Shown here one piece after another: positions 1 to 64,000 of a DNA stretch of 64,000 nucleotides (position 1 is the stretch's first letter; every line of letters begins with the position of its first letter). A program made the translations under genes and the position numbers. The notes under the pieces are model-generated. The model saw only the letters and a program-made list of their open reading frames with translations. It was not told the origin of the DNA and did not search any database. The DNA is from Pseudomonas hydrolytica (lineage in GTDB: Bacteria; Pseudomonadota; Gammaproteobacteria; Pseudomonadales; Pseudomonadaceae): NCBI RefSeq assembly GCF_021495345.1, contig NZ_CP099397.1, positions 1,674,001 to 1,738,000 of the forward strand, written 5' to 3'.

Positions 1-37
1 CGGTGGTCAGTTGAGGTTACAAGGCTAAGGAGAAGGC

Positions 38-1255
38 ATGCATCGTCGTCTGAAGGACTGGCTGGGGTTCTGGCTGAGTCTGTATCAGCGTTTTATCGAA
101 AATCGCGGCGCGGGTAACGCCGCGGCGCTGACCTATACCACCTTGTTCGCGGTGGTACCGATGATGACCGTGACCTTTGCCATGCTCTCGGCGATTCCTG
201 CGTTCCAGGGCGTCGGCGAAGAGATCCAGGGGTTCATCTTCAATAACTTCGTGCCTTCTACCGGCGAGACGGTGCAGGAGTACCTGCGCGAATTCACCGC
301 CCAGGCGCGACAGCTGACCTGGTTCGGCGTGGGCCTGCTGGCGGTCACTGCCTTCCTCATGCTGGTGACCATCGAGAAGACCTTCAACGTGATCTGGCGG
401 GTGCGTCAGCCGCGCCGAGGCATGTCCAGCTTCCTGCTCTACTGGGCGATTCTCAGCCTGGGGCCGCTGCTGCTCGGCGCGGGGTTTGCGGTCAGCACCT
501 ATATCGCTTCGCTGTCGCTGATTTCCGGGCCGGACGCCGTGGTCGGGGCGAAGACGCTGCTGGCGTTCACGCCGCTGCTGTCGAGCATCGCGGCCTTCAC
601 CCTGCTTTATGCGGCCGTGCCCAACACCCGCGTGCCGCTGCGTCACGCGCTGCTCGGCGGCCTGTTCAGTGCCATCCTGTTCGAGATCGCCAAGGCGCTG
701 TTCGGGCTGTATGTCCGGCTGTTCCCGGGCTATCACCTGATCTACGGCGCCTTTGCCACGGTGCCGCTGTTTCTGGTGTGGATCTACCTGTCGTGGCTGA
801 TCGTGCTGCTCGGTGCCGAGCTGGTCTATGGCCTGTCGCAGCCGCGGCGCTGGCGCCGGCAGCCGTTGCCGCGGGCGTTGATCCTGCTGGTGGTGCTGCG
901 TCTGTTGCTGGCGCGCCAGCAGAAGGGCGAGGCCCTGCATTACGCACAGATGCAGCGTGGCGGCTGGAGCCTGCCGGAAGACGAGTGGAGCGAGGTACTG
1001 GACTTTCTCGAGCGCGAGCATCTGGCCTGTCGTGCCAGCGGCGGAGGCTGGGTGCTGTGCCGCGATCTGCACAACTTCAGCCTGCATCAGCTGCTCGAGT
1101 GCAGTCCCTGGCCGCTGCCCAATCTCTCGCAGTTGCCGGCGCAGCTGGACGAACCCTGGTATCCGGCGCTGCGTCAGGCGCTGGAGCGCTTGCAGAATGA
1201 ACGCAAGGAGCAGTTCGGCGTGAGCCTGGCGGCCTGGCTGTCGGGTCCTGGCTGA
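38..1255 (+). CDS. YihY/BrkB family inner-membrane protein
   Basis: The protein has 405 residues. Several long hydrophobic stretches (about residues 30-58, 95-122, 133-163, 173-196 and 203-266) match the polytopic core of the YihY/BrkB family, once misnamed ribonuclease BN. The N-terminal [16 protein letters not shown] segment is typical of the family. A hydrophilic tail from about residue 270 to the end makes it longer than E. coli YihY (about 290 aa), as is usual in pseudomonads. The ATG follows an AAGGAG Shine-Dalgarno at 27-32. The family's transport or structural role is not settled and nothing here narrows it. The gene stands alone, followed by a convergent small gene pair. Confidence 0.9.
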
Positions 1256-1375
1256 GACGATGCGAAGGCGGGGCTTGCGCTGGCAAGTGACAAAAAAGGT
1301 CAGTTTGCGGCATCGAGCCTTCGCGCTACTGTCATTGCTACGCGCCAGGCCCCGTTAATTGCGGGAGTTGCGCTC

Positions 1376-1392
1376 TGGCACGCTTCTGGCAA
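1376..1392 (+). promoter_or_regulatory. Candidate sigma-54 promoter (GG-N10-GC)
   Basis: TGGCACG-CTTC-TGGCA matches the RpoN consensus TGGCACG-N4-TTGCA except for one base in the -12 element, with the required GG-N10-GC spacing (GG at 1377-1378, GC at 1389-1390). It would start transcription near 1402, about 54 bases before the ATG of the 65-aa gene at 1456. Single-site matches can arise by chance in GC-rich DNA, and no enhancer site was identified. Confidence 0.4.
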
Positions 1393-1455
1393 CTGCAGGA
1401 TCAGTTGCTATCGAACTGCCAGCAGAGGCAGGGATCGCTAAGGAATAAGGCAGTA

Positions 1456-1653
1456 ATGACAGGCAAGACCAAGGTAATTCATCTTCATCGACGCGACCCG
1501 CAAGAGGCGCTGACGCGGCTCAACCGCATTACCGCTCTGCAGTTCGCCCGCTGGCCGGATTCGCTGCTCGCGCATGTCGCTCCGGAGAATCTGCAGCAGG
1601 TCGACGAGCCTGTTCAGCAACCCTCTGCCGCCCCGGGCGTGTCTTCCGGCTGA
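1456..1653 (+). CDS. Small conserved-looking protein of unknown function (65 aa)
   Basis: This short reading frame starts MTGKTKVIHLHRRDP. It is preceded by an AAGGAATAAGG Shine-Dalgarno stretch at about 1440-1450, which is why I start at 1456 rather than at an earlier in-frame codon at 1405. The N-terminus is basic, the middle is amphipathic (LTRLNRITALQFARWPDSLL), and the last 20 residues are Pro/Gln/Ser rich and probably disordered. No known domain, signal peptide or membrane segment is visible. It ends just before a bidirectional terminator and sits behind a possible sigma-54 promoter. Product unknown; codon use resembles its neighbours, so I take it as real. Confidence 0.6.
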   Translation: MTGKTKVIHLHRRDPQEALTRLNRITALQFARWPDSLLAHVAPENLQQVDEPVQQPSAAPGVSSG

Positions 1654-1660
1654 AACGAAA

Positions 1661-1682
1661 ACCCCGCGACTGAGCGCGGGGT
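1661..1682. terminator. Bidirectional Rho-independent terminator
   Basis: An 8-bp stem ACCCCGCG/CGCGGGGT (1661-1668 with 1675-1682) closes a 6-base loop between two convergent genes. An A-rich run at 1653-1661 gives a U-tract on the minus strand, so it serves best for the minus-strand gene ending at 1701. Confidence 0.75.
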
Positions 1683-1700
1683 CTTGTGCATCTGCCGGCT

Positions 1701-2093
1701 TCAGGCCATGGCCTGGCGGCTCTCGCTGCTGGCCAGCTCGACAGCCTGGACGAAGAACTCCTCGACCACCATGGTCTGCGCCGGCACGGCCGAGCGCAGG
1801 CGCACCTGCATATCCTCGATCTTCTGCTTGACCGGCATGCGGGCGATGCCCGACAGCAGAATCTTGCCCTGGGCGTTGACCTTGCCGTGGTCGACGTTGA
1901 CCTCCCGGCGTTTGTCGCCGTCGCGGTAGCTGACCAGCAGCGATACCGGCAGATTGGCCAGACCCGGCAGTTGCAGCCAGGTTGCGACGTTGTATTCGGC
2001 CACGCGTCCCTCGTAGGGGGTGACCTGCAGGCGAGCGTCGTCGACGATGCGGGAGGGCACGGAGCCGATCAGCTTGTCTTGCGCTTGGGACAT
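1701..2093 (-). CDS. Conserved hypothetical protein (130 aa)
   Basis: The frame begins MSQAQDKLIGSVPSR and ends in a helix-like ELASSESRQAMA tail. No signal peptide or membrane span is present. The sequence alternates polar and hydrophobic residues in the middle (VATWLQLPGLANLPVSLLVSYRDGD), suggesting a beta-rich cytoplasmic fold. I do not recognise the family. The gene is monocistronic: about 115 bases separate it from the PilZ-like gene upstream on the same strand, and a terminator follows it. Coding potential is good and the frame runs uninterrupted. Confidence 0.7.
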   Translation of the reverse strand: MSQAQDKLIGSVPSRIVDDARLQVTPYEGRVAEYNVATWLQLPGLANLPVSLLVSYRDGDKRREVNVDHGKVNAQGKILLSGIARMPVKQKIEDMQVRLRSAVPAQTMVVEEFFVQAVELASSESRQAMA

Positions 2094-2208
2094 GATGGGG
2101 ATTCCAGGCTGAGTGAAACATCAGTGCCAGGAATTATAAGCAGGGCCCTGTCAGCGAAACTGTGCAGTTGGCAGCCACGCGGCGTGACTGGTATCGCAGT
2201 TTTGCGTA

Positions 2209-3615
2209 TCAGGCCAGGTGCAGGGGATGGCGAGTCACCGAGGCTGTTTCCAGATTGCTCGCCGGCAGCGGCAGGATGGCCTGGTTGTGCACGCTGGCGA
2301 GCTGCAACCAGAGGTGCTCGCCGGGGGCGAACTGGCCGTTGGGCAGCCACAGGCCATGATGCCAGCCGTTGCCCGGTGCCGGGGTGCTCTGCAGCACGCC
2401 CGGGTGGGTCTGGGCGTTGGGCGCACGACGCAGCCATACCGGCCGCGGCAGTCCCTTGAGGTAGCGCAGGCCAAGGTGCAGCCCCTCGCCCCCTTGGTGG
2501 CGCCAGCGTACCAGGGCCAGGGTCGGCGTACCGTTGGTGAGCAGCAACACCAGTTGCCCGACCAGCAGGTGTACGCCTGCATCCGCGTTGCACAGCAGCC
2601 GCGCGCCACCGGCGCTGGCGTCGACAATCTGCGCTTCGGTGCGCTGCGGCAACTTGTCCAGCAGTTGTGCATGGATAGCCGGCAGGCCTGCCACCAGGCT
2701 GCACTGGCCGGTGAACTCGGCTCGTTCGTGACGGCGCTGCTGGCGGCCCAGCCAGTGCTGGCGCACACGCTCGAGCAATTGCCGTTCGAGCGTGCTTTGC
2801 AGGGGGGCGGGCTCATGCAGGGCGATCAGCAGGGCGCCCAGCTCGAAGCGGCGCAGATTGTCCGGTTCGCCCTCGATAGGCTGGTCGAAGGCCAGGCAGG
2901 CCTGCGATTCGCTGAGGTCGACGATGGGGCCTTCGGCGTCATCATCCTCATCCCAGGGTTGCAGGCGCGCCAGACCGGCCAGCGGGGCGAGGGCGCCGAA
3001 CAGGGTGAGGCATTCGCCTTCGGCGAGATGGAAGGGATTGCTCAGCGCCAGTAGCAGCATCTGCTGATACAGGCCGCGCAAGGTGCTCGCCGGTTTGGGC
3101 TGGAAGGCCGCGGCGACGGGCTCGTCCAGGCACTGCTGATGTTCGCCGATCCAGTACAGCAGATGGCTGTCGCGCCACAGTGCGGCGGGCGGCTCCTGGT
3201 ACAGCTGGTAGTGGCGCAGCAGTTGCTGAGCGAGAAAGTGCTGGGCCATGTACAGGCACCAGGCCAGGTGCGGTAGCGACGGCTGGCGGCCCTGAAGAAT
3301 CTGCAGCAGCAGGCGTTTGAAGCCTATCGCCAGTTCGCTGCACAGGCGCACGAACAATGCGCTGGGCGCCTGCTGGTAGGCGGTCAGAACGGCGTAGTGG
3401 CGATACTCTTCACTGAAGCTTTGCAGCGCGCGCTGCCTTTCCAGTAAGGTCAGACCGCTGCGATTGAGCGTGAACAGCAGGCCGAGCAGTTGCTGCAGGC
3501 CATGTTCGGGCTCGAGTCGTCGCGCGGCGATGAGTCGTTCGGCGATCTGTGCCGGGGCAATCTCGCTGTCGCCACGGATATCAGGCACTTCCAGGCGCAG
3601 GGCATCCAGCGTCAT
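2209..3615 (-). CDS. PilZ-like domain protein, probable cyclic-di-GMP-responsive
   Basis: This is a 468-residue soluble protein. The N-terminal 290 residues are helical and Leu-rich with no recognised domain. The C-terminal part has PilZ hallmarks: an Arg-rich RRHER near residue 297 followed by DASAGGARL, resembling the RxxxR and (D/N)xSxxG c-di-GMP ligands, then a beta-rich region ending LGLRYLKG. PilZ domains bind cyclic di-GMP and signal to motility, adhesion or polysaccharide machinery. Here DASAGG departs slightly from the strict D/NxSxxG because Ala and Ser shift, so binding is likely but not certain. It is divergently arranged with the thioredoxin lipoprotein gene, 48 bases away. Confidence 0.65.
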   Translation of the reverse strand: MTLDALRLEVPDIRGDSEIAPAQIAERLIAARRLEPEHGLQQLLGLLFTLNRSGLTLLERQRALQSFSEEYRHYAVLTAYQQAPSALFVRLCSELAIGFKRLLLQILQGRQPSLPHLAWCLYMAQHFLAQQLLRHYQLYQEPPAALWRDSHLLYWIGEHQQCLDEPVAAAFQPKPASTLRGLYQQMLLLALSNPFHLAEGECLTLFGALAPLAGLARLQPWDEDDDAEGPIVDLSESQACLAFDQPIEGEPDNLRRFELGALLIALHEPAPLQSTLERQLLERVRQHWLGRQQRRHERAEFTGQCSLVAGLPAIHAQLLDKLPQRTEAQIVDASAGGARLLCNADAGVHLLVGQLVLLLTNGTPTLALVRWRHQGGEGLHLGLRYLKGLPRPVWLRRAPNAQTHPGVLQSTPAPGNGWHHGLWLPNGQFAPGEHLWLQLASVHNQAILPLPASNLETASVTRHPLHLA

Positions 3616-3663
3616 ATCAACCCCGAGTGGACGAGGATCGAGTACATGGGCTTAGGGCTCCGG

Positions 3664-4122
3664 ATGATCTACAAGGCAGTCATGGGTATCTGCGCCGGCC
3701 TGCTGCTGACTGGTTGCGCCGAAGACTTCGGCCTCGACCAGCATGGACGAAAGGTAACGGCTGACAGCCTGGATAGCCAGTGGCTGATCATTAATTATTG
3801 GGCCGAATGGTGCGCGCCGTGCCGTACCGAAATTCCCGAGCTCAATGCCTTGGAAGATGAGCTGAAAACGCGCTCGGCGCGAGTGCTGGGCGTCAACTTC
3901 GACGGACTGCAGGGCGAGGACCTCAAGCGCGCGGCGCAGGCCTTCGACATTCGCTTCACCGTGCTCGCCGACGACCCCGCGCCGCGCTTCGAGTTGCCGC
4001 GCAACGACGTGCTGCCGGTGACCTACATAGTCGACGCCGACGGCAAGCTGCGCGAGCGCCTGGTCGGCGAGCAGACCGCCGCCGGCCTGCTGGCGCATCT
4101 GCAGCGGCTGCGCGGCGAATAG
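3664..4122 (+). CDS. Thioredoxin-fold lipoprotein (TlpA/ResA-like)
   Basis: The N-terminus is a lipoprotein signal with lipobox LLTGC, so Cys18 would be acylated and the protein anchored in the envelope; Ala follows the Cys rather than the Asp of inner-membrane retention. The mature part carries WCAPC (CxxC at about residues 50-53) and the cis-proline segment DVLPVTYIVD of a thioredoxin fold. Such proteins reduce periplasmic disulphides, for example in cytochrome c maturation or repair. I prefer the ATG at 3664 because it gives a compact signal peptide; an in-frame ATG at 3646 is possible. An open frame continues further upstream but overlaps the divergent gene. Confidence 0.85.
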   Translation: MIYKAVMGICAGLLLTGCAEDFGLDQHGRKVTADSLDSQWLIINYWAEWCAPCRTEIPELNALEDELKTRSARVLGVNFDGLQGEDLKRAAQAFDIRFTVLADDPAPRFELPRNDVLPVTYIVDADGKLRERLVGEQTAAGLLAHLQRLRGE

Positions 4123-4155
4123 AACGAGCGCCGTCGGGGCAAAGGCGTGAGGCGA

Positions 4156-4176
4156 GTAGGGTGCGCCGCGCGCACC
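4156..4176. repeat. Extragenic palindromic repeat, family A
   Basis: This copy begins GTAGGGTGCGCC and continues into a GCGCACC inverted half. The same element recurs at 20916-20988 and 61478-61716. A degenerate inverted partner lies near 4226-4262, so the gap between the lipoprotein gene and napC is a REP-like doublet. Confidence 0.7.
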
Positions 4177-4273
4177 GATGATCCTTCGGACGGGGCACAC
4201 TCCGGCGGCCCTTCGGGGGTGGAGTCGGTGCGCACAGCCCAGGCGGCCCCGCGACACCCTAAGGTTCAACTGC

Positions 4274-4870
4274 TCACCAACCGGGCACCCCGCTCATATC
4301 CGGCAACTGGTGGGCGATGCCCTTGTGGCAATCGATGCAGGTGGCCTCGCCGCTGGCCAGCGCGCTGGAATGCATCTGCCGGGCGCGCGGGCTCTGCTTG
4401 GTGAAGTCCATGTAATCGAAGTTGTGGCAGTTGCGGCATTCCAGCGAGTCGTTGGCCTTGAGCCGTGCCCATTCGTGCTCGGCCAGCTCGCGGCGTTTAT
4501 CCAGAAACTTGTCGCGGGTGTTGATGGTGCCGAAGATCTTGCCCCAGACCTCCTTCGACGCCTGCATCTTGCGCGCGATCTTGTCCGTCCACTGGTGCGG
4601 CACATGGCAGTCCGGGCAGGTGGCGCGCACGCCGGAGCGGTTGCTGTAGTGAATGGTGTCTTGCAGCTCGACGAACACGTTGTCGCGCATCTCGTGACAG
4701 GAGATACAGAACTGCTCGGTGTTGGTGGCTTCCAGCGCGGTGTTGAAGCCGCCCCAGAAGATGATCCCGGCGATGAAGCCGCCCAGGGTGAGAAAGCCCA
4801 GGCTGTAATGCACGCTCGGACGACGCAGGATGCCCCAGTATTCCCTGAGCAGGGCCAGTAGTGACTTCAT
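4274..4870 (-). CDS. napC: NapC, tetrahaem quinol dehydrogenase of periplasmic nitrate reductase
   Basis: This is a 198-residue NapC/NirT cytochrome. One membrane anchor lies at about residues 24-44 ([19 protein letters not shown]). Four c-haem motifs follow: CISCH, CPDCH, CRNCH and CIDCH. It takes electrons from membrane quinol and passes them through NapB to NapA in the periplasm. It is the last gene of napEDABC, starting 9 bases after napB ends, with a good GGAGG upstream. The length is normal for NapC. No NapF, NapG or NapH gene accompanies it, so quinol oxidation should depend on this protein alone. Confidence 0.97.
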
Positions 4871-4879
4871 GAGGCCTCC

Positions 4880-5365
4880 TCAGGGTTTCGCGGTGCCGGC
4901 TGCTTCGTCTTCGAGCAGGTGGTCGATATTGCGGAAGCTGTTGCCGATCAGGGGTTTGACCTCCTGCTGGGGCACGTGGCACTGGGTGCAGAAGTAGCGC
5001 CGTGGCGACACGGCAGCCAGCGGCTGACCATCACGATCCATGTAGTGGGTGATGCTGATCATCGGCGCCTGGCTGCGGGCGCTGCCGGCCCGGCTGTGAC
5101 AGGTCAGGCACTTGTTGCCGTTGGCGTCCACCTGGTAGCCGCGAATGCTGTGCGGGATGGTCGGTGGCTGTTCCGGGTAATTGCGCTCGCGGCGCAGGTC
5201 CTTGTTCTCCTCGTTGCCCAGCACCGGTGCCGGCAGGGTCTGGCTTAGGGTGCCGCCGGGCCGGCGACCGTCCGGTGCGGGAGCGTCGAGTGGATAATCG
5301 AGCTCACCGGCGATGGCCAGGCCGAAGGCGGCGAGCAGTAGCAGAGGCAGGAAACGCAGGCTCAT
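4880..5365 (-). CDS. napB: NapB, dihaem cytochrome c subunit of periplasmic nitrate reductase
   Basis: The 161-residue protein starts with a Sec signal peptide (MSLRFLPLLLLAAFGLAIAG). It carries two c-haem motifs, CLTCH and CTQCH, as expected for NapB. The sequence between them contains the conserved PPTIPHSI and ITHYMDRDGQ segments. It shuttles electrons from NapC to the molybdoenzyme NapA in the periplasm. I use the ATG at 5365 since it opens directly into the signal peptide; the frame stays open upstream but would overlap napA. It lies 11 bases behind the napA stop. Confidence 0.97.
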   Translation of the reverse strand: MSLRFLPLLLLAAFGLAIAGELDYPLDAPAPDGRRPGGTLSQTLPAPVLGNEENKDLRRERNYPEQPPTIPHSIRGYQVDANGNKCLTCHSRAGSARSQAPMISITHYMDRDGQPLAAVSPRRYFCTQCHVPQQEVKPLIGNSFRNIDHLLEDEAAGTAKP

Positions 5366-5376
5366 GACGGCTCTCC

Positions 5377-7881
5377 TCAGGCCAGGCTGACCAGTTCGAT
5401 CTTCACCGCACACTTCTTGTAATCGGTCTGCTTGGAGATCGGGTCGGTGGCGTCCAGGGTGACCTTGTTGATCAGCTTGTTGGCGTCGAAGAAGGGCACG
5501 AACACCAGACCGCGTGGCGGCTTGTTGCGCCCGCGGGTTTCGATGCGGGCGCGGATCTCGCCGCGCCGGCTGATCACCTTGACCTCGCTGCCACGTCGCG
5601 CCTTGAGTGCCTTGGCGTCGTCCGGGTGCATGTACACCAGGGCATCGGGCACCGCGCCGTGCAGCTCCTCGACGCGCTGGGTCATGCTGCCGGTGTGCCA
5701 GTGCTCCAGCACGCGGCCGGTGCTGAGCCAGAACGGAAACTCGTCATCCGGCGCCTCGGCTGGCGGCTCGTAGGGCAGGGCGAAAATCAGCGCGCGCTTG
5801 TCCGGGTAACCGTAGAACTGCACGCCGCTGCCTTTTTCCACATAGGGGTCGTGGCCCTCGCGATAGCGCCAGCGCGTCTCCTTGCCATCGACCACCGGCC
5901 AGCGCAGGCCGCGCTCGGCGTGGTAGCTGTCGAACGGCGCCAGGTCGTGGGCGTGGCCGCGGCCGAACCGGGCGTATTCCTCGAACAGCCCCTTCTGCAG
6001 GTAGAAGCCGAAGGCCTCGGCCTCGTCGTTGGCGTAACCGGCCTCGATCTGCTCGCTGGGGAACTGGTCGACCTGGCCATTGGCGAACAGCACCTGATAC
6101 AGCGTCTTGCCCTTGTAATCCGGCGCCTTGGCCAGCAGTTCGGCGGGCCAGACCTCGTCGGTGGTGAAGCGCTTGGAAAATTCCACCAGTTGCCAGAGGT
6201 CGGACTTGGCCTCGCCCGGCGCCTTCACCAGTTGATGCCAGAACTGTGTGCGGCGCTCGGCATTGCCGTAGGCCCCTTCCTTCTCCACCCACATGGCGCT
6301 GGGCAGGATCAGGTCGGCGGCCTGGGCCGAGACGGTGGGGTAGACGTCGGAGACGATGACGAAGGCCTGCGGGTTGCGCCAGCCGGGGAGGATCTCCTGC
6401 ATCACGTTGGGGCCGGCCTGCATGTTGTTGCTGACCTGGGTCCAGTAGACCTTGAGCACGCCGTCCTTGAGCTTGCGGCTCTGCTCCACGGCATGGAAGC
6501 CGGGCTTTTCCTGGATGGTGCCGGGCGGCAGCTTCCAGATCTTCTCGGCGGTTTCGCGGTGCTTGGGGTTGGCCACCAGCATGTCGGCGGGCAGGCGATG
6601 GGAGAAGGTGCCCACCTCGCGCGCGGTGCCGCAGGCCGAGGGCTGGCCGGTGAGGGAGAAGGGGCTGTTGCCCGGCTCGCTGATCTTGCCGGTGAGCAGG
6701 TGCAGGTTGTAGATCAGGTTGTTGGCCCAGACGCCGCGGGTGTGCTGGTTGAAACCCATGGTCCAGAACGACATGACCTTGCGCTTGGGGTCGGCGTACA
6801 GCTCGGCCAGCGCCTTGAGGCGCTCGGCCGCCACGCCGCTTTCCTTGGCGGTGCGCTCCAGCGTGTAGGGTTTGACGAAGGCGGCGAACTGCTCGAAGGA
6901 CATGTCTTCCCAGGTGTTGGCCTTGGCCGCGTTCTTGGCCTGCATTTCCAGCGGGTTATCGGCGCGCAGGCCGTAGCCGATGTCGTCGGCGCCGCGGGCG
7001 AACTTGGTGTGCTTGCCGACGAAGTCCTTGTTCACTGCGCCGCTTTCGATGATGTGGTTGGCGATGTAGTTGAGGATCAGCAGATCGGTCTGCGGTTTGA
7101 ATACCAGCGGGATGTCGGCCAGATCGAAGCTGCGGTGCTCGAAGGTGGAAAGCACCGCGACCCTGGTGTTCGGGTGGCTGAGGCGGCGATCGGTGACCCG
7201 GCTCCAGAGGATCGGGTGCATCTCGGCCATGTTCGAGCCCCACAGCACGAAGGCATCGGCGGCCTCGATGTCGTCGTAGCAACCCATCGGCTCATCCATG
7301 CCGAAGGTGCGCATGAAGCCCATCACCGCCGAGGCCATGCAGTGGCGCGCGTTGGGGTCGATGTTGTTGCTGCGAAAGCCGGCTTTCATCAGCTTGTTGG
7401 CGGCGTAGCCTTCCCACACCGTCCACTGGCCGGAGCCGAACATGCCGACGGCCTCCGGACCCTGCTCGGCGATGGCCTGCTTGCTCTTCTGCGCCATGAT
7501 GTCGAAGGCCTGGTCCCAGCTCACCGGCTGGAATTCGCCCTGCTTGTCGTACACACCGTTCTTCATGCGCAGCAGCGGCTGGGTGAGGCGGTCGACGCCG
7601 TACATGATGTTCGACAGGAAGTAGCCCTTGACGCAGTTCAGGCCGCGGTTGACCTCGGCCTTGACGTCGCCGTGGGTGGCCACCACGCGGTTGTCGCGGG
7701 TGGCGACCATCACGCTGCAGCCGGTACCGCAGAAGCGGCAGGGCGCCTTGTTCCAGTCCAGGCGGGTCATGTCCGCCTCGGTGATCAGGTTACTGGCGGT
7801 GCTGGCAAGCGGCAGGCCAGCCGCCGCTGCGGCAATGGCAGCGGCGTTGGCTTTGGCGAATTCACGGCGGGAAAGCTTCAT
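5377..7881 (-). CDS. napA: NapA, catalytic subunit of periplasmic nitrate reductase
   Basis: This is an 834-residue molybdoenzyme that reduces nitrate to nitrite in the periplasm. The N-terminus has a Tat signal, SRREFAK followed by an Ala-rich hydrophobic stretch. A [4Fe-4S] binding set follows (C48-x2-C51-x3-C55 and C83). [10 protein letters not shown] supplies the molybdenum-ligating Cys near residue 181. The length agrees with the family (about 830). The start at 7881 overlaps the napD stop by four bases, indicating translational coupling to its signal-peptide chaperone. The open frame extends about 156 codons further upstream, but that part is antisense-like coding over napD and napE and is not NapA. 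Confidence 0.98.
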
Positions 7882-8138
7882 TCTGCGTCTCCCTCTGCTT
7901 CGAGGAGTTCGTGGTAGACCAGGGCAGCATTGAGCACGCCCGGTAACGCGTTGATCTGTTCGATGCGCGCGAGGATGTGGCGCTCGTGTTCGGTCTCCAG
8001 CACCACCACCAGCTTGCCCTGGGGGCTCTCCTGGTGCAGTTCGAGGCCTTCGAGCTGGCGCAGGTTGGCTTTCACCGCGGCGAGCAGCTCGGGCCGTACG
8101 TGTACCAGCAGGCTGGATATGTGCAGGGAGGCGGCCAT
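7878..8138 (-). CDS. napD: NapD, Tat signal-peptide chaperone for NapA
   Basis: This 86-residue cytoplasmic protein begins [17 protein letters not shown], matching the conserved beta-strand start of NapD. NapD binds the twin-arginine signal of NapA and delays export until the molybdenum cofactor and iron-sulphur cluster are inserted. Its stop overlaps the napA ATG. The alternating hydrophobic pattern fits the ferredoxin-like fold. An AGGGAGG Shine-Dalgarno lies just upstream. Confidence 0.95.
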
Positions 8139-8167
8139 GTTCCGTGGCTCCGTTTGGTAAAGAAGGA

Positions 8168-8335
8168 TCAGGTGGGTGGGCCTGGCGGCCCCAGCAGCAT
8201 CTGCATGAACCAGATGATGAATCCGTAGCCGCCGACCAGGGCGACCGAAAGAAGGGGGAAGAGGCAGACGACGAGAAAGACGAACAGGCGGGTTTCCTTG
8301 CCTTTCGTGGCTTTGCCCTCGGGCGTGCTATCCAT
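8168..8335 (-). CDS. napE: NapE, small membrane protein of the nap operon
   Basis: This 55-residue frame begins [18 protein letters not shown]. It has one hydrophobic helix ([25 protein letters not shown] spans about residues 18-42) and a Pro-rich tail ending GPPGPPT. The KxKETRLFxFL start and GGYGFxIWF end are typical of NapE. Position confirms it: first gene of the operon, 29 bases before napD and about 65 bases downstream of an ANR-type box. Its molecular job is unknown, and it is dispensable in organisms where it has been tested. It is short enough to be missed by automated callers. Confidence 0.92.
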
Positions 8336-8399
8336 TCGCTCGGCTCCATTGCGTTCCGTTTTTCAGGCTAGACCCTAGCTTTCGTGTGGGCAAAGTCCG

Positions 8400-8413
8400 T
8401 TGAGCTGGATCAA
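8400..8413 (-). promoter_or_regulatory. ANR/FNR-type box upstream of napEDABC
   Basis: TTGAGCTGGATCAA differs from the symmetrical consensus TTGAT-N4-ATCAA at one base. Its centre at 8406.5 lies about 71 bases before the napE ATG. If it activates at -41.5, transcription starts near 8365, and a TAGGGT hexamer on the minus strand (8377-8372) falls exactly where a -10 box should be. This predicts induction of nap on oxygen limitation. Confidence 0.8.
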
Positions 8414-8553
8414 GGGGAGAGGTTTTACCGGCGAAGGGCGGCGGCGTTCGAAATTTTCGATAGCGTGCTAATATTTATCCCTCGTTCCACTGCGGGGCCG
8501 TTGGCCGTTGCTTCGCCGCTTGCCCGCGTCATGTTTCGTGAGCCGTCTTGCCC

Positions 8554-9726
8554 ATGTCCGCTACTCATCTCAGCCGTGGCAGCGCCGGTTATCGGCGCGC
8601 CACTCTGGCATTGTTCTGCGCCGGTTTCGCCACCTTCGCCATGCTCTACTGCGTACAGCCGTTGCTGCCGCTGCTCGCCGCGCACTTTCGCGTGTCGGCC
8701 GCCAGCAGCAGTCTGGCGCTGTCGCTGACCACCCTGAGCCTGGCGCTGTGTCTGCTGGTATCCGGCGCCCTGGCCGAAAGCTGGGGGCGCAAGCCGGTGA
8801 TGGCCGCGGCGCTGGGGTTGGCGGCGCTGCTCGGTATCGCCTGCGCCTTCGTGGAGCAGTGGAGCAGCCTGCTGATACTGCGGGCGTTGCTGGGGCTGGC
8901 GCTGAGCGGCTTGCCGGCCCTGGCCATGGCCTACGTCGGTGAAGAGTTCGATCCCGAGGCGTTACCGGCGGCCATGGGCCTGTACATCGGCGGGACCGCC
9001 CTGGGTGGCTTGCTCGGGCGTCTGCTCGCCGGTCTGCTCAGCGACCTCGGCGGCTGGCCCTGGGCGCTGGGCGGCATCGCCGGTCTTGGCCTGCTGGCGC
9101 TGGGGCTGTTTCTCTGGCTGCTGCCGCCGTCCCGGCATTTCCGGGCGCAGCCATTGTCGCTGCGCGGGTTGCTCGGCAATTTCGCTCTGCACCTGGGCAA
9201 TCCTCGCCTGCGCGTGCTGTTCGCGCTGGCCTTCCTGCTCATGGGCGGCTTCGTCGCGCTGTTCAACTACGTGGGCTTTCGTCTGGCAGGTGCGCCGTTC
9301 AACCTCTCCGCCACGGTGATCGGCCTGTTGTTCACCGTCTACCTGCTGGGCATCTTCAGCGCTGGCTGGGCCGGGCGCCTGGTACCGCGCTTCGGTGCGC
9401 GCCAGGTTCTGTTCGGCGCGATCGCCCTGATGCTGCTCGGGGTAGCCCTGTGCGCCGCGCCCTGGCTGAGCGCTGCGGTGGTCGGCCTGGCGCTGTTCAC
9501 CCTGGGCTTCTTCGCCGCGCACGCGGTCGCCAGCGGCCAGGTCGGTGCGCATGCCAAGGGGGCCAAGGCGCAGGCCTCGGCGCTCTATCTGTGCGCCTAC
9601 TATCTGGGCTCGAGCCTGGTGGGCTATGTCGGTGGCTATGTCTGGGAACATGCCGGCTGGCTGGCGCTGCTGGCCGTGCTGGCTTCGCTGTTTGGCCTGG
9701 CGGGCGCTCTGGCGCGACGTTTGTAA
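8554..9726 (+). CDS. MFS transporter, YnfM-like drug/solute exporter family
   Basis: This 390-residue membrane protein has twelve predicted hydrophobic segments in two halves with a short central loop near residue 200 (PPSRHFRAQPLSLRG). SGALAESWGRKPVM after the second helix is the family's motif A (normally GxLaDrxGRkp), with Glu replacing Asp. The overall pattern resembles YnfM/CynX-like and sugar-efflux MFS proteins of pseudomonads. Substrate cannot be read from the sequence. The ATG at 8554 is chosen; a TTG two codons earlier is possible. No strong Shine-Dalgarno is visible. It stands alone between nap and oprH. Confidence 0.85.
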   Translation: MSATHLSRGSAGYRRATLALFCAGFATFAMLYCVQPLLPLLAAHFRVSAASSSLALSLTTLSLALCLLVSGALAESWGRKPVMAAALGLAALLGIACAFVEQWSSLLILRALLGLALSGLPALAMAYVGEEFDPEALPAAMGLYIGGTALGGLLGRLLAGLLSDLGGWPWALGGIAGLGLLALGLFLWLLPPSRHFRAQPLSLRGLLGNFALHLGNPRLRVLFALAFLLMGGFVALFNYVGFRLAGAPFNLSATVIGLLFTVYLLGIFSAGWAGRLVPRFGARQVLFGAIALMLLGVALCAAPWLSAAVVGLALFTLGFFAAHAVASGQVGAHAKGAKAQASALYLCAYYLGSSLVGYVGGYVWEHAGWLALLAVLASLFGLAGALARRL

Positions 9727-9741
9727 CCCTCATTGCCGCTC

Positions 9742-9780
9742 GTTCAGGGCAGGTTCAAGGAGGGTTCAGGAGGGATTCAG
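9742..9780 (+). promoter_or_regulatory. Four direct repeats at 11-bp period, probable PhoP operator
   Basis: GTTCAG (9742), GTTCAA (9753), GTTCAG (9764) and ATTCAG (9775) repeat exactly every 11 bases, one helical turn, and end 60 bases before the oprH ATG. OmpR/PhoB-class regulators such as PhoP bind as tandem dimers to repeats of this spacing. The position before oprH-phoP-phoQ implies autoregulation, with low magnesium as the expected signal. Confidence 0.8.
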
Positions 9781-9839
9781 TAGGCTTCGTGCAGACTCGT
9801 TTTCGAGTTGATCACAACCGAAACGAGAGGAACGCTTCG

Positions 9840-10445
9840 ATGAAAACCACCCTGAACCGTATCGCATTCGCCACCTGCCTGGCCCTGGGCACCACCGCTG
9901 CGCAGGCCAACGACACCTTCATCGGTCTGACCTGGGGCCAGACCGACAACAACATTCAGAAGTCCAGCGCGCTGAACGCCAACCTGGGCAATCCCAAGCT
10001 GGACAAGGTCATCGACGACAAGAGCACCTGGGGTGTACGCGTCGGCCAGAAGACCGCCGATGGCCGTTACTACGCCACCTACGAAAACGTCTCCGACAGC
10101 CATAACGGTTACAAGCTGCGCCAGCAGAACCTGCTCGGCAGCTATGACATGTTCGTCCCGCTGGGCGACAACAACACCAAGTTGTTCGGCGGCGTGACCG
10201 CTGGCCTGGTCAAGCTGGAGCAGGAAAGCAGCGGCTTCTCCCGTGACAGCGATATCGGTTTTGCCGCCGGTTTGCAGGCCGGTATCCTGCAGGAACTGAA
10301 CAACAATGCTTCGATCGAAGCCGGCTATCGTTACTTGCGTACCAATGCCAGCACTGAAATGGCGCCGCATGGGCAGCCCAAGGCCGGGTCGCTGGATCTG
10401 CACAGCAGTTCGCAGCTCTATCTCGGTGCCAATTTTGCCTTCTGA
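9840..10445 (+). CDS. oprH: OprH, PhoP-regulated outer-membrane beta-barrel
   Basis: This 201-residue precursor has a signal peptide cleaved after AQA at about residue 23. The mature protein matches P. aeruginosa OprH closely by memory: it contains IGLTWGQTDNNIQKS, LRQQNLLGSYD, NASIEAGYRYLRTNAS and a C-terminal aromatic (YLGANFAF) typical of outer-membrane strands. OprH is an eight-stranded barrel that binds lipopolysaccharide and stabilises the outer surface when magnesium is scarce. An AGAGGAA Shine-Dalgarno lies 6 bases upstream of the ATG at 9840. It is followed by phoP and phoQ on the same strand, the canonical operon. Confidence 0.97.
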   Translation: MKTTLNRIAFATCLALGTTAAQANDTFIGLTWGQTDNNIQKSSALNANLGNPKLDKVIDDKSTWGVRVGQKTADGRYYATYENVSDSHNGYKLRQQNLLGSYDMFVPLGDNNTKLFGGVTAGLVKLEQESSGFSRDSDIGFAAGLQAGILQELNNNASIEAGYRYLRTNASTEMAPHGQPKAGSLDLHSSSQLYLGANFAF

Positions 10446-10509
10446 ATGAGGCTTCGTTCACCAGGCCGGGCATCGCCCGGCCTTCGTTCACTGAAAAAGG
10501 GGGAGTCTC

Positions 10510-11187
10510 ATGAAATTGTTGGTGGTGGAGGATGAGGCGCTGCTGCGTCACCATCTGTTCACTCGCCTCAGTGAAAACGGGCATGTGGTGGATGCCGTGC
10601 GCACCGCTGAAGAGGCGCTGTATCGAGCTGAGTCCTTCAATCACGACCTGGCTCTGGTCGACCTGGGTCTGCCGGGCATGAGCGGCATCGACCTGATCCG
10701 GCAGCTGCGCAGCCAAGACAAGAACTTTCCGATCCTCATCCTCACCGCCCGCGGCAATTGGCAGGACAAGGTCGAAGGCCTGTCCTGCGGTGCCGACGAC
10801 TATCTGGTGAAACCCTTTCAGTTCGAGGAACTGGAGGCGCGCCTGAACGCCCTGCTGCGCCGTTCCTCGGGCTTTACCAAATCCACCATCGAGGCCGGCT
10901 CCCTGGTGCTCGATCTCAATCGCAAGCAGGCAACCGTCGACGAGCAGTCGCTGCAGCTGACTGCCTACGAGTACCGCATCCTCGAGTACCTCATGCTCCA
11001 TCACCAGCAGGTGGTGCCGAAGGAACGCCTGATGGAGCAGCTGTACCCCGGCGATGACGAACGTGATCCCAACGTCATCGAAGTGCTGGTCGGGCGTCTG
11101 CGTCGCAAGCTGGAGGCGATGCTGGGCGGCAAGCCGATCGAAACCGTGCGTGGCCAGGGCTACATGTTCAACGAGCGCTGCAAGTGA
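10510..11187 (+). CDS. phoP: PhoP response regulator
   Basis: This 225-residue OmpR-family regulator begins MKLLVVEDEALLRHHLF with the acidic pocket (E7, D8). The phospho-acceptor is D51 in LALVDLGLPG, and K in LVKPF completes the receiver. The C-terminal winged helix includes LTAYEYRILEYLM and ends GQGYMFNERCK. It controls magnesium and cationic-peptide responses together with PhoQ. A GGGGGAG Shine-Dalgarno is present at about 10499-10505. The stop overlaps the phoQ start by four bases. The repeats before oprH are its likely own target. Confidence 0.98.
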   Translation: MKLLVVEDEALLRHHLFTRLSENGHVVDAVRTAEEALYRAESFNHDLALVDLGLPGMSGIDLIRQLRSQDKNFPILILTARGNWQDKVEGLSCGADDYLVKPFQFEELEARLNALLRRSSGFTKSTIEAGSLVLDLNRKQATVDEQSLQLTAYEYRILEYLMLHHQQVVPKERLMEQLYPGDDERDPNVIEVLVGRLRRKLEAMLGGKPIETVRGQGYMFNERCK

Positions 11188-12566
11188 GAAAAGCGCGGGT
11201 GATCGTGCGCAAGGTGCGCATCCGGCTGACCTCGCTGCGCCTGCGCCTGATGCTGGCCAGCGCTGCGCTGGCGATGCTGTTCATGCTGCTGCTGATGCCG
11301 GTGCTGCAAGGGGTCTTTCTCATGGCGCTGGAGGAAACGGTGGAAAAACGCCTGGCCTCCGATGCCGCCGCGCTTATCTCGGCCGCGCGAATCCAGGAAG
11401 GCCAGCTGCACATGCCGGACAAGATGCCGGACGAGGAATTCGACAACCTCGACTCGCATCTGCTGGGTTTCATCTTCGACCGCGAAGGCAGGCTGATCTG
11501 GCGTTCGCGCTCGTCCCTCGACGAACTGGTGAACTACAAGCCGCGCTACGACGGCCGCGGTCACGAGTTCGTGCGCATTCGCGACGAGAGCGGTCAGGAG
11601 TACTTCGTCTACGACATCGAGGTGGACCTGCTGCGCGGCAACGAAACCGCGCTGAGCATCGTCACCATGCAGCCGACCCGCGAATACCAGGGGCTGTTCG
11701 ATGGCTTCGCCTGGCAGCTGCGCCTGTGGCTGGGGCTCGCGCTGCTGGTGCTGCTCGGCCTGCTGTGGTTCGGCCTGACCTGGGGCTTTCGCAGCCTGCG
11801 GGGGCTGAGCGACGAACTCGACGGCGTGGAGTCCGGCACCCGCCAGCGCCTGAGCGACGACCACCCGCGCGAACTGCTGCGCCTGACCAACTCGCTCAAC
11901 CGCCTGCTCGACAGCGAGCGGCGCCAGCGCGAACGCTACCGCGACTCCCTCGAAGACCTCGCCCATAGCCTGAAAACCCCGCTCAGCGTATTGCAGGGCA
12001 TCGGTGAAACCCTTTCCGTGCAGCCGGAGAATCGTGAACAGGCGCAACTGATGCAGGCCCAGATCGAGCGCATGAGCCAGCAGGTGGGCTACCAGCTGCA
12101 GCGCGCCAGCTTGCGCCGCAGCGGCCTGGTGCGTCACCGCGAGCGGGTCTGGCCGCTGCTCGATGGCTTGTGCCGCTCGCTGGACAAGGTCTACCGCGAC
12201 AAGCGCGTCGAAGCGATGCTGGAGGTGCCCGAGCACAGCCAGATCAGCATGGAGCGCGGCGCCCTGATGGAGCTGCTCGGCAACCTGCTGGAGAATGCCT
12301 ACCGCCTGTGTCTGCACCGCGTGCGGGTTAGCCTGCAGCCGCTGCCGGACGGCTGCCTGCTGACCATCGAGGATGACGGCCCCGGCGTACCCCATGACCA
12401 GCGCTCCCGCGTGCTGCAGCGTGGCGAACGGCTGGATGCGCAGAACCCCGGGCAGGGCATCGGCCTGGCGGTGGTGGAAGATATCGTCGAAAGCTACGAG
12501 GGCGAACTGAGCCTGGAAGACTCCGAACTGGGCGGCGCCTGCTTCAAGGTGCGCTTGTACGACTGA
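11184..12566 (+). CDS. phoQ: PhoQ sensor histidine kinase
   Basis: This is a 460-residue membrane kinase. Transmembrane helices lie at about residues 22-47 and 178-200. Between them is the periplasmic sensor domain, rich in acidic residues (KMPDEEFDNLD), which suits cation binding. H261 in LEDLAHSLKTPLSVLQG is the phosphorylated histidine. The ATPase part has N-box LLGNLLENAYRLC and G-boxes EDDGPGVP and GQGIGLAVVEDI. The start codon is GTG at 11184 inside the phoP stop, a coupled arrangement. PhoQ phosphorylates PhoP when divalent cations are low. Confidence 0.97.
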   Translation: MRKARVIVRKVRIRLTSLRLRLMLASAALAMLFMLLLMPVLQGVFLMALEETVEKRLASDAAALISAARIQEGQLHMPDKMPDEEFDNLDSHLLGFIFDREGRLIWRSRSSLDELVNYKPRYDGRGHEFVRIRDESGQEYFVYDIEVDLLRGNETALSIVTMQPTREYQGLFDGFAWQLRLWLGLALLVLLGLLWFGLTWGFRSLRGLSDELDGVESGTRQRLSDDHPRELLRLTNSLNRLLDSERRQRERYRDSLEDLAHSLKTPLSVLQGIGETLSVQPENREQAQLMQAQIERMSQQVGYQLQRASLRRSGLVRHRERVWPLLDGLCRSLDKVYRDKRVEAMLEVPEHSQISMERGALMELLGNLLENAYRLCLHRVRVSLQPLPDGCLLTIEDDGPGVPHDQRSRVLQRGERLDAQNPGQGIGLAVVEDIVESYEGELSLEDSELGGACFKVRLYD

Positions 12567-12599
12567 CGGCGGCCGCTGGCGGAGCGCGCTCCGGCGGTA

Positions 12600-13910
12600 T
12601 CACAACTGCGTCGCGAAGCGCTCCACCGCGCTGACGACGTGTTTGGCGCCATCCTGAATCTCGGCGATCACCTGGCCGGCCTGAGCGGACAGCTCCAGGC
12701 CCAGTTCGGCCTGGGTCCTGCCGCGGTCGATCAGCCCCACGGCGCGCTCGGCCAGTTGCTGATTCTGTCCGACCACCTGGGTGATTTCCTCCGTCGCCGC
12801 GCTGGTGCGTGAAGCCAGTTGGCGGACCTCATCGGCCACCACCGCAAACCCCCGACCCTGTTCGCCGGCGCGCGCCGCCTCGATGGCGGCATTGAGCGCC
12901 AGCAGATTGGTCTGGTCGGCGATGCTGCTGATGTTCTTGACGATGGAGCCGATGATCTGCGACTGCTTGTCCAGCGCTTCGATGCCCTGCGCCGCTTCCT
13001 GCATGCGGGCGGACAGCTCGCGCATGGCATCGAGCATCTGCTGCACCACCGAAGCGCCGTTCTTGGCGCTCTCATCCGTGCCTTTGGAGGTTTCGAAGGC
13101 GATGCCGGCCGCTTCGGCCACCGCGGTTTCGCGGTTGACCTGATCGGTGATCACCGTGGCGAACTTCACCACCTTGTAGAGTTTGCCCTGGGCGTCGGTA
13201 ACCGGGTTGTAGGAGGCCTCCAGCCAGACCTCCCGACCATAGGCATCGACCCGCTTGAAGCGCCCGACGACGAATTCACCGCGGCGCAGCTGGTCCCAGA
13301 AACGTTGGTACTCCGGTGAGCCGGCCACGGAGGGATCGCAGAACATGCGGTGATGCTTGCCCTGAATCTGCGCCAGGCTGTACCCCATGGAGTCGAGAAA
13401 CGGCTTGTTGGCAGTGAGAATCTCGCCGTTCAGGTTGAATTCGATGACGGCGGTGGAGCGCTGCAGCGCCTTGACCAGGTTCTCGTGCTCGCGTGAGGCC
13501 ACGATGGTGCGTGTCAGGTCGCTGGCATAGATCGAGAAGAACTGCACCTGGCCCTGACTGTTGCGCACCGGCTGCAGGATCGAGCGCAGCCAGGCCTCCT
13601 CGCCATCGCCGCGTTTGAGGCGAATGACCCCGGCCAGGTGCTCGCCGCGTTCCAGGGCATGGCGAACCCGATGGTGGAAGTCGAGATTGCGCACCGGCTC
13701 CGGGATCAGCTCCAGCAGTGAGCGGCCACGAAGCTGCTCGCCGCGATAGTGCATTTCTTTCTCGAAGTTGGCGTTGACCGTGTCGATTCGACCCTGGGGG
13801 TCGAGGGTCAGGGCGATCATTTCGTCGTCGAGGCTGGCACGCACCTGGTTGAACAGCGACAGCTCTTCGCGCAGTGCCTGTACCTCCTGCTTCAGTCGGG
13901 TCGTGAACAT
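12600..13910 (-). CDS. Soluble chemoreceptor with two PAS domains (BdlA-like)
   Basis: The 436-residue protein has no membrane segment or signal peptide. After a short N-terminal coiled coil there are two PAS domains (about 25-135 and 145-260). Both end with a PAC-like segment, the second being [26 protein letters not shown]. Then comes a short methyl-accepting signalling domain with the conserved hairpin tip ([20 protein letters not shown]). P. aeruginosa BdlA, a mediator of biofilm dispersion, has the same PAS-PAS-MCP layout. Orthology cannot be proved here, so no symbol is given. It would sense an intracellular cue and act on a CheA/CheW pathway. The gene is monocistronic, convergent with phoQ 34 bases away. 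Confidence 0.88.
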
Positions 13911-14063
13911 CGTGGCAGGCCTTTGCCGGTTTGAACGGAATAGGTTGAGGTGTAGGGCAAAACCGAGCCGGTCGCCAGCACAAATGTTTCCGTATGTGGC
14001 AGAGCGAACTGCGGCCGTTATCCCGTTGCGTGTGTTACGCCCTGGCGCGGCCGTTCTGCTCGA

Positions 14064-14615
14064 TCACCCGACGGCCTCGGGCGCACGGAAGGCCTTGCTG
14101 TAATAGCCGGACTGATCGAAACAGCAGACCCGCTTCTTCCCCTCGCCCAGCATGGCGCAGGCGTCGGCGATACGTTTGGCGCGGGTCTTGGACTGCCTGG
14201 CCGACTCGATCCAGTGAATCCAGTCCAGCCGCGCGATGGTCGTCGTGGCGTCCCAGGCGTCGCGTGCCTCGGGCGCGGCGGCCAATGCCTCGGTCAGATC
14301 CGCCGGCACGTCCGGCTCGGGCTCCTGCTCTAGCGGGGCGATCTCCAGCGTCACCAGATCGCCGATGGCCGCGCCAGTCGCCTGCAGCAGGTCGTTATCC
14401 ACCCGTAGCCAGTGGCTCAGCTGGCCGTCCGGCTCGAGCCTGGCCTGGAACGGATGCCCGTTGATACGGCCGTCCACACTGGTTCTGCCGCGTCTCGGCA
14501 GTTTCTCGCTCGCCTCCCGGGGCAGTACCACGAACGCCCAGAACGCCTCGCCATCCGCCAGGCGAGGGCGTAGCAGGGTTGCCTGGAATCGAGAGGTTTC
14601 TTGTGCGTGCGGCAT
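14064..14615 (-). CDS. YdeI/DUF1905-type protein
   Basis: This 183-residue cytoplasmic protein has two parts. The N-terminal part (RFQATLLRPRLADGEAFWAFVVLP, then DGRINGHPFQARLEPDGQLSHWLRV) resembles DUF1905, a small beta-barrel. The C-terminal part (ALAAAPEARDAWDATTTIARLDWIHWIESARQSKTRAKRI) matches the YdeI/OmdA helical module, usually written LxxxPxAxxxFxxLsxxxRrexvrWIxxAK. The terminal GEGKKRVCCFDQSGYYSKAF is unusual. These proteins are common in bacteria, and function is not established. The gene lies between the PAS chemoreceptor and an AraC regulator with separate promoters, so context does not help. Confidence 0.8.
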   Translation of the reverse strand: MPHAQETSRFQATLLRPRLADGEAFWAFVVLPREASEKLPRRGRTSVDGRINGHPFQARLEPDGQLSHWLRVDNDLLQATGAAIGDLVTLEIAPLEQEPEPDVPADLTEALAAAPEARDAWDATTTIARLDWIHWIESARQSKTRAKRIADACAMLGEGKKRVCCFDQSGYYSKAFRAPEAVG

Positions 14616-14747
14616 GGGAAAGGCCTAGCGATCGAGGTGCCATTTCGCAGGGCGTATTGGAGGAGGGTAGCAAAGAAGGGAGCTGCCCCGTTTCTGCACG
14701 AACCGTTTCTCAGCGGTGATTGGCAGGGCATAGGGGCCGCCTGAGTC

Positions 14748-15746
14748 TTAACCCTCCTGTGCCCGATACGCCCCAGGCGTCAGCCCGGTCCATTTCTTGA
14801 ACGCACGGTGAAAGGCCGAGGGCTCGGAGAAGCCGAGCTGCTCGGCGATGTCGTGAATCGCCAGTTCGTCGCGGCCCAGGTGGTAAATGGCCAGATCGCG
14901 GCGCAGGTGGTCCTTGAGTTCCTGGAAGCTGGTGCCTTCTTCGCGCAGGTGGCGGCGCAGGGTCTGCGGGCTGGTGTGCAGCTGCTGGGCGACCTGTTCC
15001 AGATCGGGCCAGGTGCGGCAGTCTCGGCCGAGCAGGCGGCGGATCTGGCTGATCAGGCTGTCGCCACCATCGGGACGGGCCAGCAGGTCGGCGGGGGAGT
15101 GCTCGAGGAACTGCTTGAGCGTGCGCTCGTCCTGCAGCAGCGGCATGGCCAGGTAGCGCGCGTGGAACAGCAGGCTGGTGGCGCCGGCGCAGAAGCGCCG
15201 CGTGCAGGGGAACAGCAGTTCGTACTCGGCGCTGTGCTGCGGTTCGGGGTAGGCGAAGGTGGCTTCTTCCAGGCGGATGCGCTGGCCGATCAGCCAGCTG
15301 CCGAGGCGGTGCCAGATCACCAGCAGGCTTTCCACCAGAAAGTGGTCCGGGTCCCATAGCGTGCTGTCATCCACGCTCAGTCGCGCCCAGTCGCCTTCGC
15401 GCTTCAGGCGGATGCTCGGTGCATCGGGGAACAGGCCGTAGAACAGCGCGCCGCGGCTCAGCGCCTTCTCCAGGCTGCGGCAGTGGATGATGGCGTGGCC
15501 CATCATGGCGAAGGTGCCGCGTTTGCTCGGCTGGCGACCGAAACCCAGATATTCGTCGTCCAGTGCTTCCCATAGCAGCTGCACCAGGCGGGCGAACTGC
15601 TCGGGGGCGATGCGCGCACGCGGCTCGATGAGCACCGCTGGCTGGATGCCCGCCTGGCGCAATATGGGTTCGCAGGCCAGGCCCTGACGCTGGGCGCCGC
15701 GCAGCGCGGCGCGGACGAAGTGGCTGGCGATGGTGCGTTCGCGCAT
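14748..15746 (-). CDS. AraC-family regulator (OruR/arabinose-binding-like N-domain)
   Basis: This 332-residue regulator has a roughly 190-residue N-terminal ligand domain of the OruR/GadX type (PF12625-like), containing FGRQPSKRGTFAMMGHAIIHC. Two helix-turn-helix units follow in the last 100 residues (SPQTLRRHLREEGTSFQELKD and DIAEQLGFSEPSAFHRAFKKW). It is divergent from the acyl-CoA dehydrogenase gene across 165 bases and probably controls that fatty-acid module in response to an acyl or hydrophobic ligand. I start at 15746, where the typical MRERTIASHFV begins; the frame stays open 32 codons further. Confidence 0.9.
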   Translation of the reverse strand: MRERTIASHFVRAALRGAQRQGLACEPILRQAGIQPAVLIEPRARIAPEQFARLVQLLWEALDDEYLGFGRQPSKRGTFAMMGHAIIHCRSLEKALSRGALFYGLFPDAPSIRLKREGDWARLSVDDSTLWDPDHFLVESLLVIWHRLGSWLIGQRIRLEEATFAYPEPQHSAEYELLFPCTRRFCAGATSLLFHARYLAMPLLQDERTLKQFLEHSPADLLARPDGGDSLISQIRRLLGRDCRTWPDLEQVAQQLHTSPQTLRRHLREEGTSFQELKDHLRRDLAIYHLGRDELAIHDIAEQLGFSEPSAFHRAFKKWTGLTPGAYRAQEG

Positions 15747-15911
15747 GCATGGGCTTCCATGGTCGGGGTCGCCGATGGTAGGCAGCGGCCGCAGCGCAGA
15801 GCAAGCCGGCCGAGCGATTGGGTCAATCCAGGCTGAGCGCATGGGTCATTGAGGGGGCAGGGGGTGCCACTTAACCTCGGTTGCAGAATAAATCAGCGGA
15901 GGAACCGCCCC

Positions 15912-17051
15912 ATGCAACGCAACCATTTCGACACCGAGCACAATCTGTTCCGCGACGCTTTCGCGGCCTTTCTGGACAAGGAGGTGGTGCCGCATCAGGA
16001 GGAGTGGGAGGCGGCGGGTGTGGTCGATCGCAGCGTGTGGGCCAAGGCTGGCGAGATGGGGTTTCTGCTGCCCTGGGCGGACGAGGAGTACGGCGGCGCC
16101 GGGCTCAAGGATTTTCGCTACGAGCAGATCATGTGCGAGGAGCTGGCGCGGATCAACGAGCCGGGCTTCATGATTCCCCTGCACTCGGCGCTGTGCGGGC
16201 CCTATATCGCCGAGTACGGTAGTGCGGAGCAGAAGACGCGCTGGCTGCCCGGCATCATCCGTGGCGAGACCATTCTCGCCGTGGCCATGACCGAGCCGTC
16301 GGCCGGTTCCGACCTGGCCGGCATGCGCACCACGGCGGTGGACAAGGGCGACCACTGGCTGCTCAACGGCTCCAAGGTGTTCATCTCCAACGGCTACCTG
16401 GCCGATCTGGTGATCGTCGCGGCCAAGACCGATCCGGCCAACAAGCACGCCATGGGCCTGTTTCTGGTCGAGCGCGGCATGGCGGGTTTCGAGCGTGGCA
16501 AGAAACTGAAGAAGCTCGGCATGCACAGCCAGGACACCGCCGAGCTGTTCTTCAACGACGTCAAGGTGCCCAAGGAGAACCTCCTGGGCGACGCCAAGGG
16601 CGGCTTCTTCTACCTGATGAACATGCTCGCCCAGGAGCGCCTGACCAATGCCTGCGGCGCGGTGGCCGGTGCCGAGGCGGCCCTGCAGACCACCATCGAC
16701 TATGTCAGGGAGCGCCAGGCCTTCGGTCGCCCGGTGGCGCACTTTCAGAATACCCGCTTCAAGCTGGCCGAGATGCGCACGCAGATCGACGTGGCGCAGG
16801 TCTTCACCGACCGCTGCGTGCTGGATCACAACCAGAAGAAGCTCACCCCGGAAGTCGCCGCAGAGGCCAAACTGTTCACCACCGAACTGCTGTGCAAGGT
16901 GGTCGATGAGGGCGTGCAGCTGCATGGCGGCTGGGGCTACATGTGGGAGTACCCGATCTGCAAGATGTACGCGAACGCGCGTATCCAGCGCATCTTCGCC
17001 GGCACCTCGGAAATCATGAAGGAGATCATCAGCCGCGGCATGAAGCTGTAA
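15912..17051 (+). CDS. Acyl-CoA dehydrogenase (long/branched-chain type)
   Basis: This 379-residue flavoenzyme oxidises acyl-CoA to trans-2-enoyl-CoA and feeds electrons to ETF. AVAMTEPSAGSDLAG and GVQLHGGWGYMWEYPI are family signatures. The C-terminal position of the catalytic Glu in short- and medium-chain enzymes (EGT) is Ala here (FAGTSEI). Instead E242 in NMLAQERL occupies the place used by isovaleryl-CoA and long-chain dehydrogenases. A GGAGGAA Shine-Dalgarno lies 9 bases before the ATG. It is the first of three acyl-CoA genes on this strand and divergent from an AraC regulator. Confidence 0.93.
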   Translation: MQRNHFDTEHNLFRDAFAAFLDKEVVPHQEEWEAAGVVDRSVWAKAGEMGFLLPWADEEYGGAGLKDFRYEQIMCEELARINEPGFMIPLHSALCGPYIAEYGSAEQKTRWLPGIIRGETILAVAMTEPSAGSDLAGMRTTAVDKGDHWLLNGSKVFISNGYLADLVIVAAKTDPANKHAMGLFLVERGMAGFERGKKLKKLGMHSQDTAELFFNDVKVPKENLLGDAKGGFFYLMNMLAQERLTNACGAVAGAEAALQTTIDYVRERQAFGRPVAHFQNTRFKLAEMRTQIDVAQVFTDRCVLDHNQKKLTPEVAAEAKLFTTELLCKVVDEGVQLHGGWGYMWEYPICKMYANARIQRIFAGTSEIMKEIISRGMKL

Positions 17052-17153
17052 GCGCATGGGGCAGGTACAACCTGCCTTGAGCCGCATGGCGCCATCGTCA
17101 AGGCGCTCGCACTAGTGTGTAGGTGAACCGCAAGGACAAGAAGGTAACCTCCC

Positions 17154-18794
17154 ATGACCCTGCAACTGCCTCTGCAACGTTTCAACCACTGGCTGGACCG
17201 GCAGCCCGATGCAGTCTGGCTGCGCCAGCCGGTGGCGGGCGTCTGGCACGACTTCACCTGGCGTCAGGTCGACGAGCAGGCCCGTCGTCTGGCCAGTGCG
17301 CTGCTGGCGTTGGGCTGCGTGCCCGGCGAGCGGGTCGCGCTGCTGGCGAAGAACTGCGCCGAATGGTTCATCAGCGACCTGGCCATCCAGCATGCCGGGC
17401 TGGTCAGCGTGCCGCTGTATCCGCTGCAGGCTCCCGAGCAGATCGCCTATGTGCTGGAACATGCCGGCTGCAAGCTGATTCTGGTGGGCAAGCTGGACGA
17501 GCCGGACAAGCTGGCAGGGGGAATCGCGGCGCATATCCCCCGCATCGCCATGCCATACCCGACCATGCCTGCCGAGCACCAGTGGCACGCGCTGCTGGCC
17601 GCTCACGAGCCGCTGCAGGGCACCCGCTCGCAGCGCGGCGAAGATCTGCTGTCGATCCTCTATACCTCCGGCACCACCGGGCAACCCAAGGGCGTGATGC
17701 TCTCGGCCCATGCCATGGCCTTCTCCGCGGCGAACGCCACGGCAGAGATGCGCATGACGCCGCAGGATCAGTTCTTCTCCTATCTGCCGCTATCGCATGC
17801 CGCCGAGCGTTTTCTGGTGGAGTTCAACAGCCTCTACTGCGGAGCGCCGGTGGCCTTCGTCGAGTCGCTGGAGACCTTCGCCAGCGATCTGCGCCAGGTG
17901 CGGCCCACCGTGTTCTTCTCCGTGCCGCGGCTGTGGACGCGCTTTCAGCAGGGCGTGCTGGAGAAACTGCCGGCGCAACGGCTCGAGCGCCTCCTGCGCA
18001 TCCCGGTGCTCGGTCGCCTGGTGGCGCGCAAGGTGCGGGCCGGGCTGGGGCTGGATCGCGCGCGCATTCTGGTCTCCGGCGCGGCGGCGATTTCCACCGG
18101 GCTGCTGGAGTGGTATCGACGTCTGGGCATGACCCTCTGCGAGGGCTACGGCATGACCGAGCATTTCGCCTACGGCTGTTTCAACCGTCCGGGGCAGGTG
18201 CGCTTCGGCACCGTGGGCCGGCCGATGCCGCACCTGCAGCTACGCATCGATGACAGCGGCGAGATTCTGCTGCGCAGCGAGACGCTGATGCAGGGCTATT
18301 ACCGCGAGCCGGAAAAGACCGCCGAAACGCTCAAGGATGGCTGGCTGCACACCGGCGATCGCGGTCAGCTGGACGAGGCGGGCTATCTGCGCATCACCGG
18401 ACGGGTCAAGGACATCTTCAAGACCAGCAAGGGCAAGTACGTGGCGCCGGCGCCCATCGAGGGCGAGATCGCCAAGAACCACTGGGTCGAGCAGGTATGC
18501 CTGATGGGCAGCAATCTGGATCAGCCGCTGGCGCTGATCGAACTGTCACCCGCGGCCCGCCAGCAACCCCGGGAAGCCGTGAGCGAGGCGCTGCAGCAAC
18601 ATCTGCAGGCACTCAACCAGCGCCTGGCGGTGCATGAGCGCATCAGTCACTTCATCCTGGTGCGCGAGGCCTGGACGGTGGACAACGGCTGCATGACGCC
18701 GACCATGAAGATTCGTCGCAACGTTCTCGAGGCGCACTATGCCGAGGCCATTGCCAGCCTGTCGGCGAGCGACGCCATCGTCTGGGAGCGTTGA
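17154..18794 (+). CDS. AMP-dependent long-chain acyl-CoA synthetase
   Basis: This 546-residue adenylate-forming enzyme activates a fatty acid to its CoA thioester with ATP. The P-loop is SILYTSGTTGQPKGVM. GYGMTEHFAYG is the A5 motif. LHTGDRGQLDEAGYLRITGRVKD contains the A7 and A8 elements, and KTSKGKYVAPAPIEG is typical of the FadD15/long-chain eukaryote-like branch. The Lys near the end (PTMKIRRNVLE) is the adenylation-step residue. It follows the acyl-CoA dehydrogenase by about 100 bases and probably supplies its substrate. Chain length cannot be read. Confidence 0.92.
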   Translation: MTLQLPLQRFNHWLDRQPDAVWLRQPVAGVWHDFTWRQVDEQARRLASALLALGCVPGERVALLAKNCAEWFISDLAIQHAGLVSVPLYPLQAPEQIAYVLEHAGCKLILVGKLDEPDKLAGGIAAHIPRIAMPYPTMPAEHQWHALLAAHEPLQGTRSQRGEDLLSILYTSGTTGQPKGVMLSAHAMAFSAANATAEMRMTPQDQFFSYLPLSHAAERFLVEFNSLYCGAPVAFVESLETFASDLRQVRPTVFFSVPRLWTRFQQGVLEKLPAQRLERLLRIPVLGRLVARKVRAGLGLDRARILVSGAAAISTGLLEWYRRLGMTLCEGYGMTEHFAYGCFNRPGQVRFGTVGRPMPHLQLRIDDSGEILLRSETLMQGYYREPEKTAETLKDGWLHTGDRGQLDEAGYLRITGRVKDIFKTSKGKYVAPAPIEGEIAKNHWVEQVCLMGSNLDQPLALIELSPAARQQPREAVSEALQQHLQALNQRLAVHERISHFILVREAWTVDNGCMTPTMKIRRNVLEAHYAEAIASLSASDAIVWER

Positions 18795-18814
18795 CCCTTG
18801 GCCCTGATGGATTA

Positions 18815-18834
18815 CCGGATTGCATCCGGGCTAC
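18815..18834. repeat. Extragenic palindromic repeat, family B
   Basis: CCGGATTGCATCCGGG with a CTAC tail. Related copies lie at 33309-33327 and, inverted, at 61596-61617. All three are between genes. The short stem could also act as an mRNA 3' stabiliser for the acyl-CoA synthetase message. Confidence 0.6.
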
Positions 18835-18940
18835 GCCGGGGTTTCACCTTTCTACTTCCTCGCCCCGCTTTTGGGGAGAGGGTTGGGCAGAGGGGCTGCG
18901 GCCTCCCGCCCGATACCACATCATCTGATCGGGAGTCGCC

Positions 18941-20122
18941 ATGACCGGCCCACTGTCTTCGCTGAAAGTACTCGATTTCTCCACCCTGCTGCCCGGGCCG
19001 TTCGCCTCGCTGCTGCTGGCCGACATGGGCGCCGAGGTGCTGCGTGTGGAATCGCCCACGCGCATGGACCTGGTACGCGTGCTGCCACCGCACGACGGCA
19101 GCACCTCCACCAGCCACGCCTATCTCAATCGCAACAAGCGCAGCATTGCCCTGGATCTCAAGCGCCCCGAGGCGGTGGAGGTGGTGAAGAAGCTGGTGGC
19201 CGAGTACGACATCGTGCTGGAGCAGTTCCGCCCCGGGGTGATGGACAAGCTGGGCGTCGGCTACGAGGCGCTCAAGGCGATCAACCCGCGGCTGATCTAC
19301 GTGTCGATCACCGGCTACGGCCAGACCGGGCCGTACCGGGATCGCGCCGGGCATGACATCAACTACCTGGCACTGGCTGGCATCGCCAGCTACACCGGCC
19401 GTCGCGACAGCGGCCCGCTGCCGCTGGGCGTGCAGCTGGCAGATATCGCCGGCGGTTCCCTGCATGGAGTGATCGGCCTGCTCGCCGCGGTGGTGCAGCG
19501 CCAGGTCACTGGCCAAGGCCAGCAGGTGGACGTGAGCATGACCGACTGCGCCTTCAGCCTGCACGGTATGGCCGGCGCCGGCTATCTCGGTGCCGGCGTG
19601 GAGCCGGAGATGGAGAATCAGGCGCTCAATGGCGGCAGCTTCTACGACTATTACCGCACCCGTGACGGTCGCTGGTTCTCGGTGGGCAGCCTGGAGCCGC
19701 AGTTCATGCAGCCGTTCTGCCAGGCGCTGGGGCGGCCCGAACTGGCGGCGCGCGGCCTGTCGCCGAAGCCGGAAGATCAGCGAGCGCTCAAGCGCGAGAT
19801 CGAAATCGAGTTCGAGAAGCGCGATTTCGCCGACTGGCGCGAGCGTTTCGCTGCCCTGGACGCCTGCGTCGAGCCCATGCTGCCGCTGTCCGAGGCGCTC
19901 GAACACCCGCAGATCAAGGCGCGTGCTCTGGTCGCCGAGGTGCCGCGCGAGGGTTTGCCGGCGCAGCCGCAACTGGCCTGCCCGCTGAAGTTCTCGCACG
20001 GGCTGCCGGCACCCCGGCATGTCGGGGCGGCGTTGGGCGCTCATACCGCGCAGGTGCTGGCCGAGCTGGGCTATGACGCCGAACAGATCGCGACATTGCG
20101 CGCGGCCGGAGCGCTTGGCTGA
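18941..20122 (+). CDS. CaiB/BaiF family enzyme, probable alpha-methylacyl-CoA racemase
   Basis: This 393-residue protein belongs to the class III CoA-transferase fold. AGHDINYLALAG (H138, D139) and GVQLADIAGG (D168) match the catalytic His and Asp of alpha-methylacyl-CoA racemase; the 30-residue gap equals that between His126 and Asp156 of the mycobacterial enzyme. Formyl-CoA-transferase-type members lack this His. This points to epimerisation of 2-methyl-branched acyl-CoA, not CoA transfer. The adjacent dehydrogenase and ligase fit a branched-chain fatty acid route. A CGGGAG Shine-Dalgarno precedes the ATG. The assignment rests on two motifs, so a CoA-transferase remains possible. Confidence 0.8.
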   Translation: MTGPLSSLKVLDFSTLLPGPFASLLLADMGAEVLRVESPTRMDLVRVLPPHDGSTSTSHAYLNRNKRSIALDLKRPEAVEVVKKLVAEYDIVLEQFRPGVMDKLGVGYEALKAINPRLIYVSITGYGQTGPYRDRAGHDINYLALAGIASYTGRRDSGPLPLGVQLADIAGGSLHGVIGLLAAVVQRQVTGQGQQVDVSMTDCAFSLHGMAGAGYLGAGVEPEMENQALNGGSFYDYYRTRDGRWFSVGSLEPQFMQPFCQALGRPELAARGLSPKPEDQRALKREIEIEFEKRDFADWRERFAALDACVEPMLPLSEALEHPQIKARALVAEVPREGLPAQPQLACPLKFSHGLPAPRHVGAALGAHTAQVLAELGYDAEQIATLRAAGALG

Positions 20123-20196
20123 TCGGGCAGTCACTGGCGCCACGCAGTCTCAGGCGTTAGCCTGCAGGGCCAAATGACTGGTGCAAGGATCGCCCG

Positions 20197-20508
20197 ATGC
20201 TGGAAGCCCTGTTTTCGTTGCTGGTAGCGCTGCTGGAACTGCTGGCCGGCGCCCTGACCGCCCTGATCAATCTGCTGACCGGCGCGGCGGCAGGTGCCGG
20301 TGCGGCGCTGGGGCTCGGTGAGGCGCTGTTGTTGCTGGCAGTGGTGCTGATCGAACTGCTGCTCTGGCTGGTGCTGACGTTGTTCGAATGGGTGCGGGCA
20401 CTGCTGAGTCGGCGCCGGCCGCGTGCCGTGCCCAGACCTCGCCTGTGGCGCCCGAGGCCGCGTCCGGCGCAGGTCTTGAAGGGCAAACAAGACGCGGCGG
20501 GGGACTGA
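20197..20508 (+). CDS. Small hydrophobic protein of unknown function
   Basis: The 103-residue protein has a long Leu/Ala-rich hydrophobic stretch at about residues 1-66, enough for two membrane helices separated by GAAAGAGAALG. A strongly basic tail follows (SRRRPRAVPRPRLWRPRPRP). By the positive-inside rule the tail should be cytoplasmic. No family is recognised. AAGGAT at about 20185-20190 is a usable Shine-Dalgarno. It ends 3 bases before the next gene, so the two are probably co-transcribed. Confidence 0.6.
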   Translation: MLEALFSLLVALLELLAGALTALINLLTGAAAGAGAALGLGEALLLLAVVLIELLLWLVLTLFEWVRALLSRRRPRAVPRPRLWRPRPRPAQVLKGKQDAAGD

Positions 20509-20511
20509 GCC

Positions 20512-20889
20512 ATGCGCCACTTTGCATTGCTACTTCTAGGTCTCTGCATGGCGATCAGCGCCGCTGAGTCCGAGGATCCCTGTCAGCAAGGCAGCGCCAT
20601 GGCTGCCAACCTCTGTCACGGGCCCGCGTGGCAGGCGGCGGAAGACGAGCTGCAGCGCAGCTATGACCGTCTGCTGAGCCATTTCAAGGAATACGAGCCG
20701 GAGCTGGTGGTGGAGCTGCGCGACGCCCAGCGGAGCTGGATTCGCCAGCGTGAGCAGAGCTGCAGCCTGTATGCGCGCAGCCGCGTGCAGGGTTCACCCT
20801 GGACCGGTTTCTGGGCTGCGCAGTGCATGGCCGAGCAGGCGCGAGCCCGCGCGGCCTGGTTGAAGTCGATGCTGGAGGATGAATTCTGA
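20512..20889 (+). CDS. LprI/DUF1311 family secreted protein
   Basis: This 125-residue protein starts with a Sec signal (MRHFALLLLGLCMAISA). The mature part resembles the LprI N-terminal/DUF1311 family: ELQRSYDRLLSHF, then LRDAQRSWIRQREQSCSLYA, and a Cys-containing end (WAAQCMAEQARARAAWL). Four mature Cys residues likely form disulphides. Some family members inhibit lysozyme, but most are uncharacterised. It follows the small hydrophobic gene by 3 bases. Confidence 0.8.
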   Translation: MRHFALLLLGLCMAISAAESEDPCQQGSAMAANLCHGPAWQAAEDELQRSYDRLLSHFKEYEPELVVELRDAQRSWIRQREQSCSLYARSRVQGSPWTGFWAAQCMAEQARARAAWLKSMLEDEF

Positions 20890-20915
20890 GCGCTGCCTCG
20901 CTCGCAGCCTGCGAC

Positions 20916-20988
20916 GTAGGGTGCGCCATGCGCACCAGGGGGCCAGGCGGCCTTGACGGTAACAGCCGGTGCGCGCGGCGCACCCTAC
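20916..20988. repeat. Extragenic palindromic repeat doublet, family A
   Basis: A copy starting GTAGGGTGCGCC (20916-20936) faces an inverted copy ending GGCGCACCCTAC (20968-20988), separated by 31 bases. The pair forms a BIME-like structure between convergent genes and could terminate or stabilise both transcripts. Confidence 0.75.
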
Positions 20989-21010
20989 GGCCGTGCCGGG
21001 ATACTCAGGG

Positions 21011-21505
21011 CTATTCCACCCGCTGCTGACCGGTGAACTGCAGCGTTACCTTGCAGCGGCGGCAGTAGTAGCGTTGGCCCTTGGCCACCTTCGCGTGGCG
21101 TTGGGCCGAGAAGGGGAATTCGCCCTCGGGGCAACTGCAGCGGTAGATGAAGCGGCTGACCTTGCGTCGCTGCACTTCATAGTTGTGACAGCGCTGCGGC
21201 GCCAGCTCGTAGACGCCGCGCATGATCAGTTGCCACTCCTCGCCATGCGGCTGGATGCGCGGGCCAAACAGCTGATGGGCGACCATGTGCGCCACTTCGT
21301 GGGGCACCGTCTGGCGCAGGAAGTCCTCGCGGTTTTCCCGATACAGCTGCAGGTTGAAGCGCAGCTTGTTTTCCGTCAGGTGGGCGACGCCGGCCTTCTG
21401 TCCGCGCAGCTTGAAACTCACTTCCGGGCGAGCAAAGCGTTGCTTGAAGAAGGCTTCGGCCAGCTGGTAGCAGGCCTCGACACGGGCGTGGAGCTGTTCG
21501 GGCAT
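21011..21505 (-). CDS. SprT-family zinc metalloprotease-like protein
   Basis: The 164-residue protein contains the zinc motif HEVAHMVAHQLFG and a downstream His in PHGEEWQ that may complete the site, as in SprT/SPRTN. The C-terminus has two CxC/CxxC pairs (YRCSCPEG and YYCRRCK), a zinc ribbon typical of bacterial SprT. Eukaryotic relatives cleave DNA-protein crosslinks; the bacterial role is unproven. The gene is monocistronic and its 3' end abuts the family A repeat doublet. Confidence 0.92.
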   Translation of the reverse strand: MPEQLHARVEACYQLAEAFFKQRFARPEVSFKLRGQKAGVAHLTENKLRFNLQLYRENREDFLRQTVPHEVAHMVAHQLFGPRIQPHGEEWQLIMRGVYELAPQRCHNYEVQRRKVSRFIYRCSCPEGEFPFSAQRHAKVAKGQRYYCRRCKVTLQFTGQQRVE

Positions 21506-21566
21506 GGCGCACTGCGGTGAAGGGCGGACGCGCGATTATGCCGCAAGCAGCCCGCCTGCGCAGGTA

Positions 21567-22229
21567 TCACTCGTCTCCTGGCGGCTGCATGCGCTCCTGC
21601 TGCGTGCCGCGGCTCTGGTCCTGATCGACCGTTCGCTGGTAGTCCGGCTGGAGCGTGTAGGACCAGAACAGGATCATGCTGACCAGGATGGTGACCAGCA
21701 CCAGCAGCGCCACACCCGCCATGGAGGAGGCATAGAGAAAGCTCTGCTGGTTATCGATGCGCATGAAGCGCGGCAGCCCCACATAGAGCAGGAAGCTGGC
21801 GTGAGCGCAGGCGCCCAGCAGCACCAGGATGGCCAGCCAACGCGTCGGGTACAGCGCAGCGAGACCGGCAATGAAGAAGGGTGTGCAGGTGTAGGCGATG
21901 AAGCCGATGCACTGGTTGAAGGTCGGCCTGGCCTCGAAGGTTCGCGACATGTAGCGCAGGACGTAACCCATGATGACCACGCCGATCAGGATCGTCAGGT
22001 ACAGCAGCGCACTCAGTTGCAGTGCGCTGACCAAATCCAGACGAACCCGCTCCCGGTCCACCAGGCTCCAGCCGACCCAGTGGGTGCCGATGAACAGGCA
22101 CAGCGCCGGAAGCAGGCTGAACAGCAGCAGATAGGGCAGGTAGTTCGCGCTGTTGCGCTCCTCGTCCTGGCGAATGGCCGTCCAGGCCCGGTCTGGGCGT
22201 GTGAGAAGGGTATAAAGGTTCGCATACAT
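21567..22229 (-). CDS. Yip1-family membrane protein (copy 1)
   Basis: The 220-residue protein begins MYANLYTLLTRPDRAWTAIRQDE, an N-terminal amphipathic segment typical of bacterial Yip1 proteins. At least five hydrophobic helices follow (about residues 30-48, 68-90, 108-130, 135-152 and 170-192). The hydrophilic tail includes the QSRGTQQERMQPP end. The next gene upstream encodes a clear paralogue of similar layout. Bacterial Yip1 function is unknown. A GACTGCC/GGCAGTC inverted repeat lies 17 bases upstream of the start. Confidence 0.85.
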   Translation of the reverse strand: MYANLYTLLTRPDRAWTAIRQDEERNSANYLPYLLLFSLLPALCLFIGTHWVGWSLVDRERVRLDLVSALQLSALLYLTILIGVVIMGYVLRYMSRTFEARPTFNQCIGFIAYTCTPFFIAGLAALYPTRWLAILVLLGACAHASFLLYVGLPRFMRIDNQQSFLYASSMAGVALLVLVTILVSMILFWSYTLQPDYQRTVDQDQSRGTQQERMQPPGDE

Positions 22230-22245
22230 GGGAACACCGCCTGCT

Positions 22246-22271
22246 GACTGCCTATAAATTTTCGGGCAGTC
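22246..22271. promoter_or_regulatory. Inverted repeat before Yip1 copy 1
   Basis: GACTGCC (22246-22252) and GGCAGTC (22265-22271) flank a 12-base AT-rich spacer. The position just upstream of the start codon suits an operator or a 5'-leader hairpin over the -10 region. No regulator is identified. Confidence 0.35.
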
Positions 22272-22322
22272 ATTCGGCCGGTAGGTTCAATGCAAATCTT
22301 CAATCAGCGAGCCGCCATGAAA

Positions 22323-22344
22323 AAGGCCGCCCGAAGGCGGCCTT
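22323..22344 (-). terminator. Rho-independent terminator of Yip1 copy 2
   Basis: A 9-bp stem AAGGCCGCC/GGCGGCCTT (22323-22331 with 22336-22344) closes a 4-base CGAA loop. On the minus strand it is followed by a U-run. It separates the two Yip1 paralogue genes into independent transcripts. Confidence 0.85.
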
Positions 22345-22368
22345 GAGGTTCAGCGAGTCGAACGAGGC

Positions 22369-22968
22369 TCAGCTGGTGTAAACGGGGCCGATGCCAAGCC
22401 CCCAGAGAATCACCGAGCTGGCGATCATCGCCACCAGCACCACCAGGCCTACCGCCAGCACCGAGCTGGAGAACATGAACCCTTCGTCCTCGGGAATGTT
22501 CATGAAGGTCGGTATGCCGACGTAAAGCAGGTAAACCGTGTAGCAGATGGCTACCGTGCCGACCACCATGCCCAGCCACAAGTGCGGGTAGAGGGCTGCC
22601 AGGCCGCCGATGAACAGCGGGGTAGCGGTATAGGCTGCGAACACGACGCACTGGGTGAAGGTGGGATTGGCGTCATAGGTGCGCGCCATCCAGTGGATGA
22701 AGGCGCCCATCACCGCCACACCGGCGAGCATCGCCAGATAGGACATGATGGTCATCACCATCGCACTGCCTTCGGTAAGCATCACGGGTGCTCGGTCACC
22801 GATGGCCCAACCAACCTGGGTCGTGCCGATATAGGCCGAAACGGCGGGGATAGCCGCGAGAATCAGCACATGGGTCAGGTACATGTGGCTGATGGTTTCT
22901 TCCTCGCCACGGATTTCTTGCCATTCTTGGTCGGGATGGGTGAAGAGCCCCCAAACGTGGTGGATCAT
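22369..22968 (-). CDS. Yip1-family membrane protein (copy 2)
   Basis: This 199-residue paralogue begins MIHHVWGLFTHPDQEWQEIRGEEE. It shares with copy 1 the motif order RPDxxW/HPDQEW, Gly-Thr-x-x-Val-Gly-Trp, MxRTxxAxPTFxQC, FxAYTxTPxFIxGLAALYPxxW and YLLYVGxPxFM. It has about five membrane helices and lacks the long C-terminal tail of copy 1. I start at 22968 because GAGGAGG lies 8 bases upstream; the GTG three codons earlier touches that Shine-Dalgarno. A terminator follows. The pair looks like an old tandem duplication. Confidence 0.88.
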   Translation of the reverse strand: MIHHVWGLFTHPDQEWQEIRGEEETISHMYLTHVLILAAIPAVSAYIGTTQVGWAIGDRAPVMLTEGSAMVMTIMSYLAMLAGVAVMGAFIHWMARTYDANPTFTQCVVFAAYTATPLFIGGLAALYPHLWLGMVVGTVAICYTVYLLYVGIPTFMNIPEDEGFMFSSSVLAVGLVVLVAMIASSVILWGLGIGPVYTS

Positions 22969-23134
22969 GCCAGACACCTCCTCTTTTTATGACGATCGCC
23001 CCCCAGCGGACGCCCGGCGCGCATGTACAGCGCCACCGGGTGCCAGGCCGAACCTATGCGACCGTATGTCGCAGTATAGGCAGCGGCTGGAGGGCGCGTG
23101 ATGTCTGGCTTTAGAGCAAATCGCTCTCTGCAGA

Positions 23135-23728
23135 TCAGTTGTAATAGCGCTCTAGAATTTCCATCGCCTTGTTGATCGACTGCAGCCGCTCTGTGCTGCC
23201 GCCTCGGTCGGGATGGTGCTGGCTGACCAGTTGTCGGTAGCGGTGCTTGATACGTGCCAGGTCCAGTGGCGCCTGCTCGTCGAGTTCGAACAGGCCCAGG
23301 GCCGCCTGCTTCTCCTCGCCGCCCTGCATGCGGGTCCAGAAGCTGGCCAGCAGGCGCTCGACATCGCGCTCGTCGGTGTCGCGCAGGTTGTCCATGTCCA
23401 GGTAGTAGTCGCGCAGCCCGTCGCGCTCGCTGAGCGCTGCGCTGCCGGTCTGGTACGGCAGCAGCTGGATGCACAGCGGGCTGATCTGCAGCAGGTGGCT
23501 GCCGTCCTGCCAGAGCCGCTCACGCAGCCGGTACAGGGCGTTGAACAGCAGGAAGTGGGTGCGAAACAGCACCAGCTTGTCGGTCAGCGGCAGGTTGGGG
23601 ATATGGCCGCTATGGCGCTGTTTGAGCTGCTGGATCAGCTGGTACTCGGCCACCCCCTCGGGCGCGGCCAGAAGCAGCTCCAGCACCTGGTCGCAGAGGT
23701 CGGCGGCGGGGTCTAGGTCGTCATTCAT
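23135..23728 (-). CDS. DnaJ-related protein with C-terminal J domain
   Basis: The 197-residue protein ends in a J-domain (residues about 150-197) with the HPD signature in QLVSQHHPDRGG. The N-terminal 140 residues resemble the DNAJ-related family (DnaJ_N-like), with FRTHFLLFNALYRLRERLW. It would stimulate DnaK ATPase for unknown clients. The unusual feature is the J-domain at the C-terminus rather than the start. The gene is divergent from ttcA across 100 bases. Confidence 0.85.
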   Translation of the reverse strand: MNDDLDPAADLCDQVLELLLAAPEGVAEYQLIQQLKQRHSGHIPNLPLTDKLVLFRTHFLLFNALYRLRERLWQDGSHLLQISPLCIQLLPYQTGSAALSERDGLRDYYLDMDNLRDTDERDVERLLASFWTRMQGGEEKQAALGLFELDEQAPLDLARIKHRYRQLVSQHHPDRGGSTERLQSINKAMEILERYYN

Positions 23729-23828
23729 CGGCCGAGCCTAGCATTTCGCCGCCGGTGGGGTAGGGCGAGGGCGGCTTTCTGCGTAAAATGTCGCGCTTTC
23801 GTTCCCACCCCTCGGATCTCGACGCACC

Positions 23829-24653
23829 ATGGGCACCCTTTCGGTCAACCAGAACAAACTGCAGAAGCGCATTCGCCGCCTGGCCGGCGAAGCCATCACC
23901 GACTTCAACATGATCGAGGATGGCGACAAGGTGATGGTCTGCCTGTCCGGCGGCAAGGACAGCTACACCATGCTCGACGTGCTGCTGTACCTGCAGAAGG
24001 TGGCGCCGATCAAGTTCGAGATCGTCGCGGTGAACATGGACCAGAAGCAGCCCGGCTTCCCCGAGCACGTGCTGCCGGCTTACCTGGAGTCCATCGGCGT
24101 TGCGTACCACATCATCGAGAAGGACACCTACTCGGTGGTCAAGGAGAAGATTCCCGAGGGCAAGACCACCTGCTCGCTGTGCTCGCGCCTGCGTCGCGGC
24201 ACCCTGTATACCTACGCCGACGAGATCGGCGCGACCAAGATGGCGCTGGGTCACCACCGTGACGACATCCTGGAAACCTTCTTCCTCAACATGTTCTACG
24301 GCGGCACGCTCAAGGCCATGCCGCCCAAGCTGCTGTCGGACGATGGCCGCAACGTGGTGATCCGCCCGCTGGCCTACTGCGCCGAGGCCGACATCGAGGC
24401 CTACAGCCAGCTCAAGGAATTCCCCATCATCCCGTGCAACCTGTGCGGTTCGCAGGAGAATCTGCAGCGCCAGGTGGTCAAGGAGATGCTGCAGGAGTGG
24501 GAGCGCAAGAGCCCGGGCCGCGTCGAGATCATGTTCCGCGCCCTGCAGAACGTGCACCCCTCGCAACTGGCCGACCGCAACCTGTTCGATTTCAAGAGCC
24601 TGAAGATCGACGACAGCGCCACGCCGCGCTTTCTCGATGTGATGAGTCTGTAA
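23829..24653 (+). CDS. ttcA: TtcA, tRNA 2-thiocytidine(32) synthetase
   Basis: This 274-residue enzyme thiolates cytidine 32 of certain tRNAs, using ATP and an iron-sulphur cluster. [12 protein letters not shown] is the PP-loop. Cysteines in [10 protein letters not shown] and CNLCGSQEN ligate the cluster. The length and [21 protein letters not shown] segment agree with TtcA. The ATG at 23829 opens [17 protein letters not shown], as in known family members. A GC-rich hairpin at 24669-24687 follows, without a U-run. The aromatic leader region starts 65 bases downstream. Confidence 0.96.
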
Positions 24654-24718
24654 CCAACCGCCTGCTTGCCAGGCCGCAAAGGCCTGGAGTATGGTTCGGC
24701 CATTGTTTGGAGAATTGC

Positions 24719-24850
24719 ATGTCCGTCAGCCTCAACCTCCTGTCCTCGCTGCAAGCCGGTGCCACGCGCGCCGCGCTGGTGCGTGCGCAGTCGGTCGCGG
24801 CCGCGGCGTATTACTTCTTTGGGTATTGGTTTAGCCGCAGGCGCGCCTGA
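24719..24850 (+). CDS. Aromatic-rich leader peptide 1 (43 aa)
   Basis: This short frame has a GGAG Shine-Dalgarno 6 bases before its ATG. It encodes a plain N-terminus and then YYFFGYWF at residues 31-38, seven aromatic residues out of eight, and ends SRRRA. Fifty-two bases after its stop stands a 15-bp terminator. The next real gene is a DAHP synthase. Aromatic codon clusters just before a terminator are the hallmark of ribosome-mediated attenuation: scarcity of Phe-, Tyr- or Trp-tRNA would stall the ribosome and favour read-through. The peptide itself probably has no other role. Confidence 0.75.
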   Translation: MSVSLNLLSSLQAGATRAALVRAQSVAAAAYYFFGYWFSRRRA

Positions 24851-24902
24851 TACCCCACAGGCGGCCTGAGACAGCAGGGTCGCCACCAGAGACGTTTTCC
24901 AG

Positions 24903-24943
24903 AAAACCCCCGGTCGGCAACCCGACCGGGGGTTTTGTTTTTT
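24903..24943 (+). terminator. Strong intrinsic terminator, probable attenuator
   Basis: A perfect 15-bp stem (24903-24917 with 24922-24936) closes a 4-base loop and runs into TTTTGTTTTTT. A GTTTTC-CA-GAAAAC hairpin (24894-24907) overlaps its 5' arm and could be part of the competing fold. It lies between leader peptide 1 and leader peptide 2, about 170 bases before the DAHP synthase start. It could alternatively be a simple ttcA terminator. Confidence 0.9.
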
Positions 24944-24978
24944 CCGGCCGAAAACGGCCATAGATCGAGGACTTGCAG

Positions 24979-25068
24979 ATGAACCGTTATTACCGCAACT
25001 ACCGCTACGACTGGCGATTTAGCGGCGTCACCACCGCCCTGACACCTTTGCAACGAACACTCAGTTAG
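24979..25068 (+). CDS. Aromatic-rich leader peptide 2 (29 aa)
   Basis: The frame begins MNRYYRNYRYDWRF: four Tyr, one Trp and one Phe within residues 4-14. The rest (SGVTTALTPLQRTLS) is ordinary. GAGGA lies about 8 bases upstream of the ATG. It ends 44 bases before the DAHP synthase start. A CGCGGT/ACCGCG hairpin (25075-25090) sits between its stop and the synthase Shine-Dalgarno. The Tyr density suggests a second sensing layer, possibly controlling translation rather than termination since no U-run follows. It could also be a chance frame, but composition and position argue otherwise. Confidence 0.6.
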   Translation: MNRYYRNYRYDWRFSGVTTALTPLQRTLS

Positions 25069-25112
25069 CGCCGCCGCGGTATCGACCGCGCCGGCCAAGG
25101 AATCGCCAGATC

Positions 25113-26177
25113 ATGAACGCATCCGTCTCCGCTCACCTCGCTTGCCCCGTTACCCCCATCGCCCGCCGTAGCGCCCAGCCGCTGCCCAGCCCCGCCGTAC
25201 TGCGCCAGCGCCTGCCATTGCCCGGCGCACTTGCCGAACGCATCGCCGCCGACCGCAAGGCCATCCGCGCCGTGCTCAATGGTCGCGATTCGCGCCTGCT
25301 GGTGGTGGTCGGCCCTTGCTCCCTGCATGACCGCACCAGCGCCCTCGAATACGCCGAACGCCTGGCCGAACTGGCGCCGCAGGTCGATGACCAACTGCTG
25401 CTGGTGATGCGTGCTTACGTGGAGAAGCCGCGCACCACCGTGGGCTGGAAGGGGCTGTTGTACGACCCGCATCTGGATGGCAGCGGCGATATGGCCGAAG
25501 GGCTGCGCCTGTCGCGCCAGCTGATGCTGGACATCCTCGACCGTGGCCTGCCGCTGGCCAGCGAGCTGCTGCAACCCATGGCTGCCGGCTACTTCGATGA
25601 TCTGCTCGGTTGGGCGGCGATTGGTGCACGTACCAGCGAGTCGCAGGTGCACCGCGAGATGGTCAGCGGTCTGGATCTGCCGGTCGGCTTCAAGAACGGC
25701 ACCGACGGCAGCGTCGGCATCGCCTGTGACGCCATGCGTTCGGCTGCGCACCCGCACCAGCATTTCGGCATCGACGACCTCGGCCATCCGGCGCTGCTGC
25801 AAACCGTCGGCAACCCGGATACCCACCTGGTACTGCGCGGCGGTCATGGCGCGCCGAACCACGATGCCGCCAGCGTCGCGGCCGCGCGCGAGGCGCTGCA
25901 GCGTCAGGGCATCGCACCGCGGATCATGGTCGACTGCAGCCACGCCAACAGCGGCAAGGACCCGCTGCGCCAGCCAGCGGTGCTGGAGAGCGTGATCGAG
26001 CAGCGCCTGGCCGGCGACGCCAGCCTGCGCGGGGTGATGCTGGAGAGTCACCTGTTCGACGGGTGCCAGGCACTCTCCGGCGAATTGCGCTATGGCGTGT
26101 CGATCACCGATGGTTGCCTAGGCTGGAGTGGCACCGAAGCAGCATTGCGTCAGGCCGCCGAGCGTTTGCGCGGGTAG
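25113..26177 (+). CDS. 3-deoxy-7-phosphoheptulonate (DAHP) synthase, class I
   Basis: This 354-residue AroF/AroG/AroH-type enzyme condenses phosphoenolpyruvate with erythrose 4-phosphate, the first step of aromatic biosynthesis. VVVGPCSLHD carries the metal Cys; MRAYVEKPRTTVGWKG, GFKNGTDG, LRGGHGAPNHD and VDCSHANSGKDP are conserved substrate and metal segments. The isozyme class (Tyr, Phe or Trp sensitive) cannot be assigned by eye, so no symbol is given. AAGGA precedes the ATG at a suitable distance. Two Tyr/Phe/Trp-rich leader frames and an attenuator upstream imply control by aromatic aminoacyl-tRNA supply. Confidence 0.95.
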   Translation: MNASVSAHLACPVTPIARRSAQPLPSPAVLRQRLPLPGALAERIAADRKAIRAVLNGRDSRLLVVVGPCSLHDRTSALEYAERLAELAPQVDDQLLLVMRAYVEKPRTTVGWKGLLYDPHLDGSGDMAEGLRLSRQLMLDILDRGLPLASELLQPMAAGYFDDLLGWAAIGARTSESQVHREMVSGLDLPVGFKNGTDGSVGIACDAMRSAAHPHQHFGIDDLGHPALLQTVGNPDTHLVLRGGHGAPNHDAASVAAAREALQRQGIAPRIMVDCSHANSGKDPLRQPAVLESVIEQRLAGDASLRGVMLESHLFDGCQALSGELRYGVSITDGCLGWSGTEAALRQAAERLRG

Positions 26178-26229
26178 GGCGGGTGCAACGGGCCAGCCCG
26201 AGGTCGGGGGGCACCCGCCCTTGTTCTTT
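26177..26229 (+). terminator. Long hairpin terminator after DAHP synthase
   Basis: GGGCGGGTGC (26177-26186) pairs with GCACCCGCCC (26211-26220) and is followed by TTGTTCTTT. The 24-base loop contains its own GGG/CCC hairpin. The arm begins inside the stop codon of the synthase gene, so it is tightly linked to it. Confidence 0.65.
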
Positions 26230-26296
26230 ACAGGACTTGCGGCGTTCGGCGTTCTGCATGCAGGCTTCGTCATCCGATTCATGAAGGATTCGATTC

Positions 26297-26968
26297 ATGC
26301 GTGATTACAAGTGGCTGCACGAGTTCTGCCTCAACCGCTTCGGCTCGGCCAAGGCTCTGGAGGCCATGCTGCCGCAGCCGCGCAGCGATGCCGAACTGCG
26401 CGCGCTCTCCGATGACCGCTACCTGTCGCTGATGAGCCTGCGCATCTTTCGCGCCGGCCTCAAGCACAGCCTGGTGGACGCCAAGTGGCCGGCCTTCGAG
26501 GAAGTGTTCTTCGGCTTCGACCCGGAGAAGGTGGTGCTGATGGGCGCCGAGCGCCTGGAGAATTTGATGCAGGATGCGCGGCTGATCCGTCACCTGGGCA
26601 AGTTCAAGAGCGTGCCGCGCAATGCCCAGTTCATCCTCGACGTGCGCCGCGAGAGGGGCAGCTTTGGCGCACTGATCGCCGACTGGCCGGCCAGCGACAT
26701 CGTCGGTCTGTGGAAGTACCTGGCCAAGCACGGCAACCAGCTGGGCGGGCTGTCGGCGCCGCGTTTTCTGCGCATGGTGGGCAAGGATACCTTCGTTCCC
26801 ACCGACGACATGGTCGCCGCGCTCAAGGCGCAGGACGTCATCGACAAGGCGCCCACCAGTCAGAAGGACCTGGCCGAGGTGCAGGCGGCTTTCAATCAGT
26901 GGCAGGCCGAGAGCGGCCGGCCGCTGTGCCAGCTATCGGTGATGCTGGCGCACACGGTCAATCATTGA
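26297..26968 (+). CDS. DNA-3-methyladenine glycosylase I-like protein
   Basis: The 223-residue protein resembles the Tag/Adenine_glyco fold: SLMSLRIFRAGLKHSLVDAKWPAFEEVFFGFDPEKV parallels the QxxxSGLSWxxVxxKRxxFRxAF stretch of Tag. KSVPRNAQFI and GNQLGGLSAPRFLRMVGKDTFVPT follow. The N-terminal Cys-His and C-terminal His-Cys zinc ligands of E. coli Tag are not clearly present, so enzymatic activity on 3-methyladenine is uncertain. AAGGAT lies 7 bases before the ATG. It overlaps the convergent YheU gene by 11 bases. Confidence 0.75.
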   Translation: MRDYKWLHEFCLNRFGSAKALEAMLPQPRSDAELRALSDDRYLSLMSLRIFRAGLKHSLVDAKWPAFEEVFFGFDPEKVVLMGAERLENLMQDARLIRHLGKFKSVPRNAQFILDVRRERGSFGALIADWPASDIVGLWKYLAKHGNQLGGLSAPRFLRMVGKDTFVPTDDMVAALKAQDVIDKAPTSQKDLAEVQAAFNQWQAESGRPLCQLSVMLAHTVNH

Positions 26969-27197
26969 GCGCTTCCAGCCATTCCCTGGGCACGTCACGC
27001 TTCATCGCCAGCTGGCACTGCTGGCTGTCCGGATCGAAGACGATCACCGCCTCGCCCTTGTCCAGGGCGCGGCGCACGCGTTGTACGCGGGTTTCCAGCG
27101 GGGTCTCGTCGCCGTTGTCGGTGCCGTCGCGGGTGACGAAGTCTTCGATCAGGGCGGTGAGGGTGTCGGCTTGCAGCAGGTGGGCGGGAATCAGCAC
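26958..27197 (-). CDS. YheU-family (UPF0270) protein
   Basis: The 79-residue protein reads (M)LIPAHLLQADTLTALIEDFVTRDGTD, the conserved UPF0270 start, then RVRRALDKGEAVIVFDPDSQQCQL. The start codon is GTG at 27197, preceded by GGAG; no ATG fits the family alignment. The length equals that of E. coli YheU. Function is unknown. It is convergent with, and overlaps, the Tag-like gene. Confidence 0.85.
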   Translation of the reverse strand: MLIPAHLLQADTLTALIEDFVTRDGTDNGDETPLETRVQRVRRALDKGEAVIVFDPDSQQCQLAMKRDVPREWLEALND

Positions 27198-27268
27198 GGC
27201 AACGGGGCTCCAGTAAACGGCGCCTATGATAGAGCCAGTCGCGGGCATGCCGCGACAGCTCGTCGTCC

Positions 27269-30013
<2,745 letters not shown>

Positions 30014-30139
30014 CCGTGAACCTCAATGAGTCACAAAAAATGGCCCGCTTGGCTGCCCCAGGTAGCGCAGGCCATACCAGCGCAGACGGCGTTCTGGCGC
30101 GCAAGCCCCCGCAGGGATGAAGCGGCGGAACATTAAAAA

Positions 30140-30157
30140 GGGGAGCTGGCGCTCCCC
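30140..30157 (-). terminator. Rho-independent terminator of the NAGGN cluster
   Basis: A 7-bp stem GGGGAGC/GCTCCCC (30140-30146 with 30151-30157) is followed on the minus strand by five U. It lies about 40 bases after the M42 peptidase gene and closes the transcript of the osmolyte cluster. Confidence 0.8.
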
Positions 30158-30197
30158 CTGGCATCTTTTCTCACTTTGCCCTTATGCGCGCGGCCCT

Positions 30198-31397
30198 TCA
30201 AGCGTCCCGATCGTGCTGGCCGAGCAGACTGTCCACAGGTGGAACGCGTGTCTCGCTTTCCATCTGCGCATCGTGCTCAAGCTGATGGCTGAAGCGCTCC
30301 AGCGAACCTTGCGCCGGCTGGGCATCGCTGGCGAATACCGGCGGGCTCATCATGTAGGCGGTGAGCAGGCGGCTGAGGGCCTTGAGGCTGTCGATATGGG
30401 TGCGCTCGTAGCCATGGGTGGCGTCGCAGCCGAAGGCCAGCAGCGCGGTACGGATATCGTGGCCGGCGGCCACCGCCGACTGCGCGTCGCTGTGGTAGTA
30501 GCGGAACAGGTCGCGCCGCACCGGCACTTCCTGCTCAGCGGCCAGGCGCAGCAACTGGCGCGACAGATGATAGTCATAGGGCCCGCCCGAATCCTGCATG
30601 GCCACGCTGACGGCATGCTCGTTCGATTGCTGGCCGGGGGCGACCGGGGCGATGTCGATGCCGACGAACTCGCTGACGTCCCAGGGCAGGGCGGCGGCGG
30701 CGCCGGAGCCGACTTCCTCGGTGATGGTGAACAGCGGGTGGCAATCGATCAGCGGTTGCAGGCCGTGATCGTGAATCGCCTTGAGCGAGGCCAGCAGGGC
30801 GGCGACGCCGGCCTTGTCGTCGAGGTGGCGGGCGCTGATGTGGCCGCTTTCGGAAAACTCCGGCAGCGGGTCGAAGGCGACGAAATCGCCCACCGATATG
30901 CCCAGGGCGTCGCAGTCGGCGCGGGTGGCGCAGTAGGCATCCAGGCGCAGTTCGACGTGATCCCAGCTCACCGGCAGGGTGTCGACCGCGGTATTGAAGG
31001 CGTGCCCGGAGGCCATCAGTGGCAGCACGCTGCCGCGGATCACACCGTGGTCGGTGAACAGGCTGACCCGGCTGCCCTCGGCGAAACGGCTCGACCAGCA
31101 GCCCACGGGGGCCAGGCCGAGGCGGCCGTTGTCCTTGATCTCGCGGACGATGGCGCCGATGGTGTCCAGGTGCGCGGAAACCGCACGATCGAAGCGTTCG
31201 TACTCGCTCTGACGACCGCGCAGGGTGGCGCGGATGGTGCCGCGGCGGGTCAGCTCGAAGGGAATTTCCAGCTCTTCGAGGCGCTCGGCGACGTAGCGCA
31301 CGATGGTGTCGGTGAAACCGGTGGGGCTGGGGATGGCGAGCATCTCCAGCAGTACCTTCTGCATATAGTCGAGGTCGGGTTCGGGTATCTGTTGCAT
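30198..31397 (-). CDS. M42-family peptidase of the NAGGN osmoprotectant cluster
   Basis: This 399-residue metallopeptidase-like protein has M42 metal ligands: SAHLDTIG (His), ARHLDDKAG (Asp), TEEVGSG (Glu pair), GIDIAP (Asp) and a final His in ATHGYERTH. It is third in line after the two NAGGN biosynthetic genes, an arrangement common in pseudomonads where the family is named for the pathway. Its role may be trimming or turnover of the dipeptide; this is inference. I use the ATG at 31397, since GAGGGG lies just upstream; the frame opens five codons earlier. Confidence 0.9.
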   Translation of the reverse strand: MQQIPEPDLDYMQKVLLEMLAIPSPTGFTDTIVRYVAERLEELEIPFELTRRGTIRATLRGRQSEYERFDRAVSAHLDTIGAIVREIKDNGRLGLAPVGCWSSRFAEGSRVSLFTDHGVIRGSVLPLMASGHAFNTAVDTLPVSWDHVELRLDAYCATRADCDALGISVGDFVAFDPLPEFSESGHISARHLDDKAGVAALLASLKAIHDHGLQPLIDCHPLFTITEEVGSGAAAALPWDVSEFVGIDIAPVAPGQQSNEHAVSVAMQDSGGPYDYHLSRQLLRLAAEQEVPVRRDLFRYYHSDAQSAVAAGHDIRTALLAFGCDATHGYERTHIDSLKALSRLLTAYMMSPPVFASDAQPAQGSLERFSHQLEHDAQMESETRVPPVDSLLGQHDRDA

Positions 31398-31508
31398 GGA
31401 GTCCCCTCGCATATCTGGCAGGTTGCGTGCGGGAGCGAATCCACGGGCGAGCGATGCAAGGTCGCTGCGCGAGTGAATTCACTCCGGCGTTGATTGGCCT
31501 CCCCCTGG

Positions 31509-33248
31509 TCAGCCAGTCACCTGGCTCAGCGGGAACAGCAGGTCGACGAAACGCTCGGCTGTCGGCTGCGGTTCGTGGTTGGCCAGGCCGGCGCGTTCGT
31601 TGGCCTCGATGAACACGTAATCGGGCTGATCGGCGGCGGGCACCAGCAGGTCGAGGCCGACCACCGGGATTTCCAGGGTGCGCGCCGCCTTGATGGCGGC
31701 GTCGCGCAGCGCCGGGTGGAGGGTCGCGGTAACGTCCTCCAGGGTGCCGCCGGTATGCAGGTTGGCGGTCTTGCGCACGGCCAGGCGCTGGCTGGCCGGC
31801 AGTACGCTGTCGTAGTCGAGACCGGCGCCGTGCAGCGTGCGCAGGGTCTCGGCGTCCTTGGGAATGCGGCTTTCGCCGCCGGTGGCGGCCTGGCGGCGAC
31901 GGCTCTGCGCGTCGATCAGCTCGCCGATGCTGTGGCGGCCATCGCCGATGATCTCGGCCGGACGGCGGATCGCGGCGGCCACCACTTCGTAGCCGATCAC
32001 CAGCACGCGCAGGTCGTGACCGGCGTGGTAGCTCTCCAGCAGCACACGCTGGTCGAACACGCGCGCGCGTTCGATGGCTTCCTGCACCTCGCCCGGGGTG
32101 CGCAGATCGACCGCCACCCCCTGGCCCTGTTCGCCGTCCACCGGCTTGACCACCACCGAGCCGTGTTCGGCGAGGAAGGCGGCGTTGTCCTCGGCGTTGC
32201 CCGCCAGACGCTGCGCCGGCACGCTGAGCCCGGCGCGCGACAGGGCGCGGTGGGTCAGGCGCTTGTCCTGGCACAGGGTCATGCTCACCGCGCTGGTGAG
32301 GTCGCACAGCGATTCGCGGCAGCGAATGCGTCGGCCCCCATGGCTGAGGGTGAACAGCCCGGCTTCGGCGTCGTCCACTTGTACCTCGATGCCACGGCGC
32401 AGCGCCTCGTCGACGATGATGCGGGCATAGGGGTTGAGTTCGGCCTGCGGGCCGGGGCCGAGGAACAGGGTCTGGTTGATGCCGTTCTTGCGCTTGAGGC
32501 TGAAGGTCTGCAGCTCGCGAAAGCCCAGCTTGGCGTAGAGCTTCTTGGCCTGGCGGTTGTCGTGCAATACCGATAGGTCGAGGTAGCTCAGGCCGCGGCT
32601 CATGCAGTGCTCGATCAGGTGGCGCACCAGCGCCTCGCCGACACCGGGGCGGCTGCACTGCGGCGCTACCGCCAGGCACCAGAGGCTGCTGCCATTCTCC
32701 GGGTCGCGGAAGGCGCGCTGATGGTTCAGGCCCATGACGCTGCCGACCACCGCGCCGCTGTTCTCGTCCTCGGCCAGCCAGTAGGTGGGGCCGCCTTCGT
32801 TGTAGGGGGTCAGCTTGGCCGGATCGATCGGCAGCATGTTGCGGGTCTGGTACAGGCAGTTGATCGCCTGCCAGTCCGCGTCGTTCTGCGCGCGGCGAAT
32901 GCGAAAGCCGCGGAAGATGCGGCGTGCCGGACGGTAGTCGCTGAACCACAGGCGCAGGGTGTCGGAAGGGTCGAGGAACAGCTGCTGGGGGGCATGCGCC
33001 AGCACCTGATGCGGGGCCGCGACGTAGAGCGCGATATCGCGCTCGCCGGGTTGCTCGGCCAGCAGGGCTTCGGCCAGGGCCGTGGCATCGGGGTAGGTGT
33101 GGCCGATCAGCAGGCGGCCCCAGCCGCAATGAATGGCCTGCGGCTGGCTCGGCTGGCTGGCGTGATCCTCGGCCAGGCGCGCCTGCAGGCGTTCGTAGGA
33201 GGGCGTCTGGCCGCGCAGGAGGCGTTGGTTGTAGGCAGTGGAGCGCAT
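31509..33248 (-). CDS. ngg: N-acetylglutaminylglutamine synthetase
   Basis: This 579-residue two-domain enzyme makes N-acetylglutaminylglutamine from glutamine and acetyl-CoA. The first half has a GNAT acetyltransferase fold (LWCLAVAPQCSRPGVGEALVRHL, then NRQAKKLYAKLGF). The second half is an ATP-grasp ligase (GSVVVKPVDGEQGQGV, RVFDQRVLLES, VFIEANERAGL). The product is amidated by the neighbouring AsnO to give NAGGN, a compatible solute made under salt stress. It lies 126 bases downstream of asnO on the same strand, separated by a family B repeat, and 111 bases before the peptidase. Confidence 0.93.
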   Translation of the reverse strand: MRSTAYNQRLLRGQTPSYERLQARLAEDHASQPSQPQAIHCGWGRLLIGHTYPDATALAEALLAEQPGERDIALYVAAPHQVLAHAPQQLFLDPSDTLRLWFSDYRPARRIFRGFRIRRAQNDADWQAINCLYQTRNMLPIDPAKLTPYNEGGPTYWLAEDENSGAVVGSVMGLNHQRAFRDPENGSSLWCLAVAPQCSRPGVGEALVRHLIEHCMSRGLSYLDLSVLHDNRQAKKLYAKLGFRELQTFSLKRKNGINQTLFLGPGPQAELNPYARIIVDEALRRGIEVQVDDAEAGLFTLSHGGRRIRCRESLCDLTSAVSMTLCQDKRLTHRALSRAGLSVPAQRLAGNAEDNAAFLAEHGSVVVKPVDGEQGQGVAVDLRTPGEVQEAIERARVFDQRVLLESYHAGHDLRVLVIGYEVVAAAIRRPAEIIGDGRHSIGELIDAQSRRRQAATGGESRIPKDAETLRTLHGAGLDYDSVLPASQRLAVRKTANLHTGGTLEDVTATLHPALRDAAIKAARTLEIPVVGLDLLVPAADQPDYVFIEANERAGLANHEPQPTAERFVDLLFPLSQVTG

Positions 33249-33308
33249 GAGTTGTCCTTGATCTCTACCTCCGGTCTGGGCCGGATCGAGTGTGGTGTCG
33301 TGACAACC

Positions 33309-33327
33309 CCGGATTCATCCGGGCTAC
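33309..33327. repeat. Extragenic palindromic repeat, family B
   Basis: CCGGATTCATCCGGG plus CTAC, between asnO and ngg. The following bases (GTAGGGGCGG then CCGCCCCTG at 33341-33365) form a second inverted repeat. Such elements between operon genes often tune differential mRNA decay. Confidence 0.65.
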
Positions 33328-33374
33328 GACCATTGATCCTGTAGGGGCGGCGCGAGGTCCGCCCCTGTTTGGTT

Positions 33375-35144
33375 TTACAGACCCTGTTCGCTCAGCCACA
33401 GGTTGAGCGCCGCCAGCTGCCATAGCTTGGAACCGCGCAGCGGCGTCAGCTGGTTTTGCGGGTTGGTCAGCAACTGGTCGAGCATGGTCGGGTTGAACAG
33501 GCCGCGATCCTGGCTGGGATCGAGCAGCAGATCGCGCACCCAGCCGAGGGTGGCACCTTCCAGATGCTTGAGACCCGGTACCGGGAAGTAGCCTTTGGGG
33601 CGGTCGATCACCTCGCCGGGGATCACCTGGCGCGCCGCCTCCTTGAGCACGTACTTGCCTCCCTCGGGCAGCTTGAAGCGCGCCGGAATGCGCGCCGACA
33701 GCTCGGCCACGCGGTAGTCGAGGAACGGCGTGCGCGCTTCCAGGCCCCAGGCCATGGTCATGTTGTCCACGCGCTTGACCGGGTCGTCCACCAGCATCAC
33801 CGTGCTGTCCAGGCGCAGCGCCTTGTCCACCGCCGCATCGGCGCCGGGTTGGGCGAAATGCTCGCGGACGAACTCGCCGGCCATGTCGCCGGTGAGCCAG
33901 GCCGGGCGCACGCAGGCGGCATACTCGTCATGCTCGCGGTCGAAGAAGGCGGCGCGGTAGGCGGCGAAGGCGTCATCGGCGCCGTCGACCAGCGGGTACC
34001 AGTGGTAACCGGCGAACAGCTCGTCGGCGCCCTGGCCGCTCTGCACCACCTTGCAGTGCTTGGCCACTTCACGCGAGAGCAGGTAGAAGGCGATGCAGTC
34101 GTGGCTGACCATCGGCTCGCTCATGGCGCGGAAGGCCTGCGGCAACTGCTCGATAATCTCGTGCTCGCCGATGCGCAGCTGGTGATGACGGGTGGCGAAG
34201 TGACGGGCGATCAGATCCGAATACTGGAATTCGTCGCCACGCTCGCCGCCGGCATCCTGAAAGCCGATGGAGAAGGTCAGCAGGTTCTCCACGCCGGCTT
34301 CGCGCAGCAGGCCGACCAGCATGCTCGAATCGACGCCGCCGGAGAGCAGCACACCGACGTCCACCGCGGCGCGCTGGCGGATGGCGACCGCTTCGCGCAT
34401 GGTGCTCAGCACCTGTTCGCGCCAGTCCTCGAAGCTGTAGCCGGCTTCCTCGCCTCGCGGGCCGAACTCGAGCGACCACCAGCGGTGCTGCTCGGTCCTG
34501 CCATCGGCGTCGATGCGCATCCAGGTGGCGGGTGGCAGTTTCTCCACGCCGGCGAGGATGGTGCGCGGCGCCGGCACCACGGCATGGAAATTCAGGTAAT
34601 GGTTCAGCGCCACGGCGTCCAGCGTCTTGGCGATGTCGCCGCCTTGCAGCAGGGCCGGCAGCGAGGAAGCGAAGCGCAGGCGCTCGCCGGTGCGCGACAG
34701 GTACAGCGGCTTGACGCCGAGGCGGTCGCGGGCGATGAACAGGCTCTGCTTGTCGCGCTCCCACACGGCGAAGGCGAACATGCCGTTGAGCTTGGGCAGC
34801 AGCTTTTCGCCCCAGGCGTGATAGCCCTTGAGCAGCACTTCGGTGTCGCCACCGGAGAAGAAGCGATAGCCCAGCGTCTCCAGTTCGGTACGCAGCTCGG
34901 GGTAGTTGTAGATGGCGCCGTTGAACACCATGGACAGGCCGAGATCGCTGTCGATCATCGGCTGGCCCGAGGCTTCCGCTAGGTCCATGATCTTCAGGCG
35001 GCGGTGGCCGAGGGCGATGGGGCCCTGGCTGTGAAAGCCATGGGCGTCTGGGCCGCGCGGGGCCAGGTGGTGGGTGATGCGTTCGACAGCCGCCAGATCC
35101 GCGGGGCGTCGATCAAAACGTAGTTCTCCTGCTATTCCGCACAT
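33375..35144 (-). CDS. asnO: AsnO, amidotransferase for NAGGN synthesis
   Basis: This 589-residue asparagine-synthetase-like enzyme begins MCGIAGELRFD, so Cys2 is the N-terminal nucleophile of the glutaminase domain. HRRLKIMDLAEASGQP and NGAIYNYPEL are glutaminase signatures. LLSGGVDSSMLVGL is the synthetase pyrophosphatase loop, and SGQGADELFAGYHWYPL is conserved. In this cluster the enzyme amidates N-acetylglutaminylglutamine to NAGGN instead of making asparagine. The start faces a divergent MarR gene across an unusually AT-rich 117-base gap. Confidence 0.93.
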   Translation of the reverse strand: MCGIAGELRFDRRPADLAAVERITHHLAPRGPDAHGFHSQGPIALGHRRLKIMDLAEASGQPMIDSDLGLSMVFNGAIYNYPELRTELETLGYRFFSGGDTEVLLKGYHAWGEKLLPKLNGMFAFAVWERDKQSLFIARDRLGVKPLYLSRTGERLRFASSLPALLQGGDIAKTLDAVALNHYLNFHAVVPAPRTILAGVEKLPPATWMRIDADGRTEQHRWWSLEFGPRGEEAGYSFEDWREQVLSTMREAVAIRQRAAVDVGVLLSGGVDSSMLVGLLREAGVENLLTFSIGFQDAGGERGDEFQYSDLIARHFATRHHQLRIGEHEIIEQLPQAFRAMSEPMVSHDCIAFYLLSREVAKHCKVVQSGQGADELFAGYHWYPLVDGADDAFAAYRAAFFDREHDEYAACVRPAWLTGDMAGEFVREHFAQPGADAAVDKALRLDSTVMLVDDPVKRVDNMTMAWGLEARTPFLDYRVAELSARIPARFKLPEGGKYVLKEAARQVIPGEVIDRPKGYFPVPGLKHLEGATLGWVRDLLLDPSQDRGLFNPTMLDQLLTNPQNQLTPLRGSKLWQLAALNLWLSEQGL

Positions 35145-35180
35145 AATTCCTTACCGGTGTGGCCGTTGGGGACTCGGGTG

Positions 35181-35199
35181 GGTTCGATGTGAGCGAACC
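35181..35199. promoter_or_regulatory. Inverted repeat between asnO and the MarR gene
   Basis: GGTTCG (35181-35186) and CGAACC (35194-35199) flank 7 bases in the divergent promoter region, next to an AT-rich stretch carrying likely -10 sequences. It is a candidate operator for the MarR protein or an osmotic regulator. Confidence 0.45.
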
Positions 35200-35261
35200 T
35201 TTTACACCCAAACAAAATAATGCTTTTATGTCAAAGCTTATATGGCAATAATTTGGTGCCT

Positions 35262-35735
35262 ATGACAGATAAAAAAGTTCCTACTGAAATTGATTTGTCA
35301 TCTGTGCTGGCGTTCGAGATGCCGCTTTTTCAGGCATTGCGGCGGCTGCAGCAGGCAGGTGAGGTGCACGCCAAGCGCCTGGCCCGTTTTGGCGGGCTGA
35401 CCCCCATGCAGCTGATGGTGCTGCAGGTGCTGGCCAGCGAGGCGCGCCTGACCGCAAGCGTGCTGAGCAACCGGGTCAGCCTGACCGCGGCGACGCTGTC
35501 CGGGCTGCTCGACCGCCTCGAGGAGCGCGGCCTGCTGCAGCGTCAGCGCGATGACGAGGACCGCCGGCGCCAATGGCTGCTGATCAGCGATGCCGGGCGA
35601 GAATTGATCCAGCAGGCGCCGTCGCTGATGCCGCCGGAATTCAACCGTGGTTTCGCCGCATTGGCCGACTGGGAGCGCCACAGCCTGACGGCGGCCTTAT
35701 TGAGAGCGGCCGAGTTGTGTGGCGAGATGGATTGA
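35262..35735 (+). CDS. MarR-family transcriptional regulator
   Basis: This 157-residue regulator has the MarR winged helix: GLTPMQLMVLQVLASEARLTASVLSNRVSLTAATLSGLLDRLEERGLLQRQRDDEDRRRQWLLI. The DDEDRR segment forms the wing. I start at 35262 (MTDKKVPTEIDLSS), because the upstream in-frame codons cover the AT-rich promoter. The arrangement, divergent from asnO, suggests it could control the NAGGN genes, but it may control only itself. The coding sequence near the start is AT-richer than its surroundings. Confidence 0.88.
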   Translation: MTDKKVPTEIDLSSVLAFEMPLFQALRRLQQAGEVHAKRLARFGGLTPMQLMVLQVLASEARLTASVLSNRVSLTAATLSGLLDRLEERGLLQRQRDDEDRRRQWLLISDAGRELIQQAPSLMPPEFNRGFAALADWERHSLTAALLRAAELCGEMD

Positions 35736-35781
35736 GCTGCCTGCCCGGCGCGCTTTTTTCAGAAAAAGTTCAAGCAGGGTG

Positions 35782-35810
35782 TTGACTTAGCATCGCCGCA
35801 TGCATAAAGT
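35782..35810 (+). promoter_or_regulatory. Sigma-70 promoter of the tRNA cluster
   Basis: TTGACT (35782-35787) and TAAAGT (35805-35810) are spaced by exactly 17 bases and followed by a GC-rich discriminator (GCGCGCC), as expected for stringently controlled stable RNA. It lies about 20 bases before tRNA-Val. Confidence 0.75.
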
Positions 35811-35831
35811 GCGCGCCTCGCTAAGGCACAT

Positions 35832-35907
35832 GGGTGGTTAGCTCAGCCGGGAGAGCATCTGCCTTACAAGCAGAGGGTCGGCGGTTCGATCCCGTCACCA
35901 CCCACCA
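35832..35907 (+). tRNA. tRNA-Val (anticodon TAC)
   Basis: This 76-base cloverleaf has acceptor GGGTGGT/ACCACCC, anticodon loop CTTACAA, T-loop GGTTCGATCC and an encoded CCA end. It is the first gene of a three-tRNA transcript. Confidence 0.97.
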
Positions 35908-35939
35908 TTAGCGAATTCGGACGCAAGTCCGGCCGACGC

Positions 35940-36016
35940 GCAGCGGTAGTTCAGTCGGTTAGAATACCGGCCTGTCACGCCGGGGGTCGCGGGTTCGAGT
36001 CCCGTCCGCTGCGCCA
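35940..36016 (+). tRNA. tRNA-Asp (anticodon GTC), copy 1
   Basis: This 77-base cloverleaf has acceptor GCAGCGG/CCGCTGC, anticodon loop CTGTCAC and encoded CCA. A small GGAC-GCAA-GTCC hairpin (35919-35930) lies just before it, probably for processing. Confidence 0.97.
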
Positions 36017-36116
36017 TTATTTCCCAGCCCGACCTTTCGTCGGTCTGAGATGGCAAACCCTCCAGGGTGCCATCCGACGTTTGCAAGAGTTCTCTGGACG
36101 CAAGTCCAACCGACAC

Positions 36117-36193
36117 GCAGCGGTAGTTCAGTCGGTTAGAATACCGGCCTGTCACGCCGGGGGTCGCGGGTTCGAGTCCCGTCCGCTGCGCCA
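36117..36193 (+). tRNA. tRNA-Asp (anticodon GTC), copy 2
   Basis: Identical to the copy at 35940-36016 over all 77 bases. The same GGAC-GCAA-GTCC hairpin (36096-36107) precedes it, showing that the duplication included the 5' flank. Confidence 0.97.
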
Positions 36194-36198
36194 TATGG

Positions 36199-36230
36199 AA
36201 ACCCGCTGATCGCAAGATCAGCGGGTTTTT
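36199..36230 (+). terminator. Rho-independent terminator of the tRNA cluster
   Basis: A 13-bp stem (36199-36211 with 36216-36228) with a GCAA loop runs into five T. It lies 5 bases after the second tRNA-Asp. Confidence 0.95.
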
Positions 36231-36317
36231 CTTTGCCTGCGACTTTTCGTCATCTTGCCTTCATGCGGGCAAAGTAGCTTGCTAACGAACAAGTGAAATG
36301 ACTCGGGAGGCCGCCAG

Positions 36318-36392
36318 ATGGACGATTACCAGGAAGAACTGCTCGAGCGCGACGCTTCCGATCAGGACGTGGATGACGCCACCGAGCTCTGA
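36318..36392 (+). CDS. Very small acidic protein (24 aa)
   Basis: The frame reads MDDYQEELLERDASDQDV and then DDATEL. Eleven of its residues are Asp or Glu. A CGGGAGG Shine-Dalgarno (36304-36310) stands 7 bases before the ATG, the strongest signal of the region. The 3' end overlaps the convergent AraC gene by 31 bases. No promoter is obvious between the tRNA terminator and this frame. Function unknown; it may be a genuine micro-protein. Confidence rests on the Shine-Dalgarno and biased composition. Confidence 0.45.
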   Translation: MDDYQEELLERDASDQDVDDATEL

Positions 36393-37435
36393 GCTTCACC
36401 GCTGGCCCTGCGCTGCGCGCGGCGATAGTCGCCCGGCGTCTGTCCGAGCCAGCGCTTGAACGCGCGCTGGAAGGCCTCGGCCGAGGCGAAGCCGAGCAGG
36501 TAGGCGATCTCGCCGAACGCCAGTTCGGTGTCGCGGATATAGGCCGTGGCCAGATCGCGGCGGGTATCGTTGAGGATGGCGCGAAACTGCGTGCCTTCCT
36601 CGGCCAGCTTGCGCCGTAGCGTCCAGGCCGGTAATTGCAGCTGTCCGGCCACTTCCTGCAGATCCGGCTCGCGACCGTGCAGCAGCGGGCCGAGCAGCTG
36701 GATCACCCGTTCGCGCAGGCTGCGGGTGCGGGTCAGCTGATCCAGCTCGCGTTCGCACAACTCCAGCAAGTGGTGCCAGGTGCCTGGGCAATGGTCCGGA
36801 TTGCGCAGCGCCAGGCTCTCAGCGCTCAGGCGCAGGCGGTTGGCGCCGGCCTCGAATTCCACCGGACAGCCGAACAGGGCCTCGTAGCGTTCGGCGTAGG
36901 CAGGCGCGGGAAATTCGATTTCCACTTTTTCCACGGTAACCGGGCGGCCGGCCACCTGGCCGAGATTGACCTGCCAGCCGGCCAGCACCGAGTCGACGAC
37001 GAAGTGGTTGTAGGCGTTGTACGGGCTGATGGAATAGAAGTGCAGCCAGGCGCCACGGGCATCCTCGTCCAGGCCCGAGCTGCCGCGGTAGTTGGCTGCG
37101 TACAGCGCTTCGAAACGGGTCAGGGCGCGCGCCGCTTCGCGCAGCGTCGGCGCCTGGGCGGCGCACACGCCGGCCAGGCCGATCTGGCTCAGGCGGCTGT
37201 GGCGGCCCATGTCCAGGCCCAGCGCCGGGTCCTTGCACAGGGCGATGGCGCTGTGGCCAAGGCGCATGAAGCGCGGAATCGACAGGCGTGCCCGCGGCTC
37301 GCTCAGGCGTGCGGCATCCAGGCCGAACTGTTCCAGCAGCGCTTGCGGGTCATGGCCATGCTCGCGCAGGGCTGCCGCCAATGCCTGCGTGAAGCCGACG
37401 GATAGGTCGCCGAGGCGAACGCGTGGGGCTTTCAT
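36362..37435 (-). CDS. AraC-family regulator coupled to a nitrilase-like gene
   Basis: This 357-residue protein has an OruR-type N-terminal ligand domain (about 20-210; GLDMGRHSRLSQIGLAGVCAAQAPTL) and a C-terminal double helix-turn-helix (LQLPAWTLRRKLAEEGTQF and EIAYLLGFASAEAFQRAFKRW). The ATG at 37435 overlaps the stop of the upstream nitrilase-like gene by four bases, so the two are co-translated. The frame stays open 33 codons upstream but MKAPRVRLGDLSVGF is the typical family start. The divergent fadH gene and a two-half-site repeat between them suggest it regulates fadH. Confidence 0.9.
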   Translation of the reverse strand: MKAPRVRLGDLSVGFTQALAAALREHGHDPQALLEQFGLDAARLSEPRARLSIPRFMRLGHSAIALCKDPALGLDMGRHSRLSQIGLAGVCAAQAPTLREAARALTRFEALYAANYRGSSGLDEDARGAWLHFYSISPYNAYNHFVVDSVLAGWQVNLGQVAGRPVTVEKVEIEFPAPAYAERYEALFGCPVEFEAGANRLRLSAESLALRNPDHCPGTWHHLLELCERELDQLTRTRSLRERVIQLLGPLLHGREPDLQEVAGQLQLPAWTLRRKLAEEGTQFRAILNDTRRDLATAYIRDTELAFGEIAYLLGFASAEAFQRAFKRWLGQTPGDYRRAQRRASGEAQSSVASSTS

Positions 37436-38457
37436 AACCACAGGTTGATCAGCTGAGCGCCGCTGTCGCTGGCGCCATGAACCTGCCGGCCTGCATCGAA
37501 TGCCAGGGCCTGGCTCTGGCCGCGGCGTTCCCACAGGCGGCCGCGCAGGTGAACCTTCAACCCGGCGCGGATGCCGTTGGCCTGGAGCTGTTCACCCAGC
37601 TGCGCATCGTTTGCCACGGCATCCAGGTCGCTGGGCATGGCCAGCAGTTCGACCTGTTGGCTGACCAGGGCGCTGTGGCTGACGCTGTGCAGCGCGTCGC
37701 TGCCGAGCAGAACGCCAAGCCGTCCGGCCGGGGTGTCGAGTACCTGCAGGCTGTTCGGGGCGGCGGCCGTGATCGGGCCGCTGGGAAAGATCTGGCGCTG
37801 CGGCTGGCCCAGCGGATGCCCGGCCTGATCGAACACCAGGCTGACGTTGTACAGCGGCCCGCGGCCGACTTCGAGGCGGCCCAGCTCCACCCGCGGTTCG
37901 GGCAGCACGATGGAGCCGGCCACCAGGGTGACGCCGTACTCCCTGGCCAGTTCGCCGAACAGCTGCTGGTAGTCGCGCGCCATCTTCTGCGCCTTGGTCC
38001 GCAGCAGGGCGTCGTCCAGGCGCGAGCCGCCCTGGGCGGCGAAGAAGGCGCGCAGGAAATCCAGCGGATTGCTGGCGGCCAGCCAGTGCAGCGCCTGGCG
38101 TTGCTGCGCGGCGCGGTAGAACTCTTCCTTTTCCCCCACGGCCAGCAACCAGGTGCCGATATGTTCCGGCAGCACGACGACAGTGCGTTCGCTGAGCATG
38201 CCCTGGTCGCGGGCATGGTCCAGATAGGCGGCGAGTTTCAGGCGCAGGCGGCCGAGGCTCTGGTAGTCGCCGGCGAACAGCTCCGGCTGGATGCCCAGCA
38301 GGTTGCCGCGCGCACTGGGCTGGCCGAGCTCGAGCGCCACCTGGCTGCGCAGGTCGGATAGATAGTGGCCGCTGTTGCGCTGCTCGCTCCAGTAGACATA
38401 GCCGCCGATACCGGCGAGCAGGACGAGTGACAGGACGATGCTGATCAGTAATCGCAT
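37432..38457 (-). CDS. Membrane-anchored nitrilase-like protein lacking catalytic residues
   Basis: This 341-residue protein has an N-terminal signal anchor (residues 3-22) and then a carbon-nitrogen hydrolase fold, recognisable from VVVLPEHIGTW (Glu position), VTLVAGSIVLPEP, YNVSLVFDQAGHPL and LGVLLGSDALHS. Nitrilases need Glu-Lys-Cys. The Glu region is kept, but the Lys segment reads PQRQIFPSG and the Cys segment, usually ICYE/D, reads LLGSDA, with no Cys. It therefore looks like a pseudoenzyme, perhaps a periplasmic ligand sensor or scaffold. It is translationally coupled to the AraC regulator gene. Confidence 0.75.
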   Translation of the reverse strand: MRLLISIVLSLVLLAGIGGYVYWSEQRNSGHYLSDLRSQVALELGQPSARGNLLGIQPELFAGDYQSLGRLRLKLAAYLDHARDQGMLSERTVVVLPEHIGTWLLAVGEKEEFYRAAQQRQALHWLAASNPLDFLRAFFAAQGGSRLDDALLRTKAQKMARDYQQLFGELAREYGVTLVAGSIVLPEPRVELGRLEVGRGPLYNVSLVFDQAGHPLGQPQRQIFPSGPITAAAPNSLQVLDTPAGRLGVLLGSDALHSVSHSALVSQQVELLAMPSDLDAVANDAQLGEQLQANGIRAGLKVHLRGRLWERRGQSQALAFDAGRQVHGASDSGAQLINLWL

Positions 38458-38527
38458 GACGGGATTTTTGGCTGAGTTGGGGTGCAGGTTAGGTCGGTTG
38501 GCTGGTGATGCCAAGGTGTATTGCTTG

Positions 38528-40693
<2,166 letters not shown>

Positions 40694-40697
40694 TGAC

Positions 40698-40728
40698 AAC
40701 GCCCCGCTCAGTGCGGGGCGTTTGTTTT
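40698..40728 (+). terminator. Rho-independent terminator of fadH
   Basis: A 10-bp stem AACGCCCCGC/GCGGGGCGTT (40698-40707 with 40713-40722) with a TCAGT loop is followed by TTTGTTTT. Confidence 0.92.
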
Positions 40729-40756
40729 CTGGCCTGACAATAACAAGGAGAAGCCG

Positions 40757-41188
40757 ATGTCTCTCGGCACCCAGTTGCATCCTGCTGCCGCAGCCAGCCT
40801 TGCGCGCTGGCACCAGTTCATCGCCGCCAAGGACCTGAGCGCCTTGCCCGAATTGCTGCATCCGCAGGCGGTGTTCCGCTCGCCCATGGCGCACAGCCCC
40901 TATCCGGGGGCGCAGGCGGTGAATCTGATCCTCAATACCGTGCTCAAGGTGTTCGAGGATTTCGCCTATCACCGCGAGCTGGCCACGGCCGACGGTCTCA
41001 ACGTCGTGCTGGAGTTCTCGGCGCGGGTGGGCGAGCGCGAACTCAAGGGCATCGACATGATCCGTTTCGACGAGTCGGGGCGGATCGTCGAGTTCGAAGT
41101 GATGGTGCGCCCGATGAGCGGGCTGCAGGCGCTCGGTGCGGAAATGGCGCAGCGCCTGGCGCCCTTCCTTTCCGCAGCCAAGAGCTGA
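40757..41188 (+). CDS. SnoaL/NTF2-like protein
   Basis: This 143-residue protein has the cone-shaped NTF2 fold pattern: LARWHQFIAAKDLSALPELLHPQAVFRSPMAHSPYPG, then VVLEFSARVGERELKGIDMIRFDESGRIVEFEVMVRP. Such proteins act as isomerases, hydrolases or ligand binders. AAGGAGAAGCCG precedes the ATG. It lies between fadH and the TAXI gene with its own terminator; the fadH terminator suggests a separate promoter or partial read-through. Substrate unknown. Confidence 0.85.
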   Translation: MSLGTQLHPAAAASLARWHQFIAAKDLSALPELLHPQAVFRSPMAHSPYPGAQAVNLILNTVLKVFEDFAYHRELATADGLNVVLEFSARVGERELKGIDMIRFDESGRIVEFEVMVRPMSGLQALGAEMAQRLAPFLSAAKS

Positions 41189-41195
41189 TTGTGCC

Positions 41196-41218
41196 GCCCG
41201 CCGCAAGGGCGGGCACTT
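41196..41218 (+). terminator. Hairpin terminator after the SnoaL-like gene
   Basis: GCCCGCC/GGCGGGC (41196-41202 with 41208-41214) with a GCAAG loop, then ACTTTT. The short T-run makes it a weak terminator, placed between convergent genes. Confidence 0.65.
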
Positions 41219-41222
41219 TTGG

Positions 41223-42179
41223 CTATCTGAGCACGCCAACCTCGCGATAGAAGCGTTCGGCCCCGGGATGCAGGGGAATCGGCAGGCCATCGGTCGCCCG
41301 CTCCAGTCTGATGTCCTTGGCGGCCGGGTGCGCTTCGGCCAGACGATCGAGATTCTCGAAGAGCAACTTGGTCATCTGATAGGCCACGGCGTCGGAAACG
41401 CTGGTCTGGCTCACCAGAACGTTGGTGATGGTCGCCGTCGTCACGTCGTTGGCCTGGCCCCTGTAGGTGCCGGCGGGAATGATGCCCGACTGATAGGCGC
41501 TGCTGCCGATACGTGCCACCACCTGCTCCGGAATGGCGACGAAGATGATGGGCACGCGCTCGGCCAGTTCGCGAATCGCTGCCATGCCAAGGCCCGCCGA
41601 CTGCAGGGTGGCGTCCAGCTGGCCCTTTTCGATCAGCTCGACCGACTCGGCGTAGGGCTTGAACTCGACCTGGCCCATGTCCTTGTAGCTCAGGCCTGCG
41701 GCTCTGAAGATGGCCCTGGCATTGAGTTCGGTGCCCGAGCGCGGCGCCCCGACGGAAATTCGCTTGCCGCGCAGGTCCTCGAGGCTGTGGATGCCCGATG
41801 CCTGGCTGGCGACGATCTGGATGTAGTTCGGATAGATCCCGGCGATGGCGCGCAGGCGGTCACGCGGGGCCCGGAAGCCGGCGTCCTCGTCGCCTTTCCA
41901 GGCGTCGGCGACCGAGTCGCCCAAAGCGAAGGCCAGTTGGCCGCGGGCAATCTGCAGCAGGTTGAGGTTCTCCACCGAGGCCTTGGTGGCGCGCACGCTG
42001 GTGGTGGAGCCTTCGATGCGTTGGCTGTAAAGCTCCGACAGGCTCAGGCCCAACGGGTAATAGACGCCACTGGTACCACCGGTGAGGATGTTGATCGTGG
42101 TGGGGGTGGCGTGAGCGTTGGGACTGTTGACCAGGATCGCGGCGGCGACGAGTAGGCCAAGACGCTTGGCTAGGCGCAT
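41223..42179 (-). CDS. TAXI-family TRAP transporter binding protein (orphan)
   Basis: The 318-residue protein starts with a Sec signal (cleavage after NAHA, about residue 25). The mature part has the TAXI signature NILTGGTSGVYYPLG near its start and LEDLRGKRISVGAPRSGTELNARAI in the middle. TAXI proteins hand small solutes such as glutamate or other carboxylates to a TRAP permease. No permease gene (DctQM fusion) is within the window near it, so it either serves a distant transporter or is a sensor. A 563-base gap lies upstream. Confidence 0.92.
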   Translation of the reverse strand: MRLAKRLGLLVAAAILVNSPNAHATPTTINILTGGTSGVYYPLGLSLSELYSQRIEGSTTSVRATKASVENLNLLQIARGQLAFALGDSVADAWKGDEDAGFRAPRDRLRAIAGIYPNYIQIVASQASGIHSLEDLRGKRISVGAPRSGTELNARAIFRAAGLSYKDMGQVEFKPYAESVELIEKGQLDATLQSAGLGMAAIRELAERVPIIFVAIPEQVVARIGSSAYQSGIIPAGTYRGQANDVTTATITNVLVSQTSVSDAVAYQMTKLLFENLDRLAEAHPAAKDIRLERATDGLPIPLHPGAERFYREVGVLR

Positions 42180-42742
42180 GGGAGTTCTCCGTTGTTGTTA
42201 TGGTTTTTATGTCGAGGAGAGGTCGGCCCTGCCTGCGCTGTGCGGGCGAATTTGCTCCACTGGCGTTGGCCAGACTGATCGAGCAGGGGAGCGGGCAGGG
42301 GGACGATGGCAGGGCATGGCTGACCTCTTGTCTTTTTTATCAGTCCAGGCCCGCGGCACGCGCGGGTTCAGGGGCTCAGCAGATGGCGTGCCAGGTTGAT
42401 GGGGTACTGGCCTAGAGCGGGTGGGCCTATTGCTTTGGGCTTCGATAGGCGGAAAGTCGCTTCTCGGGCTGTGGCGAATGGCAGGAATCCGCCGATCCAT
42501 CGGCGGCTGTGCTGGGCAGGCACAGGTAGCTTGTGCACTTTGCGCCCTTGTCACATTTTCGCGTGAGCGGCGCTCTTTCCGGCCTGGCTCGCAGAGTGAG
42601 TGCCAACCCAGTCACATTGCTGTGGTTCGGTTTTCCCCTAGACTTGCCTGAGCTATCAAGGACGATATCCGTGCCAGGCATCCGTCGTTCTGGCACGCGA
42701 CGACGTGCGCGCATATTCCCCGGTTGGTCCAGAGGGTCCTCA
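42180..42742. other. 563-base intergenic region without a recognised gene
   Basis: Between the divergent TAXI and coiled-coil genes I find no frame with a good Shine-Dalgarno and no family similarity, RNA cloverleaf or terminator. The stretch has ordinary GC content and a T-run at 42333-42338. It may carry two promoters and a non-coding RNA; I cannot support either. Confidence 0.4.
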
Positions 42743-44110
42743 ATGAGCATGCAGAACAAGCCGCAGATGGTGGAAGCCGTGATGTTCTTCAGTGAACGCG
42801 GTATCTGCAAACAGATGATGTTCCCCGAGTTCGAGGCATTGCTCGACGGCGTGGTGAACATGCCGGAGTTTGCCGACGAGCAGATGCGCGCGGTGTTCGT
42901 GGTGATCAATCCGCGGCTGCTGGTCAAGGCGGCGGTGTTCTTCTATCTGGACTTCGACGAGGATGGCCGCCCGGACAAGGGCTGGAACATCCCCCTGCAG
43001 CACCTGGCCGAGCGCGCCGGGCGCGGGCCCGATCTCGGCGCCGGGCCCATCCGTCTGGCTTGCCGTAGCCAATGCCCGGTGTCCTGGCACCAGATGCACC
43101 TGTGGGACCCAAGCCTGGCGCCGGGGCAGAACGATCTGGTGATCCTGCGCGATGCGGTCAAGCGCAACCAGCTGGGGCTGCTGGTGGACGACGACAGTGC
43201 TCAGGCCGTGGTCGCCGAGCGCCTGCAGGTCGCCTCCGAGGACAAGTGGTACGCGCCCGACCCAGCCAAGGAAGTGGCCGACCAGCTGGCGCAGAAGATG
43301 GATCAGGAGCACCGCGCCAAGACTGCCCAGCTGATCCAGCAGCAGCGTCTGCGCATTACCAGCCTGACTCAGCAGCACGAAGAGGAGCTGGCCAAGCTCA
43401 AGCTGGTCAGCGAAGAACAGAGCAAGAACCTGCAGGCGCAGATTCACGGCCTGCATCAGGCGCTGCGCCAGCAGGAGGAGCTCAACGCCAGCCTCAAGGC
43501 GCAGCTGGCCGCCCAGGCCGAGAGCTTCCAGACCAGCCGCGAGGAAATGACCCAGCAGCTGCGTGCCCTGGAGCGCCACGGGCGCACCGAGGGCGATATC
43601 CTGCGCGCCCAATTCGACAGCGAGCTGCAGGCGAAGGTCGCCGCGGCGGTGGCCGAGTACAAGGAACAGATCGCCATTCGCGACGTGGAGCTGGCCTATC
43701 GCAACGAGCTGGACGCTCAGCTGCAGCAGGAGAACGAGCGCCTCAAGCGCGAGCGCGACGAGTTCGCCAGCCAGGGCGGTGATCAGATACTGGAACGCCT
43801 GGCCAAGCTGGGCGTGGTGTTCGTGGTCTACCACCCCGGCGCCGGGCATCTGACCATTCCGTTGCAGGATGTCGCCCGTTATCAGGACAACCCCATGGCC
43901 TACGCGGCGGCCAAGTGTTTCGTATCCGAAGAGCAGTACCGGCACTGGCTGGCGCACTATCAGCAGCCCAGCTGCGAGGCCACCTTGCCCAGCGGCGAGC
44001 GTTGCGCCATTCCCATCGACCGGGTGGACACTCCCAGCCGTTTCGCAGTCGGCGACTCCAATTGCTGTGCGCGGCACAAGGCGAGCAGTCGTCTACGCAC
44101 AGTCAGCTGA
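42743..44110 (+). CDS. Coiled-coil protein with C-terminal Cys/His cluster, unknown function
   Basis: This 455-residue protein has a conserved-looking N-terminal 160 residues (MVEAVMFFSERGICKQMMFPEFEALLDGV), a long coiled coil from about residue 180 to 355 rich in Gln/Glu/Lys, and a C-terminal domain with PSCEATLPSGERCAIPIDRV and SNCCARHK, resembling a small zinc site. No membrane segment is present. ATG at 42743 is chosen because earlier in-frame codons lack a Shine-Dalgarno. Looks like a cytoplasmic scaffold; it has no recognised family. The next gene starts within 3 bases and is likely co-transcribed. Confidence 0.75.
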   Translation: MSMQNKPQMVEAVMFFSERGICKQMMFPEFEALLDGVVNMPEFADEQMRAVFVVINPRLLVKAAVFFYLDFDEDGRPDKGWNIPLQHLAERAGRGPDLGAGPIRLACRSQCPVSWHQMHLWDPSLAPGQNDLVILRDAVKRNQLGLLVDDDSAQAVVAERLQVASEDKWYAPDPAKEVADQLAQKMDQEHRAKTAQLIQQQRLRITSLTQQHEEELAKLKLVSEEQSKNLQAQIHGLHQALRQQEELNASLKAQLAAQAESFQTSREEMTQQLRALERHGRTEGDILRAQFDSELQAKVAAAVAEYKEQIAIRDVELAYRNELDAQLQQENERLKRERDEFASQGGDQILERLAKLGVVFVVYHPGAGHLTIPLQDVARYQDNPMAYAAAKCFVSEEQYRHWLAHYQQPSCEATLPSGERCAIPIDRVDTPSRFAVGDSNCCARHKASSRLRTVS

Positions 44111-44112
44111 CC

Positions 44113-45057
44113 TTGGCTCCGGATTTTCCCGACTGGCGCCCGCAGGCGCCGCTGCAGCCGCTGCGCTTTAACTGGCTGGACGCCGCTGGCGTCGAGCTGG
44201 CCTGTCTGCGTCTGGATCTGATCGACCCGCTGATCTGCGGCAACAAGTGGTTCAAGCTCGCTCCACATCTGCGTGAGGCCGTCGCTGCCGGCGCGCGCGG
44301 GCTGATCAGCCTGGGCGGCGCTCATTCCAACCATCTGCATGCCCTGGCCGCCGCGGGCAGGCGTTTCGGTTTTCCAACCGTCGGCCTGCTGCGCGGCGAG
44401 CCACAGCAGACCCCGACCGTCAGTGATCTGCAGGCCATGGGCATGCACCTGCATTGGCTGGGCTATGGCGGCTACCGTGCGCGCCATCAGGCAGACTTCT
44501 GGCAAGGCTGGTTGCAGCGTTACCCCGGGTTTCATCCCGTCAACGAGGGCGGGCTGGGGCTGGCGGCTGCCCAGGGCTGCGCCGAGCTGGTGGCGATGGC
44601 TCAGGCGCAACTGGCTGCTCTCGGCTGGTCGGACTTCGATGGCTGGTGGCTGGCCGCGGGCACCGGCACCACGCTGGCCGGGCTGGTTCTCGGCGAGCAG
44701 GGGCGGCGTGCCGTTCATGGCGCCTTGGCGGTGCCTGCCGGTCACGGCGTAGCCGAACAGGTGGCGGCGCTGTTGCAGCAGGCGGGGCGTCCCGATCAGG
44801 GCTATCGGCTGATCGAGGCGGCGCGGGGCGGTTTTGCGCGCATGGATGATGAGCTGCGTAACTTCATCAATGCCAGTGAGTCGGCCAGCGGTCTGCCGCT
44901 GGAGCCTGTGTACACCGGCAAGGCCCTGATGGCATTGCGCGATTTCTGTGACAATGGCCACCTTGCGCGCGGCTGCCGACTGATCTTCGTTCATACTGGC
45001 GGTCTGCAGGGGCGCCGGGCGCTGATGGGCGCCGATGCCAACTACACTCAGGTCTGA
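44113..45057 (+). CDS. PLP-dependent ACC deaminase/D-cysteine desulfhydrase family enzyme
   Basis: The protein of about 314 residues belongs to the tryptophan-synthase-beta-like fold. LICGNKWFKLAPHL carries the PLP Lys, GLISLGGAHSNHLHALAA is the substrate and phosphate region, and WLAAGTGTTLAGLVLGE is the glycine-rich loop. The family covers 1-aminocyclopropane-1-carboxylate deaminase and D-cysteine desulfhydrase; D-cysteine-type activity is the commoner guess. No ATG fits the N-terminus: the best start is TTG at 44113, just after the previous stop, with CTG at 44107 an alternative. It precedes the cNMP-rhodanese gene by 22 bases. Confidence 0.82.
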   Translation: MAPDFPDWRPQAPLQPLRFNWLDAAGVELACLRLDLIDPLICGNKWFKLAPHLREAVAAGARGLISLGGAHSNHLHALAAAGRRFGFPTVGLLRGEPQQTPTVSDLQAMGMHLHWLGYGGYRARHQADFWQGWLQRYPGFHPVNEGGLGLAAAQGCAELVAMAQAQLAALGWSDFDGWWLAAGTGTTLAGLVLGEQGRRAVHGALAVPAGHGVAEQVAALLQQAGRPDQGYRLIEAARGGFARMDDELRNFINASESASGLPLEPVYTGKALMALRDFCDNGHLARGCRLIFVHTGGLQGRRALMGADANYTQV

Positions 45058-45079
45058 CCAGCGGAGCCTGGAAATCCTC

Positions 45080-46189
45080 ATGAGCGAACCTCTTACTCCC
45101 GAACAGTTGCGCAGCCTGACGCCGCTCAATGCGCTGTCGGCGCAGCAGTGGCGGGAATTGCGCAGCCAGCTGGTACCGCAGCCGTTGCTGGCCGGGCAGT
45201 TGCTGTTCCGCCGTGGAGATCAGGCGCGCCTGACTTATTACCTGCTCGCCGGCGAGCTGCAATTGCAGGATGCCGACGGCACGGTCCAGCGCGTATCGGC
45301 CGGCAGCGAGGCCAGCTGCCATCCCCTGTCGCCCGGTCTGCCGCGCCTGCACGAGGCGCGTGCGCTGAGCGACGTCAGCATGCTGGTGATCGACAGCTCG
45401 ACCCTCGATCGTCTGCTCACCTGGCGTCTGGCCCATCAGGACCTGCTCCTGGCCCTGCAGCAGGGAGGCGCCGATATCGAGTGGCTGGAGCGCTTGCTGG
45501 AAAATCCGCTGTTCGCCAAGGTGCCGCCGGCCAATGTGCAGAGCATGCTCGGGCGTCTGCAGCGCATCGAGGTCGCGGCGGGCAGTCAGGTCCTGGAAGA
45601 GGGTGCGGCGGGCGACTGCTGCTTCTTTCTCGAAAGCGGCCGCGCAGAAGTCATTCGCCGTGCCGGCAGCGACCGCCAGGTGCTGGCCGAACTGGAAGTG
45701 GGCGCCTGCTTCGGCGAGGAGGCGCTGCTGGCCGATCGGCCGCGCAATGCCACGGTGACCATGGTCGAGGCCGGCAGCGTGCTGCGCCTGGACCGCCAGG
45801 ATTTCTTCGCCCTGCTCAAGGCGCCGGTGGTGGCCGAGGTGTCCCTGGGCGAGGCCGCGCGTTTGCTGGCGCACGGCGCACAGTGGCTGGATGTGCGCCT
45901 GCTCGAGGAGTACGAGCAGGCGCATGCCCCGCAGGCGCTGCACATGCCGCTGCAACTGTTGCGTCTGAAGGCGCGCCTGCTGGATCGCGCGCGCACCTAC
46001 CTGTGCTATTGCGACAGTGGCAAGCGCAGCAGCAGCGCGGTCTTTCTGCTCGCGCAACTGGGTTACAGCGTTTACGCCCTGCGCGGCGGGCTGGATGCGC
46101 TGCCGGCGGTACAGCGCGATGCCCTGCTCTGCGAAAGCGGTGCCGGCTACTTGGCGCGCTCCGGTGGGCGCACCGAGCGCAGTCGCTGA
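45080..46189 (+). CDS. Double cyclic-nucleotide-binding domain protein with C-terminal rhodanese
   Basis: The 369-residue protein has two Crp-like beta-roll domains (about 15-125 and 135-250). The second is better preserved (ELEVGACFGEEALLADRPRNATVTM, the phosphate-binding cassette). The rhodanese domain from about 260 has the active loop CDSGKRS with C311. No DNA-binding domain or membrane segment is present. It may link cyclic-nucleotide level to sulphur transfer, and it follows a possible desulfhydrase gene by 22 bases, which fits a sulphur theme. This coupling is inference. Confidence 0.85.
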   Translation: MSEPLTPEQLRSLTPLNALSAQQWRELRSQLVPQPLLAGQLLFRRGDQARLTYYLLAGELQLQDADGTVQRVSAGSEASCHPLSPGLPRLHEARALSDVSMLVIDSSTLDRLLTWRLAHQDLLLALQQGGADIEWLERLLENPLFAKVPPANVQSMLGRLQRIEVAAGSQVLEEGAAGDCCFFLESGRAEVIRRAGSDRQVLAELEVGACFGEEALLADRPRNATVTMVEAGSVLRLDRQDFFALLKAPVVAEVSLGEAARLLAHGAQWLDVRLLEEYEQAHAPQALHMPLQLLRLKARLLDRARTYLCYCDSGKRSSSAVFLLAQLGYSVYALRGGLDALPAVQRDALLCESGAGYLARSGGRTERSR

Positions 46190-47158
46190 TCAGGCGCTTG
46201 CCATTTCTGGCGGCTGGCCCCCTTGCGCCGGCCACTGGTCGTTGACCAGGAAGATGCGTTCCGCTTCGCGCCAATCGCCTTCGGCGTCCTGTTCCAGACG
46301 TACCAGCAACTGCGCCCTGGCCTGGGGCGGCAAGGCCGTCAGCCATTGCTCGAAGGCTTCGCCGCTCCAGCGTTGCGCATCGTCGATCCGCGCCGGTGTC
46401 AGCCAGGCCAGGCGCGGCAGCGCTTGCCAGACGGCGCCGGGACGCTCTGCGGCGAAGTCGGCCCAGGCCTGCCGGTGCAGCCAGCGGCCGCGCAGATGGT
46501 CGAGCGATGCGCCGCGCGGTGACGAGCAGGGCGCGGCCCAGGGATAGAACAGGTAGCCGCCCAGCCAGAAGGCAGCCCTTGTCTCGGCCATCTGCAGTTC
46601 ATTGAGGGCGCCGCGCGCCTCACGGCGCGAGGACAGCGGCAACTGATGCTGGGCGAGGTGGCTCAGCTTCAGGTCGAGCCGGTCATGGCTGCCCGGGCCG
46701 AGCCACTGTGCGGAGTCGTTGCCGTCGGCGGCGCTGGGGCCGAGGTAGAGCTTCACCGCCAGCTCCACATGATGTTCACCTTCAGCGTCGCGTAGCAGCA
46801 GGTCCAGCTCGCCGAGCGTCTGGCCGTTTTGGCGGATCGGCAGGTTGGCGGTGACGATTTCCACGTCGGGAGCCGCGAGCAGGGCGAACTGCCACAGGCG
46901 TTCGTAGTACAGCCCGAGGCGGCGCGCGGGTTTTTGCGCCAGCCAGCCGTGCAGGGCGTCCGGGGCCTGGTCCTGGCGTTCGAGCCATTGCCCGAGCAAA
47001 CCCGGCTGTTGCCGCCAGCGACTGGCCTGCAGCGGGTGGCGCTGCGGCCTGGCCGTCTCGCCCAGCAACGGGGGCGACAGCAGCACCCAGGCCAGATCGC
47101 GTACGGCAGGCGTGCGCAGCGCTCGCAGCAGTTCGGGCAGCGGATCGAGGTTGGTCAT
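46190..47158 (-). CDS. DUF1853 family protein
   Basis: This 322-residue protein matches DUF1853: RDLAWVLLSPPLL near the start, GLYYERLWQFAL, then NGQTLGELDLLLRDAEGEHHVELAVKLYLG. The GELDLL...HxELAVK pattern resembles the PD-(D/E)XK nuclease core (D...ExK). Nuclease activity is only a possibility. Its stop abuts the stop of the convergent rhodanese gene with no gap. nadK starts 83 bases away in divergent orientation. Confidence 0.88.
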   Translation of the reverse strand: MTNLDPLPELLRALRTPAVRDLAWVLLSPPLLGETARPQRHPLQASRWRQQPGLLGQWLERQDQAPDALHGWLAQKPARRLGLYYERLWQFALLAAPDVEIVTANLPIRQNGQTLGELDLLLRDAEGEHHVELAVKLYLGPSAADGNDSAQWLGPGSHDRLDLKLSHLAQHQLPLSSRREARGALNELQMAETRAAFWLGGYLFYPWAAPCSSPRGASLDHLRGRWLHRQAWADFAAERPGAVWQALPRLAWLTPARIDDAQRWSGEAFEQWLTALPPQARAQLLVRLEQDAEGDWREAERIFLVNDQWPAQGGQPPEMASA

Positions 47159-47241
47159 GGGCCGAGGATAGCGCGGTTTGCTGCGGCCCAGGCCTTTGGC
47201 CGATAATCCCCGTTCGTTCCTTTCTGTCTGGCGGGAGTCCC

Positions 47242-48129
47242 ATGGAGCAATTTCGCAATGTCGGCATCATCGGGCGCCTGGGGAGCACGCGGGTGCTGGA
47301 GACCGTGCGCCGGCTCAAGCGCTTCCTCATCGACCGCCACCTGCACGTGATCCTCGAGGACACCATTGCCGACGTGCTGCCTGGGCACGGCCTGCAGACC
47401 TCCTCGCGCAAGATGCTCGGCGAAGTCTGCGACCTGGTGATCGTCGTCGGCGGCGACGGCAGCATGCTCGGCGCCGCCCGCGCCCTGGCGCGGCACAAGG
47501 TGCCGGTGCTGGGGATCAACCGCGGCAGCCTGGGTTTTCTCACCGACATCCGCCCTGACGAGCTGGAACTGAAGGTGGCGCAGGTGCTCGAAGGCCAGTA
47601 CCTGACCGAGAACCGCTTCCTGCTCGAGGCCGAGGTGCGCCGCCAGGGTGAGGCCATCGGGCAGGGCGATGCGCTCAACGACGTGGTGCTGCACCCTGGC
47701 AAGTCGACGCGGATGATCGAGTTCGAGCTGTACATCGATGGCCAGTTCGTCTGCAGCCAGAAGGCCGACGGCCTGATCGTCGCCACCCCGACCGGCTCGA
47801 CCGCCTACGCGTTGTCCGCCGGCGGGCCGATCATGCATCCCAAGCTCGATGCCATCGTGGTGGTGCCGATGTACCCGCACACCCTGTCCAGCCGGCCCAT
47901 CGTGGTCGATGGCAACAGCGAGCTGAAGGTGGTGGTGTCGCCGGACATGACCATCTACCCGCAGGTCTCCTGCGACGGACAGAACCACTTCACCTGCGCG
48001 CCGGGTGATACCCTGCACGTGGCCAAGAAGGCGCAGAAGCTGCGCCTGATCCATCCGCTGGATCACAACTATTACGAGGTCTGTCGCACCAAGCTCGGCT
48101 GGGGTAGCCGTCTCGGAGGGCATGACTGA
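47242..48129 (+). CDS. nadK: NAD kinase
   Basis: This 295-residue enzyme phosphorylates NAD to NADP with ATP. VVGGDGSMLGAARAL is the GGDG motif, INRGSLGFLTDI the substrate loop, and DGLIVATPTGSTAYALSAGGPI the second conserved block. GGGAG precedes the ATG. The next gene starts directly after its stop, so nadK heads an operon with a phosphoesterase and a rhomboid protein. Confidence 0.98.
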   Translation: MEQFRNVGIIGRLGSTRVLETVRRLKRFLIDRHLHVILEDTIADVLPGHGLQTSSRKMLGEVCDLVIVVGGDGSMLGAARALARHKVPVLGINRGSLGFLTDIRPDELELKVAQVLEGQYLTENRFLLEAEVRRQGEAIGQGDALNDVVLHPGKSTRMIEFELYIDGQFVCSQKADGLIVATPTGSTAYALSAGGPIMHPKLDAIVVVPMYPHTLSSRPIVVDGNSELKVVVSPDMTIYPQVSCDGQNHFTCAPGDTLHVAKKAQKLRLIHPLDHNYYEVCRTKLGWGSRLGGHD

Positions 48130-49104
48130 ATGCCCCTCGACCCCGCTCGTGGCTACGACCTGATCGGCGACATCCACGGTTGCGCGCGCACCCTCGAACG
48201 CTTGCTCGAGCGCCTGGGTTACAGTCGCCAGAGTGGTACCTGGCGCCATCCCTCGCGCATGGCGATCTTCCTCGGCGATCTGGTCGACCGTGGTCCCGGC
48301 ATCCGCGAGACCCTGCACCTGGTGCGTGACATGGTCGATGCCGGCCAGGCGCTGTGCATCATGGGCAACCACGAATTCAACGCCCTGGGCTGGAGCACGC
48401 CGGCGCCACCCGGTAGCGGTCGTCAGTACGTGCGCGAGCACAGCCCGCGCCACCAGCGCCTCATGCGTGAAACCCTGCAGCAGTTCGAACTCTATCCGCA
48501 GGAGTGGCGGGAGTTTCTCGGCTGGTTCTACCAGATGCCGCTGTTTCTCGACGCCGGCGATTTCCGCGTGGTGCATGCCTGCTGGGACGCCGAGCTGATC
48601 GCACCGCTCAAGGCGCAATTTCCCGACGGCTGCATCGATGAGCATTTCCTGCAGGCCTCGGCCGTGCCCGGCAGTTTCGCCAACATGGCGCTCGATCGCC
48701 TGCTGCGCGGCACCGACATGCGCCTGCCGCACGGCCTGACCCTGACCAGCGGCGACGGTTTTACCCGTTCCTACTTCCGCACCAAGTTCTGGGAAGAGAA
48801 CCCGCAGACCTATGGCGATATCGTGTTTCAGCCCGATGCCCTGCCGGAGCTGGCGGCGCAGACGCCCCTGACCGAGCTGCAGAAGGACGAGTTGCTGCGC
48901 TATGGGGCGCATGAACCGCCGCTGTTTGTCGGTCACTACTGGCGGCGCGGCAAACCCGCGCCGATCCGGCCCAATCTGGCCTGCCTGGACTACAGCGCGG
49001 TGGTCGGCGGCAAGCTGGTGGCCTACCGCCTGGACCTGGAGCAGCGCCTGGAAGCGAGCAAGTTCGTCTGGGTCGATGTCGATCCGCAGGAGGCGCCGCG
49101 ATGA
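48130..49104 (+). CDS. Calcineurin-like metallophosphoesterase
   Basis: The 324-residue protein has the metal motifs GDIHGC, FLGDLVDRGPG, GNHEFNALGW and a later GHYW. This is the PP2A-like/ApaH-related subgroup. Substrate could be a phosphoprotein or a dinucleotide polyphosphate; it is not decidable. The ATG directly follows the nadK stop. Its stop overlaps the rhomboid ATG by four bases, so the three genes are co-translated. Confidence 0.92.
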   Translation: MPLDPARGYDLIGDIHGCARTLERLLERLGYSRQSGTWRHPSRMAIFLGDLVDRGPGIRETLHLVRDMVDAGQALCIMGNHEFNALGWSTPAPPGSGRQYVREHSPRHQRLMRETLQQFELYPQEWREFLGWFYQMPLFLDAGDFRVVHACWDAELIAPLKAQFPDGCIDEHFLQASAVPGSFANMALDRLLRGTDMRLPHGLTLTSGDGFTRSYFRTKFWEENPQTYGDIVFQPDALPELAAQTPLTELQKDELLRYGAHEPPLFVGHYWRRGKPAPIRPNLACLDYSAVVGGKLVAYRLDLEQRLEASKFVWVDVDPQEAPR

Positions 49105-49961
49105 CCGCCGTCGCCGTGCTGCGCCTGCCGCTGGACACCGATCTGAGCGGTTTCGTGGCCTTGCTCAGGCGCCTGGGCGTGCCGCATCGCGTGGCCGAGG
49201 AGGGCGGGCAGCAGGTGCTCTGGGTGCCGGGCGAACAGCTGGCCGAGCAGGTACGTGAGCTCTATGCGCAGCATCCCGACGGCGAGGCCGGGGAGCTACT
49301 GCCCGAGCCCGTCCAGCCGGCGCGTGAGGGGATGCTCAGGCAATTGCTGGCCAATCCGCTCACGGCCGCCGTGCTGCTGCTGACCTTCATGGTTTTCGCC
49401 GTGACCGCTGCCGGTGAGAACTATGCCGCGATCCGCTGGCTGAGCTTCGTCGACTTTCGCATCGACGGCGAGCACATCTACCTGACCTATCTGGATGCCA
49501 CCCTGGGCAGCGGTCAATGGTGGCGCCTGATCACGCCGATGCTGATTCACTTCGGCTGGCTGCATCTGGCGATGAACAGCCTGTGGTACTGGGAGCTGGG
49601 CCGGCGCATCGAGTTTCGCCAGGGCGCCCTGGGGCTGCTCGGGTTGACCTTGCTGTTCGGCCTGGCGTCGAATTTCGCCCAGTATTGGTGGACGGGACCG
49701 TCATTGTTCGGCGGGCTTTCCGGCGTGCTTTACGGCCTGCTCGGGCATTGCTGGATCTACCAGCGCCTGGCACCGAACCCGGCTTATCGTCTGCCGCCCG
49801 GCGTGCTGGTGATGATGCTGGCCTGGCTGCTGATCTGCATGACCGGCATTTTCGAGCTGTTGCAGTTCGGCGCCATCGCCAACGCCGCACATGTCGGCGG
49901 CCTGCTCACCGGCTGCCTGACCGGGTTGCTTGGCGGTATGCTGGCCAGACGAACGGTTTAA
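49101..49961 (+). CDS. Rhomboid-family intramembrane serine protease (GlpG-like)
   Basis: The 286-residue protein has an N-terminal cytoplasmic domain (about 1-90), like GlpG, and then six membrane helices. GGLSGVLYGLLGHCW contains the catalytic Ser, and ANAAHVGGLLTGCLTGLL the catalytic His. HFGWLHLAMNSLWYWELGRRIE is the conserved second-helix segment. It cleaves membrane proteins inside the bilayer. Its start overlaps the phosphoesterase stop. Confidence 0.93.
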   Translation: MTAVAVLRLPLDTDLSGFVALLRRLGVPHRVAEEGGQQVLWVPGEQLAEQVRELYAQHPDGEAGELLPEPVQPAREGMLRQLLANPLTAAVLLLTFMVFAVTAAGENYAAIRWLSFVDFRIDGEHIYLTYLDATLGSGQWWRLITPMLIHFGWLHLAMNSLWYWELGRRIEFRQGALGLLGLTLLFGLASNFAQYWWTGPSLFGGLSGVLYGLLGHCWIYQRLAPNPAYRLPPGVLVMMLAWLLICMTGIFELLQFGAIANAAHVGGLLTGCLTGLLGGMLARRTV

Positions 49962-49970
49962 AGCCTGTGA

Positions 49971-50017
49971 GGCGGGTGAAACCTGCCATCGCGGCATTTT
50001 GGCGGGTTTCATCCGCC
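49971..50017. repeat. Extragenic inverted repeat, family C
   Basis: GGCGGGTGAAACC (49971-49983) is mirrored by GGTTTCATCCGCC (50005-50017). It lies between the rhomboid and YeaC genes and is followed by CTACG, as in other REP-like elements here. It may act as an mRNA boundary. Confidence 0.65.
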
Positions 50018-50040
50018 CTACGATTTACTTGGAGACCTGT

Positions 50041-50304
50041 ATGGCGTCCTTTCTCGAAGCGATTGAAAACATCACCCCGGAAATCTACGAGAGCCTCAAG
50101 CTGGCCGTGGAAATCGGCAAGTGGCCTGATGGCCGCAAGCTGACCCAGGAGCAGAAGGAGCTGAGCCTGCAGGCGATGATCGCCTGGGAAATGCAGAACC
50201 TGCCGGAAGATCAGCGCACCGGCTATATGGGCCCGCAGGAATGCAAGTCCAAGTCCGAGCCGGTGCCGAACCTGCTGTTCAAGTCCACGGATACCCTGCA
50301 CTAA
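50041..50304 (+). CDS. YeaC-family (DUF1315) protein
   Basis: The 87-residue protein reads FLEAIENITPEIYESLKLAVEIGKWPDGRKLTQEQKE, the family core, and has KSEPVPNLLFK near the end. GGAG lies upstream of the ATG. Function is unknown. Its stop overlaps the ATG of the DUF2797 gene by one base, a coupled pair that is conserved in pseudomonads as far as I recall. Confidence 0.9.
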   Translation: MASFLEAIENITPEIYESLKLAVEIGKWPDGRKLTQEQKELSLQAMIAWEMQNLPEDQRTGYMGPQECKSKSEPVPNLLFKSTDTLH

Positions 50305-51140
50305 TGGCTGAGCTTGGACGTGGCTCGCTGAGCAAGATGAAGGCACACCTGGACGCACCGGTGCAATACGCCTTCCGCCTGGGCGACGAAGAAGTACCGG
50401 TCAACCCGCTGGTGGGCAAGCACCTGCGCCTGGAATACCTCGGCGCCATCCATTGCACGCACTGCGGGCGCAGGACCAAGACCAGTTTCAGCCAGGGCTA
50501 CTGCTACCCCTGCATGCAGAAGCTGGCGCAATGCGATATCTGCATCATGAGCCCGGAGAAGTGCCACTTCGATCAGGGCACTTGCCGCGAACCGAGCTGG
50601 GGCGAGCAGTTCTGCATGACCGATCATGTCGTGTACCTGGCCAACTCCAGCGGCGTGAAGGTCGGCATCACCCGTGCCAGCCAGGTGCCGACACGCTGGA
50701 TCGACCAGGGCGCGACCCAGGCGCTGCCCATCCTGCGTGTGGCCACCCGGCAGCAGTCCGGTTTCGTCGAGGATCTGTTGCGCAGTCAGGTGGCGGACAA
50801 GACCAACTGGCGCGCGCTGCTCAAGGGCGATGCCGTACCGGTCGACCTGATCGCGATTCGCGAGCAACTGTTCGCCGCCTGCGCGGCGGGCATCACCGAA
50901 CTGCAGCAGCGTTTCGGCCTGCAGGCCGTCCAGCCGCTGAGCGCCGCCGAAGTGCTGGAGATTCGTTACCCCATCGCGGCTTATCCGGCCAAGATCACCA
51001 GCTTCAATCTGGACAAGCAGCCCCTGGCCGAGGGTACCCTGCTCGGTATCAAGGGCCAGTACCTGATGTTCGACACCGGCGTGATCAATATCCGCAAGTA
51101 CACCGCCTATCAGTTGGCCGTCCACGAGATCGCCGCCTGA
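50304..51140 (+). CDS. DUF2797 family zinc-binding protein
   Basis: The 278-residue protein has many Cys in its first half: CTHCGRRTKTSFSQGYCYPC, CDICIMSPEKC and GTCREP. These suggest two zinc sites. Next comes HVVYLANSSGVKVGITRASQVPTRWIDQGA, which resembles the GIY-YIG nuclease core (VYLA...KVGIT...R). The activity is unproven. The ATG overlaps the YeaC stop codon. It precedes pepN by about 50 bases. Confidence 0.88.
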   Translation: MAELGRGSLSKMKAHLDAPVQYAFRLGDEEVPVNPLVGKHLRLEYLGAIHCTHCGRRTKTSFSQGYCYPCMQKLAQCDICIMSPEKCHFDQGTCREPSWGEQFCMTDHVVYLANSSGVKVGITRASQVPTRWIDQGATQALPILRVATRQQSGFVEDLLRSQVADKTNWRALLKGDAVPVDLIAIREQLFAACAAGITELQQRFGLQAVQPLSAAEVLEIRYPIAAYPAKITSFNLDKQPLAEGTLLGIKGQYLMFDTGVINIRKYTAYQLAVHEIAA

Positions 51141-51191
51141 CACCCGATTGCCACCGGCGCCCGGCGCGCCGCAGACGAGAGGCCAAGAGCC

Positions 51192-53849
51192 ATGCGCACC
51201 GAACAATCCAAGACCGTCTATCTGAAGGACTATCAGGTTCCCGATTACCTGATCGACGAAACCCACCTGACCTTCGAGCTGTTCGAGGATCACAGCCTGG
51301 TGCATGCGCAGCTGGTCATGCGTCGCAACCCCGAAGCGGGCGCCGGCCTGCCCAAGCTGGTGCTGGACGGCCAGCAACTGGAGCTGCTGGAACTCAAGCT
51401 CGACGATCGCGAGCTGGGCGCGGCCGATTACACCCTGACCGACAGCCACCTGACCCTGCAGCCGACCCAGGAGCGCTTCGTGGTCGACAGCAGCGTGCGC
51501 ATTCACCCGGAGAGCAACACCGCGCTGGAAGGCCTGTACAAGTCCGGCAAGATGTTCTGCACCCAGTGCGAGGCCGAGGGCTTTCGCAAGATCACCTTCT
51601 ACCTCGACCGCCCGGACGTGATGAGCAAGTTCACCACCACGGTCAGCGCCGAGCAGCATGCCTACCCGGTGCTGCTGTCCAACGGCAACCCGATTGCCAG
51701 CGGCGCGGAAGAGGGCGGTCGGCACTGGGCGACCTGGGAAGATCCGTTCAAGAAGCCGGCCTATCTGTTCGCCCTGGTCGCCGGCGACCTCTGGTGCGTG
51801 GAGGACAGCTTCACCACCATGAGCCAGCGTGAGGTGGCCCTGCGCATCTACGTCGAGCCGGAGAACATCGACAAGGTGCAGCACGCCATGGACAGCCTCA
51901 AGCGCTCGATGAAATGGGACGAGGAGGTCTACGGCCGTGAGTACGATCTGGACATCTTCATGATCGTCGCGGTCAACGACTTCAACATGGGCGCCATGGA
52001 GAACAAGGGTCTCAACATCTTCAACTCCAGTTGCGTGCTAGCCAAGGCCGAGACCGCCACCGACGCCGCCCACCAGCGCGTCGAGGCGGTGGTGGCGCAC
52101 GAGTATTTCCACAACTGGTCGGGCAACCGCGTGACCTGCCGCGACTGGTTCCAGCTGTCGCTCAAGGAAGGCTTCACCGTATTCCGCGACAGCGAGTTCT
52201 CCGCCGATACCCACTCGCGCACGGTTAAACGTATCGAGGACGTGGCCTACCTGCGCACCCACCAGTTCGCCGAGGACGCCGGCCCCATGGCCCATCCGGT
52301 GCGCCCGGACGCGTACATGGAAATCTCCAACTTCTACACCCTGACCATCTACGAGAAGGGTTCGGAAGTGCTGCGCATGATCCACACCCTGCTCGGGCCG
52401 GAACTGTTCCGCAAGGGCTCGGACCTGTACTTCGAGCGCCACGACGGCCAGGCCGTGACCTGCGACGATTTCGTCAAGGCCATGGAAGATGCCAGTGGCA
52501 TCGACCTGACCCAGTTCAAGCGCTGGTACACCCAGGCCGGCACGCCGCGCCTGGAGGTCAGCGAGGCTTATGACGCCGCCACGCAGAGCTACAGCCTGAC
52601 CTTCCGCCAGAGCTGCCCGGCGACGCCGGGGCAGAGCGAGAAGCTGCCGTTCGTGATTCCCGTGGCGCTCGGCCTGCTCGATGCCCAGGGCAACGAGCTA
52701 CCGCTGCGCCTGCAGGGCGAAAGCGCGGCGCAGGGCGCCAGCCGCGTATTGTCGGTGACCGAGGCCGAGCAGACTTTCACTTTCGAGGACATCGCAGGCA
52801 AGCCGCTGCCGTCGCTGCTGCGCGGCTTCAGCGCGCCGGTCAAGCTGCACTTTCCCTATGACCGCGATCAGCTGATGTTCCTCATGCAGCACGACAGCGA
52901 TGGTTTCAATCGCTGGGAAGCGGGCCAGCAACTGTCGGTGCAGGTGCTGCAGGAGCTGATCGGCCAGCACCAGCGCGGCGAGGCCCTGGTGCTGGATCAG
53001 CGCCTGGTCACCGCGCTGCGCACTCTGCTCGAGGACGATTCGCTGGATCAGGCCATGGTCGCGGAAATGCTTTCGCTGCCGGGTGAGGCGTATCTGACCG
53101 AGATCAGTGAGGTGGCGGATGTCGAAGCCATCCACGCCGCGCGCGAGTTCGCTCGCAAGGAGCTGGCGAGCGCGCTGTTTGCCCCGCTGTGGGCGCGCTA
53201 CCAGGCCAACCGCGAAGTCTCCAAAGCCACGCCTTACGTGGCCGAGGCGGCGCACTTCGCCCGTCGCAGCCTGCAGAACATCGCGCTGTCCTATCTGATG
53301 CTCAGCGAGAAAGCCGAAGTGCTGGCGGCCTGCGTCGAGCAGTTCGAGAACGCCGACAACATGACCGAGCGTCTGGCGGCCCTGGCCGTGCTGGTCAACT
53401 CGCCGTTCCAGGACGAGCAGGGCAAGGCCCTGGCCATGTTCGCCGACTACTTCAAGGACGATGCCCTGGTCATGGATCAGTGGTTCAGCGTGCAGGCCGG
53501 TTGCCCGCTGCCTGGCGGTCTGGAGCGCGTGCATGCGCTGATGCAGCATGAGGCCTTCACTCTGAAGAACCCGAACAAGGTGCGCGCGCTGATCGGCGCC
53601 TTCGCCAACCAGAACCTGATCAACTTTCACCGCGCGGACGGGGCGGGCTACCGCTTTCTCGCCGATCAGGTGATCACCCTCAACGCCCTCAACCCGCAGA
53701 TCGCCTCGCGCCTGCTGGCGCCGCTGACCCGCTGGCGCAAGTACGGCGACGCCCGCCAGGCGCTGATGAAGGCCGAGCTGGAGCGCATCCTCGCCTCCGG
53801 CGAGCTGTCCAGCGACGTCTATGAGGTGGTGAGCAAGAGCCTGGCCTAA
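51192..53849 (+). CDS. pepN: Aminopeptidase N
   Basis: This 885-residue M1 metallopeptidase removes N-terminal residues from peptides in the cytoplasm. GAMEN (267-271) binds the free amino group. HEYFH (303-307) with E326 eighteen residues later ligates zinc. The length and C-terminal ALNPQIASRLLAPLTRWRKYGDARQALMKAEL agree with E. coli PepN. The ATG follows AGAGG at about 51178-51182. A strong terminator follows the stop. Confidence 0.97.
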   Translation: MRTEQSKTVYLKDYQVPDYLIDETHLTFELFEDHSLVHAQLVMRRNPEAGAGLPKLVLDGQQLELLELKLDDRELGAADYTLTDSHLTLQPTQERFVVDSSVRIHPESNTALEGLYKSGKMFCTQCEAEGFRKITFYLDRPDVMSKFTTTVSAEQHAYPVLLSNGNPIASGAEEGGRHWATWEDPFKKPAYLFALVAGDLWCVEDSFTTMSQREVALRIYVEPENIDKVQHAMDSLKRSMKWDEEVYGREYDLDIFMIVAVNDFNMGAMENKGLNIFNSSCVLAKAETATDAAHQRVEAVVAHEYFHNWSGNRVTCRDWFQLSLKEGFTVFRDSEFSADTHSRTVKRIEDVAYLRTHQFAEDAGPMAHPVRPDAYMEISNFYTLTIYEKGSEVLRMIHTLLGPELFRKGSDLYFERHDGQAVTCDDFVKAMEDASGIDLTQFKRWYTQAGTPRLEVSEAYDAATQSYSLTFRQSCPATPGQSEKLPFVIPVALGLLDAQGNELPLRLQGESAAQGASRVLSVTEAEQTFTFEDIAGKPLPSLLRGFSAPVKLHFPYDRDQLMFLMQHDSDGFNRWEAGQQLSVQVLQELIGQHQRGEALVLDQRLVTALRTLLEDDSLDQAMVAEMLSLPGEAYLTEISEVADVEAIHAAREFARKELASALFAPLWARYQANREVSKATPYVAEAAHFARRSLQNIALSYLMLSEKAEVLAACVEQFENADNMTERLAALAVLVNSPFQDEQGKALAMFADYFKDDALVMDQWFSVQAGCPLPGGLERVHALMQHEAFTLKNPNKVRALIGAFANQNLINFHRADGAGYRFLADQVITLNALNPQIASRLLAPLTRWRKYGDARQALMKAELERILASGELSSDVYEVVSKSLA

Positions 53850-53866
53850 GACGGGTTCTGCTCTCG

Positions 53867-53904
53867 AAAAAGTGTTACCGGTCTCTGGCTGGTAACACTT
53901 TTTT
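53867..53904 (+). terminator. Rho-independent terminator of pepN
   Basis: A stem of about 13 bp, AAAAAGTGTTACC/GGTAACACTTTTT (53867-53879 with 53891-53903), has an 11-base loop. T-runs on both sides make it work for either strand. Confidence 0.92.
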
Positions 53905-54071
53905 GTTACCCAATGAAATATGCCTGCAGTTCTTTATGCGTTTGCACACTTAAGTTCGGGCTTCGCTGCTTGACAGCGAGACGATCTTCGTCACTCCGCT
54001 GCGCTGCAATGGGCATGCAGAGCGACATAAAGCGTCGGATCGTAGGACAAGATGCGCCATTTTTTCTGACG

Positions 54072-54083
54072 CATTGGTCAATG
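54072..54083. promoter_or_regulatory. CATTG-GT-CAATG palindrome, candidate enhancer site
   Basis: A perfect 5+2+5 inverted repeat lies about 105 bases upstream of the predicted sigma-54 start, the usual distance for a bacterial enhancer-binding protein. A second palindrome, CTGATCAG, follows 2 bases later. Confidence 0.5.
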
Positions 54084-54155
54084 GCTGATCAGTCACGAAG
54101 AGAAATCGGCCAACAGCTCTCCCAAGCCTGTTTGCGCTGATACACCTGTTTGAAT

Positions 54156-54171
54156 TGGCACCATGGTTGCA
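54156..54171 (+). promoter_or_regulatory. Sigma-54 (RpoN) promoter
   Basis: TGGCACCATGGTTGCA has all invariant positions: GG (54157-54158), ten bases, GC (54169-54170), with full TGGCAC and TTGCA halves. Predicted start near 54182. It drives the DUF1302 gene and likely the genes behind it, and requires an activator encoded elsewhere. Confidence 0.85.
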
Positions 54172-54321
54172 ATGCCGAGCAGGATTTAGCCGCGGGTAAG
54201 TGCTCATCAGTCATTGCACATCCGCAGCAAATAAAAACAGAAGCCGTCGCCAGTACGGCACATCGCGCCCCGGCATAGGGGATCGCCCAAAAGAATGATC
54301 TGTCCTCGGAGTAATGTCTCG

Positions 54322-56286
54322 ATGGAAATTAAGTCCCGCAAGCCCGTTCTGCGTTTTGCACCGGCCAAGGCCGGCTATGCGTTGGCTGGCGTTCTGCCTT
54401 TGCTGGTTGCCGCTCAGGCCCAGGCGGTGGAGTTCAGCTTCGCCGATAACGAAATCACCGGTTCCATCGACACTACCGTTTCCTACGGCCAGCTGTGGCG
54501 CGTGCAGGGTCAGGACAAGACCAACAACGATATCAACACCAACGACGGCAATCGCAACTTCGATACCGGCCTGGTTTCGGAAGTGTTCAAGGTCACCACC
54601 GATCTGGAAGCCTCTTACCAGAACTACGGTGTATTCATCCGCGGTACCGCTTTCTATGACACCCAGATCATGGACAAGCGCAATGACTACTACGACAACA
54701 ACATCCCGGCGCAGCCGAGCCAGAGCTTCCCGCGCGACAACAGCTTCACCTACGAGACACGTCACAAGGCCGGCCGCGATGCGCAGATCCTCGACGCCTA
54801 TGTCTATGGCAATTGGGACGTGGCCGATATGCCGGTTTCCGGTCGCCTGGGCAAGCAGGTGTTCAACTGGGGTGAGGGTCTGTTCTACCGCGGCGGCGTG
54901 AACACGACCAACCCGGTCGACGCCGCCAAGTTCCGCCTGCCTGGCTCCGAGGTGAAGGAAGTATTGGTGCCGGTAGAAGCGTTGAGCTTCAACATCGGCC
55001 TGACTGACAACCTGTCCATGGAAACCTTCTATCAGTTCAACTGGAAGGAAACGGCGATCGACCCGGTGGGCACCTATTTCTCCGAGACCGATCTGTTTGC
55101 CGATGGTGGTAATACCGCCTACACAACGGTAGGCGCGCTATCCAATCCGTTGTTCCAGTCGCTCTATCCCACCCTGGCAGGTTCCAATTTCGCCGGTCTG
55201 CAGGGCACCGATTATCTGGACAGCAACGGCGTGATCAAGGTGGCCAGTGTCGGCTCCGACATCAACGCCAAGAACGATGGCCAGTTCGGCATTGCATTCC
55301 GCTATATCGCCGAGGAACTGAACTCCACAGAGTTCGGCTTCTACTTCGTCAACTACCACGCGAAGGAACCTACCATCTACGCCGATATCAACTCCACTTA
55401 TGCGGGGTTGAACATTGACCAACTGGCGGGGCTGGGTGGTTTCGCCTCTTACGACCAACTGGTGCAGGCCGCTGCTGGCAATGCCGCCGCCGCTCAGGTG
55501 CTCGGCCTCGTCAACGGTGCTGCTGCGGTAGACGTAGCCAACCAGGTCAACGCCCGCCGCGAGTATGCCGAAGATATCCGCATGTACGGCATGAGCTTCA
55601 ACACCACGGTCGGCGAGGCCTCGGTGTTCGGCGAGCTGTCCTACCGGCCTAATCTGCCAATCGGTATCGCCACCACCAACGATCTGCTCGGTGATCTGCT
55701 TGGTCAGGCGGCCTATCTGGCCGACGGTCGTCAGGTCAACATCGGCGGTCAACTGGTCGATATCAATGATCAGATCCACAACTCCGAGCGGGTCGAGGCC
55801 TTCAACACCTCGCTGGGCACCATTTACAACTTCGGCCCCTCGTTCGGTTTCGACTCGTTGTTCGGTGTAGCCGAGCTGGGTTCGGAGCACATTCGGGGCA
55901 GCAGCCTGCAATACACCGCTTACGATGGCAGTCGCCGCTATTACTCCGGCCGCGGCAATGGCTCCTATGTCTCCGGCTACGATCGCGACGACCAGGTCAA
56001 CAAGAACGCCTACGGCTACACCCTGGTGCTGTCCGGTACCTGGAACGACGTCTACGCCGGCGTGAACCTGTCGCCGTTCGCCGTATTCAAGCATGACTTC
56101 GAAGGCAATTCGCACCAGACCGGCAACTTCATCGAAGGACGCAAGGCCTACACCCTGGGTATGCGTGCCAGCTACCTGAATAGCCTGGAAGCCGAGATCC
56201 AGTACACCGAGTTCTACGGCGCTGGCCAGAACAACGGCGCGCGTGATCGCGACAACATCGGCGTCAACGTCAAGTACTCGTTCTAA
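54322..56286 (+). CDS. DUF1302 family outer-membrane-type protein
   Basis: This 654-residue precursor has a signal peptide cleaved after AQA (about residue 32). The mature part opens VEFSFADNEITGSIDTTVSYGQLWR, the DUF1302 start, and ends with an aromatic C-terminal strand (NIGVNVKYSF), as do outer-membrane beta-barrels. It lacks Cys. Many alternating aromatic strands support a barrel. DUF1302 proteins are commonly paired with DUF1329, as here. Exact function is unresolved. The gene has a sigma-54 promoter. A GGAG precedes the ATG. Confidence 0.9.
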   Translation: MEIKSRKPVLRFAPAKAGYALAGVLPLLVAAQAQAVEFSFADNEITGSIDTTVSYGQLWRVQGQDKTNNDINTNDGNRNFDTGLVSEVFKVTTDLEASYQNYGVFIRGTAFYDTQIMDKRNDYYDNNIPAQPSQSFPRDNSFTYETRHKAGRDAQILDAYVYGNWDVADMPVSGRLGKQVFNWGEGLFYRGGVNTTNPVDAAKFRLPGSEVKEVLVPVEALSFNIGLTDNLSMETFYQFNWKETAIDPVGTYFSETDLFADGGNTAYTTVGALSNPLFQSLYPTLAGSNFAGLQGTDYLDSNGVIKVASVGSDINAKNDGQFGIAFRYIAEELNSTEFGFYFVNYHAKEPTIYADINSTYAGLNIDQLAGLGGFASYDQLVQAAAGNAAAAQVLGLVNGAAAVDVANQVNARREYAEDIRMYGMSFNTTVGEASVFGELSYRPNLPIGIATTNDLLGDLLGQAAYLADGRQVNIGGQLVDINDQIHNSERVEAFNTSLGTIYNFGPSFGFDSLFGVAELGSEHIRGSSLQYTAYDGSRRYYSGRGNGSYVSGYDRDDQVNKNAYGYTLVLSGTWNDVYAGVNLSPFAVFKHDFEGNSHQTGNFIEGRKAYTLGMRASYLNSLEAEIQYTEFYGAGQNNGARDRDNIGVNVKYSF

Positions 56287-56307
56287 TACCCATAACCAGA
56301 AAAAACG

Positions 56308-56329
56308 CCGGGCGCCGTTGGGCGCCCGG
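56308..56329 (+). other. Intercistronic hairpin between DUF1302 and DUF1329 genes
   Basis: CCGGGCGCC/GGCGCCCGG (56308-56316 with 56321-56329) with a GTTG loop has no T-run, so it is more likely an mRNA stabiliser or partial attenuator than a full terminator. Confidence 0.7.
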
Positions 56330-56354
56330 TCAGACTCTTCACGGAGAATTACCC

Positions 56355-57725
56355 ATGCTGAACAAGCACAGGCTGATGGCCGTAGCCGTTGCGCTGGCGT
56401 TTTCCGCCGGTTCCGCGCTGGCTGCCGTTTCCCCGCAGGAAGCCGCCAAACTCGGCGATACCCTGACTCCCTTCGGTGCCGAGAAGGCCGGCAACGCGGC
56501 CGGCACCATCCCGGCCTGGACCGGTGGCATCACTCAGGCGCCGGCTGGCTACACCCGCTCGGGCCAGCACCACGTCAACCCGTTCCCGGAAGACAAGCCG
56601 CTGTTCACCATCACCGCGGCCAACCTGAGTCAGTACGAGGCCAACCTGACCCCGGGTCAGATCGCCATGTTCAAGGCCTATCCGGAAACCTATCAGATGC
56701 CGGTGTACCAGACCCGCCGCTCCGGCTCCGCGCCGCAGTGGGTCTATGACAACACCATCAAGAACGCCACCAGCGCCAAGCTGGCCGATGGCGGCAACGG
56801 TTTCACCAACGCCTATGGCGGCATTCCGTTCCCGATTCCGCAGAACGGCGTCGAGGCTCTGTGGAACCACATCGCCCGCTACCGTGGCACCTACATCGTG
56901 CGTCGCGCTTCGGAAGTGGCGGTGCAGCGCAACGGTTCGTACTCGCTGGTCACCTCGCAGCAGGAGGCCATGTTCAAGTACTACGTGCAGAACGGCTCCT
57001 TCGCCGACCTGAACAACATCATGTTCTACTACCTGTCGTTCACCACCAGCCCGGCACGTCTGGCCGGTGGCGCGACCCTGGTTCACGAGACCCTGGATCA
57101 GGTCAAGGAGCCGCGTCAGGCCTGGGGCTACAACGCCGGTCAACGTCGCGTGCGTCGTGCGCCGAACCTGGCCTACGACACGCCGATCGCCGCCGCCGAC
57201 GGTCTGCGCACCGCCGACGACACCGACATGTTCAACGGTGCTCCGGATCGCTACGAGTGGAAGCTGGTAGGCAAGAAGGAAATCTACATCCCGTACAACA
57301 ACTACAAGGTCACCAGCCCCGACGTTAAGTACAAGGACCTGCTGCAGGTCGGCCACCTGAACCCGGCCCTGACCCGTAACGAGCTGCACCGCGTCTGGGT
57401 GGTGGAAGGCACGCTGAAGTCCGGCGCTCGCCACATCTATTCCAAGCGTACCCTGTTCCTCGACGAGGACAGCTGGCAGGCCGCCGTGGTCGATCAGTAC
57501 GATGGTCGTGGCGAGCTGTGGCGCGTCTCCATCGCCTACCTGAAGAACTACTACGATCTGCCGACCACCTGGTCCGCACTCGACGTGTTCCACGATCTGC
57601 AGGCGCGTCGCTACCACGTGCAGAACCTGGACAACGAAGAGAGCAACACCATCGACTTCGGTCAGGCGATTCCGGACGATGGCTACTTCAAGCCGGCAGC
57701 CCTGCGTCGTCGCGGCACGCGATAA
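56355..57725 (+). CDS. DUF1329 family periplasmic protein
   Basis: This 456-residue protein has a signal peptide (cleavage after ALA, about residue 23). AVSPQEAAKLGDTLTPFGAEKAGNAAGTIPAWTGG is the hallmark DUF1329 start. YEWKLVGKKEIYIPYNNYK and HRVWVVEGTLK are also typical. The fold is LolB-like by published family description, pointing to lipid or hydrophobic-ligand binding; this is inference. GGAG precedes the ATG. A terminator follows, so the next two genes need read-through or their own promoter. Confidence 0.92.
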   Translation: MLNKHRLMAVAVALAFSAGSALAAVSPQEAAKLGDTLTPFGAEKAGNAAGTIPAWTGGITQAPAGYTRSGQHHVNPFPEDKPLFTITAANLSQYEANLTPGQIAMFKAYPETYQMPVYQTRRSGSAPQWVYDNTIKNATSAKLADGGNGFTNAYGGIPFPIPQNGVEALWNHIARYRGTYIVRRASEVAVQRNGSYSLVTSQQEAMFKYYVQNGSFADLNNIMFYYLSFTTSPARLAGGATLVHETLDQVKEPRQAWGYNAGQRRVRRAPNLAYDTPIAAADGLRTADDTDMFNGAPDRYEWKLVGKKEIYIPYNNYKVTSPDVKYKDLLQVGHLNPALTRNELHRVWVVEGTLKSGARHIYSKRTLFLDEDSWQAAVVDQYDGRGELWRVSIAYLKNYYDLPTTWSALDVFHDLQARRYHVQNLDNEESNTIDFGQAIPDDGYFKPAALRRRGTR

Positions 57726-57745
57726 TAGTCGTGTAGTCGTATGCG

Positions 57746-57775
57746 AAGGCCGCTACAGTAGTAGCGGCCTTTTTT
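57746..57775 (+). terminator. Rho-independent terminator after DUF1329
   Basis: An 11-bp stem AAGGCCGCTAC/GTAGCGGCCTT (57746-57756 with 57761-57771) with an AGTA loop and six T. It separates the DUF1302/DUF1329 pair from the propeller and transporter genes, which then need a promoter in 57776-57918. Confidence 0.93.
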
Positions 57776-57918
57776 GCATCAGCTGGACGAATAGGCTTCT
57801 ATAACGCGGGTTCTGCCTTAACAAAACATAACGTCGCGCCAATTGTCAGGGCTTTCCGAAGCTCGCTAGGATGGGCGGAATAAGTAGCACCGCCTATAAC
57901 AAGAAAGGGGGAAGGTAT

Positions 57919-59010
57919 ATGAGTGAGCCCGTCATGCGGCGCACCCAGTCCGGTCTGGCGTCCACCGTGGCGCGCAAACCGGCGCTCCGTGTCCATTCGC
58001 CGCTGGCTAAAGCGCTCTCGCTGTGCAGTGTGCTTTCCATTCTGGTTCTTGCTGCCGCACCCTTGCAGGCCGAGACCTCGGCTCCAGAAGCGGGTTATGC
58101 CATCGAGTCGCCCAAGGCCGTGCACAGCCTGCTGCTCGATGTGGTCAACACCGGCGAGCGCCTGGTTGCCGTCGGTGACCGTGGCCATGTCCTCTATTCC
58201 GACGATCAGGGTCAGAGCTGGCAGCAGGCCAAGGTGCCGACCCGGCAGATGCTGACGTCGCTGTTCTTCGTCGATGCCCAGCATGGCTGGGTGGTCGGTC
58301 ACGACGCGCAGATTCTCGCGACCACCGATGGCGGCAAGACCTGGACCAAGCAGTTCGAGGACCTCGAGCGCGAAGCGCCGCTGCTGGACATCTGGTTCAA
58401 GGATCTCGAGACCGGTTACGCCGTGGGCGCCTATGGCGCACTGCTGGAAACCACGGACGGCGGTGCGAACTGGGAAGACGTCAGCGACCGTCTCGACAAC
58501 GAAGACGCCTATCACCTCAACGCCATCACCGCGGTGAAGGATACCGGCCTGTTCATCGTCGGCGAACTGGGCGGCATGTTCCGTTCGCGCGATTGGGGCC
58601 AAACCTGGGAAGCGGTGGAGGACAAGCCCTACGAGGGCTCGCTGTTCGGCGCCCTGGGTACGGACGAAGCCGGCACGCTGCTGGTTTACGGCCTGCGTGG
58701 CCATCTGTTCCGCTCCACCGATTTCGGTGACAGCTGGCAGCAGATCTCCCTCAACACACCGAACAATGGTCCGCTGGAATTCGGCCTGGCCGATGGCACC
58801 CTGCTGCGTGACGGCAGCGTCGCCGTGGTCGGCCATGGCGGCACCGTGCTGCGCAGCACGGATCACGGTCAGAGCTTCAGTCTGATCAATCGTCCCGACC
58901 GCCTCTCGCTGGCCGGGGTAACTGCACTGGATAACGGCAACCTGATCCTGGTGGGGCAGGGCGGCGTTCACCTCGCCGCCTCGACTGGCGCCGATCTGGG
59001 CCAACAATAA
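57919..59010 (+). CDS. Ycf48-like beta-propeller protein, secreted
   Basis: The 363-residue protein has a long basic N-region and a signal sequence ending LQAETS at about residue 52. The mature part is made of repeats with the pattern GxxGxxLxTxDGGxxWxxx (ILATTDGGKTWTKQF, LLETTDGGANWEDV, MFRSRDWGQTWEAV, LFRSTDFGDSWQQI, VLRSTDHGQSFSLI). This is the Ycf48/BNR propeller. In photosynthetic organisms Ycf48 helps assemble photosystem II; here, beside an RND transporter, it may be an assembly or ligand partner. GGGGGAAGG precedes the ATG. Confidence 0.88.
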   Translation: MSEPVMRRTQSGLASTVARKPALRVHSPLAKALSLCSVLSILVLAAAPLQAETSAPEAGYAIESPKAVHSLLLDVVNTGERLVAVGDRGHVLYSDDQGQSWQQAKVPTRQMLTSLFFVDAQHGWVVGHDAQILATTDGGKTWTKQFEDLEREAPLLDIWFKDLETGYAVGAYGALLETTDGGANWEDVSDRLDNEDAYHLNAITAVKDTGLFIVGELGGMFRSRDWGQTWEAVEDKPYEGSLFGALGTDEAGTLLVYGLRGHLFRSTDFGDSWQQISLNTPNNGPLEFGLADGTLLRDGSVAVVGHGGTVLRSTDHGQSFSLINRPDRLSLAGVTALDNGNLILVGQGGVHLAASTGADLGQQ

Positions 59011-59028
59011 CAAGCCGGGAGCCTTTGC

Positions 59029-61383
59029 ATGACCAAGCATCAACACAAGCCTGCCTCCTTTCTCGAGCGGCTGATTTTCAACAATCGCCCGGCGGTGATC
59101 CTGATCTGCCTGCTGATCAGCATCTTCCTGTTCTACCAGGCTGCCCAGGTACGCCCGCAGACCAGCTTCGAGAAGATGATTCCGCTGGGCCACCCCTACA
59201 TCCAGAAGATGCTCGAGCACCGCAACGACCTGTCCAACCTGGGCAATACCGTGCGGATTTCGGTGGAGGCCACCGAGGGCGACATCTTCAGCAAGGAATA
59301 CATGGAGACCCTGCGTCAGGTTCATGACGAGGTGTTCTACATCCCCGGCGTCGACCGTTCCGGTCTCAAGTCGCTGTGGAGCCCGAGCGTGCGCTGGACC
59401 GAAGTGACCGAAGAGGGCTTCGCAGGTGGCGAGGTGATTCCGCAGACCTACGACGGTTCCGCCGACAGCCTGGAAGACCTGCGCAGCAACATCCTCAAGT
59501 CCGGCCAGATCGGCCGTCTGGTGGCGAACAACTTCAAGTCCAGCATCGTCGACGTGCCGCTGCTGGAGTCCTATCCGGACCCGGAAGATCAGAGCAAGCT
59601 GATCAAGTTGGACTACCAGAAGTTCTCCCACGAGCTGGAAGAGAAGATTCGCGAGAAGTACGAGGCGCAGAATCCCAACGTCAAGGTGCACATCATCGGT
59701 TTCGCCAAGAAGGTCGGCGACCTGATCGATGGCCTGGTGGGCGTGGCGCTGTTCTTCGCCGTCGCCATCGGCATCACCTTCGTGCTGCTGCTGTGGTTCA
59801 CCCACTGCTTCAAGAGCACCCTGGCCGTGGTGATCACCACCCTGATCGCGGTGATCTGGCAGCTCGGCCTGCTGCACACCCTGGGCTTCGGTCTCGATCC
59901 CTATTCGATGCTGGTGCCGTTCCTGGTGTTCGCCATCGGTATCTCCCACGGGGTGCAGAAGATCAACGGCATCGCCATGGCCTCGGGCGAAGCGACCGAC
60001 GCGCTTTCCGCTGCGCGCATGGCCTTCCGTCAGCTGTTCATCCCCGGCCTGGTGGCGCTGCTGTCCGACGCCGTGGGTTTCGTCACCCTGCTGCTGATCG
60101 ACATCGGCGTGATTCGCGAGCTGGCCATCGGCGCCTCGATGGGCGTGGCGGTGATCATCCTCACCAACCTGATCCTGCTGCCGGTACTGATTTCCTACAT
60201 CGGCATCGGCAAGCGTGCGGTGAAGAAGAGTCGTGAGGAGGCTGCCAAGGATCATCCGATCTGGCGCGCCATTTCCAACTTCGCTCACCCGATGGTGGCA
60301 CCGATCTCCGTGGTCATCGCCGTCGTGGCGCTGGCTGGTGGCGTCTGGTACGGACAGAACCTGAAGATCGGCGACCTCGACCAGGGCGCGCCGGAACTGC
60401 ATCCGGATTCGCGCTACAACCTGGACAACGACTTCGTCATCCGCAACTACTCGACCAGTTCCGACGTGCTGGTGGTGATGATCAAGACCGGCCCCGAGGG
60501 CTGCTCCACCTATGACAGCCTGGCCGCGATGGACGAGCTGATGTGGAAGATGGAGAACACCGAGGGCGTGCAGTCGGCCATCTCCATGGTCACCGTGTCC
60601 AAGCAGGTGATCAAGGGCATGAACGAGGGCAACCTGAAATGGGAAACCCTGTCGCGCAACCAGGACGTGCTGAACAACTCCATCGCCCGTGCCGAAGGCC
60701 TGTACAACGCCGACTGCTCGGTGGCGCCGGTGCTGGTGTTCCTCGAGGATCACAAGGCCGAGACCCTGTCGCGCGCGGTAGCCGCGGCCGAGGAGTTCGC
60801 CGCGCAGCACAACACCGACGAGCTGCAGGTGGTGCTGGCGGCCGGTAACGCCGGTATCGAGGCGGCCACCAACGAGGTGATCGCCGCGTCCGAGACCACC
60901 ATGCTGATCGCCGTGTATGCCGCGGTGAGCATCATGTGCCTGCTGACCTTCCGTTCGCTGGCCGCGACCCTCTGCGTGATCCTGCCGCTGGTGTTGACCT
61001 CGGTGCTGGGCAACGCGCTGATGGCCTTCATGGGCATCGGCGTCAAGGTCGCCACCCTGCCGGTGATCGCCCTGGGCGTGGGTATCGGTGTGGACTATGG
61101 CATCTACATCTACAGCCGTCTGGAGACCTACCTGCGTCAGGGGCTGTCGCTGCAGGACGCCTACTACGAGACGCTCAAGTCCACCGGTAAGGCGGTGCTG
61201 TTCACCGGCGTCTGCCTGGCCATCGGCGTGGCGACCTGGATCTTCTCGGCGATCAAGTTCCAGGCCGACATGGGCCTGATGCTGACCTTCATGTTCCTCT
61301 GGAACATGATCGGCGCGATCTGGCTGCTGCCGGCCCTGGCCCGCTTCCTGATCAACCCGGAGAAGCTGCGCGCCAAGGCCTGA
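59029..61383 (+). CDS. RND/MMPL-family transporter
   Basis: This 784-residue membrane protein follows the propeller gene by 18 bases. It has two halves, each with a membrane helix, a large periplasmic domain (about 55-245 and 445-600) and five more helices. GVGIGVDYGIYIYSR in the second half carries the Asp-Tyr proton-relay motif; the first half has GISHGVQKINGI at the same place, without the Asp. MMPL/HAE2 proteins export lipids, hopanoids and other hydrophobic molecules by proton flow. No membrane-fusion protein or TolC-like gene is present, so the DUF1302 barrel might serve as the outer-membrane partner. This is inference. Confidence 0.9.
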   Translation: MTKHQHKPASFLERLIFNNRPAVILICLLISIFLFYQAAQVRPQTSFEKMIPLGHPYIQKMLEHRNDLSNLGNTVRISVEATEGDIFSKEYMETLRQVHDEVFYIPGVDRSGLKSLWSPSVRWTEVTEEGFAGGEVIPQTYDGSADSLEDLRSNILKSGQIGRLVANNFKSSIVDVPLLESYPDPEDQSKLIKLDYQKFSHELEEKIREKYEAQNPNVKVHIIGFAKKVGDLIDGLVGVALFFAVAIGITFVLLLWFTHCFKSTLAVVITTLIAVIWQLGLLHTLGFGLDPYSMLVPFLVFAIGISHGVQKINGIAMASGEATDALSAARMAFRQLFIPGLVALLSDAVGFVTLLLIDIGVIRELAIGASMGVAVIILTNLILLPVLISYIGIGKRAVKKSREEAAKDHPIWRAISNFAHPMVAPISVVIAVVALAGGVWYGQNLKIGDLDQGAPELHPDSRYNLDNDFVIRNYSTSSDVLVVMIKTGPEGCSTYDSLAAMDELMWKMENTEGVQSAISMVTVSKQVIKGMNEGNLKWETLSRNQDVLNNSIARAEGLYNADCSVAPVLVFLEDHKAETLSRAVAAAEEFAAQHNTDELQVVLAAGNAGIEAATNEVIAASETTMLIAVYAAVSIMCLLTFRSLAATLCVILPLVLTSVLGNALMAFMGIGVKVATLPVIALGVGIGVDYGIYIYSRLETYLRQGLSLQDAYYETLKSTGKAVLFTGVCLAIGVATWIFSAIKFQADMGLMLTFMFLWNMIGAIWLLPALARFLINPEKLRAKA

Positions 61384-61403
61384 TGCCCTTTGCGTAAAAC
61401 GAG

Positions 61404-61429
61404 AACCGCGGCCGAGTGCCGCGGTTTTT
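61404..61429 (+). terminator. Rho-independent terminator of the RND gene
   Basis: A 9-bp stem AACCGCGGC/GCCGCGGTT (61404-61412 with 61418-61426) with a CGAGT loop, then TTTTTGTTTT. Confidence 0.92.
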
Positions 61430-61477
61430 GTTTTATGGCTTTGGCGCTGACGAGAAGGCCTCGCTGTCGCGGCAGTC

Positions 61478-61716
61478 GGTGCGCACGGCGCACCCCACCC
61501 AACGCGTCGTAGGGTGCGCCATGCGCACCGGGCATATGCAAGCCAACGGAATGGGGGCAGGTTGTTTCGTTGGCCGTTCCTGCCCGATCCAGTCCGTAGC
61601 CCGGATAAAGTCCGGGGCTTTGTCCCGGCGAGTCGATTTTCGGCTACCGACCAGGGCGGATGATCGGTTGCCGAGCATGGCAGAGCGCGGACAGCGGTGC
61701 GCGCGGCGCACCCTAC
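61478..61716. repeat. Three copies of extragenic repeat family A
   Basis: Copies lie at 61478-61498 (inverted), 61509-61529 (forward, GTAGGGTGCGCC start) and 61696-61716 (inverted). Together with one family B copy they fill the 343-base gap between the RND terminator and the BatD gene. No gene is seen in the gap. Confidence 0.75.
61596..61617. repeat. Extragenic palindromic repeat, family B (inverted)
   Basis: GTAGCCCGGATAAAGTCCGG is the reverse form of the elements at 18815 and 33309. It is nested between family A copies. Confidence 0.65.
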
Positions 61717-61726
61717 GGGACGCCTA

Positions 61727-63367
61727 TCAGCGTGGATAGAGCGGTGGTAGCGCGCCATTTTCCTGTGGCGTACTGCTCGGCTCCTGGGCGGCCGGCAGGT
61801 TGCGGATCGCCTTCCACAGTTCCTCGCCCTGCCATTGCTGGCCCACTTCGCTGTACAGCGCGCCGTTGAGGCCGTCCAGCGCATCCGACAGCGGCACGTA
61901 GCGCGCCGCCATGTCGGCCAGGGTTTCGGGTTGCTGGCGCGCCCAGGCGTCCAGGGCGTGCCGGGTGGCCTGGGCATCGCCGGTCTGGCAGGCACGCTTG
62001 ATGTCGTCGAGCAGGGTGCGCGGGCTGGGCCCGCTCTGCGCTGCACGCTGGATCGCCGGTTGCCGACGGGCGTGCCACCACAGGCCGAAGCCGAGCAGGG
62101 TGCTCAGGCTGAGCAGGGCGCACGCCAGCTGCCAGGGCCACAGCTCCGGACCCTCGATCACCTGAGTCGTCACCATCGGCGTGTTGGGCTGTTCCTCGTT
62201 CTGCAGTTGCGGGTTCTCCGCGACCTGCAGGGTGCGCGGCGACAGGGTGGTGCGCTCCAGGCTGTCGGTCTGGGTGTTCCACCACACCACTTCGAGCGGC
62301 GGCAGGTCGAAGCTGCCGCTGCGGCTGGGCACCAGTGCCTCGCGTTCCTCGCGGGTGCCGATGACGCCGTTTTCGCTCTTCTGATCGCTCAGTTGCGGCT
62401 GGTCGGGATACCGGCGCAGCCCTTCCACCTGGGTGGCCGGTAGCGGTGGCAGCTGTGCGCTGGAGAGGCCGTCGACCTTGAGAATGAGGCGGCGGGTCAG
62501 CGAGTCGCCGACCTGGCTCTGCTCCGGTTGCGGGTTCCAGGTTTCCGCCAGGCCCAGGGCGCGAGCCGGCAACCAGGGCGCGTCGGCGGGGTAGTCGGCG
62601 GGTTTGGCCTTGACCTGCAGGGGGATGTCCGGCGACTTCACTCGCGACACTCGACCCGAACGGGGGCCGAAGGGCAGGAAATCGCTGCCGCCGGAACGGT
62701 CGACCAGGGTGGCGCTGAACGTCTGGCCGGGAATGACCAGCTCACCGCTACGCTGCGGGTAGATGGCGTACTGCAGTTCGATCACGCCGTGACGCACGCC
62801 GCCGATGCTTTTTTCGTAGGTGCGCGGCTCGCCGAGTTGCTCGATGCGCGCATCCTTCATCTGCAGCGGGGTCAGGCTGTTGTCGTCATACATCGAGACC
62901 GAATGGTAGATGCGCAGGGTCAGTACGGCCTGGGCCTGCACGTAGACGCTGTCCTGATCGAGGCTGGCGTCGATGAACACCGGGGCCAGTTTCTCACCGT
63001 TGCCGCGGTCGCCGGCCGCTTCGACCTGCAGCGTGATCGGCAGGGTTTCGGCGTCTTCCAGGCGAATCGGCGGAATCACCACCTCGCCACTGCGCCTGGG
63101 CTGCAGTGTCAGGATCCAGCGCGTGCTGGCGCGCGGCGTATCGCCGATGCTGCTGAGGCGATTGACCTGACGGCTGCCGACGATCTCGAAGTGCTCGTCC
63201 AGCGGGCTCAGGTCGGGGCGGCCGAAGCGGGTGGGGTCGGTGGATTCGAGGGTCAGCACCACGGTCTCGCCCTCGCTGAGGCGGGTGCGGTCGACGCTGG
63301 CGAAGAAGGCTTCGGCGCTGGCCTGGCCCGCGACCAGTAGGAGAAGCAGGATGGCGAGACGCTTCAT
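61727..63367 (-). CDS. BatD family protein
   Basis: This 546-residue protein begins with a signal peptide (MKRLAILLLLLVAGQASA), then FFASVDRTRLSEGETVVLTLEST, the BatD (oxygen-tolerance) opening. A periplasmic beta-rich region leads to a membrane helix at about residues 415-437 (WQLACALLSLSTLLGFGLWW) and a cytoplasmic tail with LLDDIKRACQTGDAQATRHALDAWA. In Bacteroides the Bat operon was tied to aerotolerance; in pseudomonads the role is not clear. The ATG overlaps the stop of the TPR gene (ATGA), so they are coupled. Confidence 0.93.
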   Translation of the reverse strand: MKRLAILLLLLVAGQASAEAFFASVDRTRLSEGETVVLTLESTDPTRFGRPDLSPLDEHFEIVGSRQVNRLSSIGDTPRASTRWILTLQPRRSGEVVIPPIRLEDAETLPITLQVEAAGDRGNGEKLAPVFIDASLDQDSVYVQAQAVLTLRIYHSVSMYDDNSLTPLQMKDARIEQLGEPRTYEKSIGGVRHGVIELQYAIYPQRSGELVIPGQTFSATLVDRSGGSDFLPFGPRSGRVSRVKSPDIPLQVKAKPADYPADAPWLPARALGLAETWNPQPEQSQVGDSLTRRLILKVDGLSSAQLPPLPATQVEGLRRYPDQPQLSDQKSENGVIGTREEREALVPSRSGSFDLPPLEVVWWNTQTDSLERTTLSPRTLQVAENPQLQNEEQPNTPMVTTQVIEGPELWPWQLACALLSLSTLLGFGLWWHARRQPAIQRAAQSGPSPRTLLDDIKRACQTGDAQATRHALDAWARQQPETLADMAARYVPLSDALDGLNGALYSEVGQQWQGEELWKAIRNLPAAQEPSSTPQENGALPPLYPR

Positions 63368-64000
63368 CGATTTGGGTCCTGACGCTGTTGCTGTTCGTAC
63401 CAGAATTTGCGCCGCAGCAGTTCGCCCGGATCGTCCGGGATCTGCCGCAGCCATTGCTCCAGGGCCTGGCGACGTTCGTCGGCGCTGCCCAGGTCGGCTT
63501 CGCCGCGTGGGCGTTCGAGCGCCTCGCTGTCGTTCGCCGGCTGCGGCTCGCCGGTCTGGGGCAACGCTTGCGCGGCGCTGTCGTTGCCGTTATCGGCGCT
63601 TTGCGCTTCGTCACCTCCCGCCGGCTCACCCGGTTTGCTCGGCTGCGCCGGTTGGCCGGGCTGGGGCTCGTTGCCCTGGCTGGCTGGAGATTCGTTGGCC
63701 GTGTCGGATTCGCCGTCCTGTTCCGCCTGCTGCGTCTGGTCGCTGTCGGCCGAGCTCTGCTGCTGTTCGCGTTGGCGCAGCGCCTCTTCGACCAGGGCCT
63801 TGTTGTGCTGTGCGGCGCTCAGGTCGGGCTGGCGTTCCAGCGCCTGCTCGAAGGCGTCCAGCGCCGCCTCCAGTTCGCCGGCCTTGGCCAGCGCGTTGCC
63901 GCGGTTGTAGTGATCCGCGGCGCTGTCGCCCTGGGCGAAGCGCTCGGCCGCGGCGGCGTAATCGCCGGCCTCGTACAGTGCCTTGCCCTGCCATTGGCGG
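63364..64000 (-). CDS. TPR protein of the Bat cluster, C-terminal part (cut by window edge)
   Basis: The frame is open from the window edge to its stop at 63364, giving the last 211 residues. It begins with a tetratricopeptide motif (QGKALYEAGDYAAAAERF and GNALAKAGELEAALDAFEQAL). A long Gln/Pro/Ser/Glu-rich disordered stretch follows, and the end is RQALEQWLRQIPDDPGELLRRKFWYEQQQ, a typical BatB/BatC-type terminus. The missing N-terminal part probably contains the von Willebrand A domain and membrane anchors. The stop overlaps the batD start. Confidence 0.88.
   Translation of the reverse strand, partial: RQWQGKALYEAGDYAAAAERFAQGDSAADHYNRGNALAKAGELEAALDAFEQALERQPDLSAAQHNKALVEEALRQREQQQSSADSDQTQQAEQDGESDTANESPASQGNEPQPGQPAQPSKPGEPAGGDEAQSADNGNDSAAQALPQTGEPQPANDSEALERPRGEADLGSADERRQALEQWLRQIPDDPGELLRRKFWYEQQQRQDPNR

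Follow-up and report, generated by a model that had tools for sequence, protein, structure and literature searches.

A probable AmeABCD-type gene set at the pepN locus of Pseudomonas hydrolytica, with a pump that may be shared by several barrel/carrier pairs

Our explanation starts from what we observed: the gene families with their order and co-occurrence, the predicted folds, the conserved promoter and the ratio of pairs to pumps. On this basis we propose that four adjacent genes in the window (the whole 64,000-nucleotide stretch of Pseudomonas hydrolytica DNA analysed here) encode an AmeABCD-type system for the transport of hydrophobic or amphipathic compounds, in which a shared engine of propeller and pump serves substrate-specific barrel/carrier pairs (probability about 0.7). 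In this scheme, the DUF1302 protein would be a porin-type outer-membrane barrel and the DUF1329 protein a LolA-like periplasmic carrier; the RND protein would be an inner-membrane pump, presumably proton-driven, with the propeller as its periplasmic partner. In Pseudomonas, propeller and pump would act together as a common engine, in most cases located at pepN, and substrate specificity would come from several separately regulated barrel/carrier pairs, often encoded next to catabolic enzymes. The carrier would act as a shuttle, not as part of a continuous duct, and the substrate class of the window's pair is likewise a putative assignment. The window's pair, which lies behind a sigma-54-type promoter, is probably the ancestral pair of the pepN locus. 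The features are as follows:

54075-54096, plus strand: conserved upstream element TGGTCAATGGCTGATCAGTCAC, a candidate sigma-54 activator binding site (alignment of 34 relatives and the window)
54156-54171, plus strand: sigma-54-type -24/-12 promoter TGGCACCATGGTTGCA (consensus match, conservation in relatives)
54322-56286 (alternative start 54295), plus strand: DUF1302 outer-membrane barrel gene, AmeA-like (PF06980, 539 bits)
56308-56329, no strand assigned: G+C-rich hairpin in the DUF1302-DUF1329 gap, terminator-like on the minus strand only
56355-57725, plus strand: DUF1329 periplasmic LolA-like protein gene, AmeB-like (PF07044, 550.9 bits)
57746-57775, plus strand: intrinsic terminator separating two transcription units (hairpin 57746-57771, then T)
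57843-57872, plus strand: sigma-70-like motif TTGTCA-N18-TAGGAT, 5' of propeller and pump (9 of 12)
57919-59010 (alternative start 57871), plus strand: Ycf48/BNR-type propeller gene, AmeC-like (PF14870, 103.9 bits)
59029-61383, plus strand: HAE3/MMPL-type RND pump gene, AmeD-like (PF03176, 100.2 bits)
61404-61426, no strand assigned: hairpin 3' of the pump gene, terminator-like on both strands

A sequence-only reading of this DNA had placed four envelope families in a row at 54156-61383, and the open reading frames and Pfam matches bear this out: all four proteins exceed the curated cut-offs (PF06980, PF07044, PF14870, PF03176). As in AmeABCD, the families are adjacent in the order A-B-C-D; A is predicted to be an outer-membrane barrel, B is a member of the LolA superfamily/DUF1329, and C is a Ycf48/COG4447-type propeller by its PF14870 match (103.9 bits, cut-off 27). 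The barrel's predicted model has a mean pLDDT of 78.3, and its structural matches, among those listed, are porin-type, including OccK/OprD and AlgE; TolC-like structures are absent from the listed fold matches. With phmmer against the PDB, the barrel and the DUF1329 protein gave no sequence relative, the matches being weak and unrelated (E 0.03 to 0.6), and the DUF1329 structure 4z48 was recovered by fold alone. The LolA-like domain of the DUF1329 protein spans about residues 163-452. The propeller matches the Ycf48-like structure 2xbg (E 2.2e-23); since it reaches 99.4 of the 326 bits needed for the NCBIfam Ycf48 equivalog, below the cut-off, we term it Ycf48-like, not Ycf48.

For the pump, the best NCBIfam model is HAE3 (TIGR00921; 147.3 bits, cut-off 351.9), and a published tree places AmeD in a distinct HAE3 lineage (PMC6394551). 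Its TM4 carries an invariant Ser-His-x-x-Gln (S306-H307-x-x-Q310) beside an Asp-Tyr in TM10 (D689-Y690), a motif that we count as new. Remote relatives include HpnN, MmpL and BstA types. Identity with HpnN (TIGR03480; 68.1 bits, cut-off 751.85) and with MmpL3/BstA (NF052608, 20.7 of 1400 bits; NF045600, 28.1 of 1400 bits) was rejected. The pump gene is neighboured by the propeller on one side and by a gene for a BatD-type protein, on the opposite strand, on the other. None of the six proteins scanned at the locus, including those encoded on both sides of the pump, has a membrane-fusion domain, in agreement with the earlier description of an RND pump lacking a membrane-fusion partner. With no membrane-fusion protein encoded beside the pump, an HAE1 tripartite pump of the AcrAB-TolC type with an adjacent fusion partner was also set aside.

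The barrel gene had further been credited with a GG-N10-GC promoter. TGGCACCATGGTTGCA is the sole exact TGGCAC-N5-TTGCW match within 64 kb; since such a match also arises in 11 of 100 shuffled versions of the window, it could by itself be due to chance. Conservation among relatives settles this question, and we therefore accept a sigma-54-type promoter: 34 of the 36 relatives with the pair have readable upstream regions (L016 and L028 are incomplete), and in all 34 the best GG-N10-GC site upstream of the pair has 9 to 11 of the 11 consensus bases, with the full 11 in 29 and a runner-up site never above 8. As a control, 1012 blocks of 550 bases were taken from other parts of these 34 loci; 73 contain a site of at least 9 and none a site of 11. 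Expression of the barrel gene looks conditional, as had been suggested. The upstream element TGGTCAATGGCTGATCAGTCAC can be made out in most of the aligned relatives; it is weak in L027 and L034 and is not recognisable in L032 and L035, and the genome holds no second copy at up to 3 mismatches. In the window, neither GAFTGA nor the searched Walker-type motif of a sigma-54 activator was found in any frame. AphR, a regulator compared below, is linked to sigma-54.

A terminator after the DUF1329 gene had been said to split the set, and folding of 57735-57785 supports it (-26.6 kcal/mol, z -6.35); a simple scan did not list it. Of 39 loci that have both DUF1329 and the propeller, 31 show a similar hairpin, as counted without a shuffled control. 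Sigma-70-like sites of the quality of that before the propeller number 2 in 10 kb, against 1.9 expected; the form TTGTCA-N18-TAG[GC]AT lies ahead of propeller and pump in only 35 of 72 relatives, and in 9 of the 37 that lack the pair.

Do the two transcription units nevertheless form one system? An independent distribution of the two gene pairs, which would have spoken against unity, was looked for in 143 gammaproteobacterial genomes and not observed. Strong matches (pump E<1e-100; propeller E<1e-40; DUF1302 and DUF1329 at least 300 bits; thresholds fixed after the match lists had been seen) were found for the pump in 19, the propeller in 19, DUF1302 in 20 and DUF1329 in 20 genomes, and all four are strong in the identical 19, by tests that ignore shared ancestry; in the twentieth genome, DUF1302 and DUF1329 alone reach this level. 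The canonical contiguous order is kept in 16 of the 19. Because the families co-occur in this way, the division into two transcription units is no argument against unity. The claimed unity stands insofar as the four genes make up one system in other organisms; among 80 loci from the genus and its near relatives, however, 36 have the pair at the pepN site and another 36 have pepN and the propeller without the pair.

The sharing of the engine is suggested by copy numbers. In 59 genomes of the window's genus we counted about 245 DUF1302 barrels (summed from per-genome counts, with G194 entered as 9 candidates rather than 13 matches that are likely split) and 111 pumps (leaving out matches below 39% identity, six in five genomes). 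Barrels outnumber pumps in 48 genomes, equal them in 11 and are fewer in none, an excess that we count as new; of the 58 genomes with a pump, 26 have the AmeD type in more than one copy. Many of the genomes sampled across the class have a single strong pair for each pump, so that the excess is mainly seen in the genus and in G025 and G112. The window's own genome encodes 6 DUF1302 and 7 DUF1329 proteins, making six pairs, with 1 AmeD-type pump and 1 propeller. Four of the five other pairs lie near genes for acyl-CoA ligase, thiolase, acyl-CoA dehydrogenase plus alkyl sulfatase, or alpha/beta hydrolases, a count made without a background frequency for neighbours of this kind; around the pair at 236k, the ORFs scanned include no lipid enzyme. 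A tree of DUF1302 proteins places the copy at 5203k next to the group of the window's barrel (82/80). A single inner pump set may be common to several interchangeable outer parts in the genus; this proposal is built on the counts, and a surplus barrel might work with a different pump or with no pump.

Pairs and pumps can also be found apart. Among plasmid records, the pump is present in 40 and DUF1329 in 41, of which 40 were listed, and both in 37; all four genes are present in 6 of 7 pump-bearing plasmid regions inspected. Two of the three DUF1329-only records (NZ_AP029020 was left out) and one of the three pump-only records were inspected, and two plasmids carry the DUF1302/DUF1329 pair with no pump at E<=1e-40. 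Catabolic neighbours were seen on the inspected plasmids also. G185 is the sole one of the 59 genomes without a pump match at E<=1e-20, and it keeps one DUF1302 gene. We count the pump-less pairs on plasmids and this pump-less genome with a lone barrel as new. As a genome with a barrel and no pump, G185 speaks against engine sharing and looked like a counterexample; in the stretches examined, however, no DUF1329 matching the window's lies within 15 kb of its DUF1302 gene, and its pepN site (about 7 kb downstream of pepN) has no four-gene set.

In which direction would such a system work? Uptake, or delivery to catabolism, seems to us somewhat the more probable, and export a little short of even odds. 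The export proposed by the sequence-only reading was not established, as the sources, in the excerpts available, differ on direction or leave it open; support for its "lipid handling" is confined to DUF1329's LolA-like fold and the remote kin of the pump. We tentatively suggest a TonB-like division of labour: one RND engine would energise many pairs of barrel and LolA-like carrier that collect hydrophobic nutrients inward, so that a cell would add pairs, some of them plasmid-borne, and not pumps for new hydrophobic nutrients. Protons would pass by the Ser-His-x-x-Gln and Asp-Tyr motifs, and the RND protein would work inward, as NPC1 is thought to do.

A competing explanation, to which we give about one chance in three, is dedicated efflux of toxic hydrophobic compounds, the role that has been proposed for AmeABCD, in which the pump would extract the compound from the inner membrane and the remaining three proteins would conduct it outward. 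Deletion in Castellaniella defragrans lowers tolerance of high limonene even with acetate, and the CCCP-treated mutant accumulated slightly more Nile Red (PMC6394551); the quartet in Betaproteobacteria stands under predicted aromatic-catabolism regulators and was read as a means of coping with toxic aromatics and solvent stress (PMC6449761). However, the mutant hardly differed from the wild type in its Nile Red efflux kinetics (PMC6394551), and growth of P. putida on a nutrient, Tween20, requires the genes (PMC10866462). The porin-type matches listed for the barrel model (OccK/OprD, AlgE) would also speak against efflux, but weakly, since AlgE is itself an exporter. The catabolic neighbours of the pairs fit either direction.

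A system of the HpnN/MmpL/Lol kind that traffics envelope lipids or lipoproteins, and whose substrate is neither a nutrient nor a toxin, would agree with the LolA-like DUF1329 fold and with the pump's remote HpnN, MmpL and BstA kin. We consider it improbable: the pump stays far under the cut-offs of the HpnN, MmpL3 and BstA models, catabolic genes adjoin 4 of the 5 other pairs of this genome as well as those on inspected plasmids, and the published phenotypes concern growth substrates (PMC6394551, PMC10866462). Least probable by far is that the two gene pairs are independent and lie side by side with no function in common. The set is indeed divided by a terminator and has a promoter motif for each part, 36 of 80 loci have pepN and propeller alone, and two plasmids have a pair and no pump; against this stand the joint occurrence in 19 of 143 genomes, the order kept in 16 of the 19 and the co-occurrence on plasmids, on which grounds chance neighbourhood was set aside, and the correlated fitness of the P. 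putida genes, whose two pairs are not linked (PMC10866462).

In Gram-negative bacteria, the passage of oily nutrients and pollutants through both membranes and the aqueous space separating them is poorly understood. If one pump serves many pairs as we propose, two Pfam families of unknown function would gain a testable role, plasmid-borne pairs would be predictable substrate modules for biodegradation, and direction could be tested by one engine deletion against several pairs.

We take PP_2018 of Pseudomonas putida to be Ycf48-like and PP_2019 to be RND-type; the window's pair is presumably not the ortholog of PP_0765/PP_0766. In strain KT2440 these four genes encode a DUF1302 protein, a DUF1329 protein, a periplasmic protein and a multidrug efflux-type transporter; their fitness correlates, they are reported essential on Tween20 (an RB-TnSeq result used as given), and co-folding suggests contacts among their products (PMC10866462). 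Judged from tag numbers, the P. putida pairs lie in two loci, whereas the window's lie side by side. The four families likewise occur in single operons under AphR, AphS or AphT in Betaproteobacteria; AphR belongs to the XylR/DmpR group, and its predicted site GCTTGATCATTTGATCATGC is unlike the window's TGGTCAATGGCTGATCAGTCAC (PMC6449761).

Other systems are alike by description. A highly expressed "nanopod" cluster of the benzene-degrading ORM2a combines DUF1329, YCF48-related, MMPL and porin-like proteins; it belongs to Desulfobacterota, has extra genes, and its direction is left open in the excerpt (PMC13101534). That report attributes a DUF1329 gene deletion to Shetty et al.; the main text of PMC3958437 (Shetty) contains neither "DUF" nor the locus tag in question, and the claim rests on the citing report. 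In Thalassolituus, TOL_3187/TOL_3188 comprise fused MMPL and LolA-like domains and an adjoining porin, raised on n-C28 alkane; the excerpt mentions no propeller, and its authors discuss outer-membrane protein export (PMC6304351). PA3923, a DUF1302 outer-membrane protein of P. aeruginosa, was reported as a laminin-binding surface receptor, with transport not mentioned in the excerpt (PMC6890786), which suggests that DUF1302 barrels may have a different or additional role. Members of the families are also named in lists or gene clusters elsewhere (PMC7603352, PMC2817675, PMC3110197, PMC7145413, PMC7012976, PMC3597751).

The closest counterpart in order and composition, AmeABCD, was named in C. 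defragrans 65Phen and studied by deletion in 2018: it consists of DUF1302, DUF1329/LolA superfamily, COG4447/Ycf48 and HAE3-type RND proteins in identical order, and it is needed for growth on monoterpenes (PMC6394551). Together with the P. putida proteins tied by fitness and co-folding (PMC10866462), it means that "uncharacterised" no longer describes the set. In C. defragrans the genes form one cassette within a monoterpene island and are not detectable on acetate (PMC6394551); in contrast, the window's set lies at the pepN locus and is split into two transcription units, its DUF1302/DUF1329 pair has a sigma-54-type promoter, and the genome encodes five more such pairs at other sites.

Based on our findings, we conclude that the four genes at 54156..61383 are a real, conserved system of a previously described kind. 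They lie 3' of pepN (51192-53849), within 1674001-1738000 of a single-contig 5.29 Mb genome, and encode in order, all on the plus strand, a DUF1302 barrel, a LolA-like DUF1329 protein, a Ycf48-like propeller and an HAE3/MMPL-type RND pump; gene calls and Pfam families agree with the coordinates and descriptions of the sequence-only reading. Judged by the pump gene, the oleovorans/mendocina group of Pseudomonas contains its closest named relatives. Residues 22-160 of the window's DUF1329 are an N-terminal part beyond the LolA-like domain, predicted mostly with confidence and scarcely covered among the fold matches listed. Several public records label DUF1302 relatives "glycine betaine transmethylase," a poor fit because DUF1302 is a predicted barrel.

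The co-occurrence check proposed in the sequence-only reading was run on one draw of 143 gammaproteobacterial genomes, searched with each of the four protein families; among the matches listed, each genome belongs to a different family. The pump (E<1e-100) and the propeller (E<1e-40) were each found in 19/143 genomes, DUF1302 and DUF1329 (each at least 300 bits) in 20/143, and the same 19 genomes have all four at these thresholds. The twentieth, G038, is 81% complete in ~540 contigs, with a pump just 24% identical and a weak propeller match. The quartet is contiguous, on a single strand and in canonical order in 16 of the 19 (the window and loci L132-L146) and rearranged in G025, G091 and G112. 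In two genomes of other families, G007 and G139, pepN adjoins the set (matched there in part, with 42 and 136 bits, where the examined sequence ends), and in the tree their DUF1329 clusters with that of the window and its Pseudomonas counterparts (96/89). Taken together, these observations suggest that linkage of the quartet to pepN is probably the ancestral state and that loci without the pair (DUF1302 and DUF1329) have probably lost it. The DUF1302 tree gives this less support: G007 and G139 fall outside the Pseudomonas group on long branches, and the copy at 5203k in the window's genome joins that group (82/80). Among 80 loci, 36 carry the pair, 36 have pepN and the propeller without it (in one, L058, with ~5.4 kb of other DNA between the two genes), and 8 are truncated or otherwise incomplete. 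Three loci from two MAGs and Denitrificimonas caeni (L060, L061 and L062) retain DUF1329, propeller and pump; no DUF1302 was detected on them, with pepN present in L060 and L061 and L062 truncated.

The sequence TGGCACCATGGTTGCA at 54156 is a complete sigma-54 consensus. Since 11/100 shuffled windows also contain such a full site, this single match could on its own be due to chance. Among 36 relatives with the pair, 34 have readable DNA upstream of DUF1302, and in all 34 the best site there has 9-11 of the 11 consensus bases (all 11 in 29); of 1012 control blocks elsewhere in the same loci, 73 had at least 9 and none had 11. The promoter noted earlier is thus borne out by a conserved site in every readable relative, and the alignment shows that the DNA around it has diverged. 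Some 60 bases separate the promoter from the end of an upstream element that can be recognised in most readable relatives with the pair, is weak in L027 and L034 and is not recognisable in L032 and L035 in this alignment; the genome has no second copy at up to 3 mismatches. The element loosely resembles an AphR-type site as described in the available part of PMC6449761, a distant likeness for which we do not claim identity. A terminator between the pair and the propeller and pump, also noted earlier, is present 3' of DUF1329, and a similar hairpin follows DUF1329 in 31/39 relatives (a raw count without a shuffled control). The sigma-70-like motif 5' of the window's propeller gene is of a quality no commoner than in shuffles; such a motif occurs in 35/72 relatives, comprising 26/35 with the pair and 9/37 without. 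Together, promoter, terminator and sigma-70-like motif suggest that the pair is probably expressed apart from the propeller and pump, and only under certain conditions; constitutive expression of the latter two is our guess. Between DUF1302 and DUF1329 lies a strong G+C hairpin (56308-56329) that is terminator-like only on the minus strand and may tune the expression of one gene relative to the other.

The pair-to-engine ratio bears on whether one engine (propeller and pump) serves several pairs. The window's genome has six DUF1302, seven DUF1329, one pump of this type and one propeller; the next pump match is 24% identical over 170 residues. The seventh DUF1329 (G000:C1:4798652-4799740, locus L105) has no adjoining DUF1302 match and branches away from the genome's other copies in the tree. 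Across 59 genomes of the genus, DUF1302 occurs in 59 (245 in total) and the pump in 58 (111 in total), with DUF1302 more numerous than pumps in 48, equal in 11 and fewer in none; 32/59 have a single pump, 25 of them with at least two DUF1302. G185, the single pump-less genome, has no such set beside pepN; it has retained one DUF1302, and the 15 kb around that gene showed no DUF1329. Against engine sharing count the 26 genomes of the genus with more than one pump and the many genomes of the class-wide sample with one strong pair and one pump. Barrels are numerous in distant G025 and G112 (L147-L149, L151), which also have several pump loci in rearranged form; outside the genus too, then, pairs and pumps do not always match 1:1. 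One pump gene of the genus (G179:C40:139722-142067) has one in-frame TAG. Among the matches listed, 37 plasmid records have both pump and DUF1329 (pump 40; DUF1329 40 of 41). In nine plasmid regions picked by eye, six pump matches belong to complete quartets, of which five keep the canonical order and one of those five has an additional small gene; a seventh, picked since its record has no DUF1329 match, stands alone near transposases; and two P. aeruginosa plasmids, picked as lacking a pump, carry the pair, adjoining a fatty acid-CoA ligase in one. Pair-only plasmids in a genus with a near-universal pump are as engine sharing predicts, in only two cases.

Around the genome's five other pairs, named by position, Pfam scans of ORFs picked by eye gave these raw neighbours, without control for commonness:

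4348k: AMP-forming ligase, MalT/LuxR-type regulator
1254k: MalT/LuxR-type regulator, thiolase, short-chain fatty acid transporter
3401k: acyl-CoA dehydrogenase, alkyl sulfatase
5203k: alpha/beta hydrolases
236k: MFS, LysR, capsule-synthesis and MdcG matches

Ring-cleavage, monooxygenase, aldehyde-dehydrogenase or acyl-CoA genes lie within 12 kb of 5/6 plasmid quartets. These catabolic neighbours support, in general terms, growth substrates that are hydrophobic or aromatic; they do not name that of the window pair.

The system had been called uncharacterised, but AmeABCD was already described in Castellaniella defragrans (PMC6394551; here and below, as far as the available portions of the papers go). 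Its deletion strain grew poorly on non-functionalised monoterpenes, tolerated less limonene and accumulated slightly more Nile Red after CCCP; Nile Red efflux kinetics hardly differed from wild type. In P. putida, PP_0765/PP_0766 and PP_2018/PP_2019 were reported essential on Tween20, with some contacts suggested by co-folding (PMC10866462). The four genes were found in operons under predicted aromatic regulators (PMC6449761), a related cluster was highly expressed in benzene degraders, transport direction being left open (PMC13101534), and an MMPL/LolA-like fusion beside a porin was raised on n-C28 alkane (PMC6304351). Counting against a pure transport view, the DUF1302 protein PA3923 was reported as a laminin receptor (PMC6890786). 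What our analysis adds is the ratio of pairs to engines, a linkage to pepN that is probably ancestral, the conservation of the sigma-54-type promoter and the pump's TM4 signature (Ser-His-x-x-Gln). Neither a shared engine nor the TM4 signature is mentioned in the available portions of the open-access literature; because these sources are open-access only, we do not claim either as unpublished. In its families and their order, the window quartet is identical to AmeABCD of C. defragrans, as far as the available part of PMC6394551 describes it.
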